From contig JARKND010000001.1 in assembly GCA_029309925.1 (NCBI GenBank), positions 1,550,001 through 1,614,000 on the forward strand: a stretch of 64,000 bases of DNA, written 5' to 3'. The notes beneath the pieces are model-generated. The model made no database searches, was not told where the DNA came from, and was given only the letters and a program-made list of their open reading frames with translations. Every line of letters begins with the position of its first letter. Positions within the stretch are counted from its first letter, which is position 1. The position numbers were made by a program, and so were the translations under genes. This stretch comes from Fulvivirgaceae bacterium JP3-4. GTDB lineage: Bacteria > Bacteroidota > Bacteroidia > Cytophagales > Cyclobacteriaceae. Shown in pieces: positions 1 through 64,000 of this stretch.

Positions 1-892
1 CTTCGAGCAATTGTGACTTTGGAATGAAAAGTTTCAGGCTCTGCTGTTCAACAATTGAGCTGTCGCCCTCTGGTGTTGCCGTTGCGAGCTCGGCTCCGGA
101 GAAATTGTTTTTGGCGATGATCGATGACAGGAAGAATTTCTGTTTGATCGCAACCCACTTCACCGGTTGCTGAACAATTTCGCTGTCGGAAGTTGAGCGC
201 TCATCGAGGTCTTCAAAACCTTCGTTGACAGTGAAGTAGTTTACGGTTGTATTGTTGCGGGTATCCTGAAGATCTTTTTCAAGCGGCTGCACGAGGTCAT
301 TCCAGCGGAACGTAAGCGTTTCGCCAGCAAGTTCTTCTGCGAGGCCTTTCTGTCTGATGGTGTATCCGACCTGATAGCCTGTTGGCGGGATAGCGTAGGA
401 GTGCGTGATAAATGCACCGTTCGAAAGCCTTACGGTGTAATCAAGTACGGTAGTATCACCACGTTTGCTTTCACTCAACTGGTAATAGAGATCGTAAAGA
501 TCGATGTCTTTACCTTGATATTTTGTCAGAAGATCGAACGTTGAACGCTCAGGCGTAATGAGAAACAGCGGCTGCTGTGAGTAAGTTTTGTATTTCTTAA
601 GTTCAAGCGAACGGATGAAGCCGCCTTTGTTTGAGAAAGTAACACGGATCTCCTCGTTTTCAATCTCTTTGAGTTGATCATTTCCTTGTGCAAAAGAAGA
701 AAGATCACCGTAGGTCTGTGCGAGTGCGCTATCTGAAGGCGTTTCAACTTTTTTGCCGGACTCACTTTGCTGCGGAGCGGTTTTCGCTGGCGCAGATGGC
801 GTTGCTGGCGCTGGTTCAGGCGCAAACCAGTAAAAATAAACCATCAGCAGCGCTGCAATGAGTGTAAGGCCGATTGCCGAATTTCTATCCAT
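1..892 (-). CDS. yidC: Membrane protein insertase YidC, N-terminal part (cut by window edge)
   Basis: YidC inserts and folds inner-membrane proteins, alone or with Sec. The reading frame opens at the ATG at 892 and stays open to base 1, giving about 297 residues. It begins MDRNSAIGLTLIAALLMVYF, the usual N-terminal membrane anchor, followed by an Ala/Pro-rich linker and the large periplasmic beta-domain (for example the stretch reading TFSNKGGFIRSLELKKYKTY). The conserved membrane core lies outside the window. It is downstream of pyrG on the same strand, separated by a long inverted repeat. Identity is firm for this portion; the C-terminal half cannot be checked here. Confidence 0.9.
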   Translation of the reverse strand, partial: MDRNSAIGLTLIAALLMVYFYWFAPEPAPATPSAPAKTAPQQSESGKKVETPSDSALAQTYGDLSSFAQGNDQLKEIENEEIRVTFSNKGGFIRSLELKKYKTYSQQPLFLITPERSTFDLLTKYQGKDIDLYDLYYQLSESKRGDTTVLDYTVRLSNGAFITHSYAIPPTGYQVGYTIRQKGLAEELAGETLTFRWNDLVQPLEKDLQDTRNNTTVNYFTVNEGFEDLDERSTSDSEIVQQPVKWVAIKQKFFLSSIIAKNNFSGAELATATPEGDSSIVEQQSLKLFIPKSQLLE

Positions 893-960
893 TATCTACT
901 TGATTATAATGACGATACCATTTGTACCGTCCTGTTATCTAAAAAACTGCGCAATATCTC

Positions 961-1078
961 GTAAAAAATTCAAATCCCAAGAGCCAAATCCCAAATTCCA
1001 AAACCCAACGTAAGTCGCGCGGTCTGGTGAGGCTGATTGGTATTTGAATCTTGGTATTTGGATTTTGGAATTTTTTAC
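961..1078. repeat. Inverted pair of degenerate tandem repeats between pyrG and yidC
   Basis: The left arm (about 961-1006) is built of units like AATCCCAAGAGCC / AAATCCCAAATTCC. The right arm (about 1036-1078) carries the reverse complement of similar units. The outer tips pair perfectly over 11 bp (GTAAAAAATTC at 961-971 with GAATTTTTTAC at 1068-1078). The core of about 30 bases is G+C-richer. The right arm abuts the pyrG stop codon, so the transcript would fold into a long hairpin that may act as terminator or 3' stabiliser (inference). Confidence 0.75.
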
Positions 1079-2701
1079 CTAGTTACCATTGCTTACTCTT
1101 TTGTGAGTAAGTGCTGCCTCGACAAACTTGACGAACAACGGGTGCGGGTTGAGCACTGTGCTCTTCAACTCCGGGTGGTACTGCACACCAACGAACCACG
1201 GATGATCTTTTAACTCCACGATCTCGACAAGATTCGAATCAGGATTAACACCCGTTGCTTTCAGCCCTGCGGCCTCTGCCTGTTCGAGATATTTGTTGTT
1301 AAACTCGTAGCGGTGGCGATGACGTTCCTGAATCAAAGACTCCCCATACGCGAGTTGCACTTTACTTCCTTTTTTGAGTTTGCAGTCGTATGCACCAAGT
1401 CGCATCGTCCCGCCCTTCATCGTGATCTTCTTCTGTTCCTCCATCATATCGATGACAGGATTTTTCGTCTTGGGATTCAGTTCCGTTGAACTTGCTTCCA
1501 GGCCGAGAACATTGCGTGCAAATTCAACTACCGCGCATTGCATGCCGAGACAAATTCCGAAGAACGGTATCTTGCTTTCACGCACGTGTCTTATCGCTTC
1601 GATTTTTCCTTCCATGCCGCGCTCTCCGAATCCCGGTGCTACAAGTACGCCATGTAAACCACCAAGCACGGAGCCAACCGTGTCTTTCGCTATTTCTTCT
1701 GACGAAATCCACTTGAGATTTATTTTGCAATCATTCTGTGCGCCAGCGTGCACAAACGCTTCCGCAATCGATTTGTAGGCATCAGGGAGAGAAACATACT
1801 TCCCGACTAGGCCGATATTCACTTCGTCAACAGGATTTTTGAGCTTTCCAAGGAATGACTTCCACTGATCAAGATCCGGTTCCGCCTTGGCATGTATTTT
1901 CAACTTCGCCAGTACGCGTTCGTCAAGCTTTTCCTTTTTCATCAGCAACGGCACATCGTAGATCGTGTCTGCATCAATCGCTTCGATCACCGAGTTGAGA
2001 TGAACGTTACAGAAAAGCGCAAGTTTTTTACGAAGCTCCAGCGGCAGCGGCATCTCTGTGCGGCAAACGAGGATATCCGGTTGCACACCTTCCGCAAGGA
2101 GTTCTTTTACCGAATGCTGTGTTGGTTTTGTCTTCAATTCTTTCGCGGCCTTCAGGTAGGGGATAAGCGTAAGGTGAATCACAAGCGCATTGTTTGCACC
2201 AAGATCCCAACGCACCTGACGCACAGCTTCGATAAACGGAAGCGACTCAATATCTCCGACAGATCCACCGATCTCGGTAATAACAAAATCATATTCACCG
2301 CTTTCGCCAAGCAGGAAGATGTTTCGCTTGATCTCGTCAGTGATATGCGGAACCACCTGGACGGTTTTGCCAAGGTATTCGCCCTGACGCTCCTTGGTGA
2401 TCACATTATTATAGATGCGGCCGGTTGTGATGTTGTTTGCCCTGGAGGTAGGAACATTCAGAAAACGCTCATAGTGGCCAAGGTCAAGGTCTGTCTCCGC
2501 GCCATCATCCGTCACATAACACTCACCGTGCTCGTATGGATTGAGCGTTCCCGGATCGATGTTGATGTACGGATCGAATTTTTGAATAGTAACTTTGAAG
2601 CCTCTGGCTTGCAGTAACTTACCTAAAGAAGCAGCAATGATTCCTTTGCCCAGCGATGACGTTACACCCCCGGTTACGAAAATATACTTGGCGGCAGACA
2701 T
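1079..2701 (-). CDS. pyrG: CTP synthase
   Basis: Converts UTP to CTP using ATP and glutamine, the last step of pyrimidine nucleotide synthesis; cytosolic. The 540 residues match the family length. The N-terminal synthetase domain starts [17 protein letters not shown] (P-loop region), with the [10 protein letters not shown] signature near residue 145. The C-terminal class I glutamine amidotransferase domain shows the nucleophile motif FGICLGMQ around residue 385 and the catalytic His-Glu pair in QYHPELKS near residue 515. A perfect -7 element lies just upstream of the start. It is followed by yidC on the same strand after an inverted repeat. Confidence 0.97.
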
Positions 2702-2734
2702 GATTTAGATTGACCCTTTTCGATTAACCGGGCA

Positions 2735-2742
2735 CAAAGGTA
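2735..2742 (-). promoter_or_regulatory. Candidate -7 element for pyrG
   Basis: On the minus strand this reads TACCTTTG, an exact match to the Bacteroidota -7 consensus TAnnTTTG, placing a transcript start about 28 bases before the pyrG ATG. No clean TTTG is seen at the -33 distance, only a T-rich stretch, so this is moderately supported. Confidence 0.5.
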
Positions 2743-3069
2743 ATTTTTTTCACGCTAAAACCTGCGTCTTTTTTAAGTCGTTCGGGGAAATTTGCCGCGA
2801 GGGGCAGGCGTAGAGTAAACAAATGATTTTTTGTTTGCAAGTGCATAAAAGCGGCTCTGCACGTGCTTTTCGGGATTTCCAGGCAAGTCCTGGAACAATG
2901 ACCTCAATCAATGCGCCCGATAAGCTTTGTCCAGCCGCTCAAATTGTTTTTCAGTCCTGCATTACGGCCGTTTATCGAGCAATCAGTTCTTGGAGGTTCG
3001 TACGGCCGGTTTCATAGCGTAGCTTCGTCAGATCAATAAGCGATTTTTTTATCGAAACCGGGGTGCTGA
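2743..3069. other. Gap between pyrG and the PKD protein gene, no gene seen
   Basis: This space separates the divergent pyrG and PKD genes. It holds a 7-bp hairpin (TTCCAGG at 2877-2883 with CCTGGAA at 2889-2895). A 64-codon open frame at 2823-3017 has no recognisable features and is not accepted as a gene. I see no clear promoter for the plus-strand gene at 3070. Confidence 0.5.
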
Positions 3070-6000
3070 ATGAGGTCGAAACTATACGTCTTATTATTTT
3101 TTTCGCTGTTTCTAACCGGGTACGCGTGGGGTCAATGCACAAGCTCCGATATCATGGAGCCGGGCTTTCAATTTCTGACGAGTAGTCGTGGATGTGCGCC
3201 ATTCCAGGTTCGTATTGAAACGCGATACCTCGCGGCCACGCCAGGAACGACCTACTACGTCAATTGGGGAGATGGCTCGCCCGAGGAGGTTTATGTGCAA
3301 GGGCCTGCTCCGGCTACCGGTGTTCAATTGGTCCATACGTACCCTAACTCACCTGTAGACTGCGGTTATGATGTGACCATCGATGCGGAGAACGCATGCA
3401 ATCCGCGAGGAAGTGTCGTTCAGGTCGGGACACAGGTTGTGGTATGGACCAATGACATCGTTGCGATCGATCCTGGTGAATTCAGGGTTTGCCAGGGCTT
3501 CGCAGCGAGCCTGAACTTCACGGACGAAAGTGACTGGAATTGCCACCCCAGGGCTACACGCGAGAACAGTAACGCCCGATGGCTGCAGTGGATCTACAAC
3601 ACAGGCGCTGCGGCCAATGTTATACCTGGTGTTCAGGTGAATGGTGTAAACGCGCCTGCCAACTATCTCGACCCCGCTGCCAACAGAAATCCGAGGTATC
3701 CGGTCCTGGCTCCCGGCCTTACGAGCTTACCCATCACTGTGCCCGCAACCACTCCTGCAGACATTGGAAAGTTCTGGCAGATCACGATGAAGAACTGGAA
3801 CCAGTGCAACGCCTACGATAACAATCTTGCCAACGGTCCGCAGAATCCTGCCGATCTGGTCAACGGGGACAATCCACCGCAGATCACCACAGCGCGTATT
3901 GTCATAGTTGAGTCGCCACAGCCTTCGTACATCACCCGGCTTGGAAATTCCGCGGGTCCTGTGCAATCCGTTTTCTGTCTGGGTGAGAACATTTTTTTCG
4001 ATGACCTCACGCCATCCATTGCCGGAGCGTCTTTCGGATACCGATGGGAGTTTTATAACAACAATACCGGCACCGGTTCACCTGCGGCCGTGCGCACCAA
4101 CGCACAACCTACCTTTGCCTTTAATACTACGGGGCAGAAGCTCGTACGCCTCATCGTTCGCGACAACAATGCTGCAGGGGGCTGTGTGGCTACATTCGAT
4201 CGCGTCATCACTATTTCGCCATCGCTCATAGCGCAGATAGCGGTCACCGATTTTTCTGGCAACGCCATCACAAGCGCGTTCTGCCAGGAAAATGCTGCTC
4301 CTTTCTCAAACTTCCAGGTCCGGTTCAGTGACGTTTCTGTGGGAACACCTTCGCCCAGCACTGAGTGGCGCTGGGAATTTTATGATCAGAACAATTCACT
4401 TGTGTTTTCCGCTCCTTCCGGGTCAGGATTTTCAGCAACGCAGCTGGGACCTTTCGATCGCACATTCACAACTCCGGGCACTTATCGCGTTCGCCTGCGC
4501 ATTCGCGACAATGTAACATCATGCGAAACAGAAGACGAAGAGCAGATACAAATCCTGCGGAAACCTGTTGCTGATTTTACCTCAGACAGGGTATGTGCAG
4601 GTTCAGGGGTGACATTCACGGATCAATCAACGCATACACCGGTAGGAACGGAACAAATTATCTTGCGTGAATGGGATTTCGATTATGACGGAACTACGTT
4701 CTCAAAAGATCCTGCGTTCGATGATCAAGTGACTTTCTCGCGCGTATTTCCTGCAGCAGGTAGCTATCGCGTGGCTTTGCGCGTTACCACAGATCAGGGT
4801 GGATGCTCCTCCATTACAGAACATACTGTAATTGTTGATCCTCTTCCGAATGCAGCGTTTGTTGCTGACAGGCTTTCAGGGTGTAGCGTGCTCGAAGTAA
4901 ATTTTACAAATCAGTCAGTAACCGGGCAGCCCGATGTGGTGCAAGAGTATAGATGGGAAATAGACGCAGGCTCAGGCTACCAGGTTGATTCTGTCCAGCG
5001 GCCAACGAGTCCCGGTTTCTCAAGTGTTTTCACAAAACGATTTACCAATTACGGCACAACGAACATTGATTACCGCGTCAGGCTTCGCGTGATTACGGCC
5101 AATAACTGTGAACAGGTATCTGCCCCTGTAACGATCACTGTTTTCCCTGGACCAAGAGCCGGTTTTGTCTCTCTCAATTATTCGCCATTCAATTCGAATT
5201 GCAGCCCGGTGAGCGTTGATTTTTCTGCCGATGCCGTAACACAATCACAGAACCCGAGCGACTATCTGTGGACGATCACTAATGGCAACACGGTCGTACA
5301 ACAAACAAGCACAGGAACTACACCGTCATTCACCTATAACTTTGTAAACGCCACGCAGTCGATCCAGGACTTCACCATCGCACTGCGGGCAACGCTGCCA
5401 ACTGGATGCTTCGGAGACTCCATTCGTACCATCCGGATCAACCCGGTGCCTTCATCGCAATTCACAATCGACACATTGAAATATGAATGCGAACGGGTGG
5501 TGCTTCAGATGGATGCTTCGCAGAAAGGTCTGCCACAATACGAGTGGACGCTGAAGTCGAACGGAGTGACGCTGTTCAATTCCATCACAGCAGGGGATCG
5601 CTTCGATTATGAAATTTCGCGGTCACCCTCTGTTGACCAGAACATCGTGATTGAATTGAGGACAACGAATTTTGCAAATTGCCAGAGCACACTTACTACG
5701 CGAACATTGACGGTGCCGCGAACTGTTGTATTCAGCGCGAACTTTACGGCTACACCGGTAGTGCAGCAAATTCCATCGAGCACCGTGACGATCACAAACA
5801 ATTCCACTCCGGGGCCATGGACATACGCATGGACTTTTGGCGATGGAACTACGGGCTCGTCATCAGCGGCAAGCTTTTCCCACACTTATTCCCGCGAAGG
5901 GACTTATCCGATCACGCTCACCCTATCAAATGGCGATTGCTCGAAAACGCATACCGTTACCGTTGAGGTATTGCCAAGTCCTCCCGTGCTCGAGTTTGAA

Positions 6001-6777
6001 TACGATCCGTCATCAGGGTGCATTCCGCTGACTGTAAATTTCAAGAACCTGTCGAAGTACGCTGACCCGGCTACGTACGCATGGGAGTTTGGAGCCGGCC
6101 AAGGCACTTCAACGGCAGTCGATCCAAGCTATACTTATTATCAGCCAGGTGTTTACTCCGTCACATTGTTTGCGAAGAACAGCGCTGGCGAAAGTGCGCA
6201 GGTTACCAAACAACTGATCATAACAGTACATGACAAGCCAAGTGCACAATTCAATGTTAAGCCGAACCAGATCCAGTTCCCCGGAGGAAAATTGTATACC
6301 GACAACCGAAGCTTCGGTGCCACTTCATATCTGTGGAATTTCGGAGATGGTACTTCATCGACTGAATTTGAACCGATTCACGAGTACGTGAAAGAGGGCA
6401 ACTTCGACATCGAACTCATTGCATACAATCCGGAGGGATGTTCGGATACAACGAAGCTCGCAGCGGGAGTGCAGACGATTCGTTCAGGTCAGATGCTGAT
6501 ACCGAATGCTTTTTCTCCAAACACCGCTGACGCGGGAAGCAGTAATGGAAAAAACGATACGTTCAAGCCGATCCTCCGTGGCGTTACCGAGTATCAGCTT
6601 ATGGTGTTCAATCGGTGGGGACAGTTGCTCTTTGAGACACGCGATCCCGAGGCAGGATGGGATGGCTACTACCAGGGGCGACTGTGTCAGCAGGACGTAT
6701 ATGTGTATAAGATCATCGCCCGATACAGCAATGGTGAACAGATCAGCAAAGTAGGAGATATTCACCTGATCCGATAA
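3070..6777 (+). CDS. PKD-repeat surface protein with gliding-motility type B C-terminal domain
   Basis: A secreted protein of 1235 residues. Residues 1-21 form a signal peptide (LYVLLFFSLFLTGYAWGQ). The body is a chain of PKD-like Ig folds, recognisable by repeated phrases such as YVNWGDGSPEE, YAWTFGDGTTGSS and YLWNFGDGTSS. The last ~95 residues are the gliding motility-associated (CHU_C/type B) domain: LIPNAFSPN, then MVFNRWGQLLFE and a WDGYYQG block. In this family that domain directs type IX secretion. The next gene, four bases away, is a PorP/SprF protein, the usual partner of type B substrates. No enzymatic domain is visible, so an adhesin or surface-fibre role is inferred. Confidence 0.88.
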   Translation: MRSKLYVLLFFSLFLTGYAWGQCTSSDIMEPGFQFLTSSRGCAPFQVRIETRYLAATPGTTYYVNWGDGSPEEVYVQGPAPATGVQLVHTYPNSPVDCGYDVTIDAENACNPRGSVVQVGTQVVVWTNDIVAIDPGEFRVCQGFAASLNFTDESDWNCHPRATRENSNARWLQWIYNTGAAANVIPGVQVNGVNAPANYLDPAANRNPRYPVLAPGLTSLPITVPATTPADIGKFWQITMKNWNQCNAYDNNLANGPQNPADLVNGDNPPQITTARIVIVESPQPSYITRLGNSAGPVQSVFCLGENIFFDDLTPSIAGASFGYRWEFYNNNTGTGSPAAVRTNAQPTFAFNTTGQKLVRLIVRDNNAAGGCVATFDRVITISPSLIAQIAVTDFSGNAITSAFCQENAAPFSNFQVRFSDVSVGTPSPSTEWRWEFYDQNNSLVFSAPSGSGFSATQLGPFDRTFTTPGTYRVRLRIRDNVTSCETEDEEQIQILRKPVADFTSDRVCAGSGVTFTDQSTHTPVGTEQIILREWDFDYDGTTFSKDPAFDDQVTFSRVFPAAGSYRVALRVTTDQGGCSSITEHTVIVDPLPNAAFVADRLSGCSVLEVNFTNQSVTGQPDVVQEYRWEIDAGSGYQVDSVQRPTSPGFSSVFTKRFTNYGTTNIDYRVRLRVITANNCEQVSAPVTITVFPGPRAGFVSLNYSPFNSNCSPVSVDFSADAVTQSQNPSDYLWTITNGNTVVQQTSTGTTPSFTYNFVNATQSIQDFTIALRATLPTGCFGDSIRTIRINPVPSSQFTIDTLKYECERVVLQMDASQKGLPQYEWTLKSNGVTLFNSITAGDRFDYEISRSPSVDQNIVIELRTTNFANCQSTLTTRTLTVPRTVVFSANFTATPVVQQIPSSTVTITNNSTPGPWTYAWTFGDGTTGSSSAASFSHTYSREGTYPITLTLSNGDCSKTHTVTVEVLPSPPVLEFEYDPSSGCIPLTVNFKNLSKYADPATYAWEFGAGQGTSTAVDPSYTYYQPGVYSVTLFAKNSAGESAQVTKQLIITVHDKPSAQFNVKPNQIQFPGGKLYTDNRSFGATSYLWNFGDGTSSTEFEPIHEYVKEGNFDIELIAYNPEGCSDTTKLAAGVQTIRSGQMLIPNAFSPNTADAGSSNGKNDTFKPILRGVTEYQLMVFNRWGQLLFETRDPEAGWDGYYQGRLCQQDVYVYKIIARYSNGEQISKVGDIHLIR

Positions 6778-6781
6778 GTGT

Positions 6782-7801
6782 ATGAGAAAATGTATTTTGT
6801 TTTTATTGGGATGGGTGATGTCAATGACAACCTTTGCTCAGGATCCGGAGTTCTCTCAATACTACGCTGCGCCACTGGTTCTCAATCCGGCTTTTACAGG
6901 CACGGCCTCGGATCACCGTATCATTGCAAACCATCGGAATCAATGGCCATCGATCACCAATGGCTTCGTGACGTATGCGCTTTCGTACGATTACAATCTG
7001 CAGCATCTCAACAGCGGTCTCGGACTGATGATCATGGCAGATAAGGCAGGTACTGCGAACCTCAAATCCACAACGGTAAATTTCCAGTACGCGTACAAGG
7101 TCCACTTTGCCGACAACTGGATTCTTTCATCAGGTTTAAATTTCGGTGTGGGTTTCCGAAACATCGACTTCAGCAGACTTGTGTTTGGCGATCAGCTTGA
7201 GTTCGACACTGACACAAACATCCCGACAGACGATCCGGCTTTCGCGAATATTCAAAACTCAACCTATTTTGATTTTGGCGGGGGCATGCTGGTATACAAC
7301 CGTAAATACTGGTTTGGTTTTTCTGCCATGCACCTCAACAATCCGAACCGTTCACTTCTCGATGGAGATGCACTGATCCCGATCAAAACTTCTTTGCATG
7401 GTGGCGTTCGCATTCCGTTGTATCACGGCCTTTTTAAAAAGGAGAGAACTGCTGCGATCATGCCGTCCTTTGTTTACAAACAGCAGGGGCGATTCGATCA
7501 GCTCGACCTCGGAACATATTTCTTTTACGAACCCGTGATTCTCGGTCTGTGGTATCGCGGGATTCCTATCCGGCAGAACGTAGCCGACAACGTAAGCCAG
7601 GATGCAGTGGTGGTGGTGCTTGGATTCCAGCTCGATCGTTTTGAAGTGACGTATAGCTATGACGTTACGGTTTCCGAGCTTGGGCCGATCTCGGGTGGCT
7701 CGCACGAAGTAGCGCTCAAATTCAAACTCGACCTGGCGACAAGCGCTCACAAAAGGAAGAAGCAGAGGTTTATTCCATGTCCGACTTTCGTGAAAGACTA
7801 G
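6782..7801 (+). CDS. PorP/SprF family type IX secretion membrane protein
   Basis: An outer-membrane beta-barrel protein of 339 residues. The signal peptide (residues 1-19, ending TTFAQ) is followed by the family hallmark DPEFSQYYAAPLVLNPAFTG. The remainder alternates short beta-strands rich in Phe/Tyr, typical of the barrel. In gliding bacteria SprF is needed for surface delivery of SprB, and PorP/SprF genes commonly follow type B substrates. The gene starts four bases after the stop of the PKD protein, so the two are almost certainly cotranscribed. The specific role for this substrate is inferred from pairing. Confidence 0.92.
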   Translation: MRKCILFLLGWVMSMTTFAQDPEFSQYYAAPLVLNPAFTGTASDHRIIANHRNQWPSITNGFVTYALSYDYNLQHLNSGLGLMIMADKAGTANLKSTTVNFQYAYKVHFADNWILSSGLNFGVGFRNIDFSRLVFGDQLEFDTDTNIPTDDPAFANIQNSTYFDFGGGMLVYNRKYWFGFSAMHLNNPNRSLLDGDALIPIKTSLHGGVRIPLYHGLFKKERTAAIMPSFVYKQQGRFDQLDLGTYFFYEPVILGLWYRGIPIRQNVADNVSQDAVVVVLGFQLDRFEVTYSYDVTVSELGPISGGSHEVALKFKLDLATSAHKRKKQRFIPCPTFVKD

Positions 7802-7831
7802 AAGTTCGCTGACGCTCACGAGGGCAACTTA

Positions 7832-7858
7832 ACCGCAGAGGCGCAGAGGGCCGCAGAG
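7832..7858 (+). repeat. Left 27-bp inverted repeat of the GxxExxY element
   Basis: A purine-rich repeat made of CGCAGAG-type units (ACCGCAGAGGCGCAGAG...). Its exact 27-bp reverse complement lies at 8293-8319. It stands 52 bases upstream of the GxxExxY start codon. Confidence 0.95.
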
Positions 7859-7910
7859 ATTTTTTGTATATTGCCTTACCAAAGATGCAGTAACTAAAAA
7901 ATTCTGCATC

Positions 7911-8291
7911 ATGATCGAAAATTCAATTTCAGAGAAAATTATCGGCTGTTCCATTGAAGTCCACCGGGCACTCGGCCCCGGATTGTTAGAGTCGGCTTAT
8001 GTTGAATGTCTGGCGTTTGAATTAATCAAGTGCAATCTAAGTATCGAACGAGAAAAACCGATTCCTTTATTCTACAAGGACGTTCAATTAGACTGTAGTT
8101 ATCGCGCAGATATCATTGTTGAAGACAGGGTAATTATCGAAGCTAAAGCGGTTCAGGCTTTGACTGACTTGCACGTTGCTCAACTTTTAACCTTTTTAAA
8201 ATTAACTGATTGCAAACGGGGTCTTTTAATTAATTTCAATGCGTTACGACTAAAGGACGGGCTCAAACGAGTTGTTCATAATTTGTACTAG
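7911..8291 (+). CDS. GxxExxY protein (PD-(D/E)XK nuclease-like)
   Basis: A 126-residue protein carrying the naming motif G-L-L-E-S-A-Y near residues 24-30 (in LGPGLLESAY). Further on, RADIIVEDRVIIEAKA presents an Asp followed by E-x-K spacing, the pattern of PD-(D/E)XK nuclease folds. The family is widespread in Bacteroidota and environmental bacteria with no settled function. The gene is bracketed by perfect 27-bp inverted repeats, and its stop codon is one base before the right arm. This suggests that gene and repeats move or are maintained as a unit (inference). Catalytic residues look intact. Confidence 0.85.
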   Translation: MIENSISEKIIGCSIEVHRALGPGLLESAYVECLAFELIKCNLSIEREKPIPLFYKDVQLDCSYRADIIVEDRVIIEAKAVQALTDLHVAQLLTFLKLTDCKRGLLINFNALRLKDGLKRVVHNLY

Positions 8292-8292
8292 C

Positions 8293-8319
8293 CTCTGCGG
8301 CCCTCTGCGCCTCTGCGGT
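8293..8319 (-). repeat. Right 27-bp inverted repeat of the GxxExxY element
   Basis: Exact reverse complement of 7832-7858. It begins one base after the GxxExxY stop codon and ends 10 bases before the -33 box of the next gene's promoter. Confidence 0.95.
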
Positions 8320-8329
8320 GAAAAAGGTA

Positions 8330-8360
8330 TTTGCGAGCGCCCGCGAACATCCTATCTTTG
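8330..8360 (+). promoter_or_regulatory. Bacteroidota-type promoter for the CCA-adding enzyme gene
   Basis: TTTG at 8330-8333, a 19-base spacer and TATCTTTG at 8353-8360 give a full match to the TTTG-N19-TAnnTTTG consensus. Transcription would begin about 7 bases later, at or next to the ATG at 8367, so the mRNA is probably leaderless. Confidence 0.7.
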
Positions 8361-8366
8361 CCGCGA

Positions 8367-9788
8367 ATGAATCTCGCTGAATCGTTAACGTCTCCTGTTT
8401 TTTCTGTCGCTGGTAAAACTGCCGATCAACTTGGCGTTGACGCCTATGTGGTTGGTGGATATGTTCGCGACCTGATTCTGAAGCGACCTTCCAAAGACAT
8501 TGATTTTGTTTGTGTTGGCAGCGGCATTCAGCTCGCTGAAGCAATTGCAAAGAATCTTGGGAAGAACATCCAGGTAAACGTGTTCAAAAATTTCGGTACA
8601 GCGCAGATCCGGTTTGAAGATCTCGACCTGGAGTTTGTCGGGGCGAGGAGGGAGTCTTATCGGAGCGACTCACGTAAGCCAATCGTTGAAGATGGTACAC
8701 TGGAGGATGATCAGAAACGGAGAGACTTTACCATCAATGCGCTTGCCATCAGCCTGAATCAAAAATCATATGGCGAATTAATAGATCCATTCAACGGTAT
8801 CGCGGACATGAAAAAGAAAATCATCCGCACACCGCTGGATCCGGATATCACGTTTTCGGATGATCCATTGAGGATGATGCGGGCGATTCGCTTTGCCTCG
8901 CAACTCAATTTTGATATCGAAGCAGACACCTTCAACTCCATTATGAAGCAGAAGGAGCGGATCGCAATCGTTTCGATGGAGCGCGTGATCGATGAGCTAA
9001 ACAAGATCGTGCTGAGTCCGGTGCCGTCATATGGATTCAAATTGCTCTTCCACAGCGGATTGCTCAAGGAATTTTTTCCGGAGATGGTTGCCCTTCACGG
9101 TGTGGAGTATGTTGGGAACAACGCGCACAAGGATAACTTTTTTCATACACTGCAGGTGCTTGACAATGTTGCAAAAGTTTCTGACGACCTGTGGCTCCGC
9201 TGGGCAGCGATCCTGCACGATATTGCCAAGCCTGCCACCAAACGCTATGACAAAACGCACGGCTGGACTTTTCATGGTCATGAAGACAAGGGCGCGCGGA
9301 TGACACCCGGGATCTTCCGCAAGCTGAAGTTACCGATGGATGAGCGCATGACGTTCGTTCAAAAACTTGTGCGCCTTCACCTCCGGCCGATTCCGCTCGC
9401 GAAGGAGGTTACCGATTCTGCGGTGAGGCGCCTGCTGTTCGATGCAGGCGATGACGTTGAGGCGTTGATGACGCTTTGCCGGGCAGATGTCACGTCCAAG
9501 AACCTGGCGAAGGTTGATAAGATTCTCAGGAACTTCGACCTCGTTGAAAAAAAGATGAAAGAGGTGGAGGAGAAAGATCACGTGCGGAATTTTCAGCCAC
9601 CTATCACTGGTGATGAGATCATTGCGATGTTCAATCTTCCTCCAAGCAAGATCATCGGAGAGCTTAAAGAGACAATCAAAGAGGCAATCCTCGAGGGGGA
9701 GATCAAAAACGATCGTGAGGAGGCGATGGGGTTACTTTTGAAGGTGGCGAAGGAGAGAGGCCTAAAGCAAAGCACCAATAACCAATAA
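8367..9788 (+). CDS. tRNA nucleotidyltransferase (CCA-adding/poly(A) polymerase family) with HD domain
   Basis: Adds or repairs the 3' CCA of tRNAs. The 473 residues begin with the nucleotidyltransferase core: [13 protein letters not shown] then the metal-binding pair in [11 protein letters not shown], and the [11 protein letters not shown] motif (ATP-binding region) near residue 125. The middle holds an HD phosphohydrolase domain ([11 protein letters not shown], then [11 protein letters not shown]). The ATG at 8367 is preferred over an upstream TTG because it agrees with the promoter. Oddity: the last six or so codons (STNNQ, stop) lie inside a degenerate intergenic repeat, so the C-terminus appears to have been rewritten by repeat sequence. 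tRNAs in this window lack an encoded CCA, consistent with need for this enzyme. Confidence 0.92.
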
Positions 9789-9940
9789 TCAATAATCAAA
9801 AACCAAAAATCAAAAGCCAAAGGGGGCAGACGAAGTTCGAATAGTTGGTCCCCGATTAGGATAATCCAATCCTCACCGTGTGACAGAGTCTGCTCGTTTA
9901 GTCTACTCTATTTGTTATTTGGTTATTGATTATTGGAATT
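9770..9940. repeat. Inverted pair of ACCAATAATCA-type repeats around a 90-base core
   Basis: The left arm (about 9770-9822) is built of units such as AACCAATAATCAATAATC and AACCAAAAATCAAAAGCC. The right arm (about 9909-9937) is the reverse complement of similar units. The core between them is unlike the arms and has short self-complementary parts (GCAGAC near 9825 with GTCTGC near 9887). Same architecture as the element at 961-1078 but with another unit sequence. Confidence 0.7.
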
Positions 9941-10027
9941 TCTCCTTTTGAGCTTCCTTTAAAAAAGGTGCCCTTCCCGATGCAACCCTATTCTTCCTAT
10001 CTTGTCTTTATAACTGGATAACTGGCA

Positions 10028-10573
10028 GTGGAGCAACAGTTGCTGAACATTCATGGGGATTTGATCGAACGGTGCAAATCGGGGGATCGGGAGGCGCATT
10101 ATAAGCTGTACAAGCTGTATTCGCGGGCTATGTACAACGTTGCTTACAGGATTGTCGGGCGTGAAGAGGATGCGGAAGATGCTCTGCAAGAGGCGTTTAT
10201 AAGCGGATTCCGCAACCTTGAAAGCTATCGTGGGGATGCTGCGTTTGGCGCATGGATCAAAAGAATTGTGGTAAACAAGGCGATAAATATCCTGAAGAAG
10301 CGAAGGTTTGAATCGATGCCCGATGACGACCGTTGGGATGTGGCCGAAGACAGCGAGGCTGCAGAGTATAAGGAAGAATTGACCGTTGACCGTGTGAAAC
10401 ATGCTATTTCGCAACTTCCGGATGGATATCGGTCGGTACTAACGTTATATTTGCTGGAAGGATATGATCACCAGGAGATAGCGGAGATCATGGGCATCAG
10501 CGAATCCACATCGAAGTCACAGTTGAACCGGGCGAAGAGTAAATTGAGAGACCTTTTAACAGTGAAGGTATGA
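10028..10573 (+). CDS. ECF-type RNA polymerase sigma factor
   Basis: A 181-residue sigma-70 family protein of the extracytoplasmic function class. Region 2 is seen at residues ~20-90 (YKLYKLYSRAMYNVAYRIVG, then EDAEDALQEAFISGFRNL), and region 4 at ~125-175 (LPDGYRSVLTLYLLEGYDHQEIAEIMGISESTSKSQLNRAKSK read as a helix-turn-helix). Translation starts at a GTG. The stop overlaps the start of the next gene by four bases (ATGA), indicating translational coupling to a probable regulator. The target regulon cannot be told from here. Confidence 0.92.
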   Translation: MEQQLLNIHGDLIERCKSGDREAHYKLYKLYSRAMYNVAYRIVGREEDAEDALQEAFISGFRNLESYRGDAAFGAWIKRIVVNKAINILKKRRFESMPDDDRWDVAEDSEAAEYKEELTVDRVKHAISQLPDGYRSVLTLYLLEGYDHQEIAEIMGISESTSKSQLNRAKSKLRDLLTVKV

Positions 10574-11115
10574 GCGACAGATTGAAAAACTTTATTGACG
10601 AAAACCGTAAGGAATTTGACGATAAAACACCTTCGGAGAAAGTCTGGAATAAGATTGACACGGAATTATTTCCTGCGGCAGCAAAAACTCCGTTGTACAA
10701 TTCCCTCACCTTGTGGCGCGCAGCTGCGGTCATCTTCATGGCGTTGTCAGTTTACCTGATCGTGCCGAAAACCGATGCTCCGACAAGAGCGCTTGCGAAA
10801 GAAAACGAGGTTGTGCTGAAGGAGTTCACGGATGTTGAGAAGTTTTATGTGCAGCAGATATCAGAAAAGGTTCAACTCATCGATGGCTTCGAAAAAAGCG
10901 AAGGGTTGAACGGGTTTACCAAAGACTTTCAGCAACTCGATGCGATGTACAATGTGCTCAAGGAAGAAATGAAAGTGCGTCCGTCACAAAAAGTGAAAGA
11001 TGCGCTCGTGCTGAACCTTCTCGTTCAGATCGATTTGCTGAATCAGCATTTGCATAAGCTGGAGAAGGAGTCTAAAGCTGATGTAAAAGGAGAGAAGGCT
11101 GAGGTTAATATCTGA
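10570..11115 (+). CDS. Probable membrane partner (anti-sigma-like) of the ECF sigma factor
   Basis: A 181-residue protein overlapping the sigma gene by four bases. The N-terminal ~47 residues are polar and cytosolic, starting MSDRLKNFIDENRKEFDD. One membrane helix spans about residues 51-66 (AAAVIFMALSVYLIVP). The remaining ~110 residues are charged, helix-rich and predicted outside. No zinc-binding anti-sigma (HxxxCxxC) motif is visible, so this is not the ZAS type. Assignment as anti-sigma factor rests on position and topology, both common for ECF pairs in Bacteroidota. Confidence 0.65.
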   Translation: MSDRLKNFIDENRKEFDDKTPSEKVWNKIDTELFPAAAKTPLYNSLTLWRAAAVIFMALSVYLIVPKTDAPTRALAKENEVVLKEFTDVEKFYVQQISEKVQLIDGFEKSEGLNGFTKDFQQLDAMYNVLKEEMKVRPSQKVKDALVLNLLVQIDLLNQHLHKLEKESKADVKGEKAEVNI

Positions 11116-11431
11116 GGGATACTCTACGATCAAAGGCTTTCAACGCGGAGACGCTAAGATGCGGAGGTCGCGAAGAATGCAAATTGGAATGCAGTGCTTT
11201 GCTGCAGCAAGATTCGCGGATCTTTGAGCTCACTCCGCAACTACACACTTTCGGAACTGCGCTTTGCGAACTTCAAGCTGAAATATAATTCGAGGTGAAT
11301 CATGGCACCCTGGCAAGCCTGCTGGGCCGCACTTCTTCAAACCATGCAAAAATAGACTCGTTACGTTGGGGTTTGAGAATTAAGGCTACACCAGAAATAA
11401 TCTTCGATTTGCCTTAAAATGCATCTTGTAT
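11116..11431. other. Repeat-derived gap before ftsE
   Basis: No gene is supported. Bases 11144-11178 contain a degraded run of CGCGGAGACGCTAAGATGCGGAGG units, related to the GxxExxY arms and to 61549-61639. Bases ~11179-11280 hold partial self-complementary stretches (GGAATGCAGTGCTTTGCTGCAG and a CGCAACT / GAACTGCGCTTTGCG run). It looks like a decayed repeat element. Confidence 0.5.
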
Positions 11432-12139
11432 TTAGTACTCGTTCGTCAGCTCGAACTTCTCCACTTTTGAATCAAACACTTTACCTTCTTCGCACTTGAG
11501 AATGCGCGTGGGGAAACGTTTGATCAGTCCGTAGCTGTGCGTTGCCATCAGAACTGCTGTTCCGCTTTTGTTGATCTGCTGAAAGATGCGCATGATGCCA
11601 TTGGAAACATCCGGGTCGAGATTTCCAGTGGGTTCATCTGCGAGCAGAATCTGTGGCTCGTTCAGCAGGGCACGTGCGATCACGATGCGCTGCTGTTCAC
11701 CACCGGAAAGCTGATGCGGCATTTTCTTTTCTACAGAACCTAGGCCTACCTGCATCAATACTTCGGATAAACGCGCCTTCATCTTTGCGCTGTCCGTCCA
11801 TCCCGTAGCTTTCATCACGAACATCAAATTCTCGGCAACGGTGCGGTCATTAAAAAGCTGAAAATCCTGGAAGATGATTCCCAGCTTTCTTCTCAGCATC
11901 GGTATCTCTGAACTCTTTATTCCACGGATGTTGTGTCCTACGATCTTCACATCACCAACGCGCAGCGGAAGATCCGCGTAAAGGGTTTTCAACAGTGAAG
12001 ATTTCCCCGACCCGGTTCGACCAACCAAAAAAACGAATTCACCTTTCTCAATCTCAAAATTGATATTGTTCAGAACCGTGTGCTGGTCCTGAAAGATGCT
12101 CGCATCGGTGATTTTCACTACGGGATCGGAGGAAAACAT
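11432..12139 (-). CDS. ftsE: Cell division ATP-binding protein FtsE
   Basis: ATPase of the FtsEX complex, which in known systems couples division to peptidoglycan hydrolase activation at the septum. The 235 residues carry Walker A GRTGSGKSSLLK near residue 40, the Q-loop in FQDFQLFND, the ABC signature LSGGEQQRIVIARALL near residue 143 and Walker B ILLADEPTGNLD. The length and the N-terminal DASIFQDQHTVLNNINFEIEKGE context fit FtsE more than lipoprotein exporters. No ftsX is adjacent. The upstream 75 bases are a tandem low-complexity repeat with no visible promoter. Confidence 0.85.
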   Translation of the reverse strand: MFSSDPVVKITDASIFQDQHTVLNNINFEIEKGEFVFLVGRTGSGKSSLLKTLYADLPLRVGDVKIVGHNIRGIKSSEIPMLRRKLGIIFQDFQLFNDRTVAENLMFVMKATGWTDSAKMKARLSEVLMQVGLGSVEKKMPHQLSGGEQQRIVIARALLNEPQILLADEPTGNLDPDVSNGIMRIFQQINKSGTAVLMATHSYGLIKRFPTRILKCEEGKVFDSKVEKFELTNEY

Positions 12140-12143
12140 AAAA

Positions 12144-12198
12144 TCGATTTAAGATTTTAGATTTAAGATTTTAGATTTAAGATTTTAGAATTTAAGTA
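12144..12198. repeat. Tandem TTTAAGATTTTAGA repeats upstream of ftsE
   Basis: Three and a half near-identical units of about 14 bases (GATTTAAGATTTTA) fill most of the space between the transaldolase stop and the ftsE start. A variant of the same unit (GATTTGAGATTTTA) recurs at 17984-18021 inside the trp operon. Only one orientation is present here. Confidence 0.85.
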
Positions 12199-12214
12199 AC
12201 CTCAATCCGAAAGC

Positions 12215-12871
12215 TTATCCGTTTACTTTTTTGTGATCTGCGAGGAATTTTTCGAGACCGATGTCCGTCAATGGGTGTTTGAGCAAGCCGGTGATTACGT
12301 TCAATGGACATGTTACTACGTCTGCACCGATCTCTGCGCATTGGATCAGGTGTATTGCATGGCGTACTGATGCTGCCAGAATTTCTGTATCGAAAGCGTA
12401 GTTGTCGTAGATGATTCTCAGCTGAGCGATGAGGTCCATGCCCTCGTGGGAAATGTCATCCAATCTGCCAATGAACGGAGACACGTAGCTCGCACCTGCT
12501 TTCGCTGCAAGGATCGCCTGACCAGCAGAGAATACCAGCGTACAGTTTGTGCGAATTCCTTCAGATGTAAATTTCTTGATTGCTTTTACGCCATCTTTGA
12601 TCATCGGGACTTTCACTACAATCTTATCATCGATCTTCGCGAGTTCTTTTCCTTCTTTAATAATATTGTCATAGTCCGTTGCGATAACTTCAGCGCTCAC
12701 GTTGTTGTCGACAATATTGCAGATAGCCTTGTAATGGCCGCGGATGTTGTCGTGTCCTTTGATGCCTTCCTTTGCCATCAGCGATGGGTTGGTTGTTACA
12801 CCGTCAAGCACGCCAAGATCGTAAGCTTCTTTAATTTCGTTGAGGTTTGCGGTATCGATGAAGAATTTCAT
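12215..12871 (-). CDS. Transaldolase / fructose-6-phosphate aldolase (TalC-like, small form)
   Basis: A 218-residue (beta/alpha)8 enzyme of the small transaldolase family, acting on fructose 6-phosphate in the pentose phosphate pathway. It begins [20 protein letters not shown] and continues [13 protein letters not shown], the family signature. The Schiff-base lysine is in [15 protein letters not shown] near residue 85, and the phosphate-binding part includes [10 protein letters not shown]. Sequence alone does not decide transaldolase versus fructose-6-phosphate aldolase activity. It precedes ftsE on the same strand, but the repeat-filled gap argues against tight coupling. Confidence 0.9.
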
Positions 12872-13065
12872 TGTTGATTATTTACAGGTTTGAAATGTTT
12901 CGGTGACGTATGTCCGTCAGGATGGTTTTGTCCGCAAACGTACGCGCGATTAAAATGATCATGCGGTGAGGCGGATAGTCATCATGAAGACGAGCAAAAA
13001 TAGCGCAAAGCCGGGAAGTTGTCAGCCGCCCGGGTGGAGAATTTTGGGCAGAGCGGAAATAAAAA

Positions 13066-13168
13066 AGGGCAAACCGAACATCGCACCGCTACAACCGCCT
13101 ACCCTTGCTACCTTCCGGTCCTGGGGGAGTTCAGCAGGAGCTGGTCGTGCCGGCTTGCCGGGGGGCAA
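13066..13168 (-). ncRNA. ffs: Signal recognition particle RNA, small bacterial type
   Basis: On the minus strand the ~100-base RNA starts TTTGCCCCCCGGC and ends GGTTTGCCCTTTTTT, whose ends pair (GGGC/GCCC). The conserved apical loop of domain IV is present as CCAGGACCGGAAGGTAGCAAGG, read in two parts at about 13103-13125: GGAC-CGGAAGG and TAGCAAGGG, matching the SRP tetraloop and the asymmetric internal loop bound by Ffh. The T-run at the 3' end serves as terminator. The RNA guides nascent membrane proteins to the translocon with Ffh and FtsY. The exact 5' end is estimated. Confidence 0.85.
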
Positions 13169-13741
13169 AGGTAAAAGAATATTTGACATTTGACATTTGA
13201 AATTTGACATTTTCCGAAACAGCAGATCAAAAATGTCGAATAACGAATTACGAATGGTGGCTGTTTATTCATTATTCGTCATTCGTCATTCGTTATTCCT
13301 TTGGGCGTTGCCTTCCCATGCCTCCGCCATCGCAACGGCCGCGCCTTCCGTTCCAACGATCTGCCCACGGGCCATTTCGGTTTCCACTACAGTCGCTAAC
13401 GCGGGTGTCATCATCAATTGCAACTTGCGTTAGCGATTGAAATGGAAAGCCCGCAGCAGCGATGGTTGCTCGCAGTGGACGGACACATTTCATCACTTGC
13501 AGGCTCGGAATGACGGTGGCGGGCAGGGCGAGGACTTGCAATGGAAAGCGCGGCCGTAGCGTTGGAGAGTGCGGCCGGGCACGGAACGCCAGAATGAATT
13601 AGCCAATGTGCCGATTAGCCGATGCGAGGAGAATAGGGGATGATGCGCGAGCATGGGCAATTAGGCAATTGACAGCTTAACTAGTCGATTAGCTGCTTTG
13701 CCATTAGCGTCTCATTGGCACATTGGCAGATTGGCACATTG
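13169..13741. other. 573-base gap made of several repeat types
   Basis: No gene is supported. In order it holds TTTGACATTTGAAA-type tandem repeats (13183-13212); an inverted pair of GAATAACGAATTACGAA-type units (13233-13256 and 13269-13299); a G+C-rich structured block (13305-13575) with a perfect 10-bp stem, TCGCTAACGC at 13393-13402 against GCGTTAGCGA at 13427-13436; and an inverted pair of TTAGCCAATGTGCCG-type units (13597-13622 and 13711-13741). It appears to be a landing site for repeat elements. Confidence 0.7.
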
Positions 13742-13984
13742 CTACACGAGGCCGGAATAGTAGAGATTGAATTCCAGCGGGCTGGCTTCAACAAACTCAT
13801 CCGCCTTCAGGTCTTCGAAAATATCCTGGTCGAGTTCGAGCTCGCGCACCGAGGGTTCATCACCGTTTTTCGGCAACGTGATCTCCATGCCTTTGAACTG
13901 AATCGGATTGACGCGTAACAGGATGGTTACATCCTCAAGTTCCTTCCGGAAATATTGGTGCACGATGTTGCTCTCTTTAGGCAT
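13742..13984 (-). CDS. Small conserved-looking hypothetical protein
   Basis: An 80-residue acidic protein, not recognised. It begins MPKESNIVHQYFRKELEDVT and ends in ASPLEFNLYYSGLV, with no membrane segment, no cysteines and no known motif. It is divergent from the GNAT gene, with 19 bases between the two start codons. Its stop codon abuts the right arm of a repeat pair. Codon use and the clean fit of start and stop between neighbours support a real gene; function unknown. Confidence 0.6.
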   Translation of the reverse strand: MPKESNIVHQYFRKELEDVTILLRVNPIQFKGMEITLPKNGDEPSVRELELDQDIFEDLKADEFVEASPLEFNLYYSGLV

Positions 13985-14003
13985 TCTTTATTTTCTTTGA
14001 TTT

Positions 14004-14543
14004 ATGGTTCACCTGGATCTGCCTGAAAAAATCGAGACCGACCGGTTACTGCTTCAGCGGCTAAAATACGAAGATGCCGAGGAAATCTTTTACACCTACG
14101 CCAGCAAAACCGAGGCAACGAAATTTCTTTCATGGCCCACGCACAAGCGCATTGAAGATACAAGAGGATTTCTACGCTACGCCATCGACAGCTGGAATCT
14201 CGGCCTCGACTACTCGTTTGCCATCAGACTGAAGAACAACAACAGGTTCATCGGAAGTTTCGGTGTCATTCACGAGAACGGAAGGATTCAGTTTGGCTAC
14301 GTGCTCACGCCAACGGAGTGGGGCAGAGGCTATGCAACGGAAGCATGTAAAAAAATGATGAGTGTGCTGAAGACATTTCCTTCATTGTTCCGCATCGGAA
14401 CGTTCGTGGATGTTGACAACGTTGCTTCGATCAACGTTCTGAAAAAAAGCGGCCTCATCGAAGAGGCGAGACTCACGAGGTGGTACCGGTTCGTCAACCA
14501 GGACAATCAGCCCAAAGACTGCATTCTGTTCAGGCTTCCGTAA
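14004..14543 (+). CDS. GNAT acetyltransferase, RimJ/RimL-like
   Basis: A 179-residue N-acetyltransferase. It starts with the typical ETDRLLLQRLKYEDAEEIF, has the FAIRLKNNNRFIGSFGVIHENGRIQFGYVL beta-sheet core read in pieces, and the acetyl-CoA binding region WGRGYATEACKKMM near residue 113 (Q/RxxGxG/A form). The C-terminal DVDNVASINVLKKSGL is the usual helix-strand end of the fold. Related proteins acetylate ribosomal proteins or small molecules; the substrate is not predictable. Its 3' end overlaps the convergent hypothetical gene by 14 bases. Confidence 0.85.
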   Translation: MVHLDLPEKIETDRLLLQRLKYEDAEEIFYTYASKTEATKFLSWPTHKRIEDTRGFLRYAIDSWNLGLDYSFAIRLKNNNRFIGSFGVIHENGRIQFGYVLTPTEWGRGYATEACKKMMSVLKTFPSLFRIGTFVDVDNVASINVLKKSGLIEEARLTRWYRFVNQDNQPKDCILFRLP

Positions 14544-14997
14544 GCTCAGCTGTCAGTTCGGGCGGCATCGGTAGTTTTTCAAGAAGCCGTTCGTTCAAAA
14601 GAGCTGCCCATCTGCGAATGTATTTTACCACATCCTGTTTAACATTGTGCTTCAGGTTGCGCTCGTGCAGCGGCAAGGTTCGCAGTACATCAGGCGCTGA
14701 AAGTTTTTCGAGGTGTTTTAGGTCATCAATGTCAAATCCGGCACCGAGGAGATTCGAGATCACATCATCCATCGGCAACCCACTTGTCGCACAGTAGTCG
14801 TTGAGTTGTTCGTTCCAGTCACCGGTGCCCTGCATCGCACGCGAATGAATTTCAGACTTCTTGAGTTGAGTTACCTGCTGCGCCAGAAATCCGCAGTTGC
14901 ACGCGCCCATGTGTCCCCACTGATAATCTTTGCTTGCTGCGATCCTGTCAGCGGTTTGTTCTAAGATCGCGATGAGTTCAAACGAAGCCTTTGCCAT
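14530..14997 (-). CDS. Conserved-looking hypothetical protein
   Basis: A 155-residue soluble protein, not assigned. It starts MAKASFELIAILEQTADRIA; the ATG at 14997 is chosen because the upstream extension looks noncoding. A cysteine-bearing segment (WGHMGACNCGFLAQQVTQL) sits near residue 32 and the rest is helical, with many His and Asp residues. No metal site can be assigned with confidence. It is convergent with the GNAT gene and overlaps it by 14 bases. Confidence 0.6.
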   Translation of the reverse strand: MAKASFELIAILEQTADRIAASKDYQWGHMGACNCGFLAQQVTQLKKSEIHSRAMQGTGDWNEQLNDYCATSGLPMDDVISNLLGAGFDIDDLKHLEKLSAPDVLRTLPLHERNLKHNVKQDVVKYIRRWAALLNERLLEKLPMPPELTAELTEA

Positions 14998-15169
14998 AAT
15001 CTGATGAGATCTATAGATAAGAACAATGTATAACAAATTTAGTTTTCGTTTTTTGAAAAACAGCTCTCAGATTGGGAAGCAAAATGAGCACAAATAACTC
15101 CAATTTCGCAGAAATCGAAGGGTTTAGCGATTGGTACGCGGTTGGTTGACACGATGGAAACCCATCACT

Positions 15170-15508
15170 ATGCGCACAGCCTGGCTTATTGGCGTATATA
15201 CAATAGAGACGGAATGTCGGATCGAAGACCTCGGCTACTGCATCTCTCATGTTTACGGCACAATCGAAGCGATCGAATCTTTTAAAAATCCCCCTGACAT
15301 CATCGTTTTCTCTGAAGACGGTCTGAACAGCCTGCGCGATATGGAATTTGCGCGAAACATTTTTCCGGATGTACTCATTATAAGTGTAGCAGCCAGTCAT
15401 GTGTTTCTGGAGGATTGCTGTTCGTACTCCGATCGGAGGTCAGGCGAACAATCGATAGCACGCCTTCTGCATGAAATAAATGCCCGCGAGCACCGCTGGG
15501 ACAACTGA
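15170..15508 (+). CDS. Hypothetical protein, weakly receiver-like
   Basis: About 112 residues from the ATG at 15170 (an upstream TTG at 15131 is also possible). The pattern of alternating hydrophobic strands and helices (AWLIGVYT, PPDIIVFSED, FPDVLIISVAA) resembles a response-regulator fold, but the phosphoacceptor position reads S-E-D and the Lys/Thr pair is not evident, so it would be non-phosphorylatable if related. It lies upstream of thx. Coding status is moderately supported. Confidence 0.4.
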   Translation: MRTAWLIGVYTIETECRIEDLGYCISHVYGTIEAIESFKNPPDIIVFSEDGLNSLRDMEFARNIFPDVLIISVAASHVFLEDCCSYSDRRSGEQSIARLLHEINAREHRWDN

Positions 15509-15544
15509 TTTAAAGCGGTTTGTCCGGAAAAATTTTTGGTCCTG

Positions 15545-15575
15545 TTTGTTATCAAGCAGGACTTTGCTATTATTG
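15545..15575 (+). promoter_or_regulatory. Promoter for thx and, by inference, the trp operon
   Basis: TTTG at 15545-15548, a 19-base spacer and TATTATTG at 15568-15575 match the Bacteroidota consensus TTTG-N19-TAnnTTTG except one base in the -7 element. Transcription would start near 15582, about 18 bases before the thx ATG. The thx coding region contains no TTG on the plus strand and no TAnnTTTG, so no second promoter is visible before the trp leader. Confidence 0.6.
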
Positions 15576-15599
15576 CCCCATAATTATTTAAACTTTCTA

Positions 15600-15791
15600 A
15601 TGGGACGCGGAGACAAAAAGTCTAAAAAAGGTAAGATCGCGAAAGGATCATACGGTAAATCAAGAAGCAGAAAGGCTATAAAGGCAAAACTGAAGAGAAC
15701 AGCTTCTAAGAAGGGCGCAGCTCCTGCGGCAGCGGCAACCAGCGCACCCAAAGCAAAGAGAACTAACACAAAGAAGAAAGCGGAAGCTTAA
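15600..15791 (+). CDS. Small ribosomal protein THX
   Basis: A 63-residue very basic protein starting MGRGDKKSKKGKIAKGSYG, the hallmark of the THX (bTHX) family found in Thermus and throughout Bacteroidota, where it binds the head of the 30S subunit. The conserved N-terminal ~30 residues are followed by an Ala/Lys-rich tail (KGAAPAAAATSAPKAKRTN). The ATG at 15600 was chosen on this conserved start. The stop codon is only six bases before the start of the trp leader peptide. Confidence 0.9.
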   Translation: MGRGDKKSKKGKIAKGSYGKSRSRKAIKAKLKRTASKKGAAPAAAATSAPKAKRTNTKKKAEA

Positions 15792-15797
15792 TTCAAC

Positions 15798-15854
15798 ATG
15801 GTAAGATTTACAAACATAGCATGGTGGTGGCATAAGTCGGGATTCGATTTGTGA
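15798..15854 (+). CDS. trpL: trp operon leader peptide with three consecutive Trp codons
   Basis: An 18-codon frame encodes MVRFTNIAWWWHKSGFDL. Three Trp codons in a row (15822-15830) are the sensor for charged tRNA-Trp. The stop codon TGA (15852-15854) lies inside the first half of the antiterminator stem, so a ribosome that reaches it masks that strand. The peptide begins six bases after the thx stop. Position, Trp run and the terminator 30 bases on make this a classical transcription attenuator. Confidence 0.92.
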   Translation: MVRFTNIAWWWHKSGFDL

Positions 15855-15902
15855 ACAGCCTTGTTATAACGTTACTATACGCCCGAAGGCCTGCTGTTCA
15901 CA
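15850..15902 (+). promoter_or_regulatory. Antiterminator of the trp attenuator
   Basis: TGTGAACAGC (15850-15859) is the exact reverse complement of GCTGTTCACA (15893-15902), which covers the 5' arm tip and loop of the terminator. Pairing of these 10 bases excludes the terminator. A ribosome stalled at the Trp codons leaves the first segment free to pair; one at the stop codon covers it. Confidence 0.85.
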
Positions 15903-15920
15903 GCAGGCCTTCGTTGTTTT
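15884..15920 (+). terminator. Intrinsic terminator of the trp attenuator
   Basis: A perfect 13-bp stem (CGAAGGCCTGCTG at 15884-15896 with CAGCAGGCCTTCG at 15901-15913), loop TTCA, followed by TTGTTTT. It ends 25 bases before the trpE ATG. Confidence 0.92.
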
Positions 15921-15944
15921 ATTGGGTTTTTGATTCTGAACGAC

Positions 15945-17354
15945 ATGATTTATAAACTGAAGACGCGATCGAAAAAGCTACTGGCCGACACACTCACGCC
16001 AGTGAACATTTACTTAAAACTCCGCGATGTTTTTGCCGGAAGCATACTTCTTGAAAGCTCGGACTATCACGGACACGAGAACAGTTTGTCGTTCATCTGT
16101 TGTGAGCCGATGGCATCCTTCCAGGTAAGTAACAACGCTTTGGATATACGCTTTCCCGATGGACAAAACATTTCAAAACCGATTGACACGAAAAGTGAAG
16201 TCATTGAACGGCTCGAAACTTTCAAAAGCTCCTTCCAGGTAGTCGATGCTCCGGAGACGAAGTACGTCAATTGCGGATTGTTCGGATACCTTGCTTACGA
16301 TTCGGTGCGCTACTTTGAAGATCTCGAACTCAAAACACCCCAACCGCTTATTCCTGATTCCATTTATAAGTTGTATCGCTATGTCATCGTTGTCGACCAT
16401 TTTTCGAATGAGCTGAGTTTATTCCGGCACGCGCTTGCGGATGCAAAGGAAGATGCAGACGAAGACCTCAGGAGGATCGAGCAGATCATTTTCAGCAATC
16501 GGTTCTCCACTTACAAATTTTCGCTTGTCAATGGCGAGGAATCGAACTTCACCGACACTGAGTTTCTCAGGGTGATCGACCAGGGGAAGGAGCACTGCTA
16601 CCGCGGTGATGTTTTTCAGATCGTGCTCTCGCGCAGGTTCACATCTACGTTCAAAGGGGATGAGTTCAATGTATATCGCGCATTACGCTCCATCAACCCG
16701 TCACCTTACTTGTTTTATTTTGATTATGGGAGCTTCAAACTGTTTGGGTCATCTCCCGAAGCGCAGCTCCAGGTGAGCAACGACACCGCGCACATCTATC
16801 CGATCGCAGGTACGTTCAGGCGCTCCGGAAATGACCAGGAGGATGCTGAGATCGCTGCACGACTTGCCGCAGATGAAAAAGAAAATGCTGAGCACGTGAT
16901 GTTAGTAGACCTTGCACGCAATGACATGAGCCGTAACGCTGAGCATGTGAATGTAGAAGTGTTCAAAGAAATCCAGTTTTATTCACACGTCATTCATCTG
17001 GTGTCGAAAGTATCAGGCAAGGTGAAAAGCGATTCGTCCGTTTTGAAAATGGCTGCAGATACATTTCCGGCTGGCACACTCTCCGGTGCGCCAAAACACA
17101 TGGCCATGAACCTGATCAATAAATATGAAAATGTAAATCGCAGTTTTTATGGTGGGGCAATCGGATTTCTTGGCTTCAACAATTCATTTAACCATGCGAT
17201 CATGATCCGCACATTCCTTAGTCATGAAAACAGGCTGATCTACCAGGCTGGCGCTGGCGTGGTGGCGAAATCAAACGCTCAGAGCGAGCTTCAGGAAGTT
17301 AATAACAAGTTGAGTGCGCTGCGCAATGCAGTGAAGATGGCAGAAAGAATTTAA
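15945..17354 (+). CDS. trpE: Anthranilate synthase component I
   Basis: Converts chorismate to anthranilate using ammonia passed from TrpG; first committed step of tryptophan synthesis. The 469 residues hold the N-terminal TrpE domain with the feedback-binding LLESSDYHGHENSLSF segment (the LLES motif binds Trp in known enzymes). The chorismate-binding C-domain shows PSPYLFYFDYG, IAGTFRRSGNDQEDAEIA, DLARND and GAPKHMAMNLI. The ATG at 15945 is preferred over one 15 bases upstream by family alignment. It follows the attenuator directly and is 13 bases from trpG. Confidence 0.96.
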   Translation: MIYKLKTRSKKLLADTLTPVNIYLKLRDVFAGSILLESSDYHGHENSLSFICCEPMASFQVSNNALDIRFPDGQNISKPIDTKSEVIERLETFKSSFQVVDAPETKYVNCGLFGYLAYDSVRYFEDLELKTPQPLIPDSIYKLYRYVIVVDHFSNELSLFRHALADAKEDADEDLRRIEQIIFSNRFSTYKFSLVNGEESNFTDTEFLRVIDQGKEHCYRGDVFQIVLSRRFTSTFKGDEFNVYRALRSINPSPYLFYFDYGSFKLFGSSPEAQLQVSNDTAHIYPIAGTFRRSGNDQEDAEIAARLAADEKENAEHVMLVDLARNDMSRNAEHVNVEVFKEIQFYSHVIHLVSKVSGKVKSDSSVLKMAADTFPAGTLSGAPKHMAMNLINKYENVNRSFYGGAIGFLGFNNSFNHAIMIRTFLSHENRLIYQAGAGVVAKSNAQSELQEVNNKLSALRNAVKMAERI

Positions 17355-17367
17355 GAAAACGACACAA

Positions 17368-17934
17368 ATGAAAATACTGGTTCTCGATAATTACGATTCA
17401 TTCACCTACAACCTGGTGCACATCATCCGGGCGCTTGGTTTCCCTATGGATATTTTCAGGAATGATAAGATCAGCGTTGATGATGTGAAGAAATATGATA
17501 AGATCCTGCTCTCTCCAGGCCCCGGCATTCCCGATGAGGCAGGAATCATGAAGGAGGTGATCAGGACGTATGGACCAACAAAAAGCATTCTCGGTGTTTG
17601 CCTCGGTCATCAGGGAATTGGGGAAGTGTTTGGTGCCAGGCTGTTCAACATTCCAAAAGTGCTGCATGGTGTGACGAGCGTTACGGAAGTGAAGGATGAC
17701 AGTGAGTATCTTTTTAAAAATGTAACAAAGACATTTCAGGCAACACACTATCACTCGTGGGCAATTGTTCCCGAGACGATCAATGGAGATCTGAAAGTGA
17801 CCGCTGTTAACAATGAAGGTTTGGTAATGGCTGTAAGCCATCAGAAGTATGATGTGCGTGGTGTGCAGTTTCACCCTGAGTCGATCATGACCCCCGAAGG
17901 ACCGAAGATGATTGAGAATTGGTTGAGGAAGTGA
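17368..17934 (+). CDS. trpG: Anthranilate synthase component II (glutamine amidotransferase)
   Basis: Supplies ammonia from glutamine to TrpE. The 188-residue class I amidotransferase begins MKILVLDNYDSFTYNLVHII, with LLSPGPGIP near residue 50, the nucleophile Cys in ILGVCLGHQGIGE near residue 78, and the His-Glu pair in VQFHPESIMTPEG near residue 170. The related folate enzyme PabA cannot be excluded by sequence, but location inside the trp operon decides. A 170-base repeat-bearing gap separates it from trpD. Confidence 0.95.
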   Translation: MKILVLDNYDSFTYNLVHIIRALGFPMDIFRNDKISVDDVKKYDKILLSPGPGIPDEAGIMKEVIRTYGPTKSILGVCLGHQGIGEVFGARLFNIPKVLHGVTSVTEVKDDSEYLFKNVTKTFQATHYHSWAIVPETINGDLKVTAVNNEGLVMAVSHQKYDVRGVQFHPESIMTPEGPKMIENWLRK

Positions 17935-17978
17935 GTGTGCGACTTAACCTGCATCTGTACGAGCAAATCTTTGCAGGA

Positions 17979-18095
17979 CTTCATTTTAGATTTGAGATTT
18001 TAGATTTGAGATTTGAGATTTAATGCAGGTCGCGAGGAAAATTTTCCCATTAGACTATTAGCCGTATTTGATTTTTGTTTTTTGATTTTTTGGAA
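17979..18095. repeat. Low-complexity tandem repeats between trpG and trpD
   Basis: Units of GATTTGAGATTTTA type (17984-18021) are followed after 35 bases by a T-rich run of TTTGATTTTTG type (18066-18092). The first block is a close variant of the repeat at 12144-12198. These elements interrupt an otherwise compact operon. Confidence 0.75.
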
Positions 18096-18108
18096 CTTAA
18101 TGCAAGGT

Positions 18109-19095
18109 ATGAAAGCAATCTTAAACGAATTAATAGATCATAGATCACTCACAAAGGATACCGCGCGCCAAGTACTAATCGATTTGGCGTCCGGGAAATA
18201 CAACCCGAGTCAAACCACGGCCTTCATGACGGTGTACATGATGCGGAGTATTACGGTGGATGAACTCCAGGGCTTTCGTGATGCAATGTTGGAGTTGTGT
18301 ATTCGGGCTGAGTTCGATCAGCCGGTGATGGACGTGTGTGGGACGGGGGGTGATGGAAAGAACACGTTTAATATTTCAACGCTTTCTTCCTTTGTGGTGG
18401 CGGCTGCGGGTCAACCGGTGGCGAAGCATGGGAACTATGGCGTGTCGTCAGCGTGTGGTTCGTCTAATGTTCTCGAGTACTTTGGATATAAGTTCACGAA
18501 CGATATCGATGAGTTAAAAAGGAGTTTGGATCGCGCCAACATTTGCTTTATGCATGCGCCACTTTTCCATCCGGCTATGAAGAACGTTGCCCCGATCCGC
18601 AAAGACCTGGGGGTGAAAACATTTTTCAACATGCTCGGTCCGATGGTAAACCCTGCCTTTCCAAAACGACAGCTGGTTGGTGTGTTTAGTCTCGAACTGG
18701 CAAGACAGTACGGATACCTGTATCAGGATTCAGCCAAAGACTTTCTCATCCTTCATTCGCTTGATGGCTACGATGAAGTCTCTCTCACAGGTCCAGTAAA
18801 GTTTTTCTATAACGCGGGTGAACGGGTTATTGAGCCAAAAGATCTCTCCATGAAGACACTGAATCGCGCAGACATCAGGGGAGGCGATACAGTTGAAGAG
18901 TCGGCTTCCATCTTTATGAAGGTGTTGGAAGGAAAGGGTACAGAACAGCAGAACAGCGCGGTGATCGCGAATGCGGCCATGGCATTGTTTGCGGCCGATC
19001 AGAAATCCGGATTGAAGGCCGCTGTCGATAATGCCCGCGAAGCCTTAATTTCGGGCAAAGCTTTAAAACATTTTAAGGCACTTCTTAATAACTAA
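18109..19095 (+). CDS. trpD: Anthranilate phosphoribosyltransferase
   Basis: Transfers phosphoribose from PRPP to anthranilate, second step of the pathway. About 328 residues from the ATG at 18109 (MKAILNELIDHRSL); an ATG nine bases earlier is equally possible, and the longer open frame upstream runs through repeat sequence and is rejected. Motifs include DVCGTGGDGKNTFNISTLSS (PRPP-binding, near residue 75), KHGNYGVSSACGSSNVLE and FHPAMKNVAPIRKDLG. The Mg-binding DE pair is in GYDEVSLTGP. Four bases separate it from trpC. Confidence 0.95.
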   Translation: MKAILNELIDHRSLTKDTARQVLIDLASGKYNPSQTTAFMTVYMMRSITVDELQGFRDAMLELCIRAEFDQPVMDVCGTGGDGKNTFNISTLSSFVVAAAGQPVAKHGNYGVSSACGSSNVLEYFGYKFTNDIDELKRSLDRANICFMHAPLFHPAMKNVAPIRKDLGVKTFFNMLGPMVNPAFPKRQLVGVFSLELARQYGYLYQDSAKDFLILHSLDGYDEVSLTGPVKFFYNAGERVIEPKDLSMKTLNRADIRGGDTVEESASIFMKVLEGKGTEQQNSAVIANAAMALFAADQKSGLKAAVDNAREALISGKALKHFKALLNN

Positions 19096-19099
19096 GGGC

Positions 19100-19903
19100 A
19101 TGAACATTCTCGATAAGATCATTGAACATAAACGGACAGAAGTCGATCAGCTTAAAAACCTCGTGTCGATTAAGAAGCTTGAACAACGTCCAGATTTTTT
19201 GCGAACCACCTACAAGATCTCGGAGTTTGTTCTGGATAAAACCAAGACTGGAATTATCGCGGAGTTTAAAAGGAAGTCACCATCAAAGGGCGTGATCAAT
19301 GCAACGGCCTCTGTTGAGGAAACAACGAAAGGGTATGTGACGGGCGGCTGTTCTGCATTGTCCGTTTTAACCGACTCAAACTTTTTTGGTGGAAGCAATG
19401 ACGATCTGAAGAAGGCCAGGGCAGTCAATCAGGTTCCAATCATCCGCAAAGATTTTACCATTGATGAGTACCAGGTGGTCGAAGCGAAGTCGATTGGAGC
19501 GGATGCGATACTTTTGATCGCAGCTGTTCTGGCACCACCGACCACAAAGCAGCTCACAACTTTTGCTCATTCACTTGGGCTGCAGGTGCTGCTGGAAGTT
19601 CACGATGAGGCGGAGTTGAACGCGAATCTTGAAAGCGGTGCCGACCTGGTCGGTGTCAACAACCGTAATCTGAAAACTTTTAATGTCAGTCTTGAGGCCT
19701 CAAAGCGGTTGGCTCCGATGATTCCCAAAGACGTTGTTAAGGTTTCGGAAAGTGGCATCACATCGCCCGATACGATCATCGAACTACGGCAGTTTGGGTA
19801 CCAGGGATTCCTGATCGGGGAGAACTTCATGAAGCAAAGTAATCCCGCGGAAGCGGCCATCTCGTTCATGACTGAACTGCAAAATCAAAAAGTAAACGGA
19901 TAA
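19100..19903 (+). CDS. trpC: Indole-3-glycerol phosphate synthase
   Basis: Ring closure and decarboxylation giving indole-3-glycerol phosphate. The 267-residue TIM barrel shows IIAEFKRKSPSKGVI (catalytic Lys and Glu) near residue 52, ALSVLTDSNFFGGS, VPIIRKDFTIDEYQV, GVNNRNLKTFNV and VSESGITSPDTI. All family motifs are intact. The gene is spaced four bases both from trpD and, downstream, from trpF, indicating a single transcript. Confidence 0.96.
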   Translation: MNILDKIIEHKRTEVDQLKNLVSIKKLEQRPDFLRTTYKISEFVLDKTKTGIIAEFKRKSPSKGVINATASVEETTKGYVTGGCSALSVLTDSNFFGGSNDDLKKARAVNQVPIIRKDFTIDEYQVVEAKSIGADAILLIAAVLAPPTTKQLTTFAHSLGLQVLLEVHDEAELNANLESGADLVGVNNRNLKTFNVSLEASKRLAPMIPKDVVKVSESGITSPDTIIELRQFGYQGFLIGENFMKQSNPAEAAISFMTELQNQKVNG

Positions 19904-19907
19904 GAAA

Positions 19908-20528
19908 ATGAATGTAAAAGTGTGTGGCATGCGGGAAGAAAAGAACATCCAGGAGGTGGCCGACCTTCGTCCGGATTATCTTGGGTTTATTTTTTATGAC
20001 CAGTCGTCAAGGTTCGTTGGCGATGATTTTAAGATGCCGAAGGTCGATCCGTTCATCCAAAAAGTTGGCGTATTTGTGAACGCCACAACGGAGGAGATAC
20101 TGGCCAAGGCGGTCATTCATAACCTTCACATGGTGCAGTTACACGGTCACGAAACAGTTGAACAATGTGAAGAGTTGAGAGCCCATAACATGCTGATCAT
20201 CAAGGCTTTTTCGTTGGATGATAAATTTAACTTTCAAGACTTGAAAAAGTATCATACAGCAGTTGACTACTTTCTGTTCGACACAAAAGGAAAGCACTTC
20301 GGTGGAAATGCGACTCGCTTTGACTGGAGTATTCTGACAGGATATGATCAGCAAACTCCGTTCTTTTTGAGTGGCGGATTGAGTCCTGCAAACGTGGCAG
20401 AAGTTAAATCACTGAATGACATGAACATCCACGCGATCGACATCAACAGCGGTGTTGAAATTTCGCCAGGATTGAAAGACGTGAACAAGATCAGGCAGGT
20501 CATGAATATTCTAAATGAAGTGAAATAA
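19908..20528 (+). CDS. trpF: Phosphoribosylanthranilate isomerase
   Basis: Isomerises phosphoribosylanthranilate in the third pathway step. The 206-residue TIM barrel begins NVKVCGMREEKNIQEVADL, with the catalytic Cys in KVCGM (residue 6). The acid Asp is expected in FLFDTKGKHFGG near residue 125. The phosphate-binding end reads FFLSGGLSPANVAEV and AIDINSGVEISPGLKD. It follows trpC by four bases and precedes trpB by 23. Confidence 0.95.
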   Translation: MNVKVCGMREEKNIQEVADLRPDYLGFIFYDQSSRFVGDDFKMPKVDPFIQKVGVFVNATTEEILAKAVIHNLHMVQLHGHETVEQCEELRAHNMLIIKAFSLDDKFNFQDLKKYHTAVDYFLFDTKGKHFGGNATRFDWSILTGYDQQTPFFLSGGLSPANVAEVKSLNDMNIHAIDINSGVEISPGLKDVNKIRQVMNILNEVK

Positions 20529-20551
20529 GGTTTTAACAAACCCATAACGAT

Positions 20552-21733
20552 ATGAAATACGAAGTGGATCATCGCGGTTATTACGGTCAGTTTGGTGGAG
20601 CATACATTCCCGAGATGCTTTATCCCAACGTTGAGGAACTGCGCAATAACTATCTGAATATCATCACTGACGAAAGTTTTCAAAAAGCGTTTCATCAGCT
20701 TTTGAAAGACTACGTTGGTCGGCCAACACCGCTGTTTTTCGCGAACCGGTTGTCGGAAAAGTATAAAGCAAAGATCTATCTGAAGCGCGAAGACTTATGT
20801 CACACCGGTGCGCACAAGGTTAACAACACGATCGGGCAGATCCTGTTAGCTCAACGGTTGGGCAAGAAAAAGATCATCGCTGAAACTGGTGCCGGACAAC
20901 ACGGAGTTGCAACGGCAACGGTATGCGCGCTGATGGGGATGGAGTGCGTTGTATATATGGGACAGGTGGACATGGAACGTCAAAGGCCTAACGTGGAGCG
21001 TATGCGCATTCTTGGGGCGAAGGTTGTGCCGGCCACGAGCGGCAACATGACGCTGAAAGATGCTACCAACGAGGCGATGCGCCACTGGATCAATAATCCT
21101 TCAGACACCCATTACATCATCGGCTCGGTGGTAGGTCCACATCCTTATCCGGACATGGTGGCGAGATTTCAATCCGTCATCAGCGATGAGATGCGGAAGC
21201 AACTGACTGAAACAATCGGTAACCCGTTCCCGGATTATGTCTTCGCCTGTGTGGGTGGGGGAAGTAATGCAGCGGGTGCCTTCTATCATTATCTGGATTC
21301 AGAGCATGTGAACCTGGTGGGTGTCGAGGCTGCAGGTAAAGGCGTGAGTTCCGGTGAGTCTGCGGCTACAACTGCGTTGGGGAAGCCTGGCGTGTTGCAC
21401 GGAAGCAAGACCTTGCTGATGCAGACGGAAGATGGCCAGGTGGTGGAACCCTACTCAATTTCTGCCGGCCTTGATTACCCTGGCATCGGGCCGATCCACG
21501 CGCACCTATTCGACACCGGTCGCGTAAAGTTCGTGAGTGCTACTGATGATGAAGCGATGAACGCGGGAATTGAACTTAGTCGCCTGGAGGGGATCATTCC
21601 TGCCATCGAGTCGGCACACGCGGTGGCTGTGCTCAATCAGTTTGAGTTTGATCCGGACGATGTGGTCGTCATCAATCTTTCCGGTCGTGGGGATAAGGAT
21701 CTCGAGACGTATATACGGTGGGGAAAGTATTAG
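20552..21733 (+). CDS. trpB: Tryptophan synthase beta subunit
   Basis: PLP enzyme that condenses indole with serine to make tryptophan. The 393 residues begin [21 protein letters not shown]; the PLP lysine is in [17 protein letters not shown] near residue 90, and the phosphate loop is in [12 protein letters not shown] near residue 232. This is the standard TrpB1 form that works with TrpA. It is followed by a 260-base repeat-rich gap before trpA. Confidence 0.97.
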
Positions 21734-21774
21734 GTGCTCTATGCGAGGCGTGCGACCTTCACGGTCAGCCTTAA

Positions 21775-21895
21775 CTTGAACGGGCTGCAGGCTGCACGCT
21801 ACAAGCTGCAAGCCTTTGGAAGGGCGGAGTTAATTCGATCGGAGCTTGCGAAGGCTGCAAGCTTCAAGCTTCAAGCTGCAAGTCAAAGCAGCAGG
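21775..21895. repeat. GCTGCAAGCTTCAAGC-type repeats between trpB and trpA
   Basis: Two blocks of degenerate units, CTGCAGGCTGCACGCTACAAGCTGCAAGCC-like (21783-21815, split here as CTGCAGGCTGCACGC and TACAAGCTGCAAGCC) and GGCTGCAAGCTTCAAGC-like (21853-21884), flank a short core. The same unit family recurs at 52455-52592. A different block (CTTTCAGCTTTCTGCTTTCC) lies at 21959-21992 directly before trpA. Confidence 0.75.
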
Positions 21896-21993
21896 ATTCA
21901 AGACGAGTGCTTCGATTATACTTGACGATAAATAATATATTACGCTGAACGTGCTTTACGCTTTCAGCTTTCTGCTTTCCGCTTTAAGCTTTT

Positions 21994-22773
21994 ATGAAAA
22001 ATAGAATTACGACATTATTCGACTCGAAAAAGAAAGACATCCTTTCCGTCTTTTACACCGCTGGGTTTCCGAAGCTCGAGGATACCGTTTCGATTGCCTC
22101 ACATCTTGAAAGGGCTGGAGCCGATATCATTGAGATTGGTATTCCTTTCTCTGATCCGGTGGCAGACGGCCCGACCATCCAGGCGAGCAACAAGGTGGCG
22201 CTTGACAATGGCATGACAGTAAAAAAACTACTGGCGCAGGTAAAGGAAATCCGCAAGACCGTCAAGCTCCCGATCATCTTAATGGGTTATCTCAATCCGG
22301 TTATGCAGTACGGTGTAGAAAAATTCGTTGAAGATGCAGCTGCAGCGGGAGTCGATGGTTTGATCCTTCCTGACATGCCGGTGTATGAATTCGAGGAGCT
22401 GTACAAAGATGTCTTCCGCAAGCACAACATGTGCAATACGTTCCTGATCTCGCCAACCACTTCAGACGATCGCATCAGGCGCATTGACGGGATGACCGAA
22501 GGGTTCATTTATGCGGTGTCGGCATCCAGCACCACCGGAGCAAAAAAGGATTTTTCAGAGGAACAGGTTTCATACTTTCAAAAACTGTCAGCGTTGAAGT
22601 TGAAAAACCCCATTCTCATTGGTTTTGGGATTTCAGATCAGGCCACGTTCTCCAAAGCGTCATCGTATGGGGCCGGTGCAATTGTGGGCAGCGCCTTCAT
22701 CACCCGGCTGAGCAGTTCTAAAGATTTATCAGCCGATATTTCTACTTTCGTGAAGTCGTTAAAAGGAAAATAG
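21994..22773 (+). CDS. trpA: Tryptophan synthase alpha subunit
   Basis: Cleaves indole-3-glycerol phosphate to indole and glyceraldehyde 3-phosphate, channelling indole to TrpB. The 259-residue TIM barrel carries the catalytic Glu in ADIIEIGIPFSDPVADGP near residue 48 and Asp in AAGVDGLILPDMPVYE near residue 125. GFIYAVSASSTTGAK and the phosphate site IGFGISDQATF are present. It ends four bases before the ArsC/Spx-like gene. Confidence 0.96.
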   Translation: MKNRITTLFDSKKKDILSVFYTAGFPKLEDTVSIASHLERAGADIIEIGIPFSDPVADGPTIQASNKVALDNGMTVKKLLAQVKEIRKTVKLPIILMGYLNPVMQYGVEKFVEDAAAAGVDGLILPDMPVYEFEELYKDVFRKHNMCNTFLISPTTSDDRIRRIDGMTEGFIYAVSASSTTGAKKDFSEEQVSYFQKLSALKLKNPILIGFGISDQATFSKASSYGAGAIVGSAFITRLSSSKDLSADISTFVKSLKGK

Positions 22774-22777
22774 AACT

Positions 22778-23125
22778 ATGACTGTTTACGGAATCAAAAA
22801 TTGTAATACGGTAAAATCAGCCGTAGACTGGCTGAAGAAGAATAAAATCGACTTTGAATTCCACGACTATAAATCAAAAGGAATAACATCCGCGAAGCTT
22901 CAGGAATGGAGTAAGCAGGTCGGGTGGGAGAGTCTTGTCAACAGGAAAGGGACCACCTGGCGTCAGCTTGACGATGCAACAAAAGAAAAAGTGACCAGCG
23001 AAAGTTCCGCCATCGTCCTCATGCAGGACAAGACGAGTGTGATCAAACGTCCTCTGCTCGAAAAAAATGGAAAAGTTATCACGCTCGGTTTTGACGAAGC
23101 TGCCTACGGGAAATTATTGCTGTAG
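22778..23125 (+). CDS. ArsC/Spx family thioredoxin-like protein
   Basis: A 115-residue protein starting MTVYGIKNCNTVKSAVDWL. A single cysteine (C9) occupies the arsenate-reductase-like site, in the YffB/Spx manner, without a CXXC pair. The C-terminal SVIKRPLLEKNGKVITLGFDE fits the family closing region. Related proteins are glutathione-dependent reductases or RNA polymerase-binding regulators; neither can be chosen here. It is four bases after trpA, so probably on the trp transcript, and its stop overlaps the convergent glycosyltransferase by 12 bases. Confidence 0.85.
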   Translation: MTVYGIKNCNTVKSAVDWLKKNKIDFEFHDYKSKGITSAKLQEWSKQVGWESLVNRKGTTWRQLDDATKEKVTSESSAIVLMQDKTSVIKRPLLEKNGKVITLGFDEAAYGKLLL

Positions 23126-23887
23126 CGAAATAACGGGAAGCTGATCCACAGTCTTCAAATCCACCGAATTTTTCTGTTGCAACTTTGGCCCGATGTCCCA
23201 GCGGAGGTATTTCCGGTAGATCAGCGCCATTTCGTGCTGCGAATAGCCCAACCGGTGCATCACAAACGCAACCGCCTGGACAAGGCCCATCTTTACAAAA
23301 CCATATCGCGCATATTTTTTTGCTGAGCTGACGATCGCCTCTTTTATGACGATGAAATTTGTATAACGCTTCAGGCGTTTGATCATTTCCTGGTTAACCA
23401 TCACGAGTTGGTCTTCGCGGAAGCCGCCTGACTTGTCAAATAATTCCCTGGTCATGAAAAGACTTTGGTCGCTGATCTTGACAATGGAGTTGTAACGATT
23501 GGAGACCCACGCCATCGCGTTGAGCATCCAGTGTTTGTATTCAAACTTTACAGTGAATGCGCCACAGGCAAATCCTTTGGTGGAGGCTTTCACAATCTCA
23601 CTAACAAAGTTCTTTGGAGGCAGGCAGTTGGCCTGGAGAAAATAGAGAATCGTTCCGGTGGCCTGCCGTGCACCGTAGTTCAGTTGTGCAGCGCGTCCTT
23701 TCACGGGACTCCTCATCACCGTTGCTCCGGTTTTTTCGGCCTCCGCAACAGTATTATCCGTGCTTCCACCATCCACTACGATCACTTCTTTCAACAGTCT
23801 TCTGTAAGATGCGTTTGCATAAACATAGGCAATGGTACTGCGAATCGACTCAGATTCGTTGTACGCGGGAATAATCACGCTTATCAT
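23114..23887 (-). CDS. Family 2 glycosyltransferase
   Basis: A 257-residue GT-A fold enzyme: ISVIIPAYNESESIRSTIAYV at the start, the nucleotide-sugar region VIVVDGGSTDNTVAEAEKTGA and the acceptor-side FLQANCLPPKNFV in place of the usual D-x-D loop. It resembles the glycosyltransferases annotated near rSAM/sulfatase-type clusters (TIGR04283-like). No membrane helix is clear, though a hydrophobic stretch near the C-terminus (FVKMGLVQAVAFVMH) may associate with membrane. Substrate unknown. It is downstream of dnaE on the same strand. Confidence 0.85.
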   Translation of the reverse strand: MISVIIPAYNESESIRSTIAYVYANASYRRLLKEVIVVDGGSTDNTVAEAEKTGATVMRSPVKGRAAQLNYGARQATGTILYFLQANCLPPKNFVSEIVKASTKGFACGAFTVKFEYKHWMLNAMAWVSNRYNSIVKISDQSLFMTRELFDKSGGFREDQLVMVNQEMIKRLKRYTNFIVIKEAIVSSAKKYARYGFVKMGLVQAVAFVMHRLGYSQHEMALIYRKYLRWDIGPKLQQKNSVDLKTVDQLPVISLQQ

Positions 23888-23962
23888 ATTGGTAATGTTT
23901 CTGGCCCCCTCAATCCAACTACAGGAAAGCTGACTATAGCCGGTAAAATCTTATGCCCGCTT

Positions 23963-26900
23963 TTACGCTACGCTGTTGGCAACTTTCGAACCTTCGCGGT
24001 GCTCAACCGGCTGTCGCATAAATTCTTCGGCCCTTTTGTGGATCATGGGCATTTTTTCCATGTGCACGACCTCTACGGCCGGTACACCGAAGTCTTCCAC
24101 AACTTTGCCCCGCAGCAAATAAAATCCGCGGCCCCGGAAAGGAAAGCGTTTCGCGATGTCCGGGAAATGCACCGTATCGAAGACTTCCCCATTCTGATCG
24201 AGGAACGTACCGAAATGCATTGCCTCGCGATTTTTTGTCCGGGCATCTTTGGTCGTCACAATGTATCCCATGATCGACACAGTTTTTCCCAGTTTTTGCA
24301 TCAGTTCACTGGCGACAGTATCACCCCGATCCGCGCTTGCCAATAGCCTGAAAGGGTCGCACAACGGAAAGCCAAGCAGCTCGAGTTCGTCAAACCAGTC
24401 CTCGCTCTCATTCCGCGATAGCGCGGGCAAAGGGTATTCCTTCGGTTCGGTGTCGAAAAGACGGGTGCTTTGTTCTTTCGATTGCGTGTTGCTGAAGAAG
24501 AGCATTGCCTCCCAAAGCAGTCGTTGTTTGCTTTTGCCTGTGAATCGAAACGCTCCCATGCGGATGAGCAGTCGGAGTTGTTCCAGTGTGATAGAAATTC
24601 TCCGCAGAAAATCTTCCAGGCTTTTATAAATTCCGTTTCGGTCGCGCTCCGGACTGATCTCCTGCGCGATCTTTGTCTCAAGACTTTTCAAATGGATGAA
24701 TCCAATGAAAACCTGATCGCCATAAATGTTGGTGAGATAATCACTTTTGTTGACACAAGGTGGCTGAATGTCGGCACCGTTCATGCGTGCTTCGTGAAAA
24801 TAGAACTCAGTTTTGTAGAAGCCACCGAAGTTATTGATCACGCCAACCATAAACTCAAGCGGAAAGTGAGCTTTGAGGTAGAGACTCTGGTAACTTTCAA
24901 CAGCATAGCTTGCGGAGTGCCCTTTCGCGAAAGAATAGCCGGAAAAGCTTTCGATCTCAAACCACACGCGATCGATCACATGCTGTGGATATTCGCGCCT
25001 GGCGCACTCTTCAAAAAATCTTTCCCTGACGCGGTGAAACTCTTCGCGGGAGCGATACTTGCCAGACATGCCTCTGCGGAGCACATCGGCTTCTGTCAGG
25101 GTGAGACCTGCAAACTCATGTGCGACTTTGATCACATCCTCCTGGTACACCATCACGCCATAGGTTTCGCGCATGAGCTCTTCCATCCTGGGATGGATCA
25201 CTTCATAGCCTTTTCCATTTCGCACGGCATGGAACCTTTCAATGTAAGCACGCATCATTCCCGAGCTTGCGACACCTGGGCGGATGATGGAGCTTGCAGC
25301 AACGAGTGTGAGATAGTCTTCGCACCTTAATTTTCCCAGCAGGGCGCGCATGGCAGGCGACTCAACATAAAAACAACCGATGGCACGGCTATCGCGCAAA
25401 AGCGCCTTCACTTTCTCATCCTCCTTGAATTTTTTGAATTGATGCACATCCACAGAAATGCCCTTGTTACGCTTTACGAGCTTCGCTGTTTCTTTGATGT
25501 GGCCGAGACCGCGCTGGCTGAGGATGTCGAATTTGAAAATTCCGAAATCTTCTGCGTTGTGCATTTCAAAATGCGAGACCGGGTAACCCTTCGGTGGAAG
25601 TTCAGTGGCGGTGTAGGCATAGATCGGTTTGTCCGTGATCAATACGCCACCGGCATGAATTGAAAAGTTTGCGGGCAGTTCTTTCTCTACAATGTATGAA
25701 GCAAACCTGAACACGAGGCCTGCGATGTGGTCACGATCTTTACCTGCCTGCGGATTTTCAACCAGTTCGTCAATTTCTTCTTTGGGCAAACCGAAAACTT
25801 TGGCGAGCTCACGAAGAATGGATTTCCACTGGTAGGTGACGTGGGTGGCCAGCAGGCATACATGGTCGTAGCCATAACGTTGAAAAATGTATTCGTAGAT
25901 GGCATCGCGGTTGTCCCACGAAAAGTCGATATCGAAATCGGGTGGTGACGTGCGCTCTTCATTAAGAAACCGTTCGAAATAAAGGTTGAGCTCGATGGGA
26001 TCGACATTTGTTATTCCCAGGCAATAGGCCACAGCACTGTTGGCTCCACTGCCGCGTCCTACGTAGTCATAGCCTTTCGATTTTGCAAAGGAGATAAGGT
26101 CGTATGCGATCAGATAGTAAGCGGTGAACTCTTTTCGCTCAATGACGCGCAACTCTTTTTCAATGCGCGACCATACTTCTTTATTGTCTCCGTAGACACG
26201 TTTGAATCCCTTCCATGTTTCTGCCTTGAGGTACGCAAGATCAACGTCTCTTGATTCAGTGAAGACTTTTTTGTTTTTGTCTTCACCCTGGCGGATATCG
26301 ATGGTGCATTGTGCCAGCAGTGAACGCGTGTTGTCAATCAGCTCGGGAAAGTTTTCAAAGCTGCGTTCGAGTTCCGCTTCGCTAACCATGAATTCGTCTT
26401 CATGAGCTTCTTCCTGCTTATCGAGTTTGCTCAGCAAGGTGTTTTTTGCAATGGCGCGAAGGAGACGGTGCGTGTTGAAGTCGCGCTTATCTGTTTTTCC
26501 GCCTGGCAATGTTTTATTAGGAAGAAATGTTACAGGGTGCAACACGACATATTTGTGCATGAATTCATGGCGCTCCTGATTGACAGAAAAGTTGTGAAGC
26601 TGTGACTTGCGTACCCCGATAAACTCATTCGCACGAAGCTGGAATGGTTCCTGCTTCTGAAAAGGATACACGACAAATACATCGCCATTGAAATCGGGAG
26701 CGCGGTTCGGAAGTGGTTTGGCTTCACGGTTGTGGTGCGAGAGGAAGCGGTTCAATTTCTCGAAGCCAGCATTGTTTTGTGCGATCGCTATATAAAGGAG
26801 CTCGTCATCTTTCCGGAACTCTATTCCAACTGCAATTTCGAGCTCGTACCCAAGCGTGCCAAAATCTGTCATTCCGTTTTCTTTTGGAGCGTTTCGGGAA

Positions 26901-27100
26901 CAGAGGCGCAGCATCTCCATGTACGAAGCTGTGTTGTTGATCTCGGTAAGCACAAGTTTCCGGATGCCGCATCGCCTCGCCTCCTCAAAAAGCTCCCGTA
27001 CGGGCATGGTGCCGTACTTGAAACTGAAGCCCGTGTGGCAATTCAGCGATAGCCCGCCCGTTAATTTCTTGAGATTTTTATGTTTCAACGCCTCATCCAT
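23963..27100 (-). CDS. DNA polymerase III alpha subunit, short error-prone (DnaE2/ImuC-like) form
   Basis: A C-family polymerase of about 1045 residues, shorter than replicative DnaE. The catalytic aspartates are present in SPPDFDIDFSWDNRDAIYEY, with SIHAGGVLITDK and GYSFAKGHSASYA further on. The C-terminal OB domain is seen (VSIMGYIVTTKDARTKNREAM). The N-terminal PHP domain is degenerate: the metal-binding HxH is replaced by NCH and the D-H motif reads E-I. The ATG at 27100 lies 11 bases after the recQ stop. An earlier ATG at 27142 would overlap recQ. The form, and a Y-family polymerase with a LexA-like repressor 4-5 kb away, suggest a damage-tolerance role. Confidence 0.85.
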   Translation of the reverse strand: MDEALKHKNLKKLTGGLSLNCHTGFSFKYGTMPVRELFEEARRCGIRKLVLTEINNTASYMEMLRLCSRNAPKENGMTDFGTLGYELEIAVGIEFRKDDELLYIAIAQNNAGFEKLNRFLSHHNREAKPLPNRAPDFNGDVFVVYPFQKQEPFQLRANEFIGVRKSQLHNFSVNQERHEFMHKYVVLHPVTFLPNKTLPGGKTDKRDFNTHRLLRAIAKNTLLSKLDKQEEAHEDEFMVSEAELERSFENFPELIDNTRSLLAQCTIDIRQGEDKNKKVFTESRDVDLAYLKAETWKGFKRVYGDNKEVWSRIEKELRVIERKEFTAYYLIAYDLISFAKSKGYDYVGRGSGANSAVAYCLGITNVDPIELNLYFERFLNEERTSPPDFDIDFSWDNRDAIYEYIFQRYGYDHVCLLATHVTYQWKSILRELAKVFGLPKEEIDELVENPQAGKDRDHIAGLVFRFASYIVEKELPANFSIHAGGVLITDKPIYAYTATELPPKGYPVSHFEMHNAEDFGIFKFDILSQRGLGHIKETAKLVKRNKGISVDVHQFKKFKEDEKVKALLRDSRAIGCFYVESPAMRALLGKLRCEDYLTLVAASSIIRPGVASSGMMRAYIERFHAVRNGKGYEVIHPRMEELMRETYGVMVYQEDVIKVAHEFAGLTLTEADVLRRGMSGKYRSREEFHRVRERFFEECARREYPQHVIDRVWFEIESFSGYSFAKGHSASYAVESYQSLYLKAHFPLEFMVGVINNFGGFYKTEFYFHEARMNGADIQPPCVNKSDYLTNIYGDQVFIGFIHLKSLETKIAQEISPERDRNGIYKSLEDFLRRISITLEQLRLLIRMGAFRFTGKSKQRLLWEAMLFFSNTQSKEQSTRLFDTEPKEYPLPALSRNESEDWFDELELLGFPLCDPFRLLASADRGDTVASELMQKLGKTVSIMGYIVTTKDARTKNREAMHFGTFLDQNGEVFDTVHFPDIAKRFPFRGRGFYLLRGKVVEDFGVPAVEVVHMEKMPMIHKRAEEFMRQPVEHREGSKVANSVA

Positions 27101-27110
27101 CTTTTTTGGT

Positions 27111-29330
27111 TTAAACCGCAACGTATTCCTCAACTCTTTCATTCACGCTGGTCTCGCCTGGGCCTTCGCCATAGGAGAGATGAGGCTCTTCAAGTTTCGC
27201 ACCCTGCCGGTGAGCAATGACATATCGTATTTCCGAGAACGAATAGTTATCGCCAAGCTCAAGTTTAAGAGGTGTGAGCGCCCTGTCACCGACACGATCG
27301 ATCGCTTTTTCAATTTCTTTGATCTTGTCGTGCGCGAGGACACTGTCAAGCGGAATCTTTCCAAGCCTGATGTAGAAAGCAATATGGCCTTCAATGGTAG
27401 AAGGGGCCAGCTTGCGCGCCTCAGCAATTTGGGCAACAGTGTTACCCTGTTTGAACAGCCGGAGCGTTAGCCGCTTTGTTGCTGTGTCTGATTCCAGGTT
27501 GGCTCGTTTGAAAATCTTTGGAGCCTTCAACTGCATTTTCGATTCAACGTTGTTCAGTTGGCAGTATGCAATGACCACGTCAAGAAATGTCTGCCCATAC
27601 TTTCGGATTTTCGTTTCCCCGAATCCTGAAATCTGCGCAAGGTCAATGGGGGTCAACGGAAGGTACGTAGCGAGCTCTTCCAGGCTTGCATCCGAAAGCA
27701 CAACGAAGGCGGGGACCCCTTCTTCGCTGGCGAGTTTTCTTCGTACGGTTTTCAAGTCCTGCAGCAACATTGAAGACACTCCCGGTTTGTTCTCGAAAAA
27801 TAATGTTTCATGCTCGAGCCGTTTCCGCGTCAGCGAAATATTCAATTTTTTCTCGATCGTGCGGAAGCCAAGCTCAGTCAACTTCAGCACCGGATAACTT
27901 CCTTTCGTTTTTACAAGGTATCCATGCGACACCAGGCCCGCCAACATGTTCTGCCATTCAGTTTTTGATAATGCATTGCCCGAAGCATAAGTGTGGAGGA
28001 GCTTGTGATCCGGCTGAATTTTGTTGCTTGTCGATCCCCATAAGAAATCGACTACATAACCAGCACCAAATTTTTCGCCCAAGGTTTGTATCGCCTGTAG
28101 TGCTTTTGTCCCTGCTTCAGTGGCATCGTATTCTTCAACATTTTGCAGACATACATCACAGTTGCCGCAGTAGTCTGTCGTGTTCTCGTCAAAATAGTTG
28201 AGAAGAAATTTTCTCCTGCAGTAATTCACTTCCGCAAGCCTTGCCATTTCATCGAGCTTCCGCAGCTGAATGGCAGTTTGTTCCGGATTGTTTTCGATCA
28301 TCACAAATTTTTTCAGCTTCGCGATATCACCGGAGGAGTAGAACATGAGTGCAATGCACGGGAGGCCATCGCGGCCTGCGCGGCCTGTCTCCTGGTAATA
28401 GCCTTCGATATTTTTTGGGACGTCCATGTGCACAACAAAACGCACATTCGATTTGTCGATACCCATGCCGAATGCAATGGTCGCCACAATGATCTTTACA
28501 TCGTCTTTCAAAAATTTGTCCTGATGCAACGTCCGCGCTGGCAGGTCTAAACCGGCATGATAGGGAAGTGCATTATATCCGGCCACTTGCAGATCCTCCG
28601 CAAGCGTTTCGGTCGAACGCCTCGACAAGCAATAGATAATACCTGATTCATCTTTGTGCTCCGACAAAAAATTAAGAAGCCTGTCGAAGGCGTTTACTTT
28701 ATCCTGCACCAGATAGCGAATATTGGTTCTGTTAAAGCTTGAGGTGAAAATATTTGGGGAGGTGAGTTCCAGTTTGTCCAGTATATCTTTTTGCGTCAGC
28801 CTGTCGGCTGTGGCGGTAAGGGCGATCACCGGCACTGAAGGAAAAACGTTCTTCATTCGCGCAAGCATCAGGTAGTCGGGACGGAAGTCATGGCCCCATT
28901 GTGAAATGCAGTGGGCTTCGTCAATTGCAATGAGACTGATCCTGACATTTCTAAGGTGATCAAGGAGGTTGTCATTCTTGACGAGACGCTCGGGCGCAAT
29001 GTACAGAAGCTTCACTTTGTTTTCCTTCACCAGTGTAAGGACTTTCTCCTGCTGTTGAAAGCTGAGTGTTGAATTCAGGTACGCAGCCCTGATGCCGTTG
29101 ACGCGTAAAGCATCCACCTGATCTTTCATCAAGGCAATCAGCGGTGACACGACAAGCGCAACTCCCCCGAGCATCAGCGCTGGGATCTGGTAACAAAGGG
29201 ATTTGCCACCGCCAGTCGGCATCAGTACAAAAGTATCACGGCCAGAAAGCACGGAATGAATTGCTTCTTCCTGTCTGAGACGGAAGGATTCGTAGCCAAA
29301 AGTTTTCTTTAAAATCTCCAAAGGTGTCAT
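27111..29330 (-). CDS. recQ: ATP-dependent DNA helicase RecQ
   Basis: A 3'-5' helicase of 739 residues acting in recombination and fork repair. Walker A MPTGGGKSLCYQIPAL is near residue 38 and the DEAH box in LIAIDEAHCISQWGHDFRPDY near residue 133. Motif VI QETGRAGRDGLPC is present, and the zinc-binding cysteines follow (NYCRRKFLLNYF ... CGNCDVC). A winged-helix RQC region and an HRDC domain (residues ~510-590) follow. The end (residues ~630-690) adds a helix-turn-helix (RLFKQGNTVAQIAEARKLA), common in Bacteroidota RecQ. It precedes dnaE by about 10 bases, so the two are likely cotranscribed. Confidence 0.95.
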   Translation of the reverse strand: MTPLEILKKTFGYESFRLRQEEAIHSVLSGRDTFVLMPTGGGKSLCYQIPALMLGGVALVVSPLIALMKDQVDALRVNGIRAAYLNSTLSFQQQEKVLTLVKENKVKLLYIAPERLVKNDNLLDHLRNVRISLIAIDEAHCISQWGHDFRPDYLMLARMKNVFPSVPVIALTATADRLTQKDILDKLELTSPNIFTSSFNRTNIRYLVQDKVNAFDRLLNFLSEHKDESGIIYCLSRRSTETLAEDLQVAGYNALPYHAGLDLPARTLHQDKFLKDDVKIIVATIAFGMGIDKSNVRFVVHMDVPKNIEGYYQETGRAGRDGLPCIALMFYSSGDIAKLKKFVMIENNPEQTAIQLRKLDEMARLAEVNYCRRKFLLNYFDENTTDYCGNCDVCLQNVEEYDATEAGTKALQAIQTLGEKFGAGYVVDFLWGSTSNKIQPDHKLLHTYASGNALSKTEWQNMLAGLVSHGYLVKTKGSYPVLKLTELGFRTIEKKLNISLTRKRLEHETLFFENKPGVSSMLLQDLKTVRRKLASEEGVPAFVVLSDASLEELATYLPLTPIDLAQISGFGETKIRKYGQTFLDVVIAYCQLNNVESKMQLKAPKIFKRANLESDTATKRLTLRLFKQGNTVAQIAEARKLAPSTIEGHIAFYIRLGKIPLDSVLAHDKIKEIEKAIDRVGDRALTPLKLELGDNYSFSEIRYVIAHRQGAKLEEPHLSYGEGPGETSVNERVEEYVAV

Positions 29331-29375
29331 ATGTTTTTTGTTTGATTAACGGTAAACCTTTGGTGGATATCGATC

Positions 29376-29912
29376 TTAAATTTCTCCTTCGAACAGGATG
29401 TCTTTATAAAAATTCCATTTGTTTTCAGTTTTGGCAAGTACGGTGATGCGATCACATAGAAAATGCTGATTGCTGTAGTTCAGTCCTTTGAGGTACGGCC
29501 AGCAACGCAGGAAGTCATCCATCGCCAGGTTGCGTGCGATCGGAATATGTGGCGTAAAAGAAGAATCTTCCTTCACCAGCTTCTCAAAAATTTCCTGGAT
29601 CGGATATTTGTTAACAATGTCGAGATAGATCGAGCGTTTCGAACCATTGTAGAACACACCGAAATCTTTCAGAAAAACATTGAACGGCTGAAAATCGATG
29701 GCACGCGATTCGACAAACCTGATCATGTCGTCCATGTGTTCGTCATTGTATTTGAACAATGAAATGTGTGCTTTCACGTGGCGGTCGTCCAACTGATGAC
29801 CAATAAGGTAATGGACATCGTCTTTCAAAACGGAAACATCGCTGGCAATGTGTCGCGGTGGCGCGATCATAAAAAATAATTCCGATACGGATTCGTGCAA
29901 TTTTATTTTCAT
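29376..29912 (-). CDS. 2H phosphoesterase / 2'-5' RNA ligase family protein
   Basis: A 178-residue protein with two H-x-S/T-type motifs, KAHISLFKY near residue 50 and FTPHIPIARN near residue 123. This pattern defines the 2H phosphoesterase superfamily (RNA ligase/cyclic phosphodiesterase). The second motif reads HIPI rather than HxT/S. The ATG at 29912 is chosen because sequence upstream is the palindromic repeat described below. It lies 45 bases upstream of recQ on the same strand. Activity and RNA substrate are unknown. Confidence 0.75.
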   Translation of the reverse strand: MKIKLHESVSELFFMIAPPRHIASDVSVLKDDVHYLIGHQLDDRHVKAHISLFKYNDEHMDDMIRFVESRAIDFQPFNVFLKDFGVFYNGSKRSIYLDIVNKYPIQEIFEKLVKEDSSFTPHIPIARNLAMDDFLRCWPYLKGLNYSNQHFLCDRITVLAKTENKWNFYKDILFEGEI

Positions 29913-29914
29913 AG

Positions 29915-30010
29915 ACCCCTCCAAACCTCCCCCGCGGGGGAGGGTTTTATTGTTAAATCTTTTTTTATACACACAATTTTAAATTGTGTCCACGACAGTT
30001 TGTGTCACAC
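29915..30010. repeat. Direct repeat copy 1 with CCTCCCCCGCGGGGGAGG hairpin
   Basis: Starts ACCCCTCCAAACCTCCCCC, forms a strong GC hairpin and continues TTTTATTGTTAAATC, a T-run and a tail ending CACGACAGTTTGTG. A diverged copy in the same orientation is at 30118-30210. It abuts the start of the 2H phosphoesterase gene. Confidence 0.85.
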
Positions 30011-30045
30011 CGGTAGAGACGCTTAATTATGCGTCTCTACCGGTG
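30008..30045. repeat. 15-bp perfect palindromic hairpin
   Basis: CACCGGTAGAGACGC (30008-30022) pairs exactly with GCGTCTCTACCGGTG (30031-30045) around the loop TTAATTAT. No T-run follows on either strand. Hairpins with the GTAGAGACGC/GCGTCTCTAC arms are known to me as widely dispersed intergenic palindromes in cyanobacteria and Bacteroidota (recollection, to be checked). Confidence 0.9.
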
Positions 30046-30117
30046 CGCATTTTCATTTTTTGATATCTGTCCATTTTTTCAATCCACTTCGATGGGTTAT
30101 TCACGATATAATTTCGA

Positions 30118-30210
30118 ACCCCTCCAAACCTCCCCCAGGGGGGAGGCTTTTATTGTTGAACGGTTTTTTTATACAAACCATTTTACATCGTGTTCACGAC
30201 AGTTCACACA
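30118..30210. repeat. Direct repeat copy 2, overlapping the 3' end of the DUF559 gene
   Basis: Repeats the layout of 29915-30010: ACCCCTCCAAACCTCCCCC, a GC hairpin, TTTTATTGTTGAACGG, a T-run, ATACAAACCATTTTACA and the CACGACAGTT tail. The DUF559 stop codon at 30204 falls in the tail. Confidence 0.85.
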
Positions 30211-30605
30211 TTGTGAATCTGCCTTGCAGGCACGTTGGCAATCTGTTGTTTAATTTTCATCAAAACGGCTTCCATATCATGTATGATGTCGTCATTTGTA
30301 AAACGAATGACGGTTATTCCGCCTAAGGTCATCTCTTCTGTTCGCTGTCGATCGTATTCCTGTCGGGTTTCATGAACCCTGCCATCAACCTCAATCACCA
30401 ATTTGAGTTCATGGCAATAAAAATCTGCGATGTAATCTCCGATCGGATGCTGCCTGCGAAATCGCGCACCGTCTAATTGTTTTTTACTAATACGTACCCA
30501 AAGCATGCGTTCTGCCTCTGTCATTTCCTTTCGCAACCTGCGTGCATTATCAAAAGTGATCGGTTGCGTCCCATAAAACATCGTCCGCTTATCCATGCAT
30601 TTCAA
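30204..30605 (-). CDS. DUF559 domain (Vsr-like PD-(D/E)XK) protein
   Basis: A 133-residue protein of the DUF559 family, related in fold to very-short-patch repair endonucleases. Recognisable parts are LRKEMTEAERMLWVRISKKQL, FRRQHPIGDYIADFYCHELKL and VIEVDGRVHE, giving the Asp and E-x-D/acidic residues of the nuclease core. The start may be at 30605 or nine bases later. It stands alone between palindromic repeats: copy 2 of the direct repeat overlaps its 3' end and a CCCCTTTAGGGG hairpin lies upstream. That context is typical of repeat-associated DUF559 genes (inference). Confidence 0.8.
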   Translation of the reverse strand: MKCMDKRTMFYGTQPITFDNARRLRKEMTEAERMLWVRISKKQLDGARFRRQHPIGDYIADFYCHELKLVIEVDGRVHETRQEYDRQRTEEMTLGGITVIRFTNDDIIHDMEAVLMKIKQQIANVPARQIHNV

Positions 30606-30643
30606 ATTAGTTAATTCGCATTTTGACCATTGGTGCTTCCTTT

Positions 30644-30678
30644 AGACTCCATAAGTCCCCTTTAGGGGATTTAGGGGT
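30644..30678. repeat. CCCCTTTAGGGGATTTAGGGG palindromic repeat
   Basis: AAGTCCCCTTTAGGGGATT followed by TAGGGGTAG lies between the DUF559 start and the polymerase stop. CCCCTTTAGGGG is a hairpin. It forms the outer border of the DUF559 gene opposite the repeat at 30118-30210. Confidence 0.75.
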
Positions 30679-30684
30679 AGTGAT

Positions 30685-31890
30685 TTAAGGGTTCTTCATC
30701 CTCTTCGGACCCTTGAACATGTTCAACTCCATGCGCACTCGCTTATTCACTTCTATCGTGTTTGAGCGGATTATTTTTTCTGCTCCATATTTATGCTTGA
30801 TGTGATCGATGGCCTGATAGAGATTGATGTTTTCTTCCGTGTCATCGAAAAGGCTGATCTGATGATTGCCGTGAACCAGACCACTCAGGCGAACACCCAC
30901 CAGGCGGATCAACATTCTCCTGTTATATAGTTTGTCAAACAAAGCTGTCACTACATTTAGAATGACATGGTCGGAGGAGGAGTAGGGGATATGGACCTGC
31001 TTTGTCTCCGTGTCGAAGTTTGCGTAACGGATCTTCACCGTCACGCAGGAGGTCAGCTTCTTCTGTTCGCGCAAGGTGAACGCGACCTTCTCAACCATCG
31101 CGATGAGTATATTCTTCATCCGCTTCACGTCAATAGTGTCGCTTTCAAAAGTGCATTCTGTCGAGATTGACTTTTGTTCGCTATAGGGGACGACAGGGGA
31201 AGAATCGATACCCTGCGCCTTATTCCACAACGAGAGGCCGTTCTTGCCAAAAGCGCTCACCAAAAATTGCAAAGGCATTTCGCGCAACGTCTGCACTGTG
31301 CGCACGCCCATGTCGTATAGGAATGAGGCAGTTTGTTTTCCGACCATCGGTATTTTTTCAATCGACAATGGCCCGAGGAAATCTTTTTCAGTGCCGGCCG
31401 GAATGTGTTTTTCTGCATTCGGCTTGAATTCTCCCGTTGCAACTTTTGATACGAGCTTGTTCACGGACATGCCCAGGGAAATCGGCAGGTGACTTTCTTT
31501 TTGAATTTTCTTCCGCAACTCGACAGCCCACTTGAATGCGCCAAAGTAGCGGTCCATGCCACTGGCATCGATGTAGAATTCATCGATGGAAGATTTTTCA
31601 AAAGACGGAGACTGCTCCTCTATAATCTCTGTTACATCGTGCGAAGCCTGGCTGTAGGCTTCCATGTCGCCAGAAATAACTTTGGCTTCGGGACAAAGTT
31701 GCAATGCGAGGTACATCGGCATCGCAGAATGAACACCAAATCTGCGTGTTTCGTAACTGCAGGCTGCCACAACACCTCTGCGACTGCTGCCACCGATAAT
31801 GAGTGGCTTGCCTTTAAGCTTCGGGTTTTTGCGGCATTCCACAGCCACAAAAAATGCATCGAGATCCAGGTGTATAATGTTCCGCTCCAT
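30685..31890 (-). CDS. Y-family DNA polymerase (DinB/Pol IV type)
   Basis: A 401-residue translesion polymerase. The catalytic motifs are intact: NIIHLDLDAFFVAVECRKNP at the start and SFEKSSIDEFYIDASGMD near residue 100 (the SxDE pair). The DNA-binding HhH region includes IEKIPMVGKQTASFLYDMG, and the little-finger domain follows. A C-terminal tail (NMFKGPKRMKNP) may hold a clamp contact but no canonical motif is clear. It is divergent from the XRE-S24 repressor, and both operators lie in the 180-base space between start codons. Its predicted -7 element overlaps one operator. Confidence 0.92.
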   Translation of the reverse strand: MERNIIHLDLDAFFVAVECRKNPKLKGKPLIIGGSSRRGVVAACSYETRRFGVHSAMPMYLALQLCPEAKVISGDMEAYSQASHDVTEIIEEQSPSFEKSSIDEFYIDASGMDRYFGAFKWAVELRKKIQKESHLPISLGMSVNKLVSKVATGEFKPNAEKHIPAGTEKDFLGPLSIEKIPMVGKQTASFLYDMGVRTVQTLREMPLQFLVSAFGKNGLSLWNKAQGIDSSPVVPYSEQKSISTECTFESDTIDVKRMKNILIAMVEKVAFTLREQKKLTSCVTVKIRYANFDTETKQVHIPYSSSDHVILNVVTALFDKLYNRRMLIRLVGVRLSGLVHGNHQISLFDDTEENINLYQAIDHIKHKYGAEKIIRSNTIEVNKRVRMELNMFKGPKRMKNP

Positions 31891-31900
31891 GATGCTAAGT

Positions 31901-31917
31901 AACTAAAATTATTAGTT
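31901..31917. promoter_or_regulatory. Operator 1 of the XRE-S24 repressor (candidate)
   Basis: AACTAAAATTATTAGTT: an inverted repeat of 8-base half-sites with one mismatch and a central T. It overlaps the predicted -7 element of the polymerase promoter. Its centre is 33 bp from operator 2. Confidence 0.75.
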
Positions 31918-31935
31918 GAGTGTTGCAGATATCAA
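31904..31935 (-). promoter_or_regulatory. Candidate promoter of the Y-family polymerase gene
   Basis: On the minus strand TTG (31933-31935), a 21-base spacer and TAATTTTA (31904-31911, one mismatch to TAnnTTTG). The -33 part touches operator 2 and the -7 part is inside operator 1, so repressor binding would block it. Confidence 0.45.
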
Positions 31936-31950
31936 CTAAAATTTTTAGTT
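31934..31950. promoter_or_regulatory. Operator 2 of the XRE-S24 repressor (candidate), perfect palindrome
   Basis: AACTAAAATTTTTAGTT: perfect 8-bp half-sites AACTAAAA around a central T. The left half-site is identical to that of operator 1. The 33-bp centre spacing puts both sites on about the same DNA face. Confidence 0.8.
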
Positions 31951-32071
31951 TTACAAAGTTGTTTGCCATAGCAACGTTTTATAGTTGGAAAATTACTTTC
32001 GTGAGGGTTTCCGCAGGTACTTTGCGGAGACTTCACAAGTAATTGTATTTGTGAAACCAAAAAACCAGTTC

Positions 32072-32848
32072 ATGGCAACCGTTAATAAAAACCTCAAATT
32101 TTTACGCGTACAGGGAGGCTTCACACAAAAGCAACTCGCAGAGAAGCTCGGTCTGAAACAGGCCGCTGTCGGAGCCTACGAGGAGGAGCGTTCAACGCCA
32201 CCTGTTTCCTGCCTCATGGAGATTTCTAAAATCTTTTCGGTGAGCCTGGATCATCTGATCAACAGTGACCTCAGCAGCATGCCACAGAAGGAATGGAAGT
32301 CGCGCGGTGCTTCAAAAAGTAAAGAGGTCCTGGCCATTACCGTTGACACAAATAATAAGGAGAACGTTGAGCTTGTTCCGCAGAAAGCTTATGCTGGCTA
32401 TACCTCGGGCTTTCAGGATCCGGAATTTGTGAAAGACCTTCCGAAGATCAGTTTGCCGATGTTGCCAAAAAATAAGACACATCGTGCGTTTGAGATCAAA
32501 GGGGATTCAATGCTGCCCATACTTCCCGGAAGTGTGATATTCGGTGAGTACGTTGAAAATGTTGAAAACATTAAAAACGGAAAACTTTATATTTTGGTAA
32601 CCCGTCAGGACGGCATCGTCTTCAAGCGGATCTTCAGTTTTGCAGACCAGCGAAACAAATTATTATTGGTTTCCGACAACCGCTCATACGAACCTTATTC
32701 GATCAGCACTGATGATGTGCTGGAGATCTGGGCAGCGAAAGCGTATTTTTCAAATCAGTTTCCAGAGATTGAAGCAAACACTTCTCTGGTTGATCAGCTG
32801 GCCCTTCAACTGTTTCAGCTGCAGCGGGAAAAAAAGAATAAGAAGTGA
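32072..32848 (+). CDS. XRE-family repressor with S24 (LexA-like) peptidase domain
   Basis: A 258-residue regulator. Residues ~8-62 form an XRE helix-turn-helix (FTQKQLAEKLGLKQAAVGAYEEE). The C-terminal S24 domain shows the serine in FEIKGDSMLPILPGS and the lysine in GIVFKRIFSF, the LexA self-cleavage dyad. A candidate Ala-Gly cleavage bond is in QKAYAGYTSGF between the two domains. In this family damage-triggered cleavage relieves repression. The ATG at 32072 was chosen since the HTH follows it directly. The divergent translesion polymerase is the probable target. Confidence 0.88.
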   Translation: MATVNKNLKFLRVQGGFTQKQLAEKLGLKQAAVGAYEEERSTPPVSCLMEISKIFSVSLDHLINSDLSSMPQKEWKSRGASKSKEVLAITVDTNNKENVELVPQKAYAGYTSGFQDPEFVKDLPKISLPMLPKNKTHRAFEIKGDSMLPILPGSVIFGEYVENVENIKNGKLYILVTRQDGIVFKRIFSFADQRNKLLLVSDNRSYEPYSISTDDVLEIWAAKAYFSNQFPEIEANTSLVDQLALQLFQLQREKKNKK

Positions 32849-32868
32849 TCAATATAATGCGAATGCAC

Positions 32869-33360
32869 TCAGGCACGCGAGGATGGGTCAGCAACTTTTG
32901 CAATGATAGCGCTTTCAATTTGTCCGGACGCAAGAAGCGTTTCGTTAAAGTACCTTGCGATAAACGCGTGAACCATATCCTTAAACCCATTGTATGAATC
33001 CGGCTTGGTGACAACCTGTTCTGCGCCAAGCGCGACAAATTCAGCAATGAGCGATGCATCAGGATAGGTAGAATAGATAATGACCGGAATATTGCGGAAA
33101 CGCTCGTTCGCCTTCAGGTAAGTGAGCGTGGCTTTGCCGGTCATCTTCGGCATATTCTGATCGAGTATAAAAAGATGGGGAAGTTCGTCCTCATGGCGGA
33201 GGTCCTTGAGCCGGTTAATGACTTCAATCCCGTCCTCAACGGCTTCGAGACAAATTCCTGGCGCATTCATTTCTTCAAATGCTTCTGCGAAAATCAGCCG
33301 GTCATCCTGATCGTCTTCCGCTAACAAAATAACTCTTTTACACTGCACCTTTGCGCTCAT
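32869..33360 (-). CDS. Response regulator, receiver domain only
   Basis: A 163-residue single-domain CheY-like protein. ILLAEDDQDDRLIFAEAF gives the acidic pocket, LFILDQNMPKMTG the phosphoacceptor Asp, then VIIYSTYPD (Thr/Ser position) and VVTKPDSY (Lys). The DDQDD start and N-x-P-x-M-x-G pattern match receivers that commonly accompany phytochrome and CheB/CheR kinases. The ATG at 33360 is four bases after the kinase stop codon, so it is the likely phosphoryl acceptor of that kinase. Output is unknown because no effector domain is present. Confidence 0.92.
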   Translation of the reverse strand: MSAKVQCKRVILLAEDDQDDRLIFAEAFEEMNAPGICLEAVEDGIEVINRLKDLRHEDELPHLFILDQNMPKMTGKATLTYLKANERFRNIPVIIYSTYPDASLIAEFVALGAEQVVTKPDSYNGFKDMVHAFIARYFNETLLASGQIESAIIAKVADPSSRA

Positions 33361-33364
33361 CACT

Positions 33365-36300
33365 TCATGACTGCTTAAGAGGAATAATAAACGAAAAAAT
33401 TGTGCCATGGCCCGTTTCGCTTGTCGCATGGATGAGGCCGTGGTGTTTTTCAATTATTTTTTTCGTCACAGCGAGCCCGATCCCCGTCCCCTCATATTTG
33501 TCTTTCGAATGCAAGCGCTGAAAAAGCTGAAAAACGCTTTCGCTGAATTCTTTCTCGAAACCGATGCCGTTGTCGCGAACGAAAACGCGAACGAATGGTC
33601 CATCGGCCTTTTCTTTTCCATTAAATTCTTTTGCGGCAATCCGGACGGAATTCACTTCAATTTCAGGCGGAACACCCGGCCTTGAAAATTTCAACGCGTT
33701 GCTCAGCAGATTCTGAAATACCTGCCGCATCTGACCGGGAATAACTTCGGCTTCCGGAAGATTTCCGATTTTTATTTTGGCATTCTTTTCATCTATAACT
33801 ATTTCAAAATCTTCCAGCAGATCTTTGACGAGCTTCGACAGGTCAATGGCCTCAAAGTAATCTCTATCGCCCGATAATTTTGAGAAATTCAGCACACTTG
33901 ATATCATTGACTTCATGCGCTGTGACGACTGCAGTATTTTCTCGAGGTACTGTGAGGCTTCGGGCTGTTCCTTTACATAACGTTCCTTCACGAGGTGCGC
34001 GAACATGTGGATCTTGCGGAGTGGTTCCTGCAAGTCGTGCGAGGCAACGGAGGCAAACTGCTGCAAATCATAGTTGCTGCGCTCAAGTGCTTCATTCATT
34101 TCCTTCAGTTGGCGCGTCCGTTCATCAACTTTGTTTTCGAGAAACTGATTCAGATTTTTCTGTTCGTGAATATCAATCGTGGTGATCACCCAGCTGATGA
34201 GATTGCCGTTAGTTTCTCTTCGCGCTTTCGCGGATAACACGTTCCAGTGATAATCGCCATTGGCTGTTTTAACGCGAACCTCGACCTGAAAATCTTTCTT
34301 TTCATGGCTTGCCTTCTTCCAATCGTTCATCAGCTGCGTGAGGTCGTCCGGATGTATGACGCTTTGCCAGCCATTACCGATTGCCTGCTGCTGCGACATT
34401 CCCGTATAAAGCTCAAACTGGCGATTGGCGAAGTTTACATTCTCTCTCGGATCGGTGGTCCACACGATCAATGGCATGGATTCAGCAAGAAACTTACGCT
34501 GTGCATCGATCTGCGCTATCTCTTGCTTTGCGAGATTCTGCTCCGTGAGATCAAACATGGATCCAAGCATTCGATAGGGGATCTCATGCTCATCATGCAA
34601 TACGTAGGCCCGGTCGAGAATGTCGGCATAACGGCCATCAGCCTTCAAAAACCTATACTCTCGCATCCATTGATTCTGATTGCTGTTGATCACGTGGTGC
34701 AGGCTTTTTTCAACGCCTTCCCGATCGTCAGGGTGAATCTTCGCAAGCCATTGCGCGCGTGTTGACAGGTCACTCTTGTTGTCATAGCCGAACATCGTGT
34801 AGAAGGATTCGCTCCACCACATCTTGTTGTTCACGAAATCCCAGTCCCACAACGCGTCATTTGTTGCCCGGCCCACCAGGCGGAACCGCTCTTCACTAAC
34901 CGACAATGCGCGAGTCCGTTCAGCAACTTTTTCTTCCAGTTCCGCATTGAGCCTTTTTAGATTTTCCTTAACCGTAACGAGTTCAGCGTAATTTTTCTTA
35001 AGGCGCTGCTCGGCAATTTTTTTGCTGGTGATATCGGTGAACGTTGCCACGAAGCCATCGGTCATTTTAACCGCTGTCACTTCGAGCCACTGCTGCGTGC
35101 TTTCGATAAAGATGTCAGCAAGCACATCCTTGTCCCTGGTGACCACCGATACGTAACGGTCAAACATCTGTGGCGGTGCCAGCCAGCTGAGATCTTTCTT
35201 CAGCATTTTGTTGGCGACATCGCTGACGATAGATTCAAAGATCTTGTTTGCGGAATCATTGGCGGTAATCGCGCGGAAGTCCACGATCGTGTTGTTGTGG
35301 TCACGGATACTTTCAAATGCTACAATCCCGCTGCGACTCGCATTGAACACACCCCGGATGATGTTATTGAGCTTCGTGATTGTAGTTATATCCACAAAGG
35401 AAATGATCACGCCACCGATAATGTTATCGCGCGTTACGTATGGCATAATTCGCATGAGCATATTCTTTCCGCTGACCAGCTGCACTTCTTTCTCGATGAT
35501 CTGATTTTTATTCAACACCAGATTGATGTCATCCGTGAGCCTTTCATGCAGAATGTTGTTGGATATATGTGAGATCGGGCGGCCCACGTCCGAATCGATG
35601 AAATTGATCATCTTCGCTGACGCGGGATTGAATTTCCGAATGTGAAGATCAGCATCCAGGAAGATCTGTGCAATGTCAACACTCCGGAAATAGTTATTCA
35701 GGTCATCATTCAATTCCAGCAGTTCACGTATTTTCAGCTGATGTTCCGTATTGAGCGTGTGCAGCTCCTCGTTAACAGACTGCAATTCCTCGTTGGACGA
35801 CTGAAGCTCTTCATTGGCAGAAAGCAATTCTTCATTGCTGGATTGAAGCTCTTCGTTGGTCGTTTCCTGGTCTTCAATTGCCAGCTGAAGGTTGTACTTT
35901 GTTTCCTGCAGCTCGTCCTGTAAGGAAGCAATGTATTCGTCAATGCTCTTTGTGTCTTCCTGCCGTGAGGCAATGCGGACGCTGTTTTTTGTGTCGTGAT
36001 AGTTTTCGACAATGGTGATCAGCGTCAGGTTTTCAAAATGTGAACCCTGGGGAGGCTTGATGACGATGTTAAAGTAGTGTGCCTCATCTTCGCGCTGAAA
36101 CCGCACGGAGCGCAAATGGATCTTTTGTTTATTTCGCCAGGCCCGTTTGATCTCTGCACCGATGAGTGTGGAATTTTCTGCAGGAATCATCTGCAGCAAC
36201 TGAAACTTGAAATCACGATTAGGCAGTGAGAGTATCTTCGAATAATTTCCGATCGCTTTCTTGATTTCAAAGTTATGATCGATGTAAAAGGCAGAGCAAT

Positions 36301-37885
36301 GCAGGTCCTCGCTGAGCACCTGTTCGAACTCTTCCCATATGTTGCCCTGCCGCGGAGGAGCTTCGCGTTCGTATAACTTCGTGGTTCTTAGTGAACTTTC
36401 TTTGCGCTTTTCGAAGCCACTCAGCGTGAAGGTCATTGACTTTCCATCCGTGACCTTCCTGAAGATCTTCCACTTGGCGCTCACATCAGCAACGTTGTTC
36501 TTAAAGTAGTTCGCGTGCTCGCTCGATCCAAGGAAAAGATATCCATCAACACGAGTTGAGTACAACAGCACGGCATAGACCTTTTGCTGAAGTACAGGAT
36601 TCATGTAGATGAGCATGTTCCGGCACGTTACAATATCCTTCTTGATGAAGGGAGGGTCCTTGGTGATATTGTGCCGTGCAAAAACAATTTGTTTTCGTAT
36701 CCGTGGGTTCACCACGTACCCGCTCTCCAACTTTGTAAAATATTTGGAAAGTGTTTCAGAGGGTAAGTCATTTTTAATGTCGGATGGATATTGGCCATGA
36801 GACGCAATTTCGATGTGAACCTTGTCGAGATCTGTCGCGAAGATCTTTACATCCAGTTTGCGGTTCATCTCCTCAAGCACCTGGTCGATGATAATCGCCA
36901 TGGAATACGCTTCCTCACCGGTGCTGCATGCGCTGACCCAAACCTGGATCATGTCGTCAGCGGTCTTTTTTTCAACAAGCTCTGGTATAACCTTCTTTCT
37001 CAGGATTTCCCACGCCTCCGGGTCGCGAAAGAATTTGGTGACACCGATAAGGAAATCTTTACCAAGCTGAGTGCACTCTTCGGCATCTTGCCGCAAAAGT
37101 GCAAGGTAATCAGTAACTGAGCTGATTTTTTTCTGGACCATCCTGCGCGAGATTCTGCGGATCAGCGTAGGTGTCTTGTAGTAATGGAAATCGTGGCCAT
37201 TGCGTTCATGAATCAATCCGAAAATTTCTTCAAGCTCTCCATCGGTGATACCTGAGGCTGCCGACAGCAATGCCGGCTCATTGAGGTATGTAATGAGTTC
37301 CGAAGGCATATCGGCAGGAGAGAGGATCAGGTCCGCGTTACCGGTGTTAATGGCGCTGTTCGGCATACCATCAAACTTCGCAGTGGCCGGGTCCTGCACG
37401 ATCACAAAGCCACCCGCTTCCTTTATAGCTTCAACGCCTTTTGTTCCATCGGTTCCTGTACCCGAAAGAATAATTGCGATCGCATCTTCTTTCTGGTCTT
37501 CCGCAAGTGAGTACAGGAAAACATCTATTGCATTGTTAGGAAATTTCGCTGGGGGTTTGTCAGACAGCAACAACCTTCCGCTTGCGATGCTGAGGAACTT
37601 ATTGTTTGGAATGATATAGATGCAGTTGGCCTTCACCTCCGCCTGGTGGCGCGCCTCTAGCACGTGCATGTGCGTATGGCGCCCTACAAGCTCAACGAGC
37701 AAGCTCTTGTGATCGGGAGAAAGGTGCTGAATAATGATGAACGAGCAATTGATGCTCTCCGGCATGCTGTCAAAAAAGGCGTGGATCGCTTCGAGTCCAC
37801 CCGCAGAGGCACCAATGGCAACCACTGCGTGATTCCCCTTATTCTTTTTGCGCGTCTTCTTTGGCAGTTCTTCCGGTTCGGTCAT
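33365..37885 (-). CDS. CheB-CheR-PAS-histidine kinase fusion
   Basis: A 1506-residue multidomain sensor protein. In order: CheB methylesterase (AIGASAGGLEAI with Ser27; HLSPDH; SGTGTDGTKG), CheR methyltransferase (TKFFRDPEAWE; WVSACSTGEEAYSMA), a long coiled coil with NEELQSSNEELLSANEEL repeats, and three or more PAS domains (WDWDFVNNKMWWSESFYTMFGY; LIVWTTDPRENVNFANRQF). A HisKA domain (FASVASHDLQEPLRKIH) and HATPase_c (QNLLSNALKFS; VRDNGIGFEK; GTGIGLAVTKKIIEKHHG) close the chain. No methyl-accepting chemoreceptor is seen nearby. Its ATG overlaps the phytochrome stop as TAATG, implying coupled translation. It presumably supplies the kinase that the phytochrome lacks (inference). Confidence 0.93.
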   Translation of the reverse strand: MTEPEELPKKTRKKNKGNHAVVAIGASAGGLEAIHAFFDSMPESINCSFIIIQHLSPDHKSLLVELVGRHTHMHVLEARHQAEVKANCIYIIPNNKFLSIASGRLLLSDKPPAKFPNNAIDVFLYSLAEDQKEDAIAIILSGTGTDGTKGVEAIKEAGGFVIVQDPATAKFDGMPNSAINTGNADLILSPADMPSELITYLNEPALLSAASGITDGELEEIFGLIHERNGHDFHYYKTPTLIRRISRRMVQKKISSVTDYLALLRQDAEECTQLGKDFLIGVTKFFRDPEAWEILRKKVIPELVEKKTADDMIQVWVSACSTGEEAYSMAIIIDQVLEEMNRKLDVKIFATDLDKVHIEIASHGQYPSDIKNDLPSETLSKYFTKLESGYVVNPRIRKQIVFARHNITKDPPFIKKDIVTCRNMLIYMNPVLQQKVYAVLLYSTRVDGYLFLGSSEHANYFKNNVADVSAKWKIFRKVTDGKSMTFTLSGFEKRKESSLRTTKLYEREAPPRQGNIWEEFEQVLSEDLHCSAFYIDHNFEIKKAIGNYSKILSLPNRDFKFQLLQMIPAENSTLIGAEIKRAWRNKQKIHLRSVRFQREDEAHYFNIVIKPPQGSHFENLTLITIVENYHDTKNSVRIASRQEDTKSIDEYIASLQDELQETKYNLQLAIEDQETTNEELQSSNEELLSANEELQSSNEELQSVNEELHTLNTEHQLKIRELLELNDDLNNYFRSVDIAQIFLDADLHIRKFNPASAKMINFIDSDVGRPISHISNNILHERLTDDINLVLNKNQIIEKEVQLVSGKNMLMRIMPYVTRDNIIGGVIISFVDITTITKLNNIIRGVFNASRSGIVAFESIRDHNNTIVDFRAITANDSANKIFESIVSDVANKMLKKDLSWLAPPQMFDRYVSVVTRDKDVLADIFIESTQQWLEVTAVKMTDGFVATFTDITSKKIAEQRLKKNYAELVTVKENLKRLNAELEEKVAERTRALSVSEERFRLVGRATNDALWDWDFVNNKMWWSESFYTMFGYDNKSDLSTRAQWLAKIHPDDREGVEKSLHHVINSNQNQWMREYRFLKADGRYADILDRAYVLHDEHEIPYRMLGSMFDLTEQNLAKQEIAQIDAQRKFLAESMPLIVWTTDPRENVNFANRQFELYTGMSQQQAIGNGWQSVIHPDDLTQLMNDWKKASHEKKDFQVEVRVKTANGDYHWNVLSAKARRETNGNLISWVITTIDIHEQKNLNQFLENKVDERTRQLKEMNEALERSNYDLQQFASVASHDLQEPLRKIHMFAHLVKERYVKEQPEASQYLEKILQSSQRMKSMISSVLNFSKLSGDRDYFEAIDLSKLVKDLLEDFEIVIDEKNAKIKIGNLPEAEVIPGQMRQVFQNLLSNALKFSRPGVPPEIEVNSVRIAAKEFNGKEKADGPFVRVFVRDNGIGFEKEFSESVFQLFQRLHSKDKYEGTGIGLAVTKKIIEKHHGLIHATSETGHGTIFSFIIPLKQS

Positions 37886-39402
37886 TAGCTTCTGTATGGT
37901 GAATTTATGGATTTGTATTCCATGATGAAACCCCGCAACTTCTCCGCGACCTGCAGCTGCGCTGGTAGCCATTCAGTTGAAGTTCCGCTGACTTTCTCCT
38001 GCCATTGCTTGAATGAATTGCGCGGGTGATAATTTTTTTCGTCTTTTTCGAATTGGATACGCTCATCAGGGTTTCCTCCCCATGTGATCACCTTCACTAC
38101 TTCGGGTCGGAACAAAATCAGATATTCTTCCTCGGTGTAATCCATTCGTATCGCAAGAAAGCCACTTCCAATTTCCTTAAAGTCATCGGCCTGATCATAA
38201 ATTGATGACAATGACTCCGTTGAAAAAATTGCAGGAATGTCGCGCGTCTGGAGCCAGAGGATCAGATCGTCTATGTATGCCTTGTCGGGAACATCGCCTG
38301 CAGCAGTATACTGATCTCCCTTCGTAATGATTGCCCCTGTCGCGTCAAACAACTCCAGAATCCCGGTCGTGGAGAAAAAGGCTTCGTTCAGAGATTGTTT
38401 TTTATACACGTCTTCGAGAACAATGGTATACCTTTCTTTAATCTGCGTGTCAAAGTCATGCGACTCACGGGTAATGAGCGCAGAAATTTTTGCAGAGATG
38501 ATATTGGAAAGCAGTTCGAAAACCGAACATAACTGGTAGCTTGGATTCTTTGCCGCACGATGGTGGCATGCAATCAATCCCCACAGTTTGTTGTCTTTCG
38601 TGATCCTGATGGACATGGACGCTGTGACGCCCATGTTCTTCAGATACTCGAGGTGGACAGCGGCAACACTGCGGAGATTTGTATCTGAAAGGTCGATGAA
38701 CCCTTGCGTTATCGGATTGATCACGGGGTAGAGTTTCACTGGCTTGTAAGCGGCATCAGGAATCAGGCGATACGGAATTTTTGTGTACATCTGCCGGGCA
38801 GGCTTAGGGATATCAGATGCAGGAAACGTGAAGCCCATATAGGATTCCATTCCTTCTTCCTTCACTTCCGCGAGTACCGTGCCGTTCCACTCTTCATCAA
38901 AGCTATAGATCATCACCTTGTCGAAACCTGAAATGCGCTTGAGCTCTTCCGCTGCAATGCGACAAACGTCCCTGACATTTTTTCCCGATTCTATGGCTGA
39001 CATGCTCTTGCGCGTTTCCTGAAACACCTGCACAAAAGTATCCTGCTCATTCTGCACGACAGGGTTCAAATCGATCTCGGCAACAAAATATTTTTCACGG
39101 CTATGTACGAGCACGAGAAAATCTTTTCCTCCAATTGTCCAGGTCATCGGCAGGCGATTCTCATACGCACCTGTGAATTTCTGTAATGCTTTTACATTCT
39201 TTTCACCGATGATAGCAGGCAGACTTTGATCAATTATGTCCTTAAAAGGCATTCCGAAAACTGCGTCAGCGTTCTCGCTGATCTGAATTATCTTCAGCCT
39301 TGTTCGATCTACAATGACCAGAACACCATGCGGTTGAATTGAATTGGTTAAATGAATCGGGAGACTCCCGCACAGGTCTGAATCATAGTTTTTTTGCGTC
39401 AT
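37885..39402 (-). CDS. Bacteriophytochrome photosensory core without output domain
   Basis: A 505-residue red/far-red photoreceptor. Cys11 in DSDLCGSLPIHLTNSIQPHG is placed to bind biliverdin. The PAS domain (to ~110) is followed by GAF with the canonical FPASDIPKPARQMYT motif and LWGLIACHHRAAK, and a PHY domain with the tongue motif HPRNSF. The protein ends about 40 residues later, with no histidine kinase or other output. It overlaps heme oxygenase upstream by 20 bases and the kinase fusion downstream by one base. Length equals a complete PAS-GAF-PHY module, so it is not simply truncated by frameshift. Confidence 0.92.
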   Translation of the reverse strand: MTQKNYDSDLCGSLPIHLTNSIQPHGVLVIVDRTRLKIIQISENADAVFGMPFKDIIDQSLPAIIGEKNVKALQKFTGAYENRLPMTWTIGGKDFLVLVHSREKYFVAEIDLNPVVQNEQDTFVQVFQETRKSMSAIESGKNVRDVCRIAAEELKRISGFDKVMIYSFDEEWNGTVLAEVKEEGMESYMGFTFPASDIPKPARQMYTKIPYRLIPDAAYKPVKLYPVINPITQGFIDLSDTNLRSVAAVHLEYLKNMGVTASMSIRITKDNKLWGLIACHHRAAKNPSYQLCSVFELLSNIISAKISALITRESHDFDTQIKERYTIVLEDVYKKQSLNEAFFSTTGILELFDATGAIITKGDQYTAAGDVPDKAYIDDLILWLQTRDIPAIFSTESLSSIYDQADDFKEIGSGFLAIRMDYTEEEYLILFRPEVVKVITWGGNPDERIQFEKDEKNYHPRNSFKQWQEKVSGTSTEWLPAQLQVAEKLRGFIMEYKSINSPYRS

Positions 39403-39949
39403 GATGCTCTAGCCATTTTTTAAATTTTACAAAGGTCTCGCTTGCTGCGCGATGCGTTTCTTCGAAGTCATCGTTCGTGACTGAAGCGTGAAGATGATTT
39501 TTAAATTTCTGCCACATGTCTATGGTTTCATCATGATAGCCTTGAAAAAAAGTGATCGCACCGTCCAGTGTCGGAACCTGCTTCAGCAACATCTTCGAAA
39601 TGATTTTCCCTCCAAGGGTGGAGCCTTCAAGTACATACATCGCTCCGAGCGCTGCGGCCGGTGAATCGATTTCGGGAAGGTCATGGCAAACCGGGAGATC
39701 ATGTGTCGGGTAAGCCAGTCGTTTCAAGTCGTTGAGAATGGCCGCTGACTTCCTGCGGGCAGTGTAGTCGGGAAGGTGATCCTTATGGTGGTCGAGTTTT
39801 TCTTCGAGACCCGCGTAGTATCCGTACATCAGCCGCAGAAGGGAAACGTATCGGTCGGAATCATTGACGACCTGGATGTGGCTAAGTAACTTCTTCTCAA
39901 GGTCGGCATGCACGACCCTGGTCTGTTCTTTTAATTCATCTGCAAGCAT
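39383..39949 (-). CDS. Biliverdin-producing heme oxygenase
   Basis: A 188-residue heme oxygenase that opens heme to biliverdin, the phytochrome chromophore. It begins MLADELKEQTRVVHADLEK, with H14 as probable proximal heme ligand. The distal helix reads GAMYVLEGSTLGGKIISKML near residue 103 (the G-x-x-x-G glycines above heme). FFQGYHDETIDMWQKFK follows. Bacterial homologues next to phytochromes are called BphO or HmuO-like. Its stop lies 20 bases inside the phytochrome gene, so the chromophore enzyme and apoprotein are made together. Confidence 0.92.
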   Translation of the reverse strand: MLADELKEQTRVVHADLEKKLLSHIQVVNDSDRYVSLLRLMYGYYAGLEEKLDHHKDHLPDYTARRKSAAILNDLKRLAYPTHDLPVCHDLPEIDSPAAALGAMYVLEGSTLGGKIISKMLLKQVPTLDGAITFFQGYHDETIDMWQKFKNHLHASVTNDDFEETHRAASETFVKFKKWLEHHDAKKL

Positions 39950-40000
39950 TACGTAAAGGGAACAACAGCTGTCCGTTTAGTTCACGCCAGTGGGGGATTG

Positions 40001-40008
40001 CAAAAGTA
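40001..40008 (-). promoter_or_regulatory. Candidate -7 element for the phytochrome operon
   Basis: Minus strand TACTTTTG matches TAnnTTTG exactly, about 50 bases before the heme oxygenase ATG. The -33 position has no clear TTTG. Confidence 0.4.
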
Positions 40009-40063
40009 CTAATATTCCACAGCATCCCCAGCTGAAAGATCGCAATTGTTAAGGCGTTATCAG

Positions 40064-40975
40064 TCAGGTCCAGCCAATTCCTTTACGAAGGAATGCGAGG
40101 GTAGCCTGCTCCGCGGAACCTTCGGCCGGCTGATAATTGTATTGCCAATTTGCCTGGGGCGGCAGGCTCATTAAAATCGATTCGGTGCGCCCGTCTGTCT
40201 CCAAACCGAACTTCGTACCGCGATCCCACACCAGGTTAAATTCTACGTACCTGCCTCTTCGTAAAAATTGCCATTGTTTGTGACTGTCGTTATAGGAAGC
40301 ACTTTTATTTTGCTTCATCAATTCTGTGTACGTTGGCGCGAAAGCCAAACCTACAGCCTTGACAAATTCGAAGCGATCCCTTTTGGTAAAGCGCTCGTTG
40401 CTTTTGAGGTTGTCAAAGAAGATTCCGCCTATGCCGCGGGTTTCGTTCCGGTGCCTGATAAAGAAATAATTGTCTGCCCAGGTTTTGAATTCATTGTAAT
40501 AACCCGGATCAAAGCGATCGCAGACTTTCTTGAGTTCACTGTGAAAGAACCTCGCGTCAGCCTCTTTTACGTAGTGCGGAGTAAGATCAATTCCGCCACC
40601 GAACCACCATATACCATTCGACATTTCAAAGTAACGGACATTCATGTGAATGATGGGTACGAAGGGATTGTGCGGGTGCAGCACAATGGAGACTCCCGTA
40701 GCAAAAAAATCCGGTTGCTGATCAGCAGGAAGGTTCAACGTTTTGAGTGTCGGCTCTGGCGTTTTTCCCCAGACCGCAGAAAAATTGACGCCTCCTTTTT
40801 CGATGACGGTGCCATTTGTCAGAACGCGCGAAATTCCTCCGCCACCGCCCGGACGTTCCCACCGGTCAGGGATAAATTTTCCACTTCCATCGGCTTGTTC
40901 AAGGGAAGAACAGATCTCATTCTGCAAGCTGATGAACCAGTCTGTGATCTCGTCTCTGGCGGGAGTGTCGTTCAT
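40064..40975 (-). CDS. hemF: Oxygen-dependent coproporphyrinogen III oxidase
   Basis: Oxidative decarboxylation of coproporphyrinogen III in heme synthesis, needing O2. The 303 residues include FSAVWGKTPEPTLK, the signature WWFGGGIDLTPHYVKEADARFFH near residue 125 and YNEFKTWADNYFFIRHRNETRGIGG with catalytic-site residues. RRGRYVEFNLVWDRGTKFGLETDGRTESI closes the fold. The ATG at 40975 is chosen on family alignment and promoter position. It lies 114 bases upstream of the heme oxygenase gene on the same strand, a sensible metabolic link. Confidence 0.95.
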   Translation of the reverse strand: MNDTPARDEITDWFISLQNEICSSLEQADGSGKFIPDRWERPGGGGGISRVLTNGTVIEKGGVNFSAVWGKTPEPTLKTLNLPADQQPDFFATGVSIVLHPHNPFVPIIHMNVRYFEMSNGIWWFGGGIDLTPHYVKEADARFFHSELKKVCDRFDPGYYNEFKTWADNYFFIRHRNETRGIGGIFFDNLKSNERFTKRDRFEFVKAVGLAFAPTYTELMKQNKSASYNDSHKQWQFLRRGRYVEFNLVWDRGTKFGLETDGRTESILMSLPPQANWQYNYQPAEGSAEQATLAFLRKGIGWT

Positions 40976-40993
40976 TTTTAAATGACATTTGCG

Positions 40994-41024
40994 CAAATAT
41001 GGAAGGATTCAGTTACTTAACCAA
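40994..41024 (-). promoter_or_regulatory. Candidate promoter of hemF
   Basis: Minus strand TTG (41022-41024), a 20-base spacer and CATATTTG (40994-41001), one mismatch to TAnnTTTG. The leader would be about 13 bases. Confidence 0.45.
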
Positions 41025-41090
41025 TCCCATTTATTCAATCGATTGTTTTTCAAAAAACTGTATCTTTAGGCCGAGACCAAATGTTCTAAA

Positions 41091-43190
41091 ATGCCTCTTG
41101 CTGAGCGAACAAAAACACCTTCCAAGAAATTAAAAACCGAAGTTCCGCTGGAAATCCTTCACCGTGCTTACGAGCTGATGTGCATTGCGCGAAGGATGGC
41201 TGAAACCTACGATGAAAACCGCGAAGTCTGCAGTAAGTATGTGCACAGTACCTCAGCCGGACATGAAGCCATTCAACTCGCAGCAGGTTTGCAGCTGACT
41301 CCAGCAGACTATGCCGCACTCTATTACCGTGACGAGTCTATGCTGCTGGCGATAGGTCTTCAGCCGTACGAACTCATGCTTCAGCTCATGGCAAAAAGGG
41401 ACGATCCGTTCTCCGGTGGCAGGACCTACTACGGTCATCCGTCACTGAAACGCAAAGGATTTCCAACCATACCACATCAAAGTTCCGCCACAGGAATGCA
41501 GGCGATCCCTGCAACGGGTATGGCACACGCAATTTCATACTTATCAAGCCAGCGCCTGATTGAAGGTGATCATCAGCCGATTGTGCTGTGTTCCTTGGGC
41601 GATGGATCAGTCACCGAGGGAGAGGTGGCCGAAGCGTTCCAAATGGCCGTATTGAAGAAGTTGCCAATCATTTACCTCGTTCAGGATAACGACTGGGGGA
41701 TTTCGGCAACAGGAAAAGAAATGCGGGCGATGGATGCCTACGAGTATGCGGCAGGTTTCAAAGGAATGGAGCGCATGTCTATTGACGGAGCCGACTTCAT
41801 CGATTCATACCTGGGAATGAAAAAGGCGATCGAATTTGTCCGTAAAAAGCAATCCCCGATCCTTGTGCACGCAAAGTGTCCTTTACTCGGCCATCACACT
41901 TCCGGTGTCCGAAGGGAATGGTATCGTGCGGAAGATATTGAGGCACATCGCAAGCTCGATCCGCTTTTGAAGTTGCGTGCGTACTTGCTTGAACATGGAG
42001 AAGAGAAAAGTGTACTGCAAAAAATCGAAAGCAGTGCCGTGTCCAGGGTGGCAAGTGATTATGAGCGCGCACTCTCGTCACCGGATCCCGACACGAATGA
42101 CTTTGACTCGCATGAGTTTGCACCGACTCCAATAACGGAAGAAACAGGTGAGCGTGCTCCGAAGGCTGCTGAGAAAGTGATCATGGTTGATGCGGCCCTG
42201 CATGCCGTTGATGAAATATTAAGGAAGCATCCTGAAGCACTCTTCTACGGACAGGATGTTGGTCGGAGGCTGGGAGGCGTTTTCCGTGAAGCCGCCACGC
42301 TTGCGCAGAAGTATGGAGATGAACGAGTTTTCAATACGCCCATACAGGAAGCCTATATCGTGGGATCAACTGCTGGCATGTCAGCTGTGGGGGCGAAGCC
42401 GATCGTAGAAATACAATTTGCCGACTATATCTGGCCCGGCATCAATCAGCTCGTGGAAGAGCTTTCAAAAAGTTGTTACTTGTCGAAAGGTCAGTTTCCC
42501 ATCCAAAGTTTGATCCGCGTGCCGATCGGAGCATATGGCGGTGGCGGACCGTATCACTCGGGCAGTGTTGAGTCTGCACTACTCACCATTCGAGGAATCA
42601 AAGTGGTATATCCATCCAATGCAGCAGACATGAAAGGTTTGCTGAAGGCCTCGTTTTACGATCCAAATCCAGTCGTGCTTCTTGAACATAAAGGATTGTA
42701 CTGGTCGAAGGTGCCAGGAACAGCGGAGGCGAAAACTATTGAGCCGGATGAAAACTATGTGATTCCTCTTGGCAAGGCGAATATCATTCAGCATGCTTCT
42801 GATGAAAAAACTGCCGAAGGAATTTCTGCCGTTGTGATCACTTATGGAATGGGCGTGTACTGGGCGAAGGAAGCCGCGAAAAACTTCCCCGGACAGATCG
42901 AGATTGTCGACTTGAGAACGCTCAATCCGCTCGACTGGGAGACTGTTTCGGAAGCAGCCAGAAAACATGGCCGTGTTTTCGTTCTCACTGAAGAGCCATT
43001 GATGAATTCATTTGCAGAATCTCTTGCCGGCCGAATTTCCAAAAAATGCTTCCAGCATCTTGACGCTCCCGTCTGGACATTGGGCGCTGCAAACCTGCCA
43101 GCCGTACCGTTGAACGTTGATCTCGAGCGGATGATGCTGCCGAACGCAGAAAAAGTTGCAGCCGAGTTAAAGCTACTGCTTGACTATTGA
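41091..43190 (+). CDS. Thiamine-dependent 2-oxoacid dehydrogenase E1, fused alpha and beta chains
   Basis: A 699-residue E1 component. The alpha half (residues 1-330) binds thiamine diphosphate through LGDGSVTEGEVAEAFQMAVLKKLPIIYLVQDNDWGIS, seen as GDG and DN ends. The beta half (residues ~370-699) shows the typical GQDVGRRLGGVFREAATL, FNTPIQEAYIVGSTAGMSAVGAKPIVEIQFADY region and IRVPIGAYGGGGPYHSG. Such fused E1 enzymes in Bacteroidota act on branched-chain 2-oxoacids or pyruvate; the substrate is not certain. No E2 or E3 gene is adjacent. It is divergent from hemF. Confidence 0.9.
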   Translation: MPLAERTKTPSKKLKTEVPLEILHRAYELMCIARRMAETYDENREVCSKYVHSTSAGHEAIQLAAGLQLTPADYAALYYRDESMLLAIGLQPYELMLQLMAKRDDPFSGGRTYYGHPSLKRKGFPTIPHQSSATGMQAIPATGMAHAISYLSSQRLIEGDHQPIVLCSLGDGSVTEGEVAEAFQMAVLKKLPIIYLVQDNDWGISATGKEMRAMDAYEYAAGFKGMERMSIDGADFIDSYLGMKKAIEFVRKKQSPILVHAKCPLLGHHTSGVRREWYRAEDIEAHRKLDPLLKLRAYLLEHGEEKSVLQKIESSAVSRVASDYERALSSPDPDTNDFDSHEFAPTPITEETGERAPKAAEKVIMVDAALHAVDEILRKHPEALFYGQDVGRRLGGVFREAATLAQKYGDERVFNTPIQEAYIVGSTAGMSAVGAKPIVEIQFADYIWPGINQLVEELSKSCYLSKGQFPIQSLIRVPIGAYGGGGPYHSGSVESALLTIRGIKVVYPSNAADMKGLLKASFYDPNPVVLLEHKGLYWSKVPGTAEAKTIEPDENYVIPLGKANIIQHASDEKTAEGISAVVITYGMGVYWAKEAAKNFPGQIEIVDLRTLNPLDWETVSEAARKHGRVFVLTEEPLMNSFAESLAGRISKKCFQHLDAPVWTLGAANLPAVPLNVDLERMMLPNAEKVAAELKLLLDY

Positions 43191-43283
43191 AAGCTGAAAG
43201 CATAAAGCTGTGTCCGCTCATCACGCATGGCATCCCCGCCTTTTAGTTTGATTTTTGGTATTTGGTCTTTCGACCTTGGATTT

Positions 43284-45755
43284 TTAGAACGGGTACCCAA
43301 TGCCCACATTGTACACCACGGGCTCTTTGAAATTCGTGAACACGCCCGGTGAAATTTCTTTCGCGTAAGGTTTGAAGAAGCGAACTTTGTCGAGTACAAA
43401 CCTGTCATCAGAGGGGCGTGCCGGATCGTAAACTTTCATTCCGACATCGAAGCAAAGAATGAGGAAGGTGAAGTCGAAGCGAAGACCAAACCCCGTCCCA
43501 ACACCCATCTCGCGAAGGAACGATCTTGCTCTGAATTGAGAATTACCTTCGTAAGTTCCATCAGCATTCTGAGGAGCGCGCTGTTTAAAAGACCATACGT
43601 TCCCGGCATCAATGAACAACGCGCCATCAATGAAGCCAACAAGCTTGCTTCGCAGTTCAACGCTTCCCTCGATCAGAATTTCTCCTGGCTTTTCAAACTG
43701 ATAGCTGTACAAGCCGTCCTCAAGTTCCTCGTCCGATCTCTCGCGTGGCACCGAACCTATACCAAGACGTCTGGGGCTCCACGCACGCACACTGCGGCTA
43801 CCACCGGCAAAGTAGAATTTTTCGTAGGGCAGCGTGTTGTTACCGCTGTAATCGTAAGCAAACCCCGTATTCACGCGATAGGCCAGCGTAGCGAATTTGT
43901 TCAGAATTCTATTCCGCCTGAAATCTACACTCAGTCGCAAATATTTAAAATACTGTAGCCCTTGCTTGGTGATGATCGTTGGATCAATAAAGTTTAGACT
44001 TGTGCCACCGGTTTCAAATTGTCCGCGTATGAAGACGGAGTTTTTATCAATGCTGCCGTAGTTGTGATTCCAGGTGATGCCAAAGATCATGCTGCTGACA
44101 AGCGAAGGGCGGAATGAATTGACAAGGTTATAATTTCCTGATGCCCTGAACTGCTCGAGTAGAACGCGAAATGTATCGGATTTGATTTCTGAATTGATAA
44201 GGCTGACACTGGCAAGCGCAAGCGAGTAGTCTGTTGTACGCTGATTTTGCCATGTGTATGTGTTGGACAGCGTGGTCGCAATCCGGTTGTACTCGGGCCG
44301 GTCCGTATAGGTGTAACCGAGTGATAAACGCGTTTTCGGGTTATACTTCGCCAGCCTGATCTGAGCAGGCTCCCGCAAGGGCCATATAAATTGCGGAAAG
44401 ATCAGCGAGGCGTTTGCTCCGGCCTCGATGCTGCGGTAGACGTTCTCGGAGAATGTAGCAGAAGCAACACCTTCAATACCGATACGGCCGTTCAATTCAA
44501 AATTTTCCAGCCCGCGAAAAATATTTCGCTTTTTAAAATTCAAATTGTAAAACGGACCGGGATACCCCTGTGTGACATTCACTCCGGCTTCATTCGACCA
44601 TTCGTAGCGATCCATCGGACTCGTGAAGATGTTTGCGATGAACTTTCCCCCGGACGTGTCGTACACCACATTTACAAACTTAAAAGCATCGAGGTTGGCG
44701 AGCTGACGCTGCGTTTCAAAAGTTCTTGTCCTGTTGTAAAGACTTTCACTTTTCAGGAAGACGCGCTGACTGAGAATCTTCAGGCTGTAGTAATTTTCAA
44801 AATAGCTGAATTGAATGTCGCGGTATTGTCGTTTCTGCCGCGTCTGCCCGGGACGCAGAACGCCCGCATCCGTGAGAAACTTTACTGAATCGATGGTGAA
44901 TACTTTGTGGTTGTCGCGCTTGGCGGGATCGAGGATCTGCACCATGATAGCAACACGCCTGTTGCCGAGCATGCTCGTGTCGGTAGGGAAATCGATGTAT
45001 TGCCTGCTGAAGTCGTAGTAACCATTGTCTTTCAGCAGGAGGTCAATTCGCTCTGCTTCTTTGTCGACATCATCGCTGCGAAGGCGTTGGTTTACTTTGA
45101 GGAAACCCATTGGCTCATTTGCCTTGACGATGTTGTAAACCGCGGAATCTGCTATACGGTAGAAAATCGTATCGATGATATACGGCTGTGAAGTCTCCAC
45201 GCGATAGTTAAGCGTGATAAATTTTCCGATGGTTGTTGTGCGGGTCGTGACGGTGTTCTGGAAGTATCCTTCAGACGCCAGATAATTCTTAAACCGGTTG
45301 ACGGTTATCTCAACCAGGCCACTGTCGAACACGGCAACTTTCTCACCCCACTGCATGCGCTGGTTTCCGTTGGCGATGAACGACTCCATGCGCGCTACTT
45401 TCTTCTGTTTCTTGAACTGAAGGTTGTTTCGCTTCCGGACCGATTTTGCCCTGGCAATTTTGGCATCGAACTTCCGCTCGAACTTTTCCTTCTTCCGCAC
45501 ATACTTCTCCTTATCGTAATTCCGCTCGCCCCAGTAGTAGATGGCTACAAGGTGATAGATCGGAAGGCCAAGAAATCTGCGGTTGGGTCGTTGCGCGTAA
45601 AGTTCGCGCAGCGCTTCTTCATCGAGGTGTGGTGGCGCTTTGACCGATTGTTGTATCAGACGCTTTTGATTACCCTCAAGGTGTTGCGTACCCAGACAGC
45701 CAGTGAGCAGCAAAGGCGTAAGAATCAGGATAAAATATTTACTTTTCGTAATCAA
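43284..45755 (-). CDS. TamL/BamA-family outer membrane barrel with lipoprotein signal
   Basis: About 823 residues. From a TTG at 45755 the protein starts ITKSKYFILILTPLLLTGC, a lipoprotein signal with lipobox LTGC. POTRA-like repeats follow (residues ~170-400) and the C-terminal half is an Omp85 barrel, ending in the surface-antigen pattern (FLREMGVGTGFGLRFDFTF ... YNVGIGYPF). TamA proteins of Bacteroidota are lipoproteins called TamL. A longer open frame reaches an ATG at 45866 inside the divergent methyltransferase gene, but it lacks the signal at its N-terminus, so TTG is preferred. No TamB is adjacent. A role in outer-membrane protein assembly is inferred. Confidence 0.85.
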   Translation of the reverse strand: MITKSKYFILILTPLLLTGCLGTQHLEGNQKRLIQQSVKAPPHLDEEALRELYAQRPNRRFLGLPIYHLVAIYYWGERNYDKEKYVRKKEKFERKFDAKIARAKSVRKRNNLQFKKQKKVARMESFIANGNQRMQWGEKVAVFDSGLVEITVNRFKNYLASEGYFQNTVTTRTTTIGKFITLNYRVETSQPYIIDTIFYRIADSAVYNIVKANEPMGFLKVNQRLRSDDVDKEAERIDLLLKDNGYYDFSRQYIDFPTDTSMLGNRRVAIMVQILDPAKRDNHKVFTIDSVKFLTDAGVLRPGQTRQKRQYRDIQFSYFENYYSLKILSQRVFLKSESLYNRTRTFETQRQLANLDAFKFVNVVYDTSGGKFIANIFTSPMDRYEWSNEAGVNVTQGYPGPFYNLNFKKRNIFRGLENFELNGRIGIEGVASATFSENVYRSIEAGANASLIFPQFIWPLREPAQIRLAKYNPKTRLSLGYTYTDRPEYNRIATTLSNTYTWQNQRTTDYSLALASVSLINSEIKSDTFRVLLEQFRASGNYNLVNSFRPSLVSSMIFGITWNHNYGSIDKNSVFIRGQFETGGTSLNFIDPTIITKQGLQYFKYLRLSVDFRRNRILNKFATLAYRVNTGFAYDYSGNNTLPYEKFYFAGGSRSVRAWSPRRLGIGSVPRERSDEELEDGLYSYQFEKPGEILIEGSVELRSKLVGFIDGALFIDAGNVWSFKQRAPQNADGTYEGNSQFRARSFLREMGVGTGFGLRFDFTFLILCFDVGMKVYDPARPSDDRFVLDKVRFFKPYAKEISPGVFTNFKEPVVYNVGIGYPF

Positions 45756-45764
45756 ACGTCCAAA

Positions 45765-46502
45765 ATGCTGTCCAAAGCCGATATCAGGTATATTAAATCC
45801 CTGCAAGTAAAGAAATACCGAAAACAGGAGCAATGTTTTATAGTAGAAGGAGCGAAAAGCGTGCAAGAATTATTGGGCTCTGATTTCCATACGGTTATGC
45901 TGATCGGGACAGCTGAATTTCTGAGCACGGTTTCGGTGTCATCAGATTGCAGGGTTGAGCAAGTCTCTGAAGCCGCATTGCAGGGTTTGGGCGAATTTCA
46001 GACCAGCACCGCTGCCGTTGCCGTTGCGAAAATGAAACCCAACAAACCGCTTACATTTAATGATGACGAGTTCGCAGTAGTGCTGGATGACATTCGTGAT
46101 CCTGGCAACCTCGGTACAATTATTCGCACCGCTGACTGGTACGGCATCAACAAAATCATCGCCTCACCTGAAACAGCCGACTTCTACAACCCCAAGGTCA
46201 TTTCTGCAACCATGGGTTCCTTCACCCGCACCCAGATTCTCTACGCGGACCTGGAAGGATTTCTGAGTTCGGTCAAGGGGAAGTCCGTCTATGGTGCATA
46301 CCTCGAAGGACAAAATATTTACAAGACGCGGTTTGCCACAGGCGGTTTTATTGTGATTGGCAATGAGTCACGTGGTATCAGTGAGCAGCTTGAGCCGTTG
46401 ATCTCTCAGAAGATAACGATTCCTCGTTTCGGTCGGGCGGAATCGCTCAATGCAGCAATTGCCACCGCAGTAATTCTCGACAACGTTCGCAGACAGAGTT
46501 AA
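45765..46502 (+). CDS. TrmH/RlmB-family RNA 2'-O-ribose methyltransferase
   Basis: A 245-residue SPOUT-class enzyme. The N-terminal substrate-binding part begins MLSKADIRYIKSLQVKKYRK and EQCFIVEGAKSVQELLGS. The SPOUT knot has AVVLDDIRDPGNLGTIIRTADWYGI (SAM and catalytic Arg/Asn), VIGNESRGISEQLEP and IPRFGRAESLNAAIATAVIL. The exact rRNA or tRNA target is not set by sequence. Its ATG is only nine bases from the start of the divergent barrel gene, so each promoter must lie inside the other's coding region. Confidence 0.92.
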   Translation: MLSKADIRYIKSLQVKKYRKQEQCFIVEGAKSVQELLGSDFHTVMLIGTAEFLSTVSVSSDCRVEQVSEAALQGLGEFQTSTAAVAVAKMKPNKPLTFNDDEFAVVLDDIRDPGNLGTIIRTADWYGINKIIASPETADFYNPKVISATMGSFTRTQILYADLEGFLSSVKGKSVYGAYLEGQNIYKTRFATGGFIVIGNESRGISEQLEPLISQKITIPRFGRAESLNAAIATAVILDNVRRQS

Positions 46503-47285
46503 TCAGAAGAAACCCTGGCTTTCCTTTGCTGCATCGCTGGAGATTGCATCGGCATTTTCCTTGCCGAGGTAGTTATCGATGAGCGAGTGGCCAAGGTAGA
46601 TCACCGGGGTAAGCAATAATGCCACTGCAAATTTATAGATGTAGTTTGTTATTCCGATCGCTACGATCTGATCGGTAGGAAACACACCATAAAACGCAAT
46701 AAACAACACCACAAAGCTATCGACCAGTTGCGAGACCAGTGTCGATCCCGTTGCGCGAAGCCACAACATCCTGCTCCCGGTGAACTGTCGAAGGCGTTGA
46801 AATACAAACACATCCACAAGTTGTCCTATCAGAAATGCCGTGAGTGATCCTATAATGATCCGCTGGCCTTGTCCTAGAATTTTGTTGAACGCAATGTTCA
46901 TGTTCACAACATCTCCCGTCACAGGATCCTTCTGCATCACCCACCAGTCTGCCGGAGGTAATTCCATTGACAGGAATATGATCAGAAATGCATAGAGGAT
47001 CAGGAAGGCGGTGAGATAGCTGATTCGTTTTACGCCAGGCTTGCCAAAATACTCGTTGATCAGGTCGGTCGTGATGAAGACCACGGGCCAAATCAAGGCA
47101 CCGGCTGTCAGGTTAAAATCCATCGTAAACCCGAGGATGTTCAGATGCGCAGGCGCGAGGCCAACGGTGCCTTCTGCCGAAAAAATTTTTACTCCGATGA
47201 TCTCGGCAAGCAATGCATTCGTGATAAAAATCCCCGCAAGGATAAGAAACAGCTTGTTTCGTTTTTGTTCTAGTGTGGGTTGCAT
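46503..47285 (-). CDS. Queuosine precursor transporter (YhhQ/VUT family)
   Basis: A 260-residue inner-membrane protein with about six hydrophobic segments. Family markers are FITNALLAEIIGVKIF near the start, LIWPVVFITTDLINEYFGK near residue 62 and VSQLVDSFVVLFIAFYGV near residue 180 (the repeated aromatic-Asp/Glu motifs of VUT proteins). Homologues import preQ0/preQ1 for queuosine in tRNA. No preQ1 riboswitch was found upstream. It converges on the methyltransferase gene, with stop codons touching. Confidence 0.9.
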   Translation of the reverse strand: MQPTLEQKRNKLFLILAGIFITNALLAEIIGVKIFSAEGTVGLAPAHLNILGFTMDFNLTAGALIWPVVFITTDLINEYFGKPGVKRISYLTAFLILYAFLIIFLSMELPPADWWVMQKDPVTGDVVNMNIAFNKILGQGQRIIIGSLTAFLIGQLVDVFVFQRLRQFTGSRMLWLRATGSTLVSQLVDSFVVLFIAFYGVFPTDQIVAIGITNYIYKFAVALLLTPVIYLGHSLIDNYLGKENADAISSDAAKESQGFF

Positions 47286-47431
47286 TATTCAGTGCTGGTT
47301 TTCATGGAGTTGAAATGAGTCCATCACGATGGTTGTGTCGGAATTCAAGTGGTCTTATCGGATAAGGCGCATTCAATTATGTGGGGTAGATGCCCAAATT
47401 CAACTTTACAAATAAAAGTAATAAACTGCTT

Positions 47432-48349
47432 CTAATCAGCAATGCTGAACGTCTCACCTTCACTGGCGAGATAAGTATTTTCAAAAATTGATTTTGCCTC
47501 GGCCAGCACAGGCGCAAGGTCTTTATACCGCGCAGAGAAATGTCCGATCAAGAGGCGTTCAACACCTGCGAGGCGTGCAATCCTTGCAGCTTCTTCCGCG
47601 GTGCTGTGCAGGGTTTCATTTGCCTTCGACTGTTCATCCTTCGTGAATGTGGCCTCATGAAAAAGCAAATCCACATTCCGGATTTTTTCTACCAGAGCTT
47701 CATGGTAGGCCGTGTCAGAACAATAGGCATAACTTCTCGACTTCCGTGCGGCAAGGGTGAGATCTTCATTCCTGTACAGCACAACACCCTGATCGTCCGT
47801 GACGTGCTCACCGCGTTTCAGGGCCGCGAGCTGACGTATCAATAGTCCCTGCGGCAGTGTGTCTTTATTGATCCTGCGCGGTTTCGGTTTTTCCCTGAAT
47901 AAAAATCCGGAGCATGTCAGTTTATGACGAAGTGGAATTGTTTCCACCGTAAGGTGCTCATCTTCAAAAATAATTTCATTCGCATCTTTTGAAAGCAGAT
48001 GGAAGTGAATGCGGTAGGAGGGAACGGAGCGTGAGTATCTGAGCTGTGTAGTGATGATCTCATTGAGTCCGACATGACCGTAGATATGAAGGTCGTTGGT
48101 TCTCCGCAGCAAATGCATCGTAAACAACAGTCCCATCAACCCGAGGTAATGATCGCCATGAAGATGACTGATGAGGATATGGTTGATGCGATGAAAGTTC
48201 GTTTGATATTTCATCAGCTGGATCTGCGCGCCTTCACCACAGTCGACCAGGAAATAGCGGTTCTGGACTTCCACCAGCTGACAGGACGGAAATCGCCCGA
48301 ACGCAGGCAGCGCGCCACTAGATCCCAGTATCGTGATGTTAAAACTCAT
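47432..48349 (-). CDS. rnz: Ribonuclease Z
   Basis: Removes the 3' trailer of tRNA precursors; needed here since encoded tRNAs lack CCA. The 305 residues form a metallo-beta-lactamase fold: ILGSSGALPAFGRFPS at the start, the zinc motif in HILISHLHGDHYLGLMG near residue 60 and LLIGHFSARYKD near residue 270. The zinc-bridging Asp lies in YAYCSDTAYHEAL and the next His in DLLFHEATFTKDE. The ATG at 48349 is set by the conserved MSFNITILGSSG beginning. It lies downstream of the STAS gene after a hairpin. Confidence 0.93.
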   Translation of the reverse strand: MSFNITILGSSGALPAFGRFPSCQLVEVQNRYFLVDCGEGAQIQLMKYQTNFHRINHILISHLHGDHYLGLMGLLFTMHLLRRTNDLHIYGHVGLNEIITTQLRYSRSVPSYRIHFHLLSKDANEIIFEDEHLTVETIPLRHKLTCSGFLFREKPKPRRINKDTLPQGLLIRQLAALKRGEHVTDDQGVVLYRNEDLTLAARKSRSYAYCSDTAYHEALVEKIRNVDLLFHEATFTKDEQSKANETLHSTAEEAARIARLAGVERLLIGHFSARYKDLAPVLAEAKSIFENTYLASEGETFSIAD

Positions 48350-48358
48350 CTCCCTTAA

Positions 48359-48399
48359 AAGCAGAATGACCAAAACGTTGTGCCTTGGTCATTCCGCTT
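48359..48399 (-). terminator. Hairpin between the STAS gene and rnz
   Basis: A 15-bp stem, one G-T pair only (48359-48373 with 48385-48399), 11-base loop, followed on the minus strand by TT then AAGGG. The T-run is short, so it may be a weak terminator or an RNA-stability hairpin. Confidence 0.6.
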
Positions 48400-48415
48400 A
48401 ATGTTTAGTTTTCAA

Positions 48416-48796
48416 TTAGTTGCTGTCGCTGTCTTTCAGATCTTTTTCGATCTCATGCATGAACACTGCATCGATTGCCTCTTCAACCTTTGGCAGGATG
48501 TTAAGAACGCTGTCGAGTTGTGATATCTTGATCAGCTTCGTAGTGTGGTCAGACAATGAGGTAAGCACAAAGATTCCGCCATCTTCCTGAACGATCCGAT
48601 TGCCCACGAGCAACGCGCTAAGTCCCGAAGAGTCGGTGTATTTCACTTCCGAAAGATCGAGAATAATGTTTCGAACGCCTTCCGCGTGAAGCGTGATCAG
48701 TTCCGATTTCAGGTTCGGTGCAACACTTGAGTCGAGTTTCTCTTCATGAAGGCGGAGGAGACTATATTTTTCCTGCTTGTCGATAGTATATTTCAT
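48416..48796 (-). CDS. STAS-domain anti-sigma factor antagonist
   Basis: A 126-residue protein with a single STAS domain. Key signature is VKYTDSSGLSALLVGNRIV near residue 55, where the serine of DSSGLS is the usual phosphorylation site. In the SpoIIAA model it binds an anti-sigma factor or kinase when unphosphorylated. The C-terminal 25 residues (VFMHEIEKDLKDSDSN) are an acidic extension. No kinase partner or sigma factor is nearby, so the partner must be elsewhere. It stands upstream of rnz. Confidence 0.9.
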   Translation of the reverse strand: MKYTIDKQEKYSLLRLHEEKLDSSVAPNLKSELITLHAEGVRNIILDLSEVKYTDSSGLSALLVGNRIVQEDGGIFVLTSLSDHTTKLIKISQLDSVLNILPKVEEAIDAVFMHEIEKDLKDSDSN

Positions 48797-48891
48797 CTCT
48801 TATAAATGCTTAAGTTCCTGCGAACCGTGTAATTGTCCTTTATTTATGAACGCAGGTATACGTTCTGACCTGCAATATATACTCAAAATCC

Positions 48892-49854
48892 CTATTTTTT
48901 TAAGCTTTCTGATTGAAGGGAATTTAAAGACTTCAAAATACTTTGTTCGATGCGGGATTCGATCTTTGAATACTCAACCGGCTGAAGGGATTCCCCCCGA
49001 ACCTGTTCGTAAAGCTCCTTGTAACGCGCTGATATAGAGGCTACAATAGCATCCGTCATTTCCGGAACCCGTTGGCCTTCTTTGCCTTGAAAACCATTTT
49101 CAATGAGCCATTGCCGCACAAATTCCTTCGAAAGCTGCTTCTGCGGCTCACCCTTTTGCTGGCGACTTTCATAGCCATCCGCATAGAAATATCGCGATGA
49201 GTCTGGGGTGTGCACCTCATCGATCAGATAGATGGTACCATTCTGTTTTCCGAACTCGTATTTCGTGTCAACCAGGATCAGGTTCCGTTCCGCGGCAAGC
49301 TCACAACCACGCTGGTAGAGTTTAAGCGTGTACGATTCCAGTTGCTTGTAGTCTGCCTCACTGACCAGACCCCGTTTCAAAATTTCTTCGCGGGAGATAT
49401 CCTCATCATGACCGACTTTTGCTTTTGTGGTAGGTGTGATGATGGGCGAGGGAAGTTTGTCGTTTTCTTTTAAGCCTTCCGGAAGCGGAACACCGCACAA
49501 CGTACGCTTACCGGCTTTGTATTCACGGGCTGCATGTCCCGCAAGGTATCCACGAACCACCATCTCAACGGGGAACGGTTCACACTTGAAACCGATGGTT
49601 ACGTTTGGATCGGGGGTGGACACAACCCAGTTTGGAACAATCGATTTTGTTGCTGCGAGATTGAATGCTGCTATCTGGTTGAGCACACGGCCCTTGTCGG
49701 GAATTGCCTTTGGCAGGATTACATCGAAAGCGGAAATGCGGTCTGTGGCGACCATCGCCATGTAATCACCGAAATAATAAACATCTCTGACTTTGCCGCT
49801 GTAAAACCCAGTCTGACCTGGGAATTTAAACTTCGTTTCCTTGATGGCTTGCAT
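48892..49854 (-). CDS. purC: Phosphoribosylaminoimidazole-succinocarboxamide synthase
   Basis: Joins aspartate to CAIR in purine synthesis, using ATP. The 320 residues are longer than the ~240 of Escherichia coli PurC and resemble the longer yeast-type. Motifs include [27 protein letters not shown] at the ATP site, [14 protein letters not shown] and the [13 protein letters not shown] and [12 protein letters not shown] pair. Its ATG overlaps the stop of the MORN-like gene upstream by one base, so cotranscription is likely, although the functions look unrelated. Confidence 0.95.
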
Positions 49855-51176
49855 TACTTTCCGCCCGGGGGTTGAACCAGGATTCCGGCCTTAAAAATAA
49901 GCGTTCTCTTTAGATTTCCTTGCTCATCAAACTCTTTCCATTCTTTATGTTTTTTGTCGGCAATAAACTCGCCCTGCTCCTTCATCTTGCCGTTCGGATG
50001 GAAGGCCGTGTAAAGACCGTGCTTCCGGTTCGACTTGTATTCTCCCTGCGACTCAAGTGTTCCGTCTTCATAGTACGTTTTGAACGGCCCCGCAAGGATA
50101 TTGAATTTTACTTCTTCCTCCCGCGCAACCTTGCCATTTTTATGATAAGTTGTGCGCTTCCCGTTCAGCTTGCCATTGACATACACCTCTTTAAGTTTTT
50201 CAACTTTTGAATTTCCCCAGTAGTACGTCCAGGTGCCTTCTGGTTTTTCATTCTTGAATTTCTTCTCGGAAACAAGGAGTTCGTTCTCGTCAAAGTTTTC
50301 CTGGCGGAGTTCAACTCCATTGGCGGATGCGACTTCACGCGTCTTTACTTTTCCGTTGGGATGATACTCATAGTTGGTGCCGATCTTCTTACCTTCCTCA
50401 TAGGCAAAGCGGTGCTGAATTTTTCCATTGGGGAAATAGGCGATGTTATCTCCGTGAAGCTTGCCTTCGAGGAAGCTTCCCTCGAGGATGAGATGCCCGT
50501 CACGATCATAATTTTTGTACTGACCGTTCTTCGATCCCTGCTGCATCGTTGAGACAGTTTCAAGCTGACCGTTGGTGTAGTACGTTTTATAAAAGCCTTT
50601 CAGAATTCCGTTTTCATAGTTCGCCTCGGTCTCCACTTTTCCATCTTCGTAATAGGTCCGGGTAATTCCGTTTGGCTTGCCTTTCTTGTAATGAATTTCC
50701 CTGCGGATCTTTCCGCTTGAGAAATACTCTTTTACCAAACCTTCCGGCTTCCCCTTGACAAAATAGGTTTCACCTTTTTTTGTGCCGTTATCAAAGTAGA
50801 GCTGAATGCTGTCGGTGAGCAGATCGTTTTGATAATAGGCTTTCTGGATGGGTTTGCCTTCATCGTTAAAGATCTCGGCTACACCATGACGCATACCATT
50901 GACATAGCTCATTTTTCTGGCTGGAGTTCCGTTCTCATGATATTCCGTGAAGATGCCAGACTTTTTTCCGTCATCGAAGTTTCCGTCTACCATCAGCGTT
51001 CCGTTTTCATAGAAGCGCTTGTATCGGCCTACCATAATGCTGTTGTCTTCGTTTGACACGAAGTAATTCTCCTGCAGTTTCTTTTTCTGAGGATCGTGGT
51101 AAGTCTTTTTCTCGACCTGGGCGGAAGCGAGGCCCGAGATCAAAATGGAAAGGGAAATAGCGAGGGGTCGTAACAT
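49854..51176 (-). CDS. YwqK/MORN-like repeat protein, secreted
   Basis: A 440-residue protein: signal peptide [19 protein letters not shown], then about 15 tandem repeats of ~22-24 residues with the pattern Y-x-x-G-x-L-x-x-x-x-x-Y-x-x-G-x-x-x-G, for example [20 protein letters not shown] and [20 protein letters not shown]. These are MORN-2 type repeats, as in YwqK proteins. The ATG at 51176 was chosen for the signal peptide. Function is unknown; Bacteroidota often export such proteins. The gene overlaps purC by one base, and its start lies 68 bases after the thiolase stop. Confidence 0.85.
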
Positions 51177-51243
51177 ATAGCTCAAAATAAAACAGCCATG
51201 CAAATAACGCAAGGCTGTTTCGATTGTTGTGATGTAAAGATAT

Positions 51244-52422
51244 CTAGATCTTCTCAATTACCATAGCAGACGCGCCACCACCACCATTACAGATGCCGGC
51301 TACACCAATGGATGCATTATTTTGATTCAGAACGTTCAGCAGCGTTGTTACAATCCTGGTTCCGGAGGCCCCAAGTGGGTGGCCAATCGCTACTGCTCCG
51401 CCATTCACGTTCACGTTCGATGGGTCAATACCCAGTTTCATGTTATTCGCGATGGCTACCGCTGAAAAGGCTTCGTTGATTTCATAATAGCCAACGTCCT
51501 TCTTGTCAACACCTGCCATTTTCATGGCCTTCGGTATTGCTATCGAAGGTGTCGTTGTAAACCACATAGGATCCTGGGCTGCATCAGCGAATCCTCTGAT
51601 CTTTGCCAGCGGCTTAAGGCCGAGTTGCTGTGCTTTCTCCTTGCTCACGAGCACAACCGCTGATGCTCCGTCATTCAGTGTTGAAGCATTTGCTGCAGTC
51701 ACAGTTCCATCTTTGGTGAAGACAGCCTTGAGTGTCGGAATTTTATCAAAGTTGACGTTCTTGTATTCTTCGTCTTCAGCAAATTTTGTAACCGTGCCCT
51801 TGCGATCCGTGATCTCGACCGGCACGACTTCGTCCTTGAATTTACCGGCACTCCAGGCTGCGGCAGAGCGCTTGTAAGAGTTGATGGCGTATTCATCCTG
51901 TGCCTGACGGCTGATGCTCATTTCCTTTGCGGTGTTGTCGGCACAAACGCCCATAGCGCAGTGGTTGTAAACATCGGTCAGGCCATCGAACTGGAGTCCG
52001 TCAATCAGCTCTCCGTTTCCGAATTTGTAACCTGTCCGTGCCTTCATCAGGTAGTAGGGGACATTGCTCATGCTCTCCGTGCCTCCTGCGACAACGATGT
52101 CGTTCTGGCCCAGCATGATGGATTGCGCGCCCAGCATAATTGCTTTCATGCCGGATGCACAGACTTTGTTAACCACTGTGCATGGAATTTCAAAACCGAG
52201 TCCGGCTCCTGCTGCAATCTGGGTTGCCGGTGCCTGGCCAAGGCCTGCTGACAAAACATTTCCGATAAACACTTCCTGAACAGATTTCGGATCGACCTTC
52301 GCCCTTTCGAGCGCACCTTTCACGGCAATGGCGCCCAGCTGAACGGCCGAAAGTGATGCCAGACTTCCTCCAAAGCTTCCAATCGGAGTTCTGACCGCAG
52401 AAACAATATACACTTCTTTCAT
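51244..52422 (-). CDS. Acetyl-CoA C-acetyltransferase (thiolase)
   Basis: A 392-residue thiolase that condenses or cleaves acetoacetyl-CoA or 3-ketoacyl-CoA. The first catalytic Cys is in VVNKVCASGMKAIMLG near residue 88. The C-terminal catalytic residues are seen in YYEINEAFSAVAIANN, NGGAVAIGHPLGASGTRIV (His) and GICNGGGGASAMVIEKI (second Cys). Length and motifs fit the biosynthetic/acetyl-CoA type (AtoB-like) rather than the longer FadA form, though this is not certain. It is downstream of a repeat-bearing gap. Confidence 0.94.
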   Translation of the reverse strand: MKEVYIVSAVRTPIGSFGGSLASLSAVQLGAIAVKGALERAKVDPKSVQEVFIGNVLSAGLGQAPATQIAAGAGLGFEIPCTVVNKVCASGMKAIMLGAQSIMLGQNDIVVAGGTESMSNVPYYLMKARTGYKFGNGELIDGLQFDGLTDVYNHCAMGVCADNTAKEMSISRQAQDEYAINSYKRSAAAWSAGKFKDEVVPVEITDRKGTVTKFAEDEEYKNVNFDKIPTLKAVFTKDGTVTAANASTLNDGASAVVLVSKEKAQQLGLKPLAKIRGFADAAQDPMWFTTTPSIAIPKAMKMAGVDKKDVGYYEINEAFSAVAIANNMKLGIDPSNVNVNGGAVAIGHPLGASGTRIVTTLLNVLNQNNASIGVAGICNGGGGASAMVIEKI

Positions 52423-52454
52423 TTCAATCGATTTAGTTGCGCAAAACTAAGAAA

Positions 52455-52592
52455 AAGCTTTAAGCTGCAAGCTATAAGCTTCAAGTCAGATCGCGGTATT
52501 ATACAACTACGGCTGACAAGGCAAAGTTTCGCGGGGAGTAACAAGTCGTTCCAACAAAAGGCTTGCAGCTTGTAGCGCGCAGCTTGCAGCCT
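52455..52592. repeat. Inverted pair of AAGCTGCAAGCTATAAGC-type repeats
   Basis: The left arm (about 52455-52484) reads TTTAAGCTGCAAGCTATAAG and so on. The right arm (about 52558-52592) reads GGCTTGCAGCTTGTAGCGCG and so on, the reverse complement of similar units. The core of about 70 bases is unrelated. Same unit family as 21775-21895. Confidence 0.75.
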
Positions 52593-52597
52593 TTGCC

Positions 52598-53176
52598 CTA
52601 CCAGTCCGGCTTGCTGCGATCCTTCGACTTGGTCGCCTTGCGTTTGTTTTGCTGCAGGTACTGCTTTTCCTGGTTCTTCATCGCTTCCAGGATCATGCGC
52701 GCTTTTTCTTCGCTGATCTTCATCTGTTCAAGCTTCTGCTTATCAAGATTGTCCTGCTTCTCTTTCTTTTCGTCTTTTTTGGACTCATCGGTTTCCTGAG
52801 GCTGTTTTTTCTCATCCTCTTTCTTTTCCTTGTCCTCTTTTTCCTTCTGCTGTTTTTCCTGCTCTTCCTTCTCCTGCTTTTCCTTCTCTTCCTGTTCTTT
52901 CTTTTGCTGTTCTTTTTGTTCCTGTTCTTTCTTTTCCTTCTCTTCTTTTTCCTTCTGCTCCTGTTGCTTTTTCTTCTGGTCTTCCTTGATCTGCTCTCGC
53001 AGTGCCTTCAGTTTGGCATCGTTCGGATACCTGCGGATGGCATTGTCAAGTGTGCTTATCGCTTCCTTGTCCTTCTCGTGAATGAACTGGTTGGATGCAA
53101 GATGAAACTCCTGCTCCTGGCAAAATGCAATTAATGGAAATGAAAAGGCGAGTATGAATAATAATTTCTTCAGCAT
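52598..53176 (-). CDS. Lys/Glu/Gln-rich secreted protein (BatC-like C-terminal part)
   Basis: A 192-residue protein with a signal peptide (LLFILAFSFPLIAFCQ), a short TPR-like part (QFIHEKDKEAISTLDNAIRRYPNDAKLKALREQI) and about 75 residues of almost only K, E and Q, probably a charged single helix. It ends RSKPDW, similar to the K-x-W ending of BatC proteins. It follows the TPR gene by five bases. With the VWA gene these form a Bat-like (Bacteroides aerotolerance) trio. Composition bias makes alignment unreliable. Confidence 0.6.
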   Translation of the reverse strand: MLKKLLFILAFSFPLIAFCQEQEFHLASNQFIHEKDKEAISTLDNAIRRYPNDAKLKALREQIKEDQKKKQQEQKEKEEKEKKEQEQKEQQKKEQEEKEKQEKEEQEKQQKEKEDKEKKEDEKKQPQETDESKKDEKKEKQDNLDKQKLEQMKISEEKARMILEAMKNQEKQYLQQNKRKATKSKDRSKPDW

Positions 53177-53180
53177 AACA

Positions 53181-53834
53181 TTAGTCGATTCCGTCTACAA
53201 TCTTGATCCTGTCAATAAACTGCTGATAGGTGGACACCGTTTTGTCTTTTTTCAATCCGTCCACCATCAGGTTATAGGCTGCACCATATTTCCGTTCGGC
53301 CACGAGTCTGTCGGCCTGTTCTTTGAGTTTCTTCGCAAATTCCGAAGGCTCCTGCTTTTTGTTCTGGTCGTTCTTGTCCTGATTTTTCTTTTCTTCTTCT
53401 TTCTTTTTCGCGTCAAGCTTCTTCTTCAGCATCTCATAATTGTAACGCGCCTCCGCGTTGGCAGGGTCCGCCTTGATTGCCTGCTTGAAAAGACTCAACG
53501 CCTGATCAGGTTTTTTATTCTGATTCGCGATAAGTCCGAGATGCAGGTCGGCTTTTGATGCAATCTCATTTTTTGAACTCTGTGTCAGCGCCTGATAGTC
53601 AGACTGGGCGTGGGCGGTATCCTTTTCGAGATAATAAGCGTGTGCGCGGTTCAGTAACACTTCGTCTTCCTGCACACCCAGCGAGTCGATCAGGTAAGTA
53701 TAAATGGACGCGGCTTCTTTATAATTGCCAGCCTGAAATGCGTCTTTTGCCCGGGACTTCGCACGATTGATCTTGCTGATCTTGATCGGATCAGTAACCA
53801 TGAAAGCAATCGTAAGCAGCAGTATATATTTCAT
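53181..53834 (-). CDS. TPR protein, BatC/BatE-like
   Basis: A 217-residue protein with a signal-like N-terminus (YILLLTIAFMVTDPIKI) and TPR repeats: AKDAFQAGNYKEAASIYTYLID, LNRAHAYYLEKDTAHAQSDYQAL and HLGLIANQNKKPDQALSLFKQAIKADPANAEARYNYEMLKKKL. A KK/EE-rich linker follows, then FAKKLKEQADRLVAERKYGAAYNLM. Four bases overlap the VWA gene upstream. Bat TPR proteins are envelope scaffold proteins partnering VWA proteins; the role is inferred from neighbours. Confidence 0.75.
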   Translation of the reverse strand: MKYILLLTIAFMVTDPIKISKINRAKSRAKDAFQAGNYKEAASIYTYLIDSLGVQEDEVLLNRAHAYYLEKDTAHAQSDYQALTQSSKNEIASKADLHLGLIANQNKKPDQALSLFKQAIKADPANAEARYNYEMLKKKLDAKKKEEEKKNQDKNDQNKKQEPSEFAKKLKEQADRLVAERKYGAAYNLMVDGLKKDKTVSTYQQFIDRIKIVDGID

Positions 53835-54820
53835 ATTCTCACTGTCCGGATATTGAGCAGAATATCTACGAGCAACAGAAATGCCGCAATCGCCAGAAAG
53901 TAGAAATACTTGTTGGCAGTAACATCCACATAGCGCGCGTCACGCAGTTCCCCTTCGATCTTGCTGATCGTATTAATTAACCGCGAAACGTCATTTCTGG
54001 TTTCATTGATCTCAAAATACTGCCCGTCTGTTTTGTTGGCGAGCGATCGCAGCGAACTCGAATTCAGCTTTGTAACAACCGCTCTTCCATCGCGATCTTT
54101 TTTTACTCCGTTGCCCGCATATATGTTGCCACCGCGTTCTGTTCCCACACCGAGTGTGAAGAGTTTGATGTCTTTCTGCTCGATGTCTCGCGCAATCTCA
54201 TTGGTTTCTTCGCCAAAATCTTCTCCATCGCTGATGAGAATAATGATCTTTGATTTTGGCTGACCATTGGATTCACTTTCATCTTCAAGTTTACTGAGCG
54301 CCATGCGCAGGGGAGGGCCGAAGTCTGTTCCGGCAACAGGCACCAGGCCGGTATTCATCGTTTCGATAAAAAGGTTGAGCGCATTCTGGTCGAACGTCAG
54401 TGGACACTGCATGAAGGCTTCTGATCCGAAAATGATGACGCCTATGCGATCTGAGTTAAACGCGTCAACAAGTTTCTTCATCTCGTGCTTGATCTTTTCC
54501 AGTCTCGTGGGCTGGATGTCAAATGCGTCCATCGATTTGGATAGGTCTACACAGATCATGATATCCTTTCCGATGGATTTCACTTCTTTCTTCGAACCAC
54601 CGAATGACGGGCCGAGCAGGGCAATGATAAAGAGGGTAAAGTATACGGTGCGCAAGAGCACTTTGATGAAGACTGATCTGAAAGGTGTGTTCAGCCGCTT
54701 CGCTATATTAATGACCCGCGCGATGTAAAACCCATACAACAGCAGGAAAGCCGCGATAAGGACAATTTCAGTAATTCCAAAGCTTCTGTACCAGCTCACG
54801 TAAAGTAGTTTGATCCGCAA
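53831..54820 (-). CDS. VWA-domain membrane protein, BatB-like
   Basis: About 329 residues: two N-terminal membrane helices (ITEIVLIAAFLLLYGFYIARV and VLLRTVYFTLFIIALLG), a von Willebrand A domain with intact MIDAS (VDLSKSMDAF as DxSxS, GTDFGPPL, SDGEDFGEE) and a C-terminal helix (FYFLAIAAFLLLVDILLNI). The start is uncertain: TTG at 54820 or GTG at 54799 (VSWYRSFG), the latter matching related BatB beginnings. It begins the trio; no MoxR ATPase or BatA lies upstream, so only part of the usual bat operon is here. Confidence 0.85.
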   Translation of the reverse strand: MRIKLLYVSWYRSFGITEIVLIAAFLLLYGFYIARVINIAKRLNTPFRSVFIKVLLRTVYFTLFIIALLGPSFGGSKKEVKSIGKDIMICVDLSKSMDAFDIQPTRLEKIKHEMKKLVDAFNSDRIGVIIFGSEAFMQCPLTFDQNALNLFIETMNTGLVPVAGTDFGPPLRMALSKLEDESESNGQPKSKIIILISDGEDFGEETNEIARDIEQKDIKLFTLGVGTERGGNIYAGNGVKKDRDGRAVVTKLNSSSLRSLANKTDGQYFEINETRNDVSRLINTISKIEGELRDARYVDVTANKYFYFLAIAAFLLLVDILLNIRTVRI

Positions 54821-54933
54821 TTAACATATCCGGGTGGGCATCTGCAATACCGCTTGTAAAGTCAGATTGGGCGATTTCCGGCCCCGCAGTGCGGACCACG
54901 GTTGCAGCGTCAACGATTCTCAATTTTTCAAGA

Positions 54934-57063
54934 TTACCTTGAGCCCTGAATGACCAGCCGTTTGATTACGGTGGTCTTCCCAGCGCTGATCGAAATAATG
55001 TAGACCCCTTCTTTCAGATGAAGGTCATCAAGCCGATAGGGCTGTCCTGTCGATACGATTGTATTTTGAAATTTGAGTGAACCGATTGCATCTACAATCC
55101 GGATCACATACGAAGGTGACTGGCCGTAGAAAGTTACGTTGATATTCGCAGTATTTGTCGGGTTCGGATAGACAGTGATTTCCGTCAACGGATCGTTTGC
55201 AACGCTCGTTATTGTTTCGTCATCATCAATTTCATGGTCGTCATTTCCGCTGAGGTCCGGATCACCGGGCTCTTCTCCCTGCGGGTCAGGTTCTTCTACC
55301 GGTCCTTCTGCGGGTGGTCCATTGCCTTCATTTGGGTCCACAGGGTCTTCACCTGGGTCTTCACCCGAAGGATCTTCACCTGGGTCTTCGCTTGGAGGAT
55401 TTTCACCTGGGTCTTCGCCTGGAGGATCTTCACCTGGGTCTTCGCCTGAAGGATCTTCACCTGGGTCTTCACTTGGAGGATCTTCACCTGGGTCTTCGGC
55501 TGGAGGATCTGGACTTGGATCTTCACCAGAAGGATCTTCACCTGGAGGATCTTCAACAGGTGGCTCTTCCACTGGAGGTTCTTCCACTGGAGGTTCTTCC
55601 ACCGGAGGTTCTTCCACTGGCGGCTCTTCGACTGGAGGCTCTTCCACTGGAGGCTCTTCGACTGGAGGTTCTTCCACTGGAGGCTCTTCCACTGGAGGCT
55701 CTTCGACTGGAGGTTCTTCCACTGGCGGCTCTTCCACGGGGGGTTCTTCAGCCGGAGGTTGCCCTGGCCCGCTTGACGTGATTGTGAGGGGTTGTGACCA
55801 TGCGTTCCAGTCGGCCGGACCAGGATTTGGCTTGCGGCTGAACCGCGCACGGTAAATTCCCGGCAAGGTGGCTGTTAGCCTGTGGGTTGTCGCATTCGCG
55901 ATTAATGTTCCGTCTTTTTCCCACTGGTATGCAAAGAAACCTTCTGGAAGGACAAGTTTTGGAAATACATTCGAAGAGGTGTTGATCTGTGTGATACCGT
56001 GAAGCGCGTGAATGTGGTTTTTTCTTTTACCGAGTATCCACGAAAAGAAGTTTGTTTCCTGGTAGGCGCGACCCCACACGCGATGAGCAAGGTCGGGATA
56101 AACCGTATACTGGATCGAAGCGCCAGCAGCTTTGAATTTGTTTACAGTATTCTGCGTGAAGGCTGGTGTCGGGTCTTTGTCCTGGCCGCCCTGAAAAGTC
56201 CACAGCGGAATGTGCGCAACTTTGTCCTGCTGGTTGTGTTTAAAAATATTTCCAGCCTCCGTCACTGCCGACATAGGAAGGGCTGCCGCGAACAACCACG
56301 GAGCACGTTTGATGGCTTCGTAGGTTGCATATCCGCCAATAGAAAGGCCATGAATGTAAACGCGGTCAGGGTTGATCTTGTAGCGCTCAACGTGAAGCAG
56401 TACTACGCGAATCATATCTTCCACGGTGAGAGAATCCCAGACATTGAGCATCTGTGGCATGAGTACAAAACCGGGGAATGCACGGCCAGGCATTGACGGG
56501 TCATTTGGCAGTCTTGTGCCGGCAAGGTTGCGCGCAGCAAGATGTTCTCTCGCACTTTGCGTGAGATGGTAGTCATTGTTGAGCAAGCGGTGGTCCGGAT
56601 TAGTAGGAGCACGAGGGATGTTAACGTTTGGGTTATACGTCCAGTCACCGTGATAGCAATCTTCATAGTAGCAGTTGCCGCGCTCCACCGCACCATGCAT
56701 GATCACAATGATCGGATAGCCATCGGCAAAATTCGGGTCGTAGTTCAGCGGCTTCAGCAGTCGATAGTTCATAATGAATTCGTCTGCGCTTCCGTTCTTC
56801 CAGCGCATGTGACCTTCACCATAGGGGCTCGAATCCCACGAAGTGATGTCGGCATAAGTGTTTGTTCTTACCCCCGGAGCGCTTTCGCGGAAACTGAAAG
56901 TCTTATTTTCTTCGAGGTAGTAGTAATGGGTAGCGGAGATTTTTGTGCGGATGTCGAGCGTGCCATAGGGGAGTGCGGTGTTGTAGAGATATTCAGGCTT
57001 AACCTGCGCACGAGCGCATGTCAGCACTTGAAGAAGAATGAGAATACCCAGGAGACGAATCAT
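54934..57063 (-). CDS. Secreted alpha/beta hydrolase with PVEEP linker and type IX sorting domain
   Basis: A 709-residue protein. Signal peptide MIRLLGILILLQVLTCARA. The alpha/beta hydrolase (residues ~80-340) has the oxyanion part PIIVIMHGAVERGNCY, the nucleophile elbow HGLSIGGYATYEAI and the catalytic His near YPDLAHRVWG, as in esterase/PHB-depolymerase-like enzymes. An Ig-like part follows, then a repetitive acidic linker (about 13 PPVEE units, then PGEDP/SGEDP units), coded by 15-base tandem repeats around 55545-55760. The C-terminal ~80 residues (TVYPNPTNTANINVTF ... GVYIISISAGKTTVIKRL) form the type A sorting domain. Substrate unknown. Confidence 0.88.
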   Translation of the reverse strand: MIRLLGILILLQVLTCARAQVKPEYLYNTALPYGTLDIRTKISATHYYYLEENKTFSFRESAPGVRTNTYADITSWDSSPYGEGHMRWKNGSADEFIMNYRLLKPLNYDPNFADGYPIIVIMHGAVERGNCYYEDCYHGDWTYNPNVNIPRAPTNPDHRLLNNDYHLTQSAREHLAARNLAGTRLPNDPSMPGRAFPGFVLMPQMLNVWDSLTVEDMIRVVLLHVERYKINPDRVYIHGLSIGGYATYEAIKRAPWLFAAALPMSAVTEAGNIFKHNQQDKVAHIPLWTFQGGQDKDPTPAFTQNTVNKFKAAGASIQYTVYPDLAHRVWGRAYQETNFFSWILGKRKNHIHALHGITQINTSSNVFPKLVLPEGFFAYQWEKDGTLIANATTHRLTATLPGIYRARFSRKPNPGPADWNAWSQPLTITSSGPGQPPAEEPPVEEPPVEEPPVEEPPVEEPPVEEPPVEEPPVEEPPVEEPPVEEPPVEEPPVEEPPVEEPPVEDPPGEDPSGEDPSPDPPAEDPGEDPPSEDPGEDPSGEDPGEDPPGEDPGENPPSEDPGEDPSGEDPGEDPVDPNEGNGPPAEGPVEEPDPQGEEPGDPDLSGNDDHEIDDDETITSVANDPLTEITVYPNPTNTANINVTFYGQSPSYVIRIVDAIGSLKFQNTIVSTGQPYRLDDLHLKEGVYIISISAGKTTVIKRLVIQGSR
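55370..55765. repeat. Tandem 15-base and 30-base repeats within the hydrolase gene
   Basis: Bases ~55545-55765 repeat a 15-base unit (ACTGGAGGTTCTTCC and near variants) about 13 times, encoding PVEEP on the minus strand. Bases ~55370-55540 repeat GGATCTTCACCTGGGTCTTC-like units encoding GEDP phrases. The homopurine/homopyrimidine bias is strong and unit number is likely to vary by slippage. Confidence 0.9.
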
Positions 57064-57273
57064 ACAGCAGCTTGCCCTCTCCACAATCGTTTGAGGCTAC
57101 CGTGTATATAAAAAAGTAATACCGGTATAATTTTACTTTTTCATCTGGGCGGGCAGCGGTTAATCGTAAGATTGTGATTAAGATTTGATAGAAGGGGTAT
57201 GCAACCTCAGATTGTTCTCCCACTAAGAGCATGTCTCGCTAAGCCCCAGATAACCGGGGCGCGGTTTCGAAAC

Positions 57274-57303
57274 AAAAAAGCCCTATCTCTCGATAAGGCT
57301 TTT
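57274..57303 (-). terminator. Intrinsic terminator downstream of the tRNA cluster
   Basis: On the minus strand AAAAGCCTTAT pairs with ATAGGGCTTTT over 11 bp (57293-57303 with 57276-57286, one G-T pair) around loop CGAGAG, ending in a T-run and G. It lies just after tRNA-Pro. Confidence 0.75.
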
Positions 57304-57308
57304 GTTAG

Positions 57309-57382
57309 TCGGGGCGCCAGGATTCGAACCTGGGACCCCCTGGTCCCAAACCAGGTACACTACCGGACTGTGCTACACCCCG
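57309..57382 (-). tRNA. tRNA-Pro (anticodon TGG)
   Basis: Cloverleaf fits: acceptor CGGGGTG/CGCCCCG, anticodon stem-loop CCTGG TTTGGGA CCAGG, T-arm with GGTTCGAATCC, discriminator A. 3' CCA is not encoded. Confidence 0.95.
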
Positions 57383-57488
57383 AACTATCTTTCATGCTGA
57401 CACTGTTGTCAAACATTCCCAAAAGGGACGCGAAACTATTAAAAGATTGTAATAAACAAAACTTTAATCTTCGCTTTTTATTTTTCTG

Positions 57489-57562
57489 TGATCCGACAGG
57501 GACTCGAACCCCGAACCTACAGCTTAGAAGGCTGTTGCTCTATCCAGTTGAGCTATCGGACC
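57489..57562 (-). tRNA. tRNA-Arg (anticodon TCT)
   Basis: Acceptor GGTCCGA/TCGGATC, D-arm GCTCAACTGGATAGAGC, anticodon stem-loop ACAGC CTTCTAA GCTGT, T-arm TTCGAGTC, discriminator A. 3' CCA is not encoded. Confidence 0.95.
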
Positions 57563-57576
57563 TCAATACTTCTGTG

Positions 57577-57665
57577 CGGAGAAGGGGGGATTCGAACCCC
57601 CGGTACGTTTTAAGGCGTACGACAGTTTAGCAAACTGCTGGTTTAAGCCTCTCACCCACCTCTCC
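57577..57665 (-). tRNA. tRNA-Ser (anticodon GCT)
   Basis: Acceptor GGAGAGG/CTTCTCC, anticodon stem-loop GCAGT TTGCTAA ACTGT, a long variable arm (CGTACG... region) as expected of tRNA-Ser, T-loop TTCGAAT, discriminator G. 89 bases; CCA not encoded. Confidence 0.95.
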
Positions 57666-57811
57666 GGGCAAAATCTTAAAAGTATTGATTCCTTTTTCTG
57701 ACCTGAACTGCAAAAATAAGCTGAATTCGGCCTTTTCCTAAAAAAGGAAGTGCAAATATAAAGGTTGGAGACAATCCGCCTAACGAAACAGTTTAAATTC
57801 TAATTTTAGAC

Positions 57812-58309
57812 ATGGCAACAATTCTGCACGCGACTCCGAAAGACATCGCAATCATCAGAACTCTTGCTGAAGAGAGCTGGTGGCCCACATATAGTCCGAT
57901 CCTCCCGGTTGATCAGATCAGATACATGTTGGACGCGATCTATGGGGAGAAAGAACTCGAGAAAACAATTAAAACAGGTTCGCAAACCTTCATCGTTCTC
58001 CACGACAAGGATGGCCCTCAGGGATTTGCCTCTTATGGGCTTCGGCCGGAGGATCGTAAAATCTGCAAACTGCACAAGCTCTACGTTTTACCAGAAAACC
58101 ATGGGAAAGGATTTGGCAAGGCATTGATTGAGGAAGTAAAGATCAGAGCGATAAATCTTAATGCGAAGACTCTTGAACTCAATGTCAATCGCCAAAATCC
58201 GGCAATCAAATTTTATGAAAAGATAGGATTTGTGAAAGTAAGGGAAGAGGATGTTCCGATTGGGCCGTACTGGATGAACGATTACGTGATGCGCATGAAG
58301 TTGGAGTAG
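57812..58309 (+). CDS. GNAT acetyltransferase
   Basis: A 165-residue acetyltransferase. The acetyl-CoA site is LYVLPENHGKGFGKALIEEV near residue 90 (the Q/RxxGxG/A motif as NHGKGFG). The C-terminal part, ELNVNRQNPAIKFYEKIGFVKV, is the canonical end of the GNAT fold. The start of the gene, MATILHATPKDIAIIRTLAEESWW, resembles the small-molecule/polyamine type. Target unknown. It is four bases upstream of the phospholipase D gene. Confidence 0.88.
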   Translation: MATILHATPKDIAIIRTLAEESWWPTYSPILPVDQIRYMLDAIYGEKELEKTIKTGSQTFIVLHDKDGPQGFASYGLRPEDRKICKLHKLYVLPENHGKGFGKALIEEVKIRAINLNAKTLELNVNRQNPAIKFYEKIGFVKVREEDVPIGPYWMNDYVMRMKLE

Positions 58310-58313
58310 AATA

Positions 58314-59513
58314 TTGCTAAGACGATTTTTTATTCAGGTATGTTTTTGTTCATTGCCTGTCGAACGAATAACTGACTTGACACCATTAAACGTCACCAAA
58401 AAAAATAAAGTAAAGCTCATTCAGGGTGGCGCTGACTATTTTGAGCTCCTGATAAAGCTCATCAATGAAGCCAAAACATCCATACACTTCCAGACTTACA
58501 TCTATGACGAGGATGAGACCGGCAACACGGTGACCGCTGCACTGATCGCTGCGGCACAACGGGGCGTAAAAATTTTTCTGTTACTGGATCGTTACGGGTC
58601 GCAGGGTTTGTCAAAAGACTGGGTGAAAAAAGTCCAAGGTGCCGGTATTTTCTTCCGGTTCTTTCGCCCGCTGTTCCTCAGTAAGAGATTTTACCTGGGA
58701 CGGAGATTGCATCACAAGGTTGTCGTTATTGACGGCTGCAAGTCGACTGTGGCAGGACTGAATATCAGCAACCGATATAACGACACACCGGAAGCCACAG
58801 CCTGGCTCGACTGGGCCATACTCATCGAAGGGGAAGCCAGTCAGAAACTCGAAGACATCTGCAAAAGCAGACTGCGCCTTCGCTATGCGCGCCAGGTGCC
58901 CAAACACAAATCAGAGAATTTTGAGGGATCGACACCCGTGCGTATCAGTGTCAACGACTGGGTTAGGCGCAAACGCCAGATCTATCGTACATATCTCGAT
59001 ATGTTCCGCGAGGCAAAGGAAGAGGTTCTGATCATGTCAGCCTACTTCCTTCCCGGCCGGACGTTCAGGAAGGCCATCGAAGCTGCGGTCAGGCGTGGTG
59101 TGAAATTCCGCGTGGTGCTCACCGGGAACGCGGACGTTTTTATGATCAAATATGCCGAGCGTTACATCTATCGCTGGTTATTTAAGAATAACATAGCGGT
59201 TTACGAATACACCCGGAACGTTTTGCATGGAAAGATCTCAGTGTGTGATAAAGAATGGATGACGGTTGGATCTTTCAACATCAACAACCTGAGCGCATTT
59301 GCGAGCGTGGAACTGAATGCTGACGTATTCGACAAAAAATTTGCAATGCACGTATATGAGCGACTGAGCGAAATTATTAAGCGCGACTGTGTGCGCATTA
59401 CAGAAGAGAAATTCGAGCGCCAGTTCAACCTCATTTCACGAACAGCCCATCATGTCGCCTACTATCTTTTTCGCTTCCTGTTCTTCATTTCCACGAAACA
59501 ACGGGATGGCTAA
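58314..59513 (+). CDS. Phospholipase D family protein (cardiolipin synthase-like)
   Basis: About 399 residues with two HKD motifs: LHHKVVVIDGCKSTVAGLNI near residue 140 and VLHGKISVCDKEWMTVGSFNINN near residue 308. Length and motif spacing fit the ClsB/YbhO type, which makes cardiolipin without the twin N-terminal helices of ClsA. The first 25 residues are only mildly hydrophobic; a short C-terminal aromatic segment (VAYYLFRFLFFIS) may attach to membrane. It follows GNAT by four bases and its 3' end overlaps the convergent gene by four bases. Confidence 0.85.
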   Translation: MLRRFFIQVCFCSLPVERITDLTPLNVTKKNKVKLIQGGADYFELLIKLINEAKTSIHFQTYIYDEDETGNTVTAALIAAAQRGVKIFLLLDRYGSQGLSKDWVKKVQGAGIFFRFFRPLFLSKRFYLGRRLHHKVVVIDGCKSTVAGLNISNRYNDTPEATAWLDWAILIEGEASQKLEDICKSRLRLRYARQVPKHKSENFEGSTPVRISVNDWVRRKRQIYRTYLDMFREAKEEVLIMSAYFLPGRTFRKAIEAAVRRGVKFRVVLTGNADVFMIKYAERYIYRWLFKNNIAVYEYTRNVLHGKISVCDKEWMTVGSFNINNLSAFASVELNADVFDKKFAMHVYERLSEIIKRDCVRITEEKFERQFNLISRTAHHVAYYLFRFLFFISTKQRDG

Positions 59514-60526
59514 TCGCCCTTGATGCGTTGGATCAGCGAGTTGAACGTTGTACGGTTCCAGTTTGAAAATCTTCCACGCTGGATCACCAGGAGGTTTGCC
59601 TCGGGATCGTTCAGGTAATAATGAAACACAAACGGAGCTTTGGGATCACTCCAGCCTGCAATCTGTCCAAACCTCAGGTCGTTGAATACGATCAGGTCGT
59701 CTTCCCATTTCTCTGCCGTGTAATAGCCCTGTGAAAATTTCAGCAGCTGCTGTGTGTCATGTTCGTTTAAAAAAGGTTCGAGCAATTCCTGCTGCCTCGG
59801 AAAATATGTAAAGTGAATGCTGTCGCTGGCGCCTTCCCAGCTTGAACGGTATGCAACGGTGTAGCCACCTGTCCCTTCAGCAACACAATACCAGAGCCAG
59901 CTATTGGCAGGAGTGGGCGTTGTCAGCAGTCGCGAGTGCTTGATGTTATTAGCTTCCAAGGCTGCCCGGACATCACGCTCTACAGTCATCTTATTTAAAA
60001 CCGCGTGAATGAAATACGCTGAGCTTGCGATAAGTCCGACCGCAATCCAATATCTGCGTTTCGGATTTTTTGAATCCATATAAATGAGCACGATCATGGC
60101 GATGCCGACCCAGATGGAGTAGAAAGGATCTGCAACGAAGAGTATGTTGAACGAGAATCGCTTGTCGCTGAAGGGCTCAAACCAGCCCACACCATAGGCA
60201 TTACACGAATCGAGCAGAAGGTGAAGCAGTATTTCGGCTCCGATAAAAGTCATCCACAAGCGCAGCGGAATTTTCAGTGGCTTGTGAGTCCGTTGGCCGA
60301 GCCAGGCAAGTGCAATCGTGGCTATTATGCCAAACAGAAAAGAATGTGTTATGCCGCGATGAGCCAATAGGTTATCTGCAGGCGACAGGAAAAATGATGC
60401 AACAAAGTCAATATCGGGTAAGCTTTGCGCAAGCGCTCCGAAATACATTGCACGCTTGCCCAGCGACTTTCCCGCGATCGCCTCACCTACCACGGCCCCG
60501 AGCGCTATGTGTGTAATTGAATCCAC
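59510..60526 (-). CDS. Metal-dependent membrane hydrolase (YbcI/YfhO-like, DUF457 family)
   Basis: A 338-residue membrane protein from the GTG at 60526, beginning VDSITHIALGAVVGEAIAG. The conserved His and Asp residues appear in DSITHIALG, SLPDIDFVASFF, NLLAHRGITHSFLFG and EILLHLLLDSCNAYG. That pattern marks the LexA-binding/inner-membrane hydrolase family. About four membrane helices are followed by a soluble domain of ~150 residues. A longer frame to 60589 translates repeat DNA (GFWNLDLGTWN) and is rejected. Function unknown. Confidence 0.85.
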   Translation of the reverse strand: MDSITHIALGAVVGEAIAGKSLGKRAMYFGALAQSLPDIDFVASFFLSPADNLLAHRGITHSFLFGIIATIALAWLGQRTHKPLKIPLRLWMTFIGAEILLHLLLDSCNAYGVGWFEPFSDKRFSFNILFVADPFYSIWVGIAMIVLIYMDSKNPKRRYWIAVGLIASSAYFIHAVLNKMTVERDVRAALEANNIKHSRLLTTPTPANSWLWYCVAEGTGGYTVAYRSSWEGASDSIHFTYFPRQQELLEPFLNEHDTQQLLKFSQGYYTAEKWEDDLIVFNDLRFGQIAGWSDPKAPFVFHYYLNDPEANLLVIQRGRFSNWNRTTFNSLIQRIKGD

Positions 60527-60529
60527 GGG

Positions 60530-60662
60530 TTCAAAGTTCCAAGTTCCAAGATCCAAGTTCCAAAATCCAAATCCCAAATTAGCAGTCATTCCTTGGTTGA
60601 CCGAATTTCTAAAAAATTAAACCAAAGCCAATACCCAAGACCCAATAGCCAAAAGCCAGCAG
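60530..60662. repeat. Degenerate AAGTTCCAAGATCC-type repeats
   Basis: One block (60538-60583) has units such as AGTTCCAAGATCCAAGTTCC and AAAATCCAAATCCC. A second (60622-60661) has AAAGCCAATACCCAAGACCC units. Both are in the same orientation, with about 40 bases between them. The first block directly precedes the hydrolase GTG and opens a spurious N-terminal extension. Confidence 0.75.
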
Positions 60663-60753
60663 GGTTGAAGTTGTTGCTACAAAATAGTCCCGTTTCTGTT
60701 ATGGAATCTTCCGCCTGGCGCATCTTAAAGTCATATAACCTAAATCCATCTTT

Positions 60754-61536
60754 ATGAAAACGAAAACGCTGGTATTACGCCACTGGGAAGATGTGGTGTT
60801 TGAAAATCGAAACAAAGTGTATGGAGCCTATGTACTTCGGAGAAGTTATTCCAAGCGTGTCATTGTGGGGTGGGGAATTACAGTCGCCTTTGTTGCAGCG
60901 CTTTTATATCTGTCGGATCTCTCATTGCCCGATGCAGCTTCAATGATTAAGCCTTTTGAAAGTGATAACGAAAGAGAGATCAAACTCAGTGAGCCTCCAA
61001 GTTTGCACCGAAAAAAGCCAGACCCTGTGCAGGCACCGCGACCTAAGTCAAAGCCGTCCTCTCAGATCGTTGTGACTAGTGATCCTGTAGAAACAACTGT
61101 AAAAACCGTTGAAGCTGTCGAGACAGTACCGGACGCAACAGGTACGGGCGGCTCTCAAGATGGCACCGTTGAGGGGACAAGTACCATACCGGTTGTCAAT
61201 CTCTTATACGTGGAACCTCCAAAGGTGCGCGATATCGCAGAAGTGATGCCACGGTATGACGGTGGACAGGAGGCGATGATGAAGTTCATCAAGAAAAAGA
61301 TCAGAATTCCCGGTAGTTTCCGATACCTGACCGAAGGTGGAACAGTATACGTGCGCTTTGTTGTGCGCCCTGATGGAAAAGTCACTGATGTGGAAGTGAT
61401 CCGTGGTCTCTCTAAAGACTGCGACAAAGAAGCGATGCGCGTAATCGAGATGATGCCAGGGTGGATTGCGGGGATGCAGAACGGAACCAACGTACCCGTC
61501 AGAATGGTTTTGCCGATAAAGTTTGCTCACGAGTAG
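60754..61536 (+). CDS. TonB-family energy transducer
   Basis: A 260-residue TonB-like protein. A short cytosolic part (VVFENRNKVYGAYVLRRSYSKRV) precedes one membrane helix near residues 36-53 (VGWGITVAFVAALLYLS). A Pro/Lys-rich periplasmic spacer follows (HRKKPDPVQAPRPKSK). The C-terminal TonB domain is clear: GGTVYVRFVVRPDGKVTDVEVIRGLSKDCDKEAMRVIEMMPGWIAG. It would transfer energy from ExbB/ExbD to outer-membrane transporters. No exbB or exbD is adjacent. Confidence 0.92.
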   Translation: MKTKTLVLRHWEDVVFENRNKVYGAYVLRRSYSKRVIVGWGITVAFVAALLYLSDLSLPDAASMIKPFESDNEREIKLSEPPSLHRKKPDPVQAPRPKSKPSSQIVVTSDPVETTVKTVEAVETVPDATGTGGSQDGTVEGTSTIPVVNLLYVEPPKVRDIAEVMPRYDGGQEAMMKFIKKKIRIPGSFRYLTEGGTVYVRFVVRPDGKVTDVEVIRGLSKDCDKEAMRVIEMMPGWIAGMQNGTNVPVRMVLPIKFAHE

Positions 61537-61548
61537 ATGTTTTCAACG

Positions 61549-61639
61549 CAAAGGCGCGGAGTTGCACAGTTCGCAGAGGTAGATCAGGTAATGTGTCTCC
61601 GCTCTCGCGCCTGCCTCCTCCGCAGCTTTGTGTTGAATG
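61549..61639. repeat. Inverted pair of AACGCAAAGGCGCGGAG-type repeats without a gene
   Basis: The left part (TCAACGCAAAGGCGCGGAG, 61549-61567, continuing to GCAGAGG) matches the reverse complement of the right part (CTCCGCAGCTTTGTGTTGA, 61619-61637) at most positions. It is of the same family as the GxxExxY arms, but the space between holds no gene. Confidence 0.7.
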
Positions 61640-61662
61640 CCTCAGTCTAAAAAGTTGGCAGA

Positions 61663-62010
61663 CTAATAATAATTTCTTCGCTTATTTCCTTGCAGGGCTG
61701 CTCCGGTCATGGCGGCAAAACCGCCAACAAGTCCACCGATCAATGCCATCACGAGGAACAACAGTGGCTTGTTCAACATAAAAATCGAAGCAACCCGATC
61801 CGTGAGTGTAGCCGCAGCGTTGCTTTCAATCAGCAGCGCCTTGACGGTCCACAAAAATGCAATCGCAATAAAGCCTGCTAAGAAATTTGCCTTAGAATTA
61901 AAGATCAATCCTCCGGCAAAAGCTGCGACTGCTATCGACCACCATGGAAGAAACAGCTCAAGCACAAAGGCGACAACGATGATAAAAACGAATTGAACTG
62001 CGATTTTCAT
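61663..62010 (-). CDS. Small integral membrane protein, hypothetical
   Basis: A 115-residue hydrophobic protein not recognised: three or four membrane helices (AVQFVFIIVVAFVLELFLPWW, GGLIFNSKANFLAGFIAIAFLW, LLFLVMALIGGLVGGFAAMTGAAL). The Gly-rich third helix suggests close packing. Its ATG overlaps the stop of the penicillin acylase gene by four bases (ATGA), so the two are translated in tandem. The role may be linked to that enzyme, but no evidence beyond position exists. Confidence 0.75.
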   Translation of the reverse strand: MKIAVQFVFIIVVAFVLELFLPWWSIAVAAFAGGLIFNSKANFLAGFIAIAFLWTVKALLIESNAAATLTDRVASIFMLNKPLLFLVMALIGGLVGGFAAMTGAALQGNKRRNYY

Positions 62011-64000
62011 TTTGAAGCAGGGTTAAGGGTAGTCGATGTCATTACGCGAGGGTTTTTGCTGTCAGCGTTCGGTAGAAACAGCATCTGGAAATATTGGCCT
62101 TTCGTCCAGCGGTCGATCATGTCATCGTAGTGTTTGCTGCCCGGGTTGCCGGACTGACCTCCGGGGTAAGTTGCCCACGTTTTCACGCCAGATTTCTCGA
62201 GACTTACCACCATTCTCCACGATGGACCATGCGTTGTTGAATGCGCGTTGACGATGTCGTGATTTCCTCCCGTGGTCACAGGAACAGAGAGGGCTTTGTT
62301 CCGCGTGAGGTGTCCGATGTATGATCCTTTGTAAGTGGCCCAGTCAACCTTGTTGTCGTGTTCCACCTTGAACTCCTCCATATGCTTCACAGCTTTTGAG
62401 AAGGATTGGCGCAGTACTTCTTTCGCGGTTTCCTTTTCGCTTGTCTCCTGGATATCAAAGAAGCTGAGAGCAGGTTGCTCTTTCAGCAATCTGATTGTCT
62501 GGTACGTGGTTGGTCTCTGGAGTTCAACGCCTTCTTTACTCATTTCATCCCAAAGCATTGGCATCAAAATGTCCCACCAAGCCTCATAGTAACTTGCGCC
62601 AACAGACTCTGCATTGTTATAGTAGTCCCAATTCTTAAGTGTCATGAAGGTGGTCAGTTCAGCGCCTTGCAGCTTTGTCGAGTCGAGCTGGCTGAGAAAA
62701 TACGGAAGACTTTCTGCAGCTTTCAGGTTGTAATTGTCTAGCTGCAGCCTCATGAGATCCTGCGGCTGAATGGACGATGCTTTTCCCAAAACGTCATTAA
62801 TTCTCCTGTTGCGGTAGGCTTCGTAGCTAGTCGCGGTTATGTAGTATGGATAGGTCGCATCCACGGGATACTGATTGGCAGAGCTCACAAAGCCGCGCGC
62901 GGGATTTTTATAAGCCACGTTTTGCTCGTTCGGGATGAAAGCCTGCCATCCGTTGCTGCTCTTGCTTCCATCGAGCACAAACTTGCCTTCCTCTTTTCTG
63001 CGCACAGGAAACTTTCCCTGGATCCTCATGGCAATGTCTCCCGACACCGATGCAAAGACAAAATTTTGCGCAGGCGATCCGAAGTGATTGAGTGCATCCA
63101 TATAATCACCGTGATTCTTTGCACGGTTGAGCTTGTAGAGCGCGAGCACTTCCTCCGTCTGCTCATGCGCGATCCAACGGAAGGCATACCCGCTCAAATC
63201 ATTGTCACTTTGGAACGTTTCATCGTAGGTCACCGGGCCCCAGTATGTATAACACACGGTGTCGTAGTAAACAGGTCTTCCTTTTACTTTAAACGCCTCA
63301 ACTACTTTTTCTGTCGGGATCCATTTTCCATCGAGCATGTACTTGTCTTTGCGCTGATCTTCAAATTGGATTTTATACCAGTCCACCAGATCACGTTGGG
63401 CGTTTGTCATCGACCACGCGATTGAATCGTTGAAGCCGATAATGATCCCCGGAGCACCCGGAAGCGAAACACCCATTACATTGATGCCGGGCGCATGAAG
63501 CTGTATCGCATACCAGATTGAAGGAAGGCTTAGTGTGAGGTGAGGATCTCCGCTTAGCATCGGAGAGCCGGTTGCCGTTTTACTGCCAGCGACAGCCCAG
63601 TTATTGCTGCCTGTTGTCGGATCAGGCCCCGGAAGTTTTTTCACGTTGATCAGTTCGGCTGGGATCGCAAGGGCAACGGTATCGATACTGAGCGGCTTGA
63701 ATTTCCATCCACCAGGATTGTCAACGATGGGGTCGCCTGGCTTTTCATCGTCCGGGTAAAGCAGATCAACCACTTCCTTGCCGAATAACTTTAACGCATT
63801 GGTCATTTCAATGTCCTTGTCGCCCATGTTCAATGTCTGCGCGAGGTTTTTCGATTGCAATGCACACTTGAACGGAGTCCAGGGTTCAGGAGCATAATCG
63901 AGCAGTTTATATTCAAAAGGCAGATCATCGTAGTCGAGCGACTCGATGTAACGGTTGATACCCTCGGTGTATTTGTTCACACAGTGGCTGATCACCGAAT
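62007..64000 (-). CDS. Penicillin acylase family protein (N-terminus beyond window)
   Basis: An N-terminal nucleophile hydrolase; the frame is open to the right edge, giving about 664 residues of alpha-subunit end and the whole beta subunit. The maturation site is seen in DPTTGSNNWAVAGSKTATG, where SNNW is the typical beat of the beta-subunit N-terminal serine. MLSGDPHLTLSLPSIWY and GVSLPGAPGIIIGFNDSIAWSMTNAQRDLVDWY follow as expected. Family members hydrolyse acyl amides, including acyl homoserine lactones; the substrate is not predictable. It overlaps the small membrane protein by four bases. Confidence 0.88.
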   Translation of the reverse strand, partial: SVISHCVNKYTEGINRYIESLDYDDLPFEYKLLDYAPEPWTPFKCALQSKNLAQTLNMGDKDIEMTNALKLFGKEVVDLLYPDDEKPGDPIVDNPGGWKFKPLSIDTVALAIPAELINVKKLPGPDPTTGSNNWAVAGSKTATGSPMLSGDPHLTLSLPSIWYAIQLHAPGINVMGVSLPGAPGIIIGFNDSIAWSMTNAQRDLVDWYKIQFEDQRKDKYMLDGKWIPTEKVVEAFKVKGRPVYYDTVCYTYWGPVTYDETFQSDNDLSGYAFRWIAHEQTEEVLALYKLNRAKNHGDYMDALNHFGSPAQNFVFASVSGDIAMRIQGKFPVRRKEEGKFVLDGSKSSNGWQAFIPNEQNVAYKNPARGFVSSANQYPVDATYPYYITATSYEAYRNRRINDVLGKASSIQPQDLMRLQLDNYNLKAAESLPYFLSQLDSTKLQGAELTTFMTLKNWDYYNNAESVGASYYEAWWDILMPMLWDEMSKEGVELQRPTTYQTIRLLKEQPALSFFDIQETSEKETAKEVLRQSFSKAVKHMEEFKVEHDNKVDWATYKGSYIGHLTRNKALSVPVTTGGNHDIVNAHSTTHGPSWRMVVSLEKSGVKTWATYPGGQSGNPGSKHYDDMIDRWTKGQYFQMLFLPNADSKNPRVMTSTTLNPASK

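Follow-up and report, generated by a model that had tools for sequence, protein, structure and literature searches.

A bacteriophytochrome without an output domain and its neighbouring CheB-CheR-PAS kinase: a candidate two-protein light receptor in Bacteroidota

Phytochrome kinases, CheB/CheR fusions and the adaptation of methyl-accepting chemotaxis proteins (MCPs) are each already known. The bacteriophytochrome two-component systems DrBphP, Agp1, SaBphP2 and PsBphP have in common a PAS-GAF-PHY sensor with a biliverdin cysteine and a PHY tongue, and their gene set includes heme oxygenase and a lone receiver, as does the locus described here. CheB/CheR fusions (cheBR) occur in many phyla and have the same CheB-CheR-PAS-coil-PAS_10 core as the kinase of this locus; we found no characterised member, and in the accessible part of PMC8396549 the fusions are merely counted in a table. 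Ppr of Rhodospirillum/Rhodocista centenum, as the available passages of PMC2993699 and PMC5812497 present it, is a bilin-binding photosensor tied to chemotaxis proteins. Among open-licence papers, taken by titles, abstract openings and passages, no study of the operon described below or of methylation of the CheB-CheR coil was recognised.

Gene layout and the phytochrome without an output domain

In the window, by which we mean the whole 64,000-nucleotide stretch of DNA that was analysed, the operon and the domains of its kinase are laid out as follows.

39383..39949, minus strand: heme oxygenase, the biliverdin maker, 188 aa (Pfam Heme_oxygenase, 5.4e-15)
37885..39402, minus strand: output-less bacteriophytochrome, PAS-GAF-PHY only, 505 aa (Pfam, alignment, model, fold match)
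33365..37885, minus strand: partner kinase, CheB-CheR-PAS-coil-PAS_10-PAS-PAS_3-PAS-HisKA-HATPase, 1506 aa (Pfam, PDB sequence matches)
37295..37822, minus strand: CheB methylesterase domain, kinase residues 22-197 (Pfam; triad S27, H54, D146 kept)
36470..37237, minus strand: CheR methyltransferase domain, kinase residues 217-472 (Pfam, alignment)
35750..35857, minus strand: tandem NEELxSx heptads, kinase residues 677-712, candidate methylation substrate
35384..35701, minus strand: PAS_10 domain, kinase residues 729-834 (Pfam)
34526..34912, minus strand: PAS_3 domain, kinase residues 992-1120, common to phytochrome-paired kinases and the candidate input site
33374..34066, minus strand: HisKA and HATPase_c, kinase residues 1274-1504 (Pfam; phosphoacceptor H1283)
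32869..33360, minus strand: lone receiver with an LDQNMP phosphoacceptor motif, 163 aa (Pfam Response_reg, 3.7e-14)

The heme oxygenase and phytochrome ORFs, as called, overlap by 20 bases, the phytochrome stop and the kinase start have one base in common (TAATG), and 4 bases separate the kinase from the receiver; ORF calling and Pfam thus agree with the original prediction on the gene set and on all three junctions. On the same strand, 114 bases 5´ of the heme oxygenase gene, lies a coproporphyrinogen III oxidase gene (40064-40996, minus strand; Pfam 3e-126), which would link the provision of heme to that of biliverdin. Since a like gene was found at only one other fetched locus (L147), its position is not a conserved part of the arrangement. 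Also in the window are a Y-family DNA polymerase gene (IMS domains; 30685-31890, minus strand), back to back with an HTH and S24 peptidase gene (31985-32848, plus strand) in an arrangement that resembles SOS-type repair cassettes, and then RecQ and DNA polymerase III alpha genes (23963-29330).

The phytochrome has the PAS-GAF-PHY core that defines a bacteriophytochrome, as judged from both Pfam and structure-model matches. PAS_2, GAF and PHY all score above the Pfam cut-off, with PHY (2.4e-42) covering residues 327-495 of 505, and neither Pfam nor the model has a C-terminal output domain, kinase or other, past the end of PHY. The structure model (mean pLDDT 86.2, pTM 0.82) terminates in a single helix, residues 480-500, at the point where kinase-bearing phytochromes continue; it matches solved PAS-GAF-PHY photosensory modules, among them Agp1, Cph1 and DrBphP, as does the sequence. 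The NCBIfam BphP model NF041576 aligns with residues 3-494, scoring 267.6 bits where the cut-off is 1040. This protein is the only PHY match in its genome.

Residues C11, D197-I198-P199, P460-R461 and S463-F464 are invariant in 20/20 aligned relatives, so that the N-terminal cysteine, the DIP motif and the PRxSF tongue of bacteriophytochromes are all present. We take C11 to be the candidate biliverdin-binding cysteine, and DIP and PRxSF to be phytochrome motifs, the latter in the PHY tongue. Given this invariance, biliverdin binding and photoswitching are expected, and the retention of both the biliverdin and the tongue motifs speaks against decay of the phytochrome.

Conservation of the phytochrome-kinase pair

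A search for PHY gave a match in 48 of the 295 genomes available for the GTDB-style family and in 40 of 395 phylum genomes, and a search of species genomes for relatives of the sensor gave 23 loci. ORFs were called at the fetched loci and their domains labelled with profiles grown from the window's own proteins. The family sample was taken without the fragments of G098:C59; in the phylum sample, 48 match rows gave 20 regions, two of them with short phytochromes and the rest with 19 longer phytochrome ORFs. Frame-broken or cut loci (L052, L053, L070 and L072) were removed before counting, as were L063 and L066, whose contigs duplicate those of L032 and L031 (lengths 958222 and 115605). At two of the removed loci, L052 and L053, CheB-CheR pieces are close to the phytochrome as well.

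Unrelated genes beside the phytochrome in homologous operons had been named in the original prediction as the outcome that would speak against it. Instead, a CheB-CheR kinase gene immediately adjoins, on the same strand, 33/35 distinct intact output-less phytochromes from Bacteroidota (family 13/14, species genomes 18/19, phylum 2/2; with two duplicate copies on contigs of species-genome loci included, the family count is 15/16). For longer phytochromes, the corresponding numbers are 1/50 ORFs in the family, where the 50 include three that are short, cut or odd (L069, L070 and L071), 0/19 in the phylum and 0/2 in the species genomes. The pairing is more than chance. The sole longer phytochrome beside such a kinase, L110:7620 (G019), has the kinase gene upstream (L110:10016-13666, 1216 aa); in this kinase, asparagine replaces the CheB histidine. 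Of the two unpaired output-less phytochromes, one (L064) comes from a genome that is 82% complete and the other (L047, 8983-13001) has a heme oxygenase gene and, as the next large gene, a GH127 glycoside hydrolase. No CheB-CheR match to the window kinase was found at E 1e-60 in either genome, that of L047 giving kinase-tail matches only. Among the plasmid matches to the sensor, no output-less, kinase-paired case was seen in the rows inspected; the one match examined around its phytochrome, H1, has a frame of 711 aa and is not output-less.

The sensor lies upstream of the kinase in 32 pairs, at intergenic distances of -20 to 86 bases, which are lower bounds because the nearest in-frame start was chosen. 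The translation coupling that had been proposed for this junction fits the spacing in the window and in some of its relatives, 18/32 pairs overlapping or lying at most 15 bases apart; it does not extend to the others, which are 21-86 bases apart. In 22 of these 32 pairs the gene directly preceding the sensor, on the same strand, encodes heme oxygenase, and in 15 a receiver gene comes directly after the kinase. In Sporocytophaga (L049) the order is reversed, with the kinase ahead of the phytochrome and the neighbours kept.

Trees were built by quick searches with SH-aLRT support only. In the sensor tree, the 34 output-less rows form one clade (SH-aLRT 99) with two long phytochromes inside; with what is essentially a single clade of output-less sensors, the pairing counts are not independent, and one ancestral operon could explain them. 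Fisher tests were set aside because they would treat related genes as independent. For 31 operons, the sensor and kinase trees have 23/28 splits in common (shuffled mean 0.24, maximum 3), congruence that co-inheritance alone would yield as well.

The two long phytochromes within the output-less clade bear PAS-kinase and kinase tails; they are L046, of 896 aa, from Segetibacter koreensis, and L050, of 752 aa. Apart from itself, and among the ORFs at hand, the L046 tail is best matched by the partner-kinase C-terminus of L136 (48.7%), and the L050 tail by that of L042 (43.5%). In the kinase-domain tree both tails group with partner kinases, at SH-aLRT 92-93, below the 95 mark. In the L046 genome, nothing matches the window kinase better than the tail of the phytochrome itself (E 1e-97). 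These natural fusions indicate that the sensor can sit directly on this kinase core and, at the level of sequence, argue for direct phytochrome-kinase coupling.

The CheB-CheR kinase and its conserved coil

The partner kinase carries CheB and CheR in one chain (Pfam 1.1e-54 and 7.6e-48), along with CheR_N, PAS_10, PAS_3, other PAS domains, HisKA and HATPase_c, and its PDB sequence matches are to CheB, CheR and histidine kinases. The HisKA histidine, H1283, is present in 52/54 aligned kinases, the other two being gapped there. The CheB triad S27, H54 and D146 is whole in 32/32 paired kinases, and the CheR residues R287, E325, D352, N423 and Y427 are kept in 54/54 aligned kinases, with roles that we presume to be those of the Salmonella enzymes. 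Since its catalytic residues are kept, it would be wrong to describe the CheB-CheR part as idle.

Among matches to the window kinase in the 295 family genomes, the first 15 places are all taken by the phytochrome-paired kinases, which number 15 with the window kinase counted, and the matches ranking after them extend only to about residue 980 of the window kinase. By their CheB-CheR part, the paired kinases divide three ways: 22 rows form one large clade, 8 rows form another, which groups with unpaired kinases (support 86, no star), and the third group is the Sporocytophaga pair. In the kinase tree, a supported split (97) divides their tails, which thus represent two clades or more; L135 may add a third. 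PAS_3 is nonetheless on the same ORF in 31/32 paired kinases, at 117 bits or more, and on the second piece of the 32nd, the frame-broken L052; among the unpaired CheB-CheR kinases it appears in 1/22, weakly (50.8 bits, L086). Retention of PAS_3 despite the mixed tail clades makes it a candidate phytochrome input site. PAS_3 as a unique phytochrome mark was rejected because other kinases commonly have PAS domains like it: a PAS_3-like match is present at E 1e-10 in 200/295 family genomes, and one protein of G176, 692 aa long, reaches a score within the range of the paired kinases.

The genome of the window also encodes a paralogous CheB-CheR-PAS kinase with no adjoining phytochrome (L086:6614-10633, G000:C1). 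Two of its CheB triad residues are lost (S to A, D to N), the checked CheR residues are kept, and just upstream on the same strand an ORF of 275 aa gives a partial match to CheB. On the same contig, at L088:2030-7746, the CheB-like and CheR-like sequences are encoded by individual genes that share a strand, and after them comes a gene for a 1154-aa protein with a PAS match; this set is perhaps an unfused form of the same system type.

Between the PAS domain that follows CheR and PAS_10, the kinase has a coil, predicted as a continuous helix (residues 648-736) that contains NEELQSSNEELLSANEELQSSNEELQSVNEELHT. The model of the N-terminal half of the kinase has low overall confidence (pTM 0.35) and does not reliably fix the position of the coil relative to CheR, so secondary structure alone was used. 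Over 54 kinases, mean identity is 85% in the coil, 66% in CheB, 59% in CheR and 41-60% in the PAS domains measured, which makes the coil the best-conserved stretch measured and a class-wide feature of CheB-CheR kinases. All 54 rows agree at E685, E686, E692, E693, E699, E700 and E707. We infer that these glutamates face outwards, with N and L as core positions; if so, a structural coil alone is an insufficient explanation for them.

We scanned for runs of at least three tandem heptads of the pattern [EQ][EQ]xx[ASTG][ASTG]x, which accepts any of A, S, T and G in each of the two small positions and is wider than the published motif. Such runs are present in 46/58 CheB-CheR ORFs and in 3/111 kinase ORFs that lack one or both of the CheB and CheR labels. 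Two of those three (L060 and L124) carry CheR and are pieces of CheB-CheR genes, leaving as the true exception L073, a multi-PAS kinase without CheB-CheR that has three heptads. One of eight PAS-only ORFs has a run; this ORF is a fragment of a paired kinase whose gene is broken (L053). No run was found in 1462 ORFs without kinase, PAS or CheB-plus-CheR labels, the only one of these with two heptads being the MCP of the window genome, or in 11200 shuffled coil segments. Divided by pairing, runs of at least three of these methylation-site heptads, one mark of a methyl-accepting protein, are present in 32/32 paired and 12/22 unpaired kinases; the remaining 10/22 unpaired CheB-CheR kinases have fewer than three perfect heptads. 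The coil was also found in 4/4 CheB-CheR fusions examined from Azospirillum, Deinococcus, Sinorhizobium and Caballeronia, some with fewer perfect heptads. A CheB-CheR-coil protein of 1023 aa on an Azospirillum ramasamyi plasmid (L185:3893-9600) is encoded with a 4-base overlap with a PAS domain S-box gene, a further case of a CheB-CheR gene closely coupled to an adjacent one. The MCPsignal hairpin, which binds CheA/CheW, was not detected in the Pfam scan of the window kinase at E 0.01.

Two earlier statements about the CheB/CheR part need revision. The heptads and their conservation supply a concrete candidate, the kinase's own coil, for what had been called an unknown substrate. The operon does lack a chemoreceptor, as had been remarked, but as worded the claim that none is present does not hold for the genome, which has one MCP ORF in a cluster with CheR and CheB with a receiver (L084:6759-15826, G000:C5). 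By sequence inspection, this cluster has CheW- and CheA-like genes too.

A proposed two-protein light receptor, its alternatives and its relatives

We consider it probable that the operon encodes a two-protein light receptor in which the phytochrome acts in trans on the CheB-CheR kinase, and CheR and CheB adapt the kinase's own coil. Heme oxygenase would provide biliverdin, and the PAS-GAF-PHY protein would be a red/far-red light switch that, having no output of its own, works through contact with the CheB-CheR-PAS-kinase encoded by the adjacent gene. Docking would most likely be at the PAS region ahead of the kinase core, with PAS_3 as the best candidate, and the phytochrome would thereby set the phosphorylation level of the lone receiver, presumably by phosphotransfer from the kinase. 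The tandem NEELxSx heptads of the coil appear to resemble chemoreceptor methylation sites, which CheR and CheB may reversibly methylate with no outside chemoreceptor required; such methylation could reset the kinase after a lasting change in light, that is, allow adaptation. The step from phytochrome to kinase draws on the pairing and the fusions, and the tuning of the coil on the motif and its conservation. More generally, CheB-CheR fusion kinases may be self-adapting receptors, with the coil as an MCP-like helix methylated and demethylated within the chain or dimer and with a separate phytochrome as the input here, a reading that we offer tentatively.

The position of the receiver gene after the kinase, in the window and in 15/32 pairs, and the several PAS domains of the kinase, which could sense something else, would also suit a phytochrome and kinase that are separate inputs to the lone receiver or another common protein, with no direct contact. 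We think this unlikely, given that 17/32 pairs have no receiver gene directly after the kinase, that the fusions connect the sensor to the kinase core itself, and that a phytochrome without catalytic output must bind something anyway. Still weaker is the case for functionally unlinked, accidental neighbours in an old operon kept by descent. Although one sensor clade and congruent trees are what co-inheritance alone predicts, the adjacency has survived a reversed order (L049), gaps of -20 to 86 bases, replaced kinase tails and two fusions; conservation of the pair goes beyond frozen gene order, and this explanation is hard to credit.

Two further alternatives concern the methylation substrate. 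With CheB and CheR predicted to be active beside a phytochrome in an operon without an MCP, the phytochrome itself could be the substrate, as a soluble photoreceptor in the chemoreceptor's place. However, 0/35 output-less phytochromes have two or more tandem heptads (26 have one and 9 none), compared with at least three in 32/32 paired kinases; this alternative is very improbable, and the phytochrome as CheR substrate was rejected for its lack of tandem heptads. It is equally hard to favour action of the kinase's CheB and CheR on the ordinary chemoreceptor of the genome, by which light would feed taxis or gliding. The one MCP does have tandem methylation-like heptads, but its cluster already has its own CheR and CheB, and the presence of the coil motif in 4/4 fusions examined from other phyla points to a substrate in cis; we give this reading little weight.

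If the light receptor with a self-adapted kinase proves true, it would be a methyl-accepting receptor for light with built-in adaptation and without a chemoreceptor, through which chemotaxis-type memory enters ordinary two-component signalling. The phytochrome would serve a separate kinase as a switch that can be detached, a division into two parts found in nature and useful for optogenetics, and CheB and CheR in the widespread fusion kinases would have a testable role in adapting their own signalling coil.

Among known systems, the bacteriophytochrome two-component systems share the sensor type, and the partner kinase core matches the DrBphP kinase (8avv, 4.3e-25); in contrast to them, sensor and kinase are separate in the window, and the kinase adds CheB, CheR and a methylation-like coil. 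Unlike other cheBR fusions, the window subgroup is phytochrome-paired and has an extra PAS_3 ahead of the kinase. MCPs differ in that the window kinase is soluble, has no MCPsignal among its Pfam matches and combines substrate and enzymes in one chain; its output is a HisKA kinase, whereas that of MCPs is CheA. Ppr is alike in being a bilin-binding photosensor with a link to chemotaxis proteins, but, as described in the available passages of PMC5812497, it is a single chain (Pyp, bilin domain, kinase) without CheB/CheR domains, whereas the window system divides photosensor and CheB-CheR kinase between two adjoining genes.
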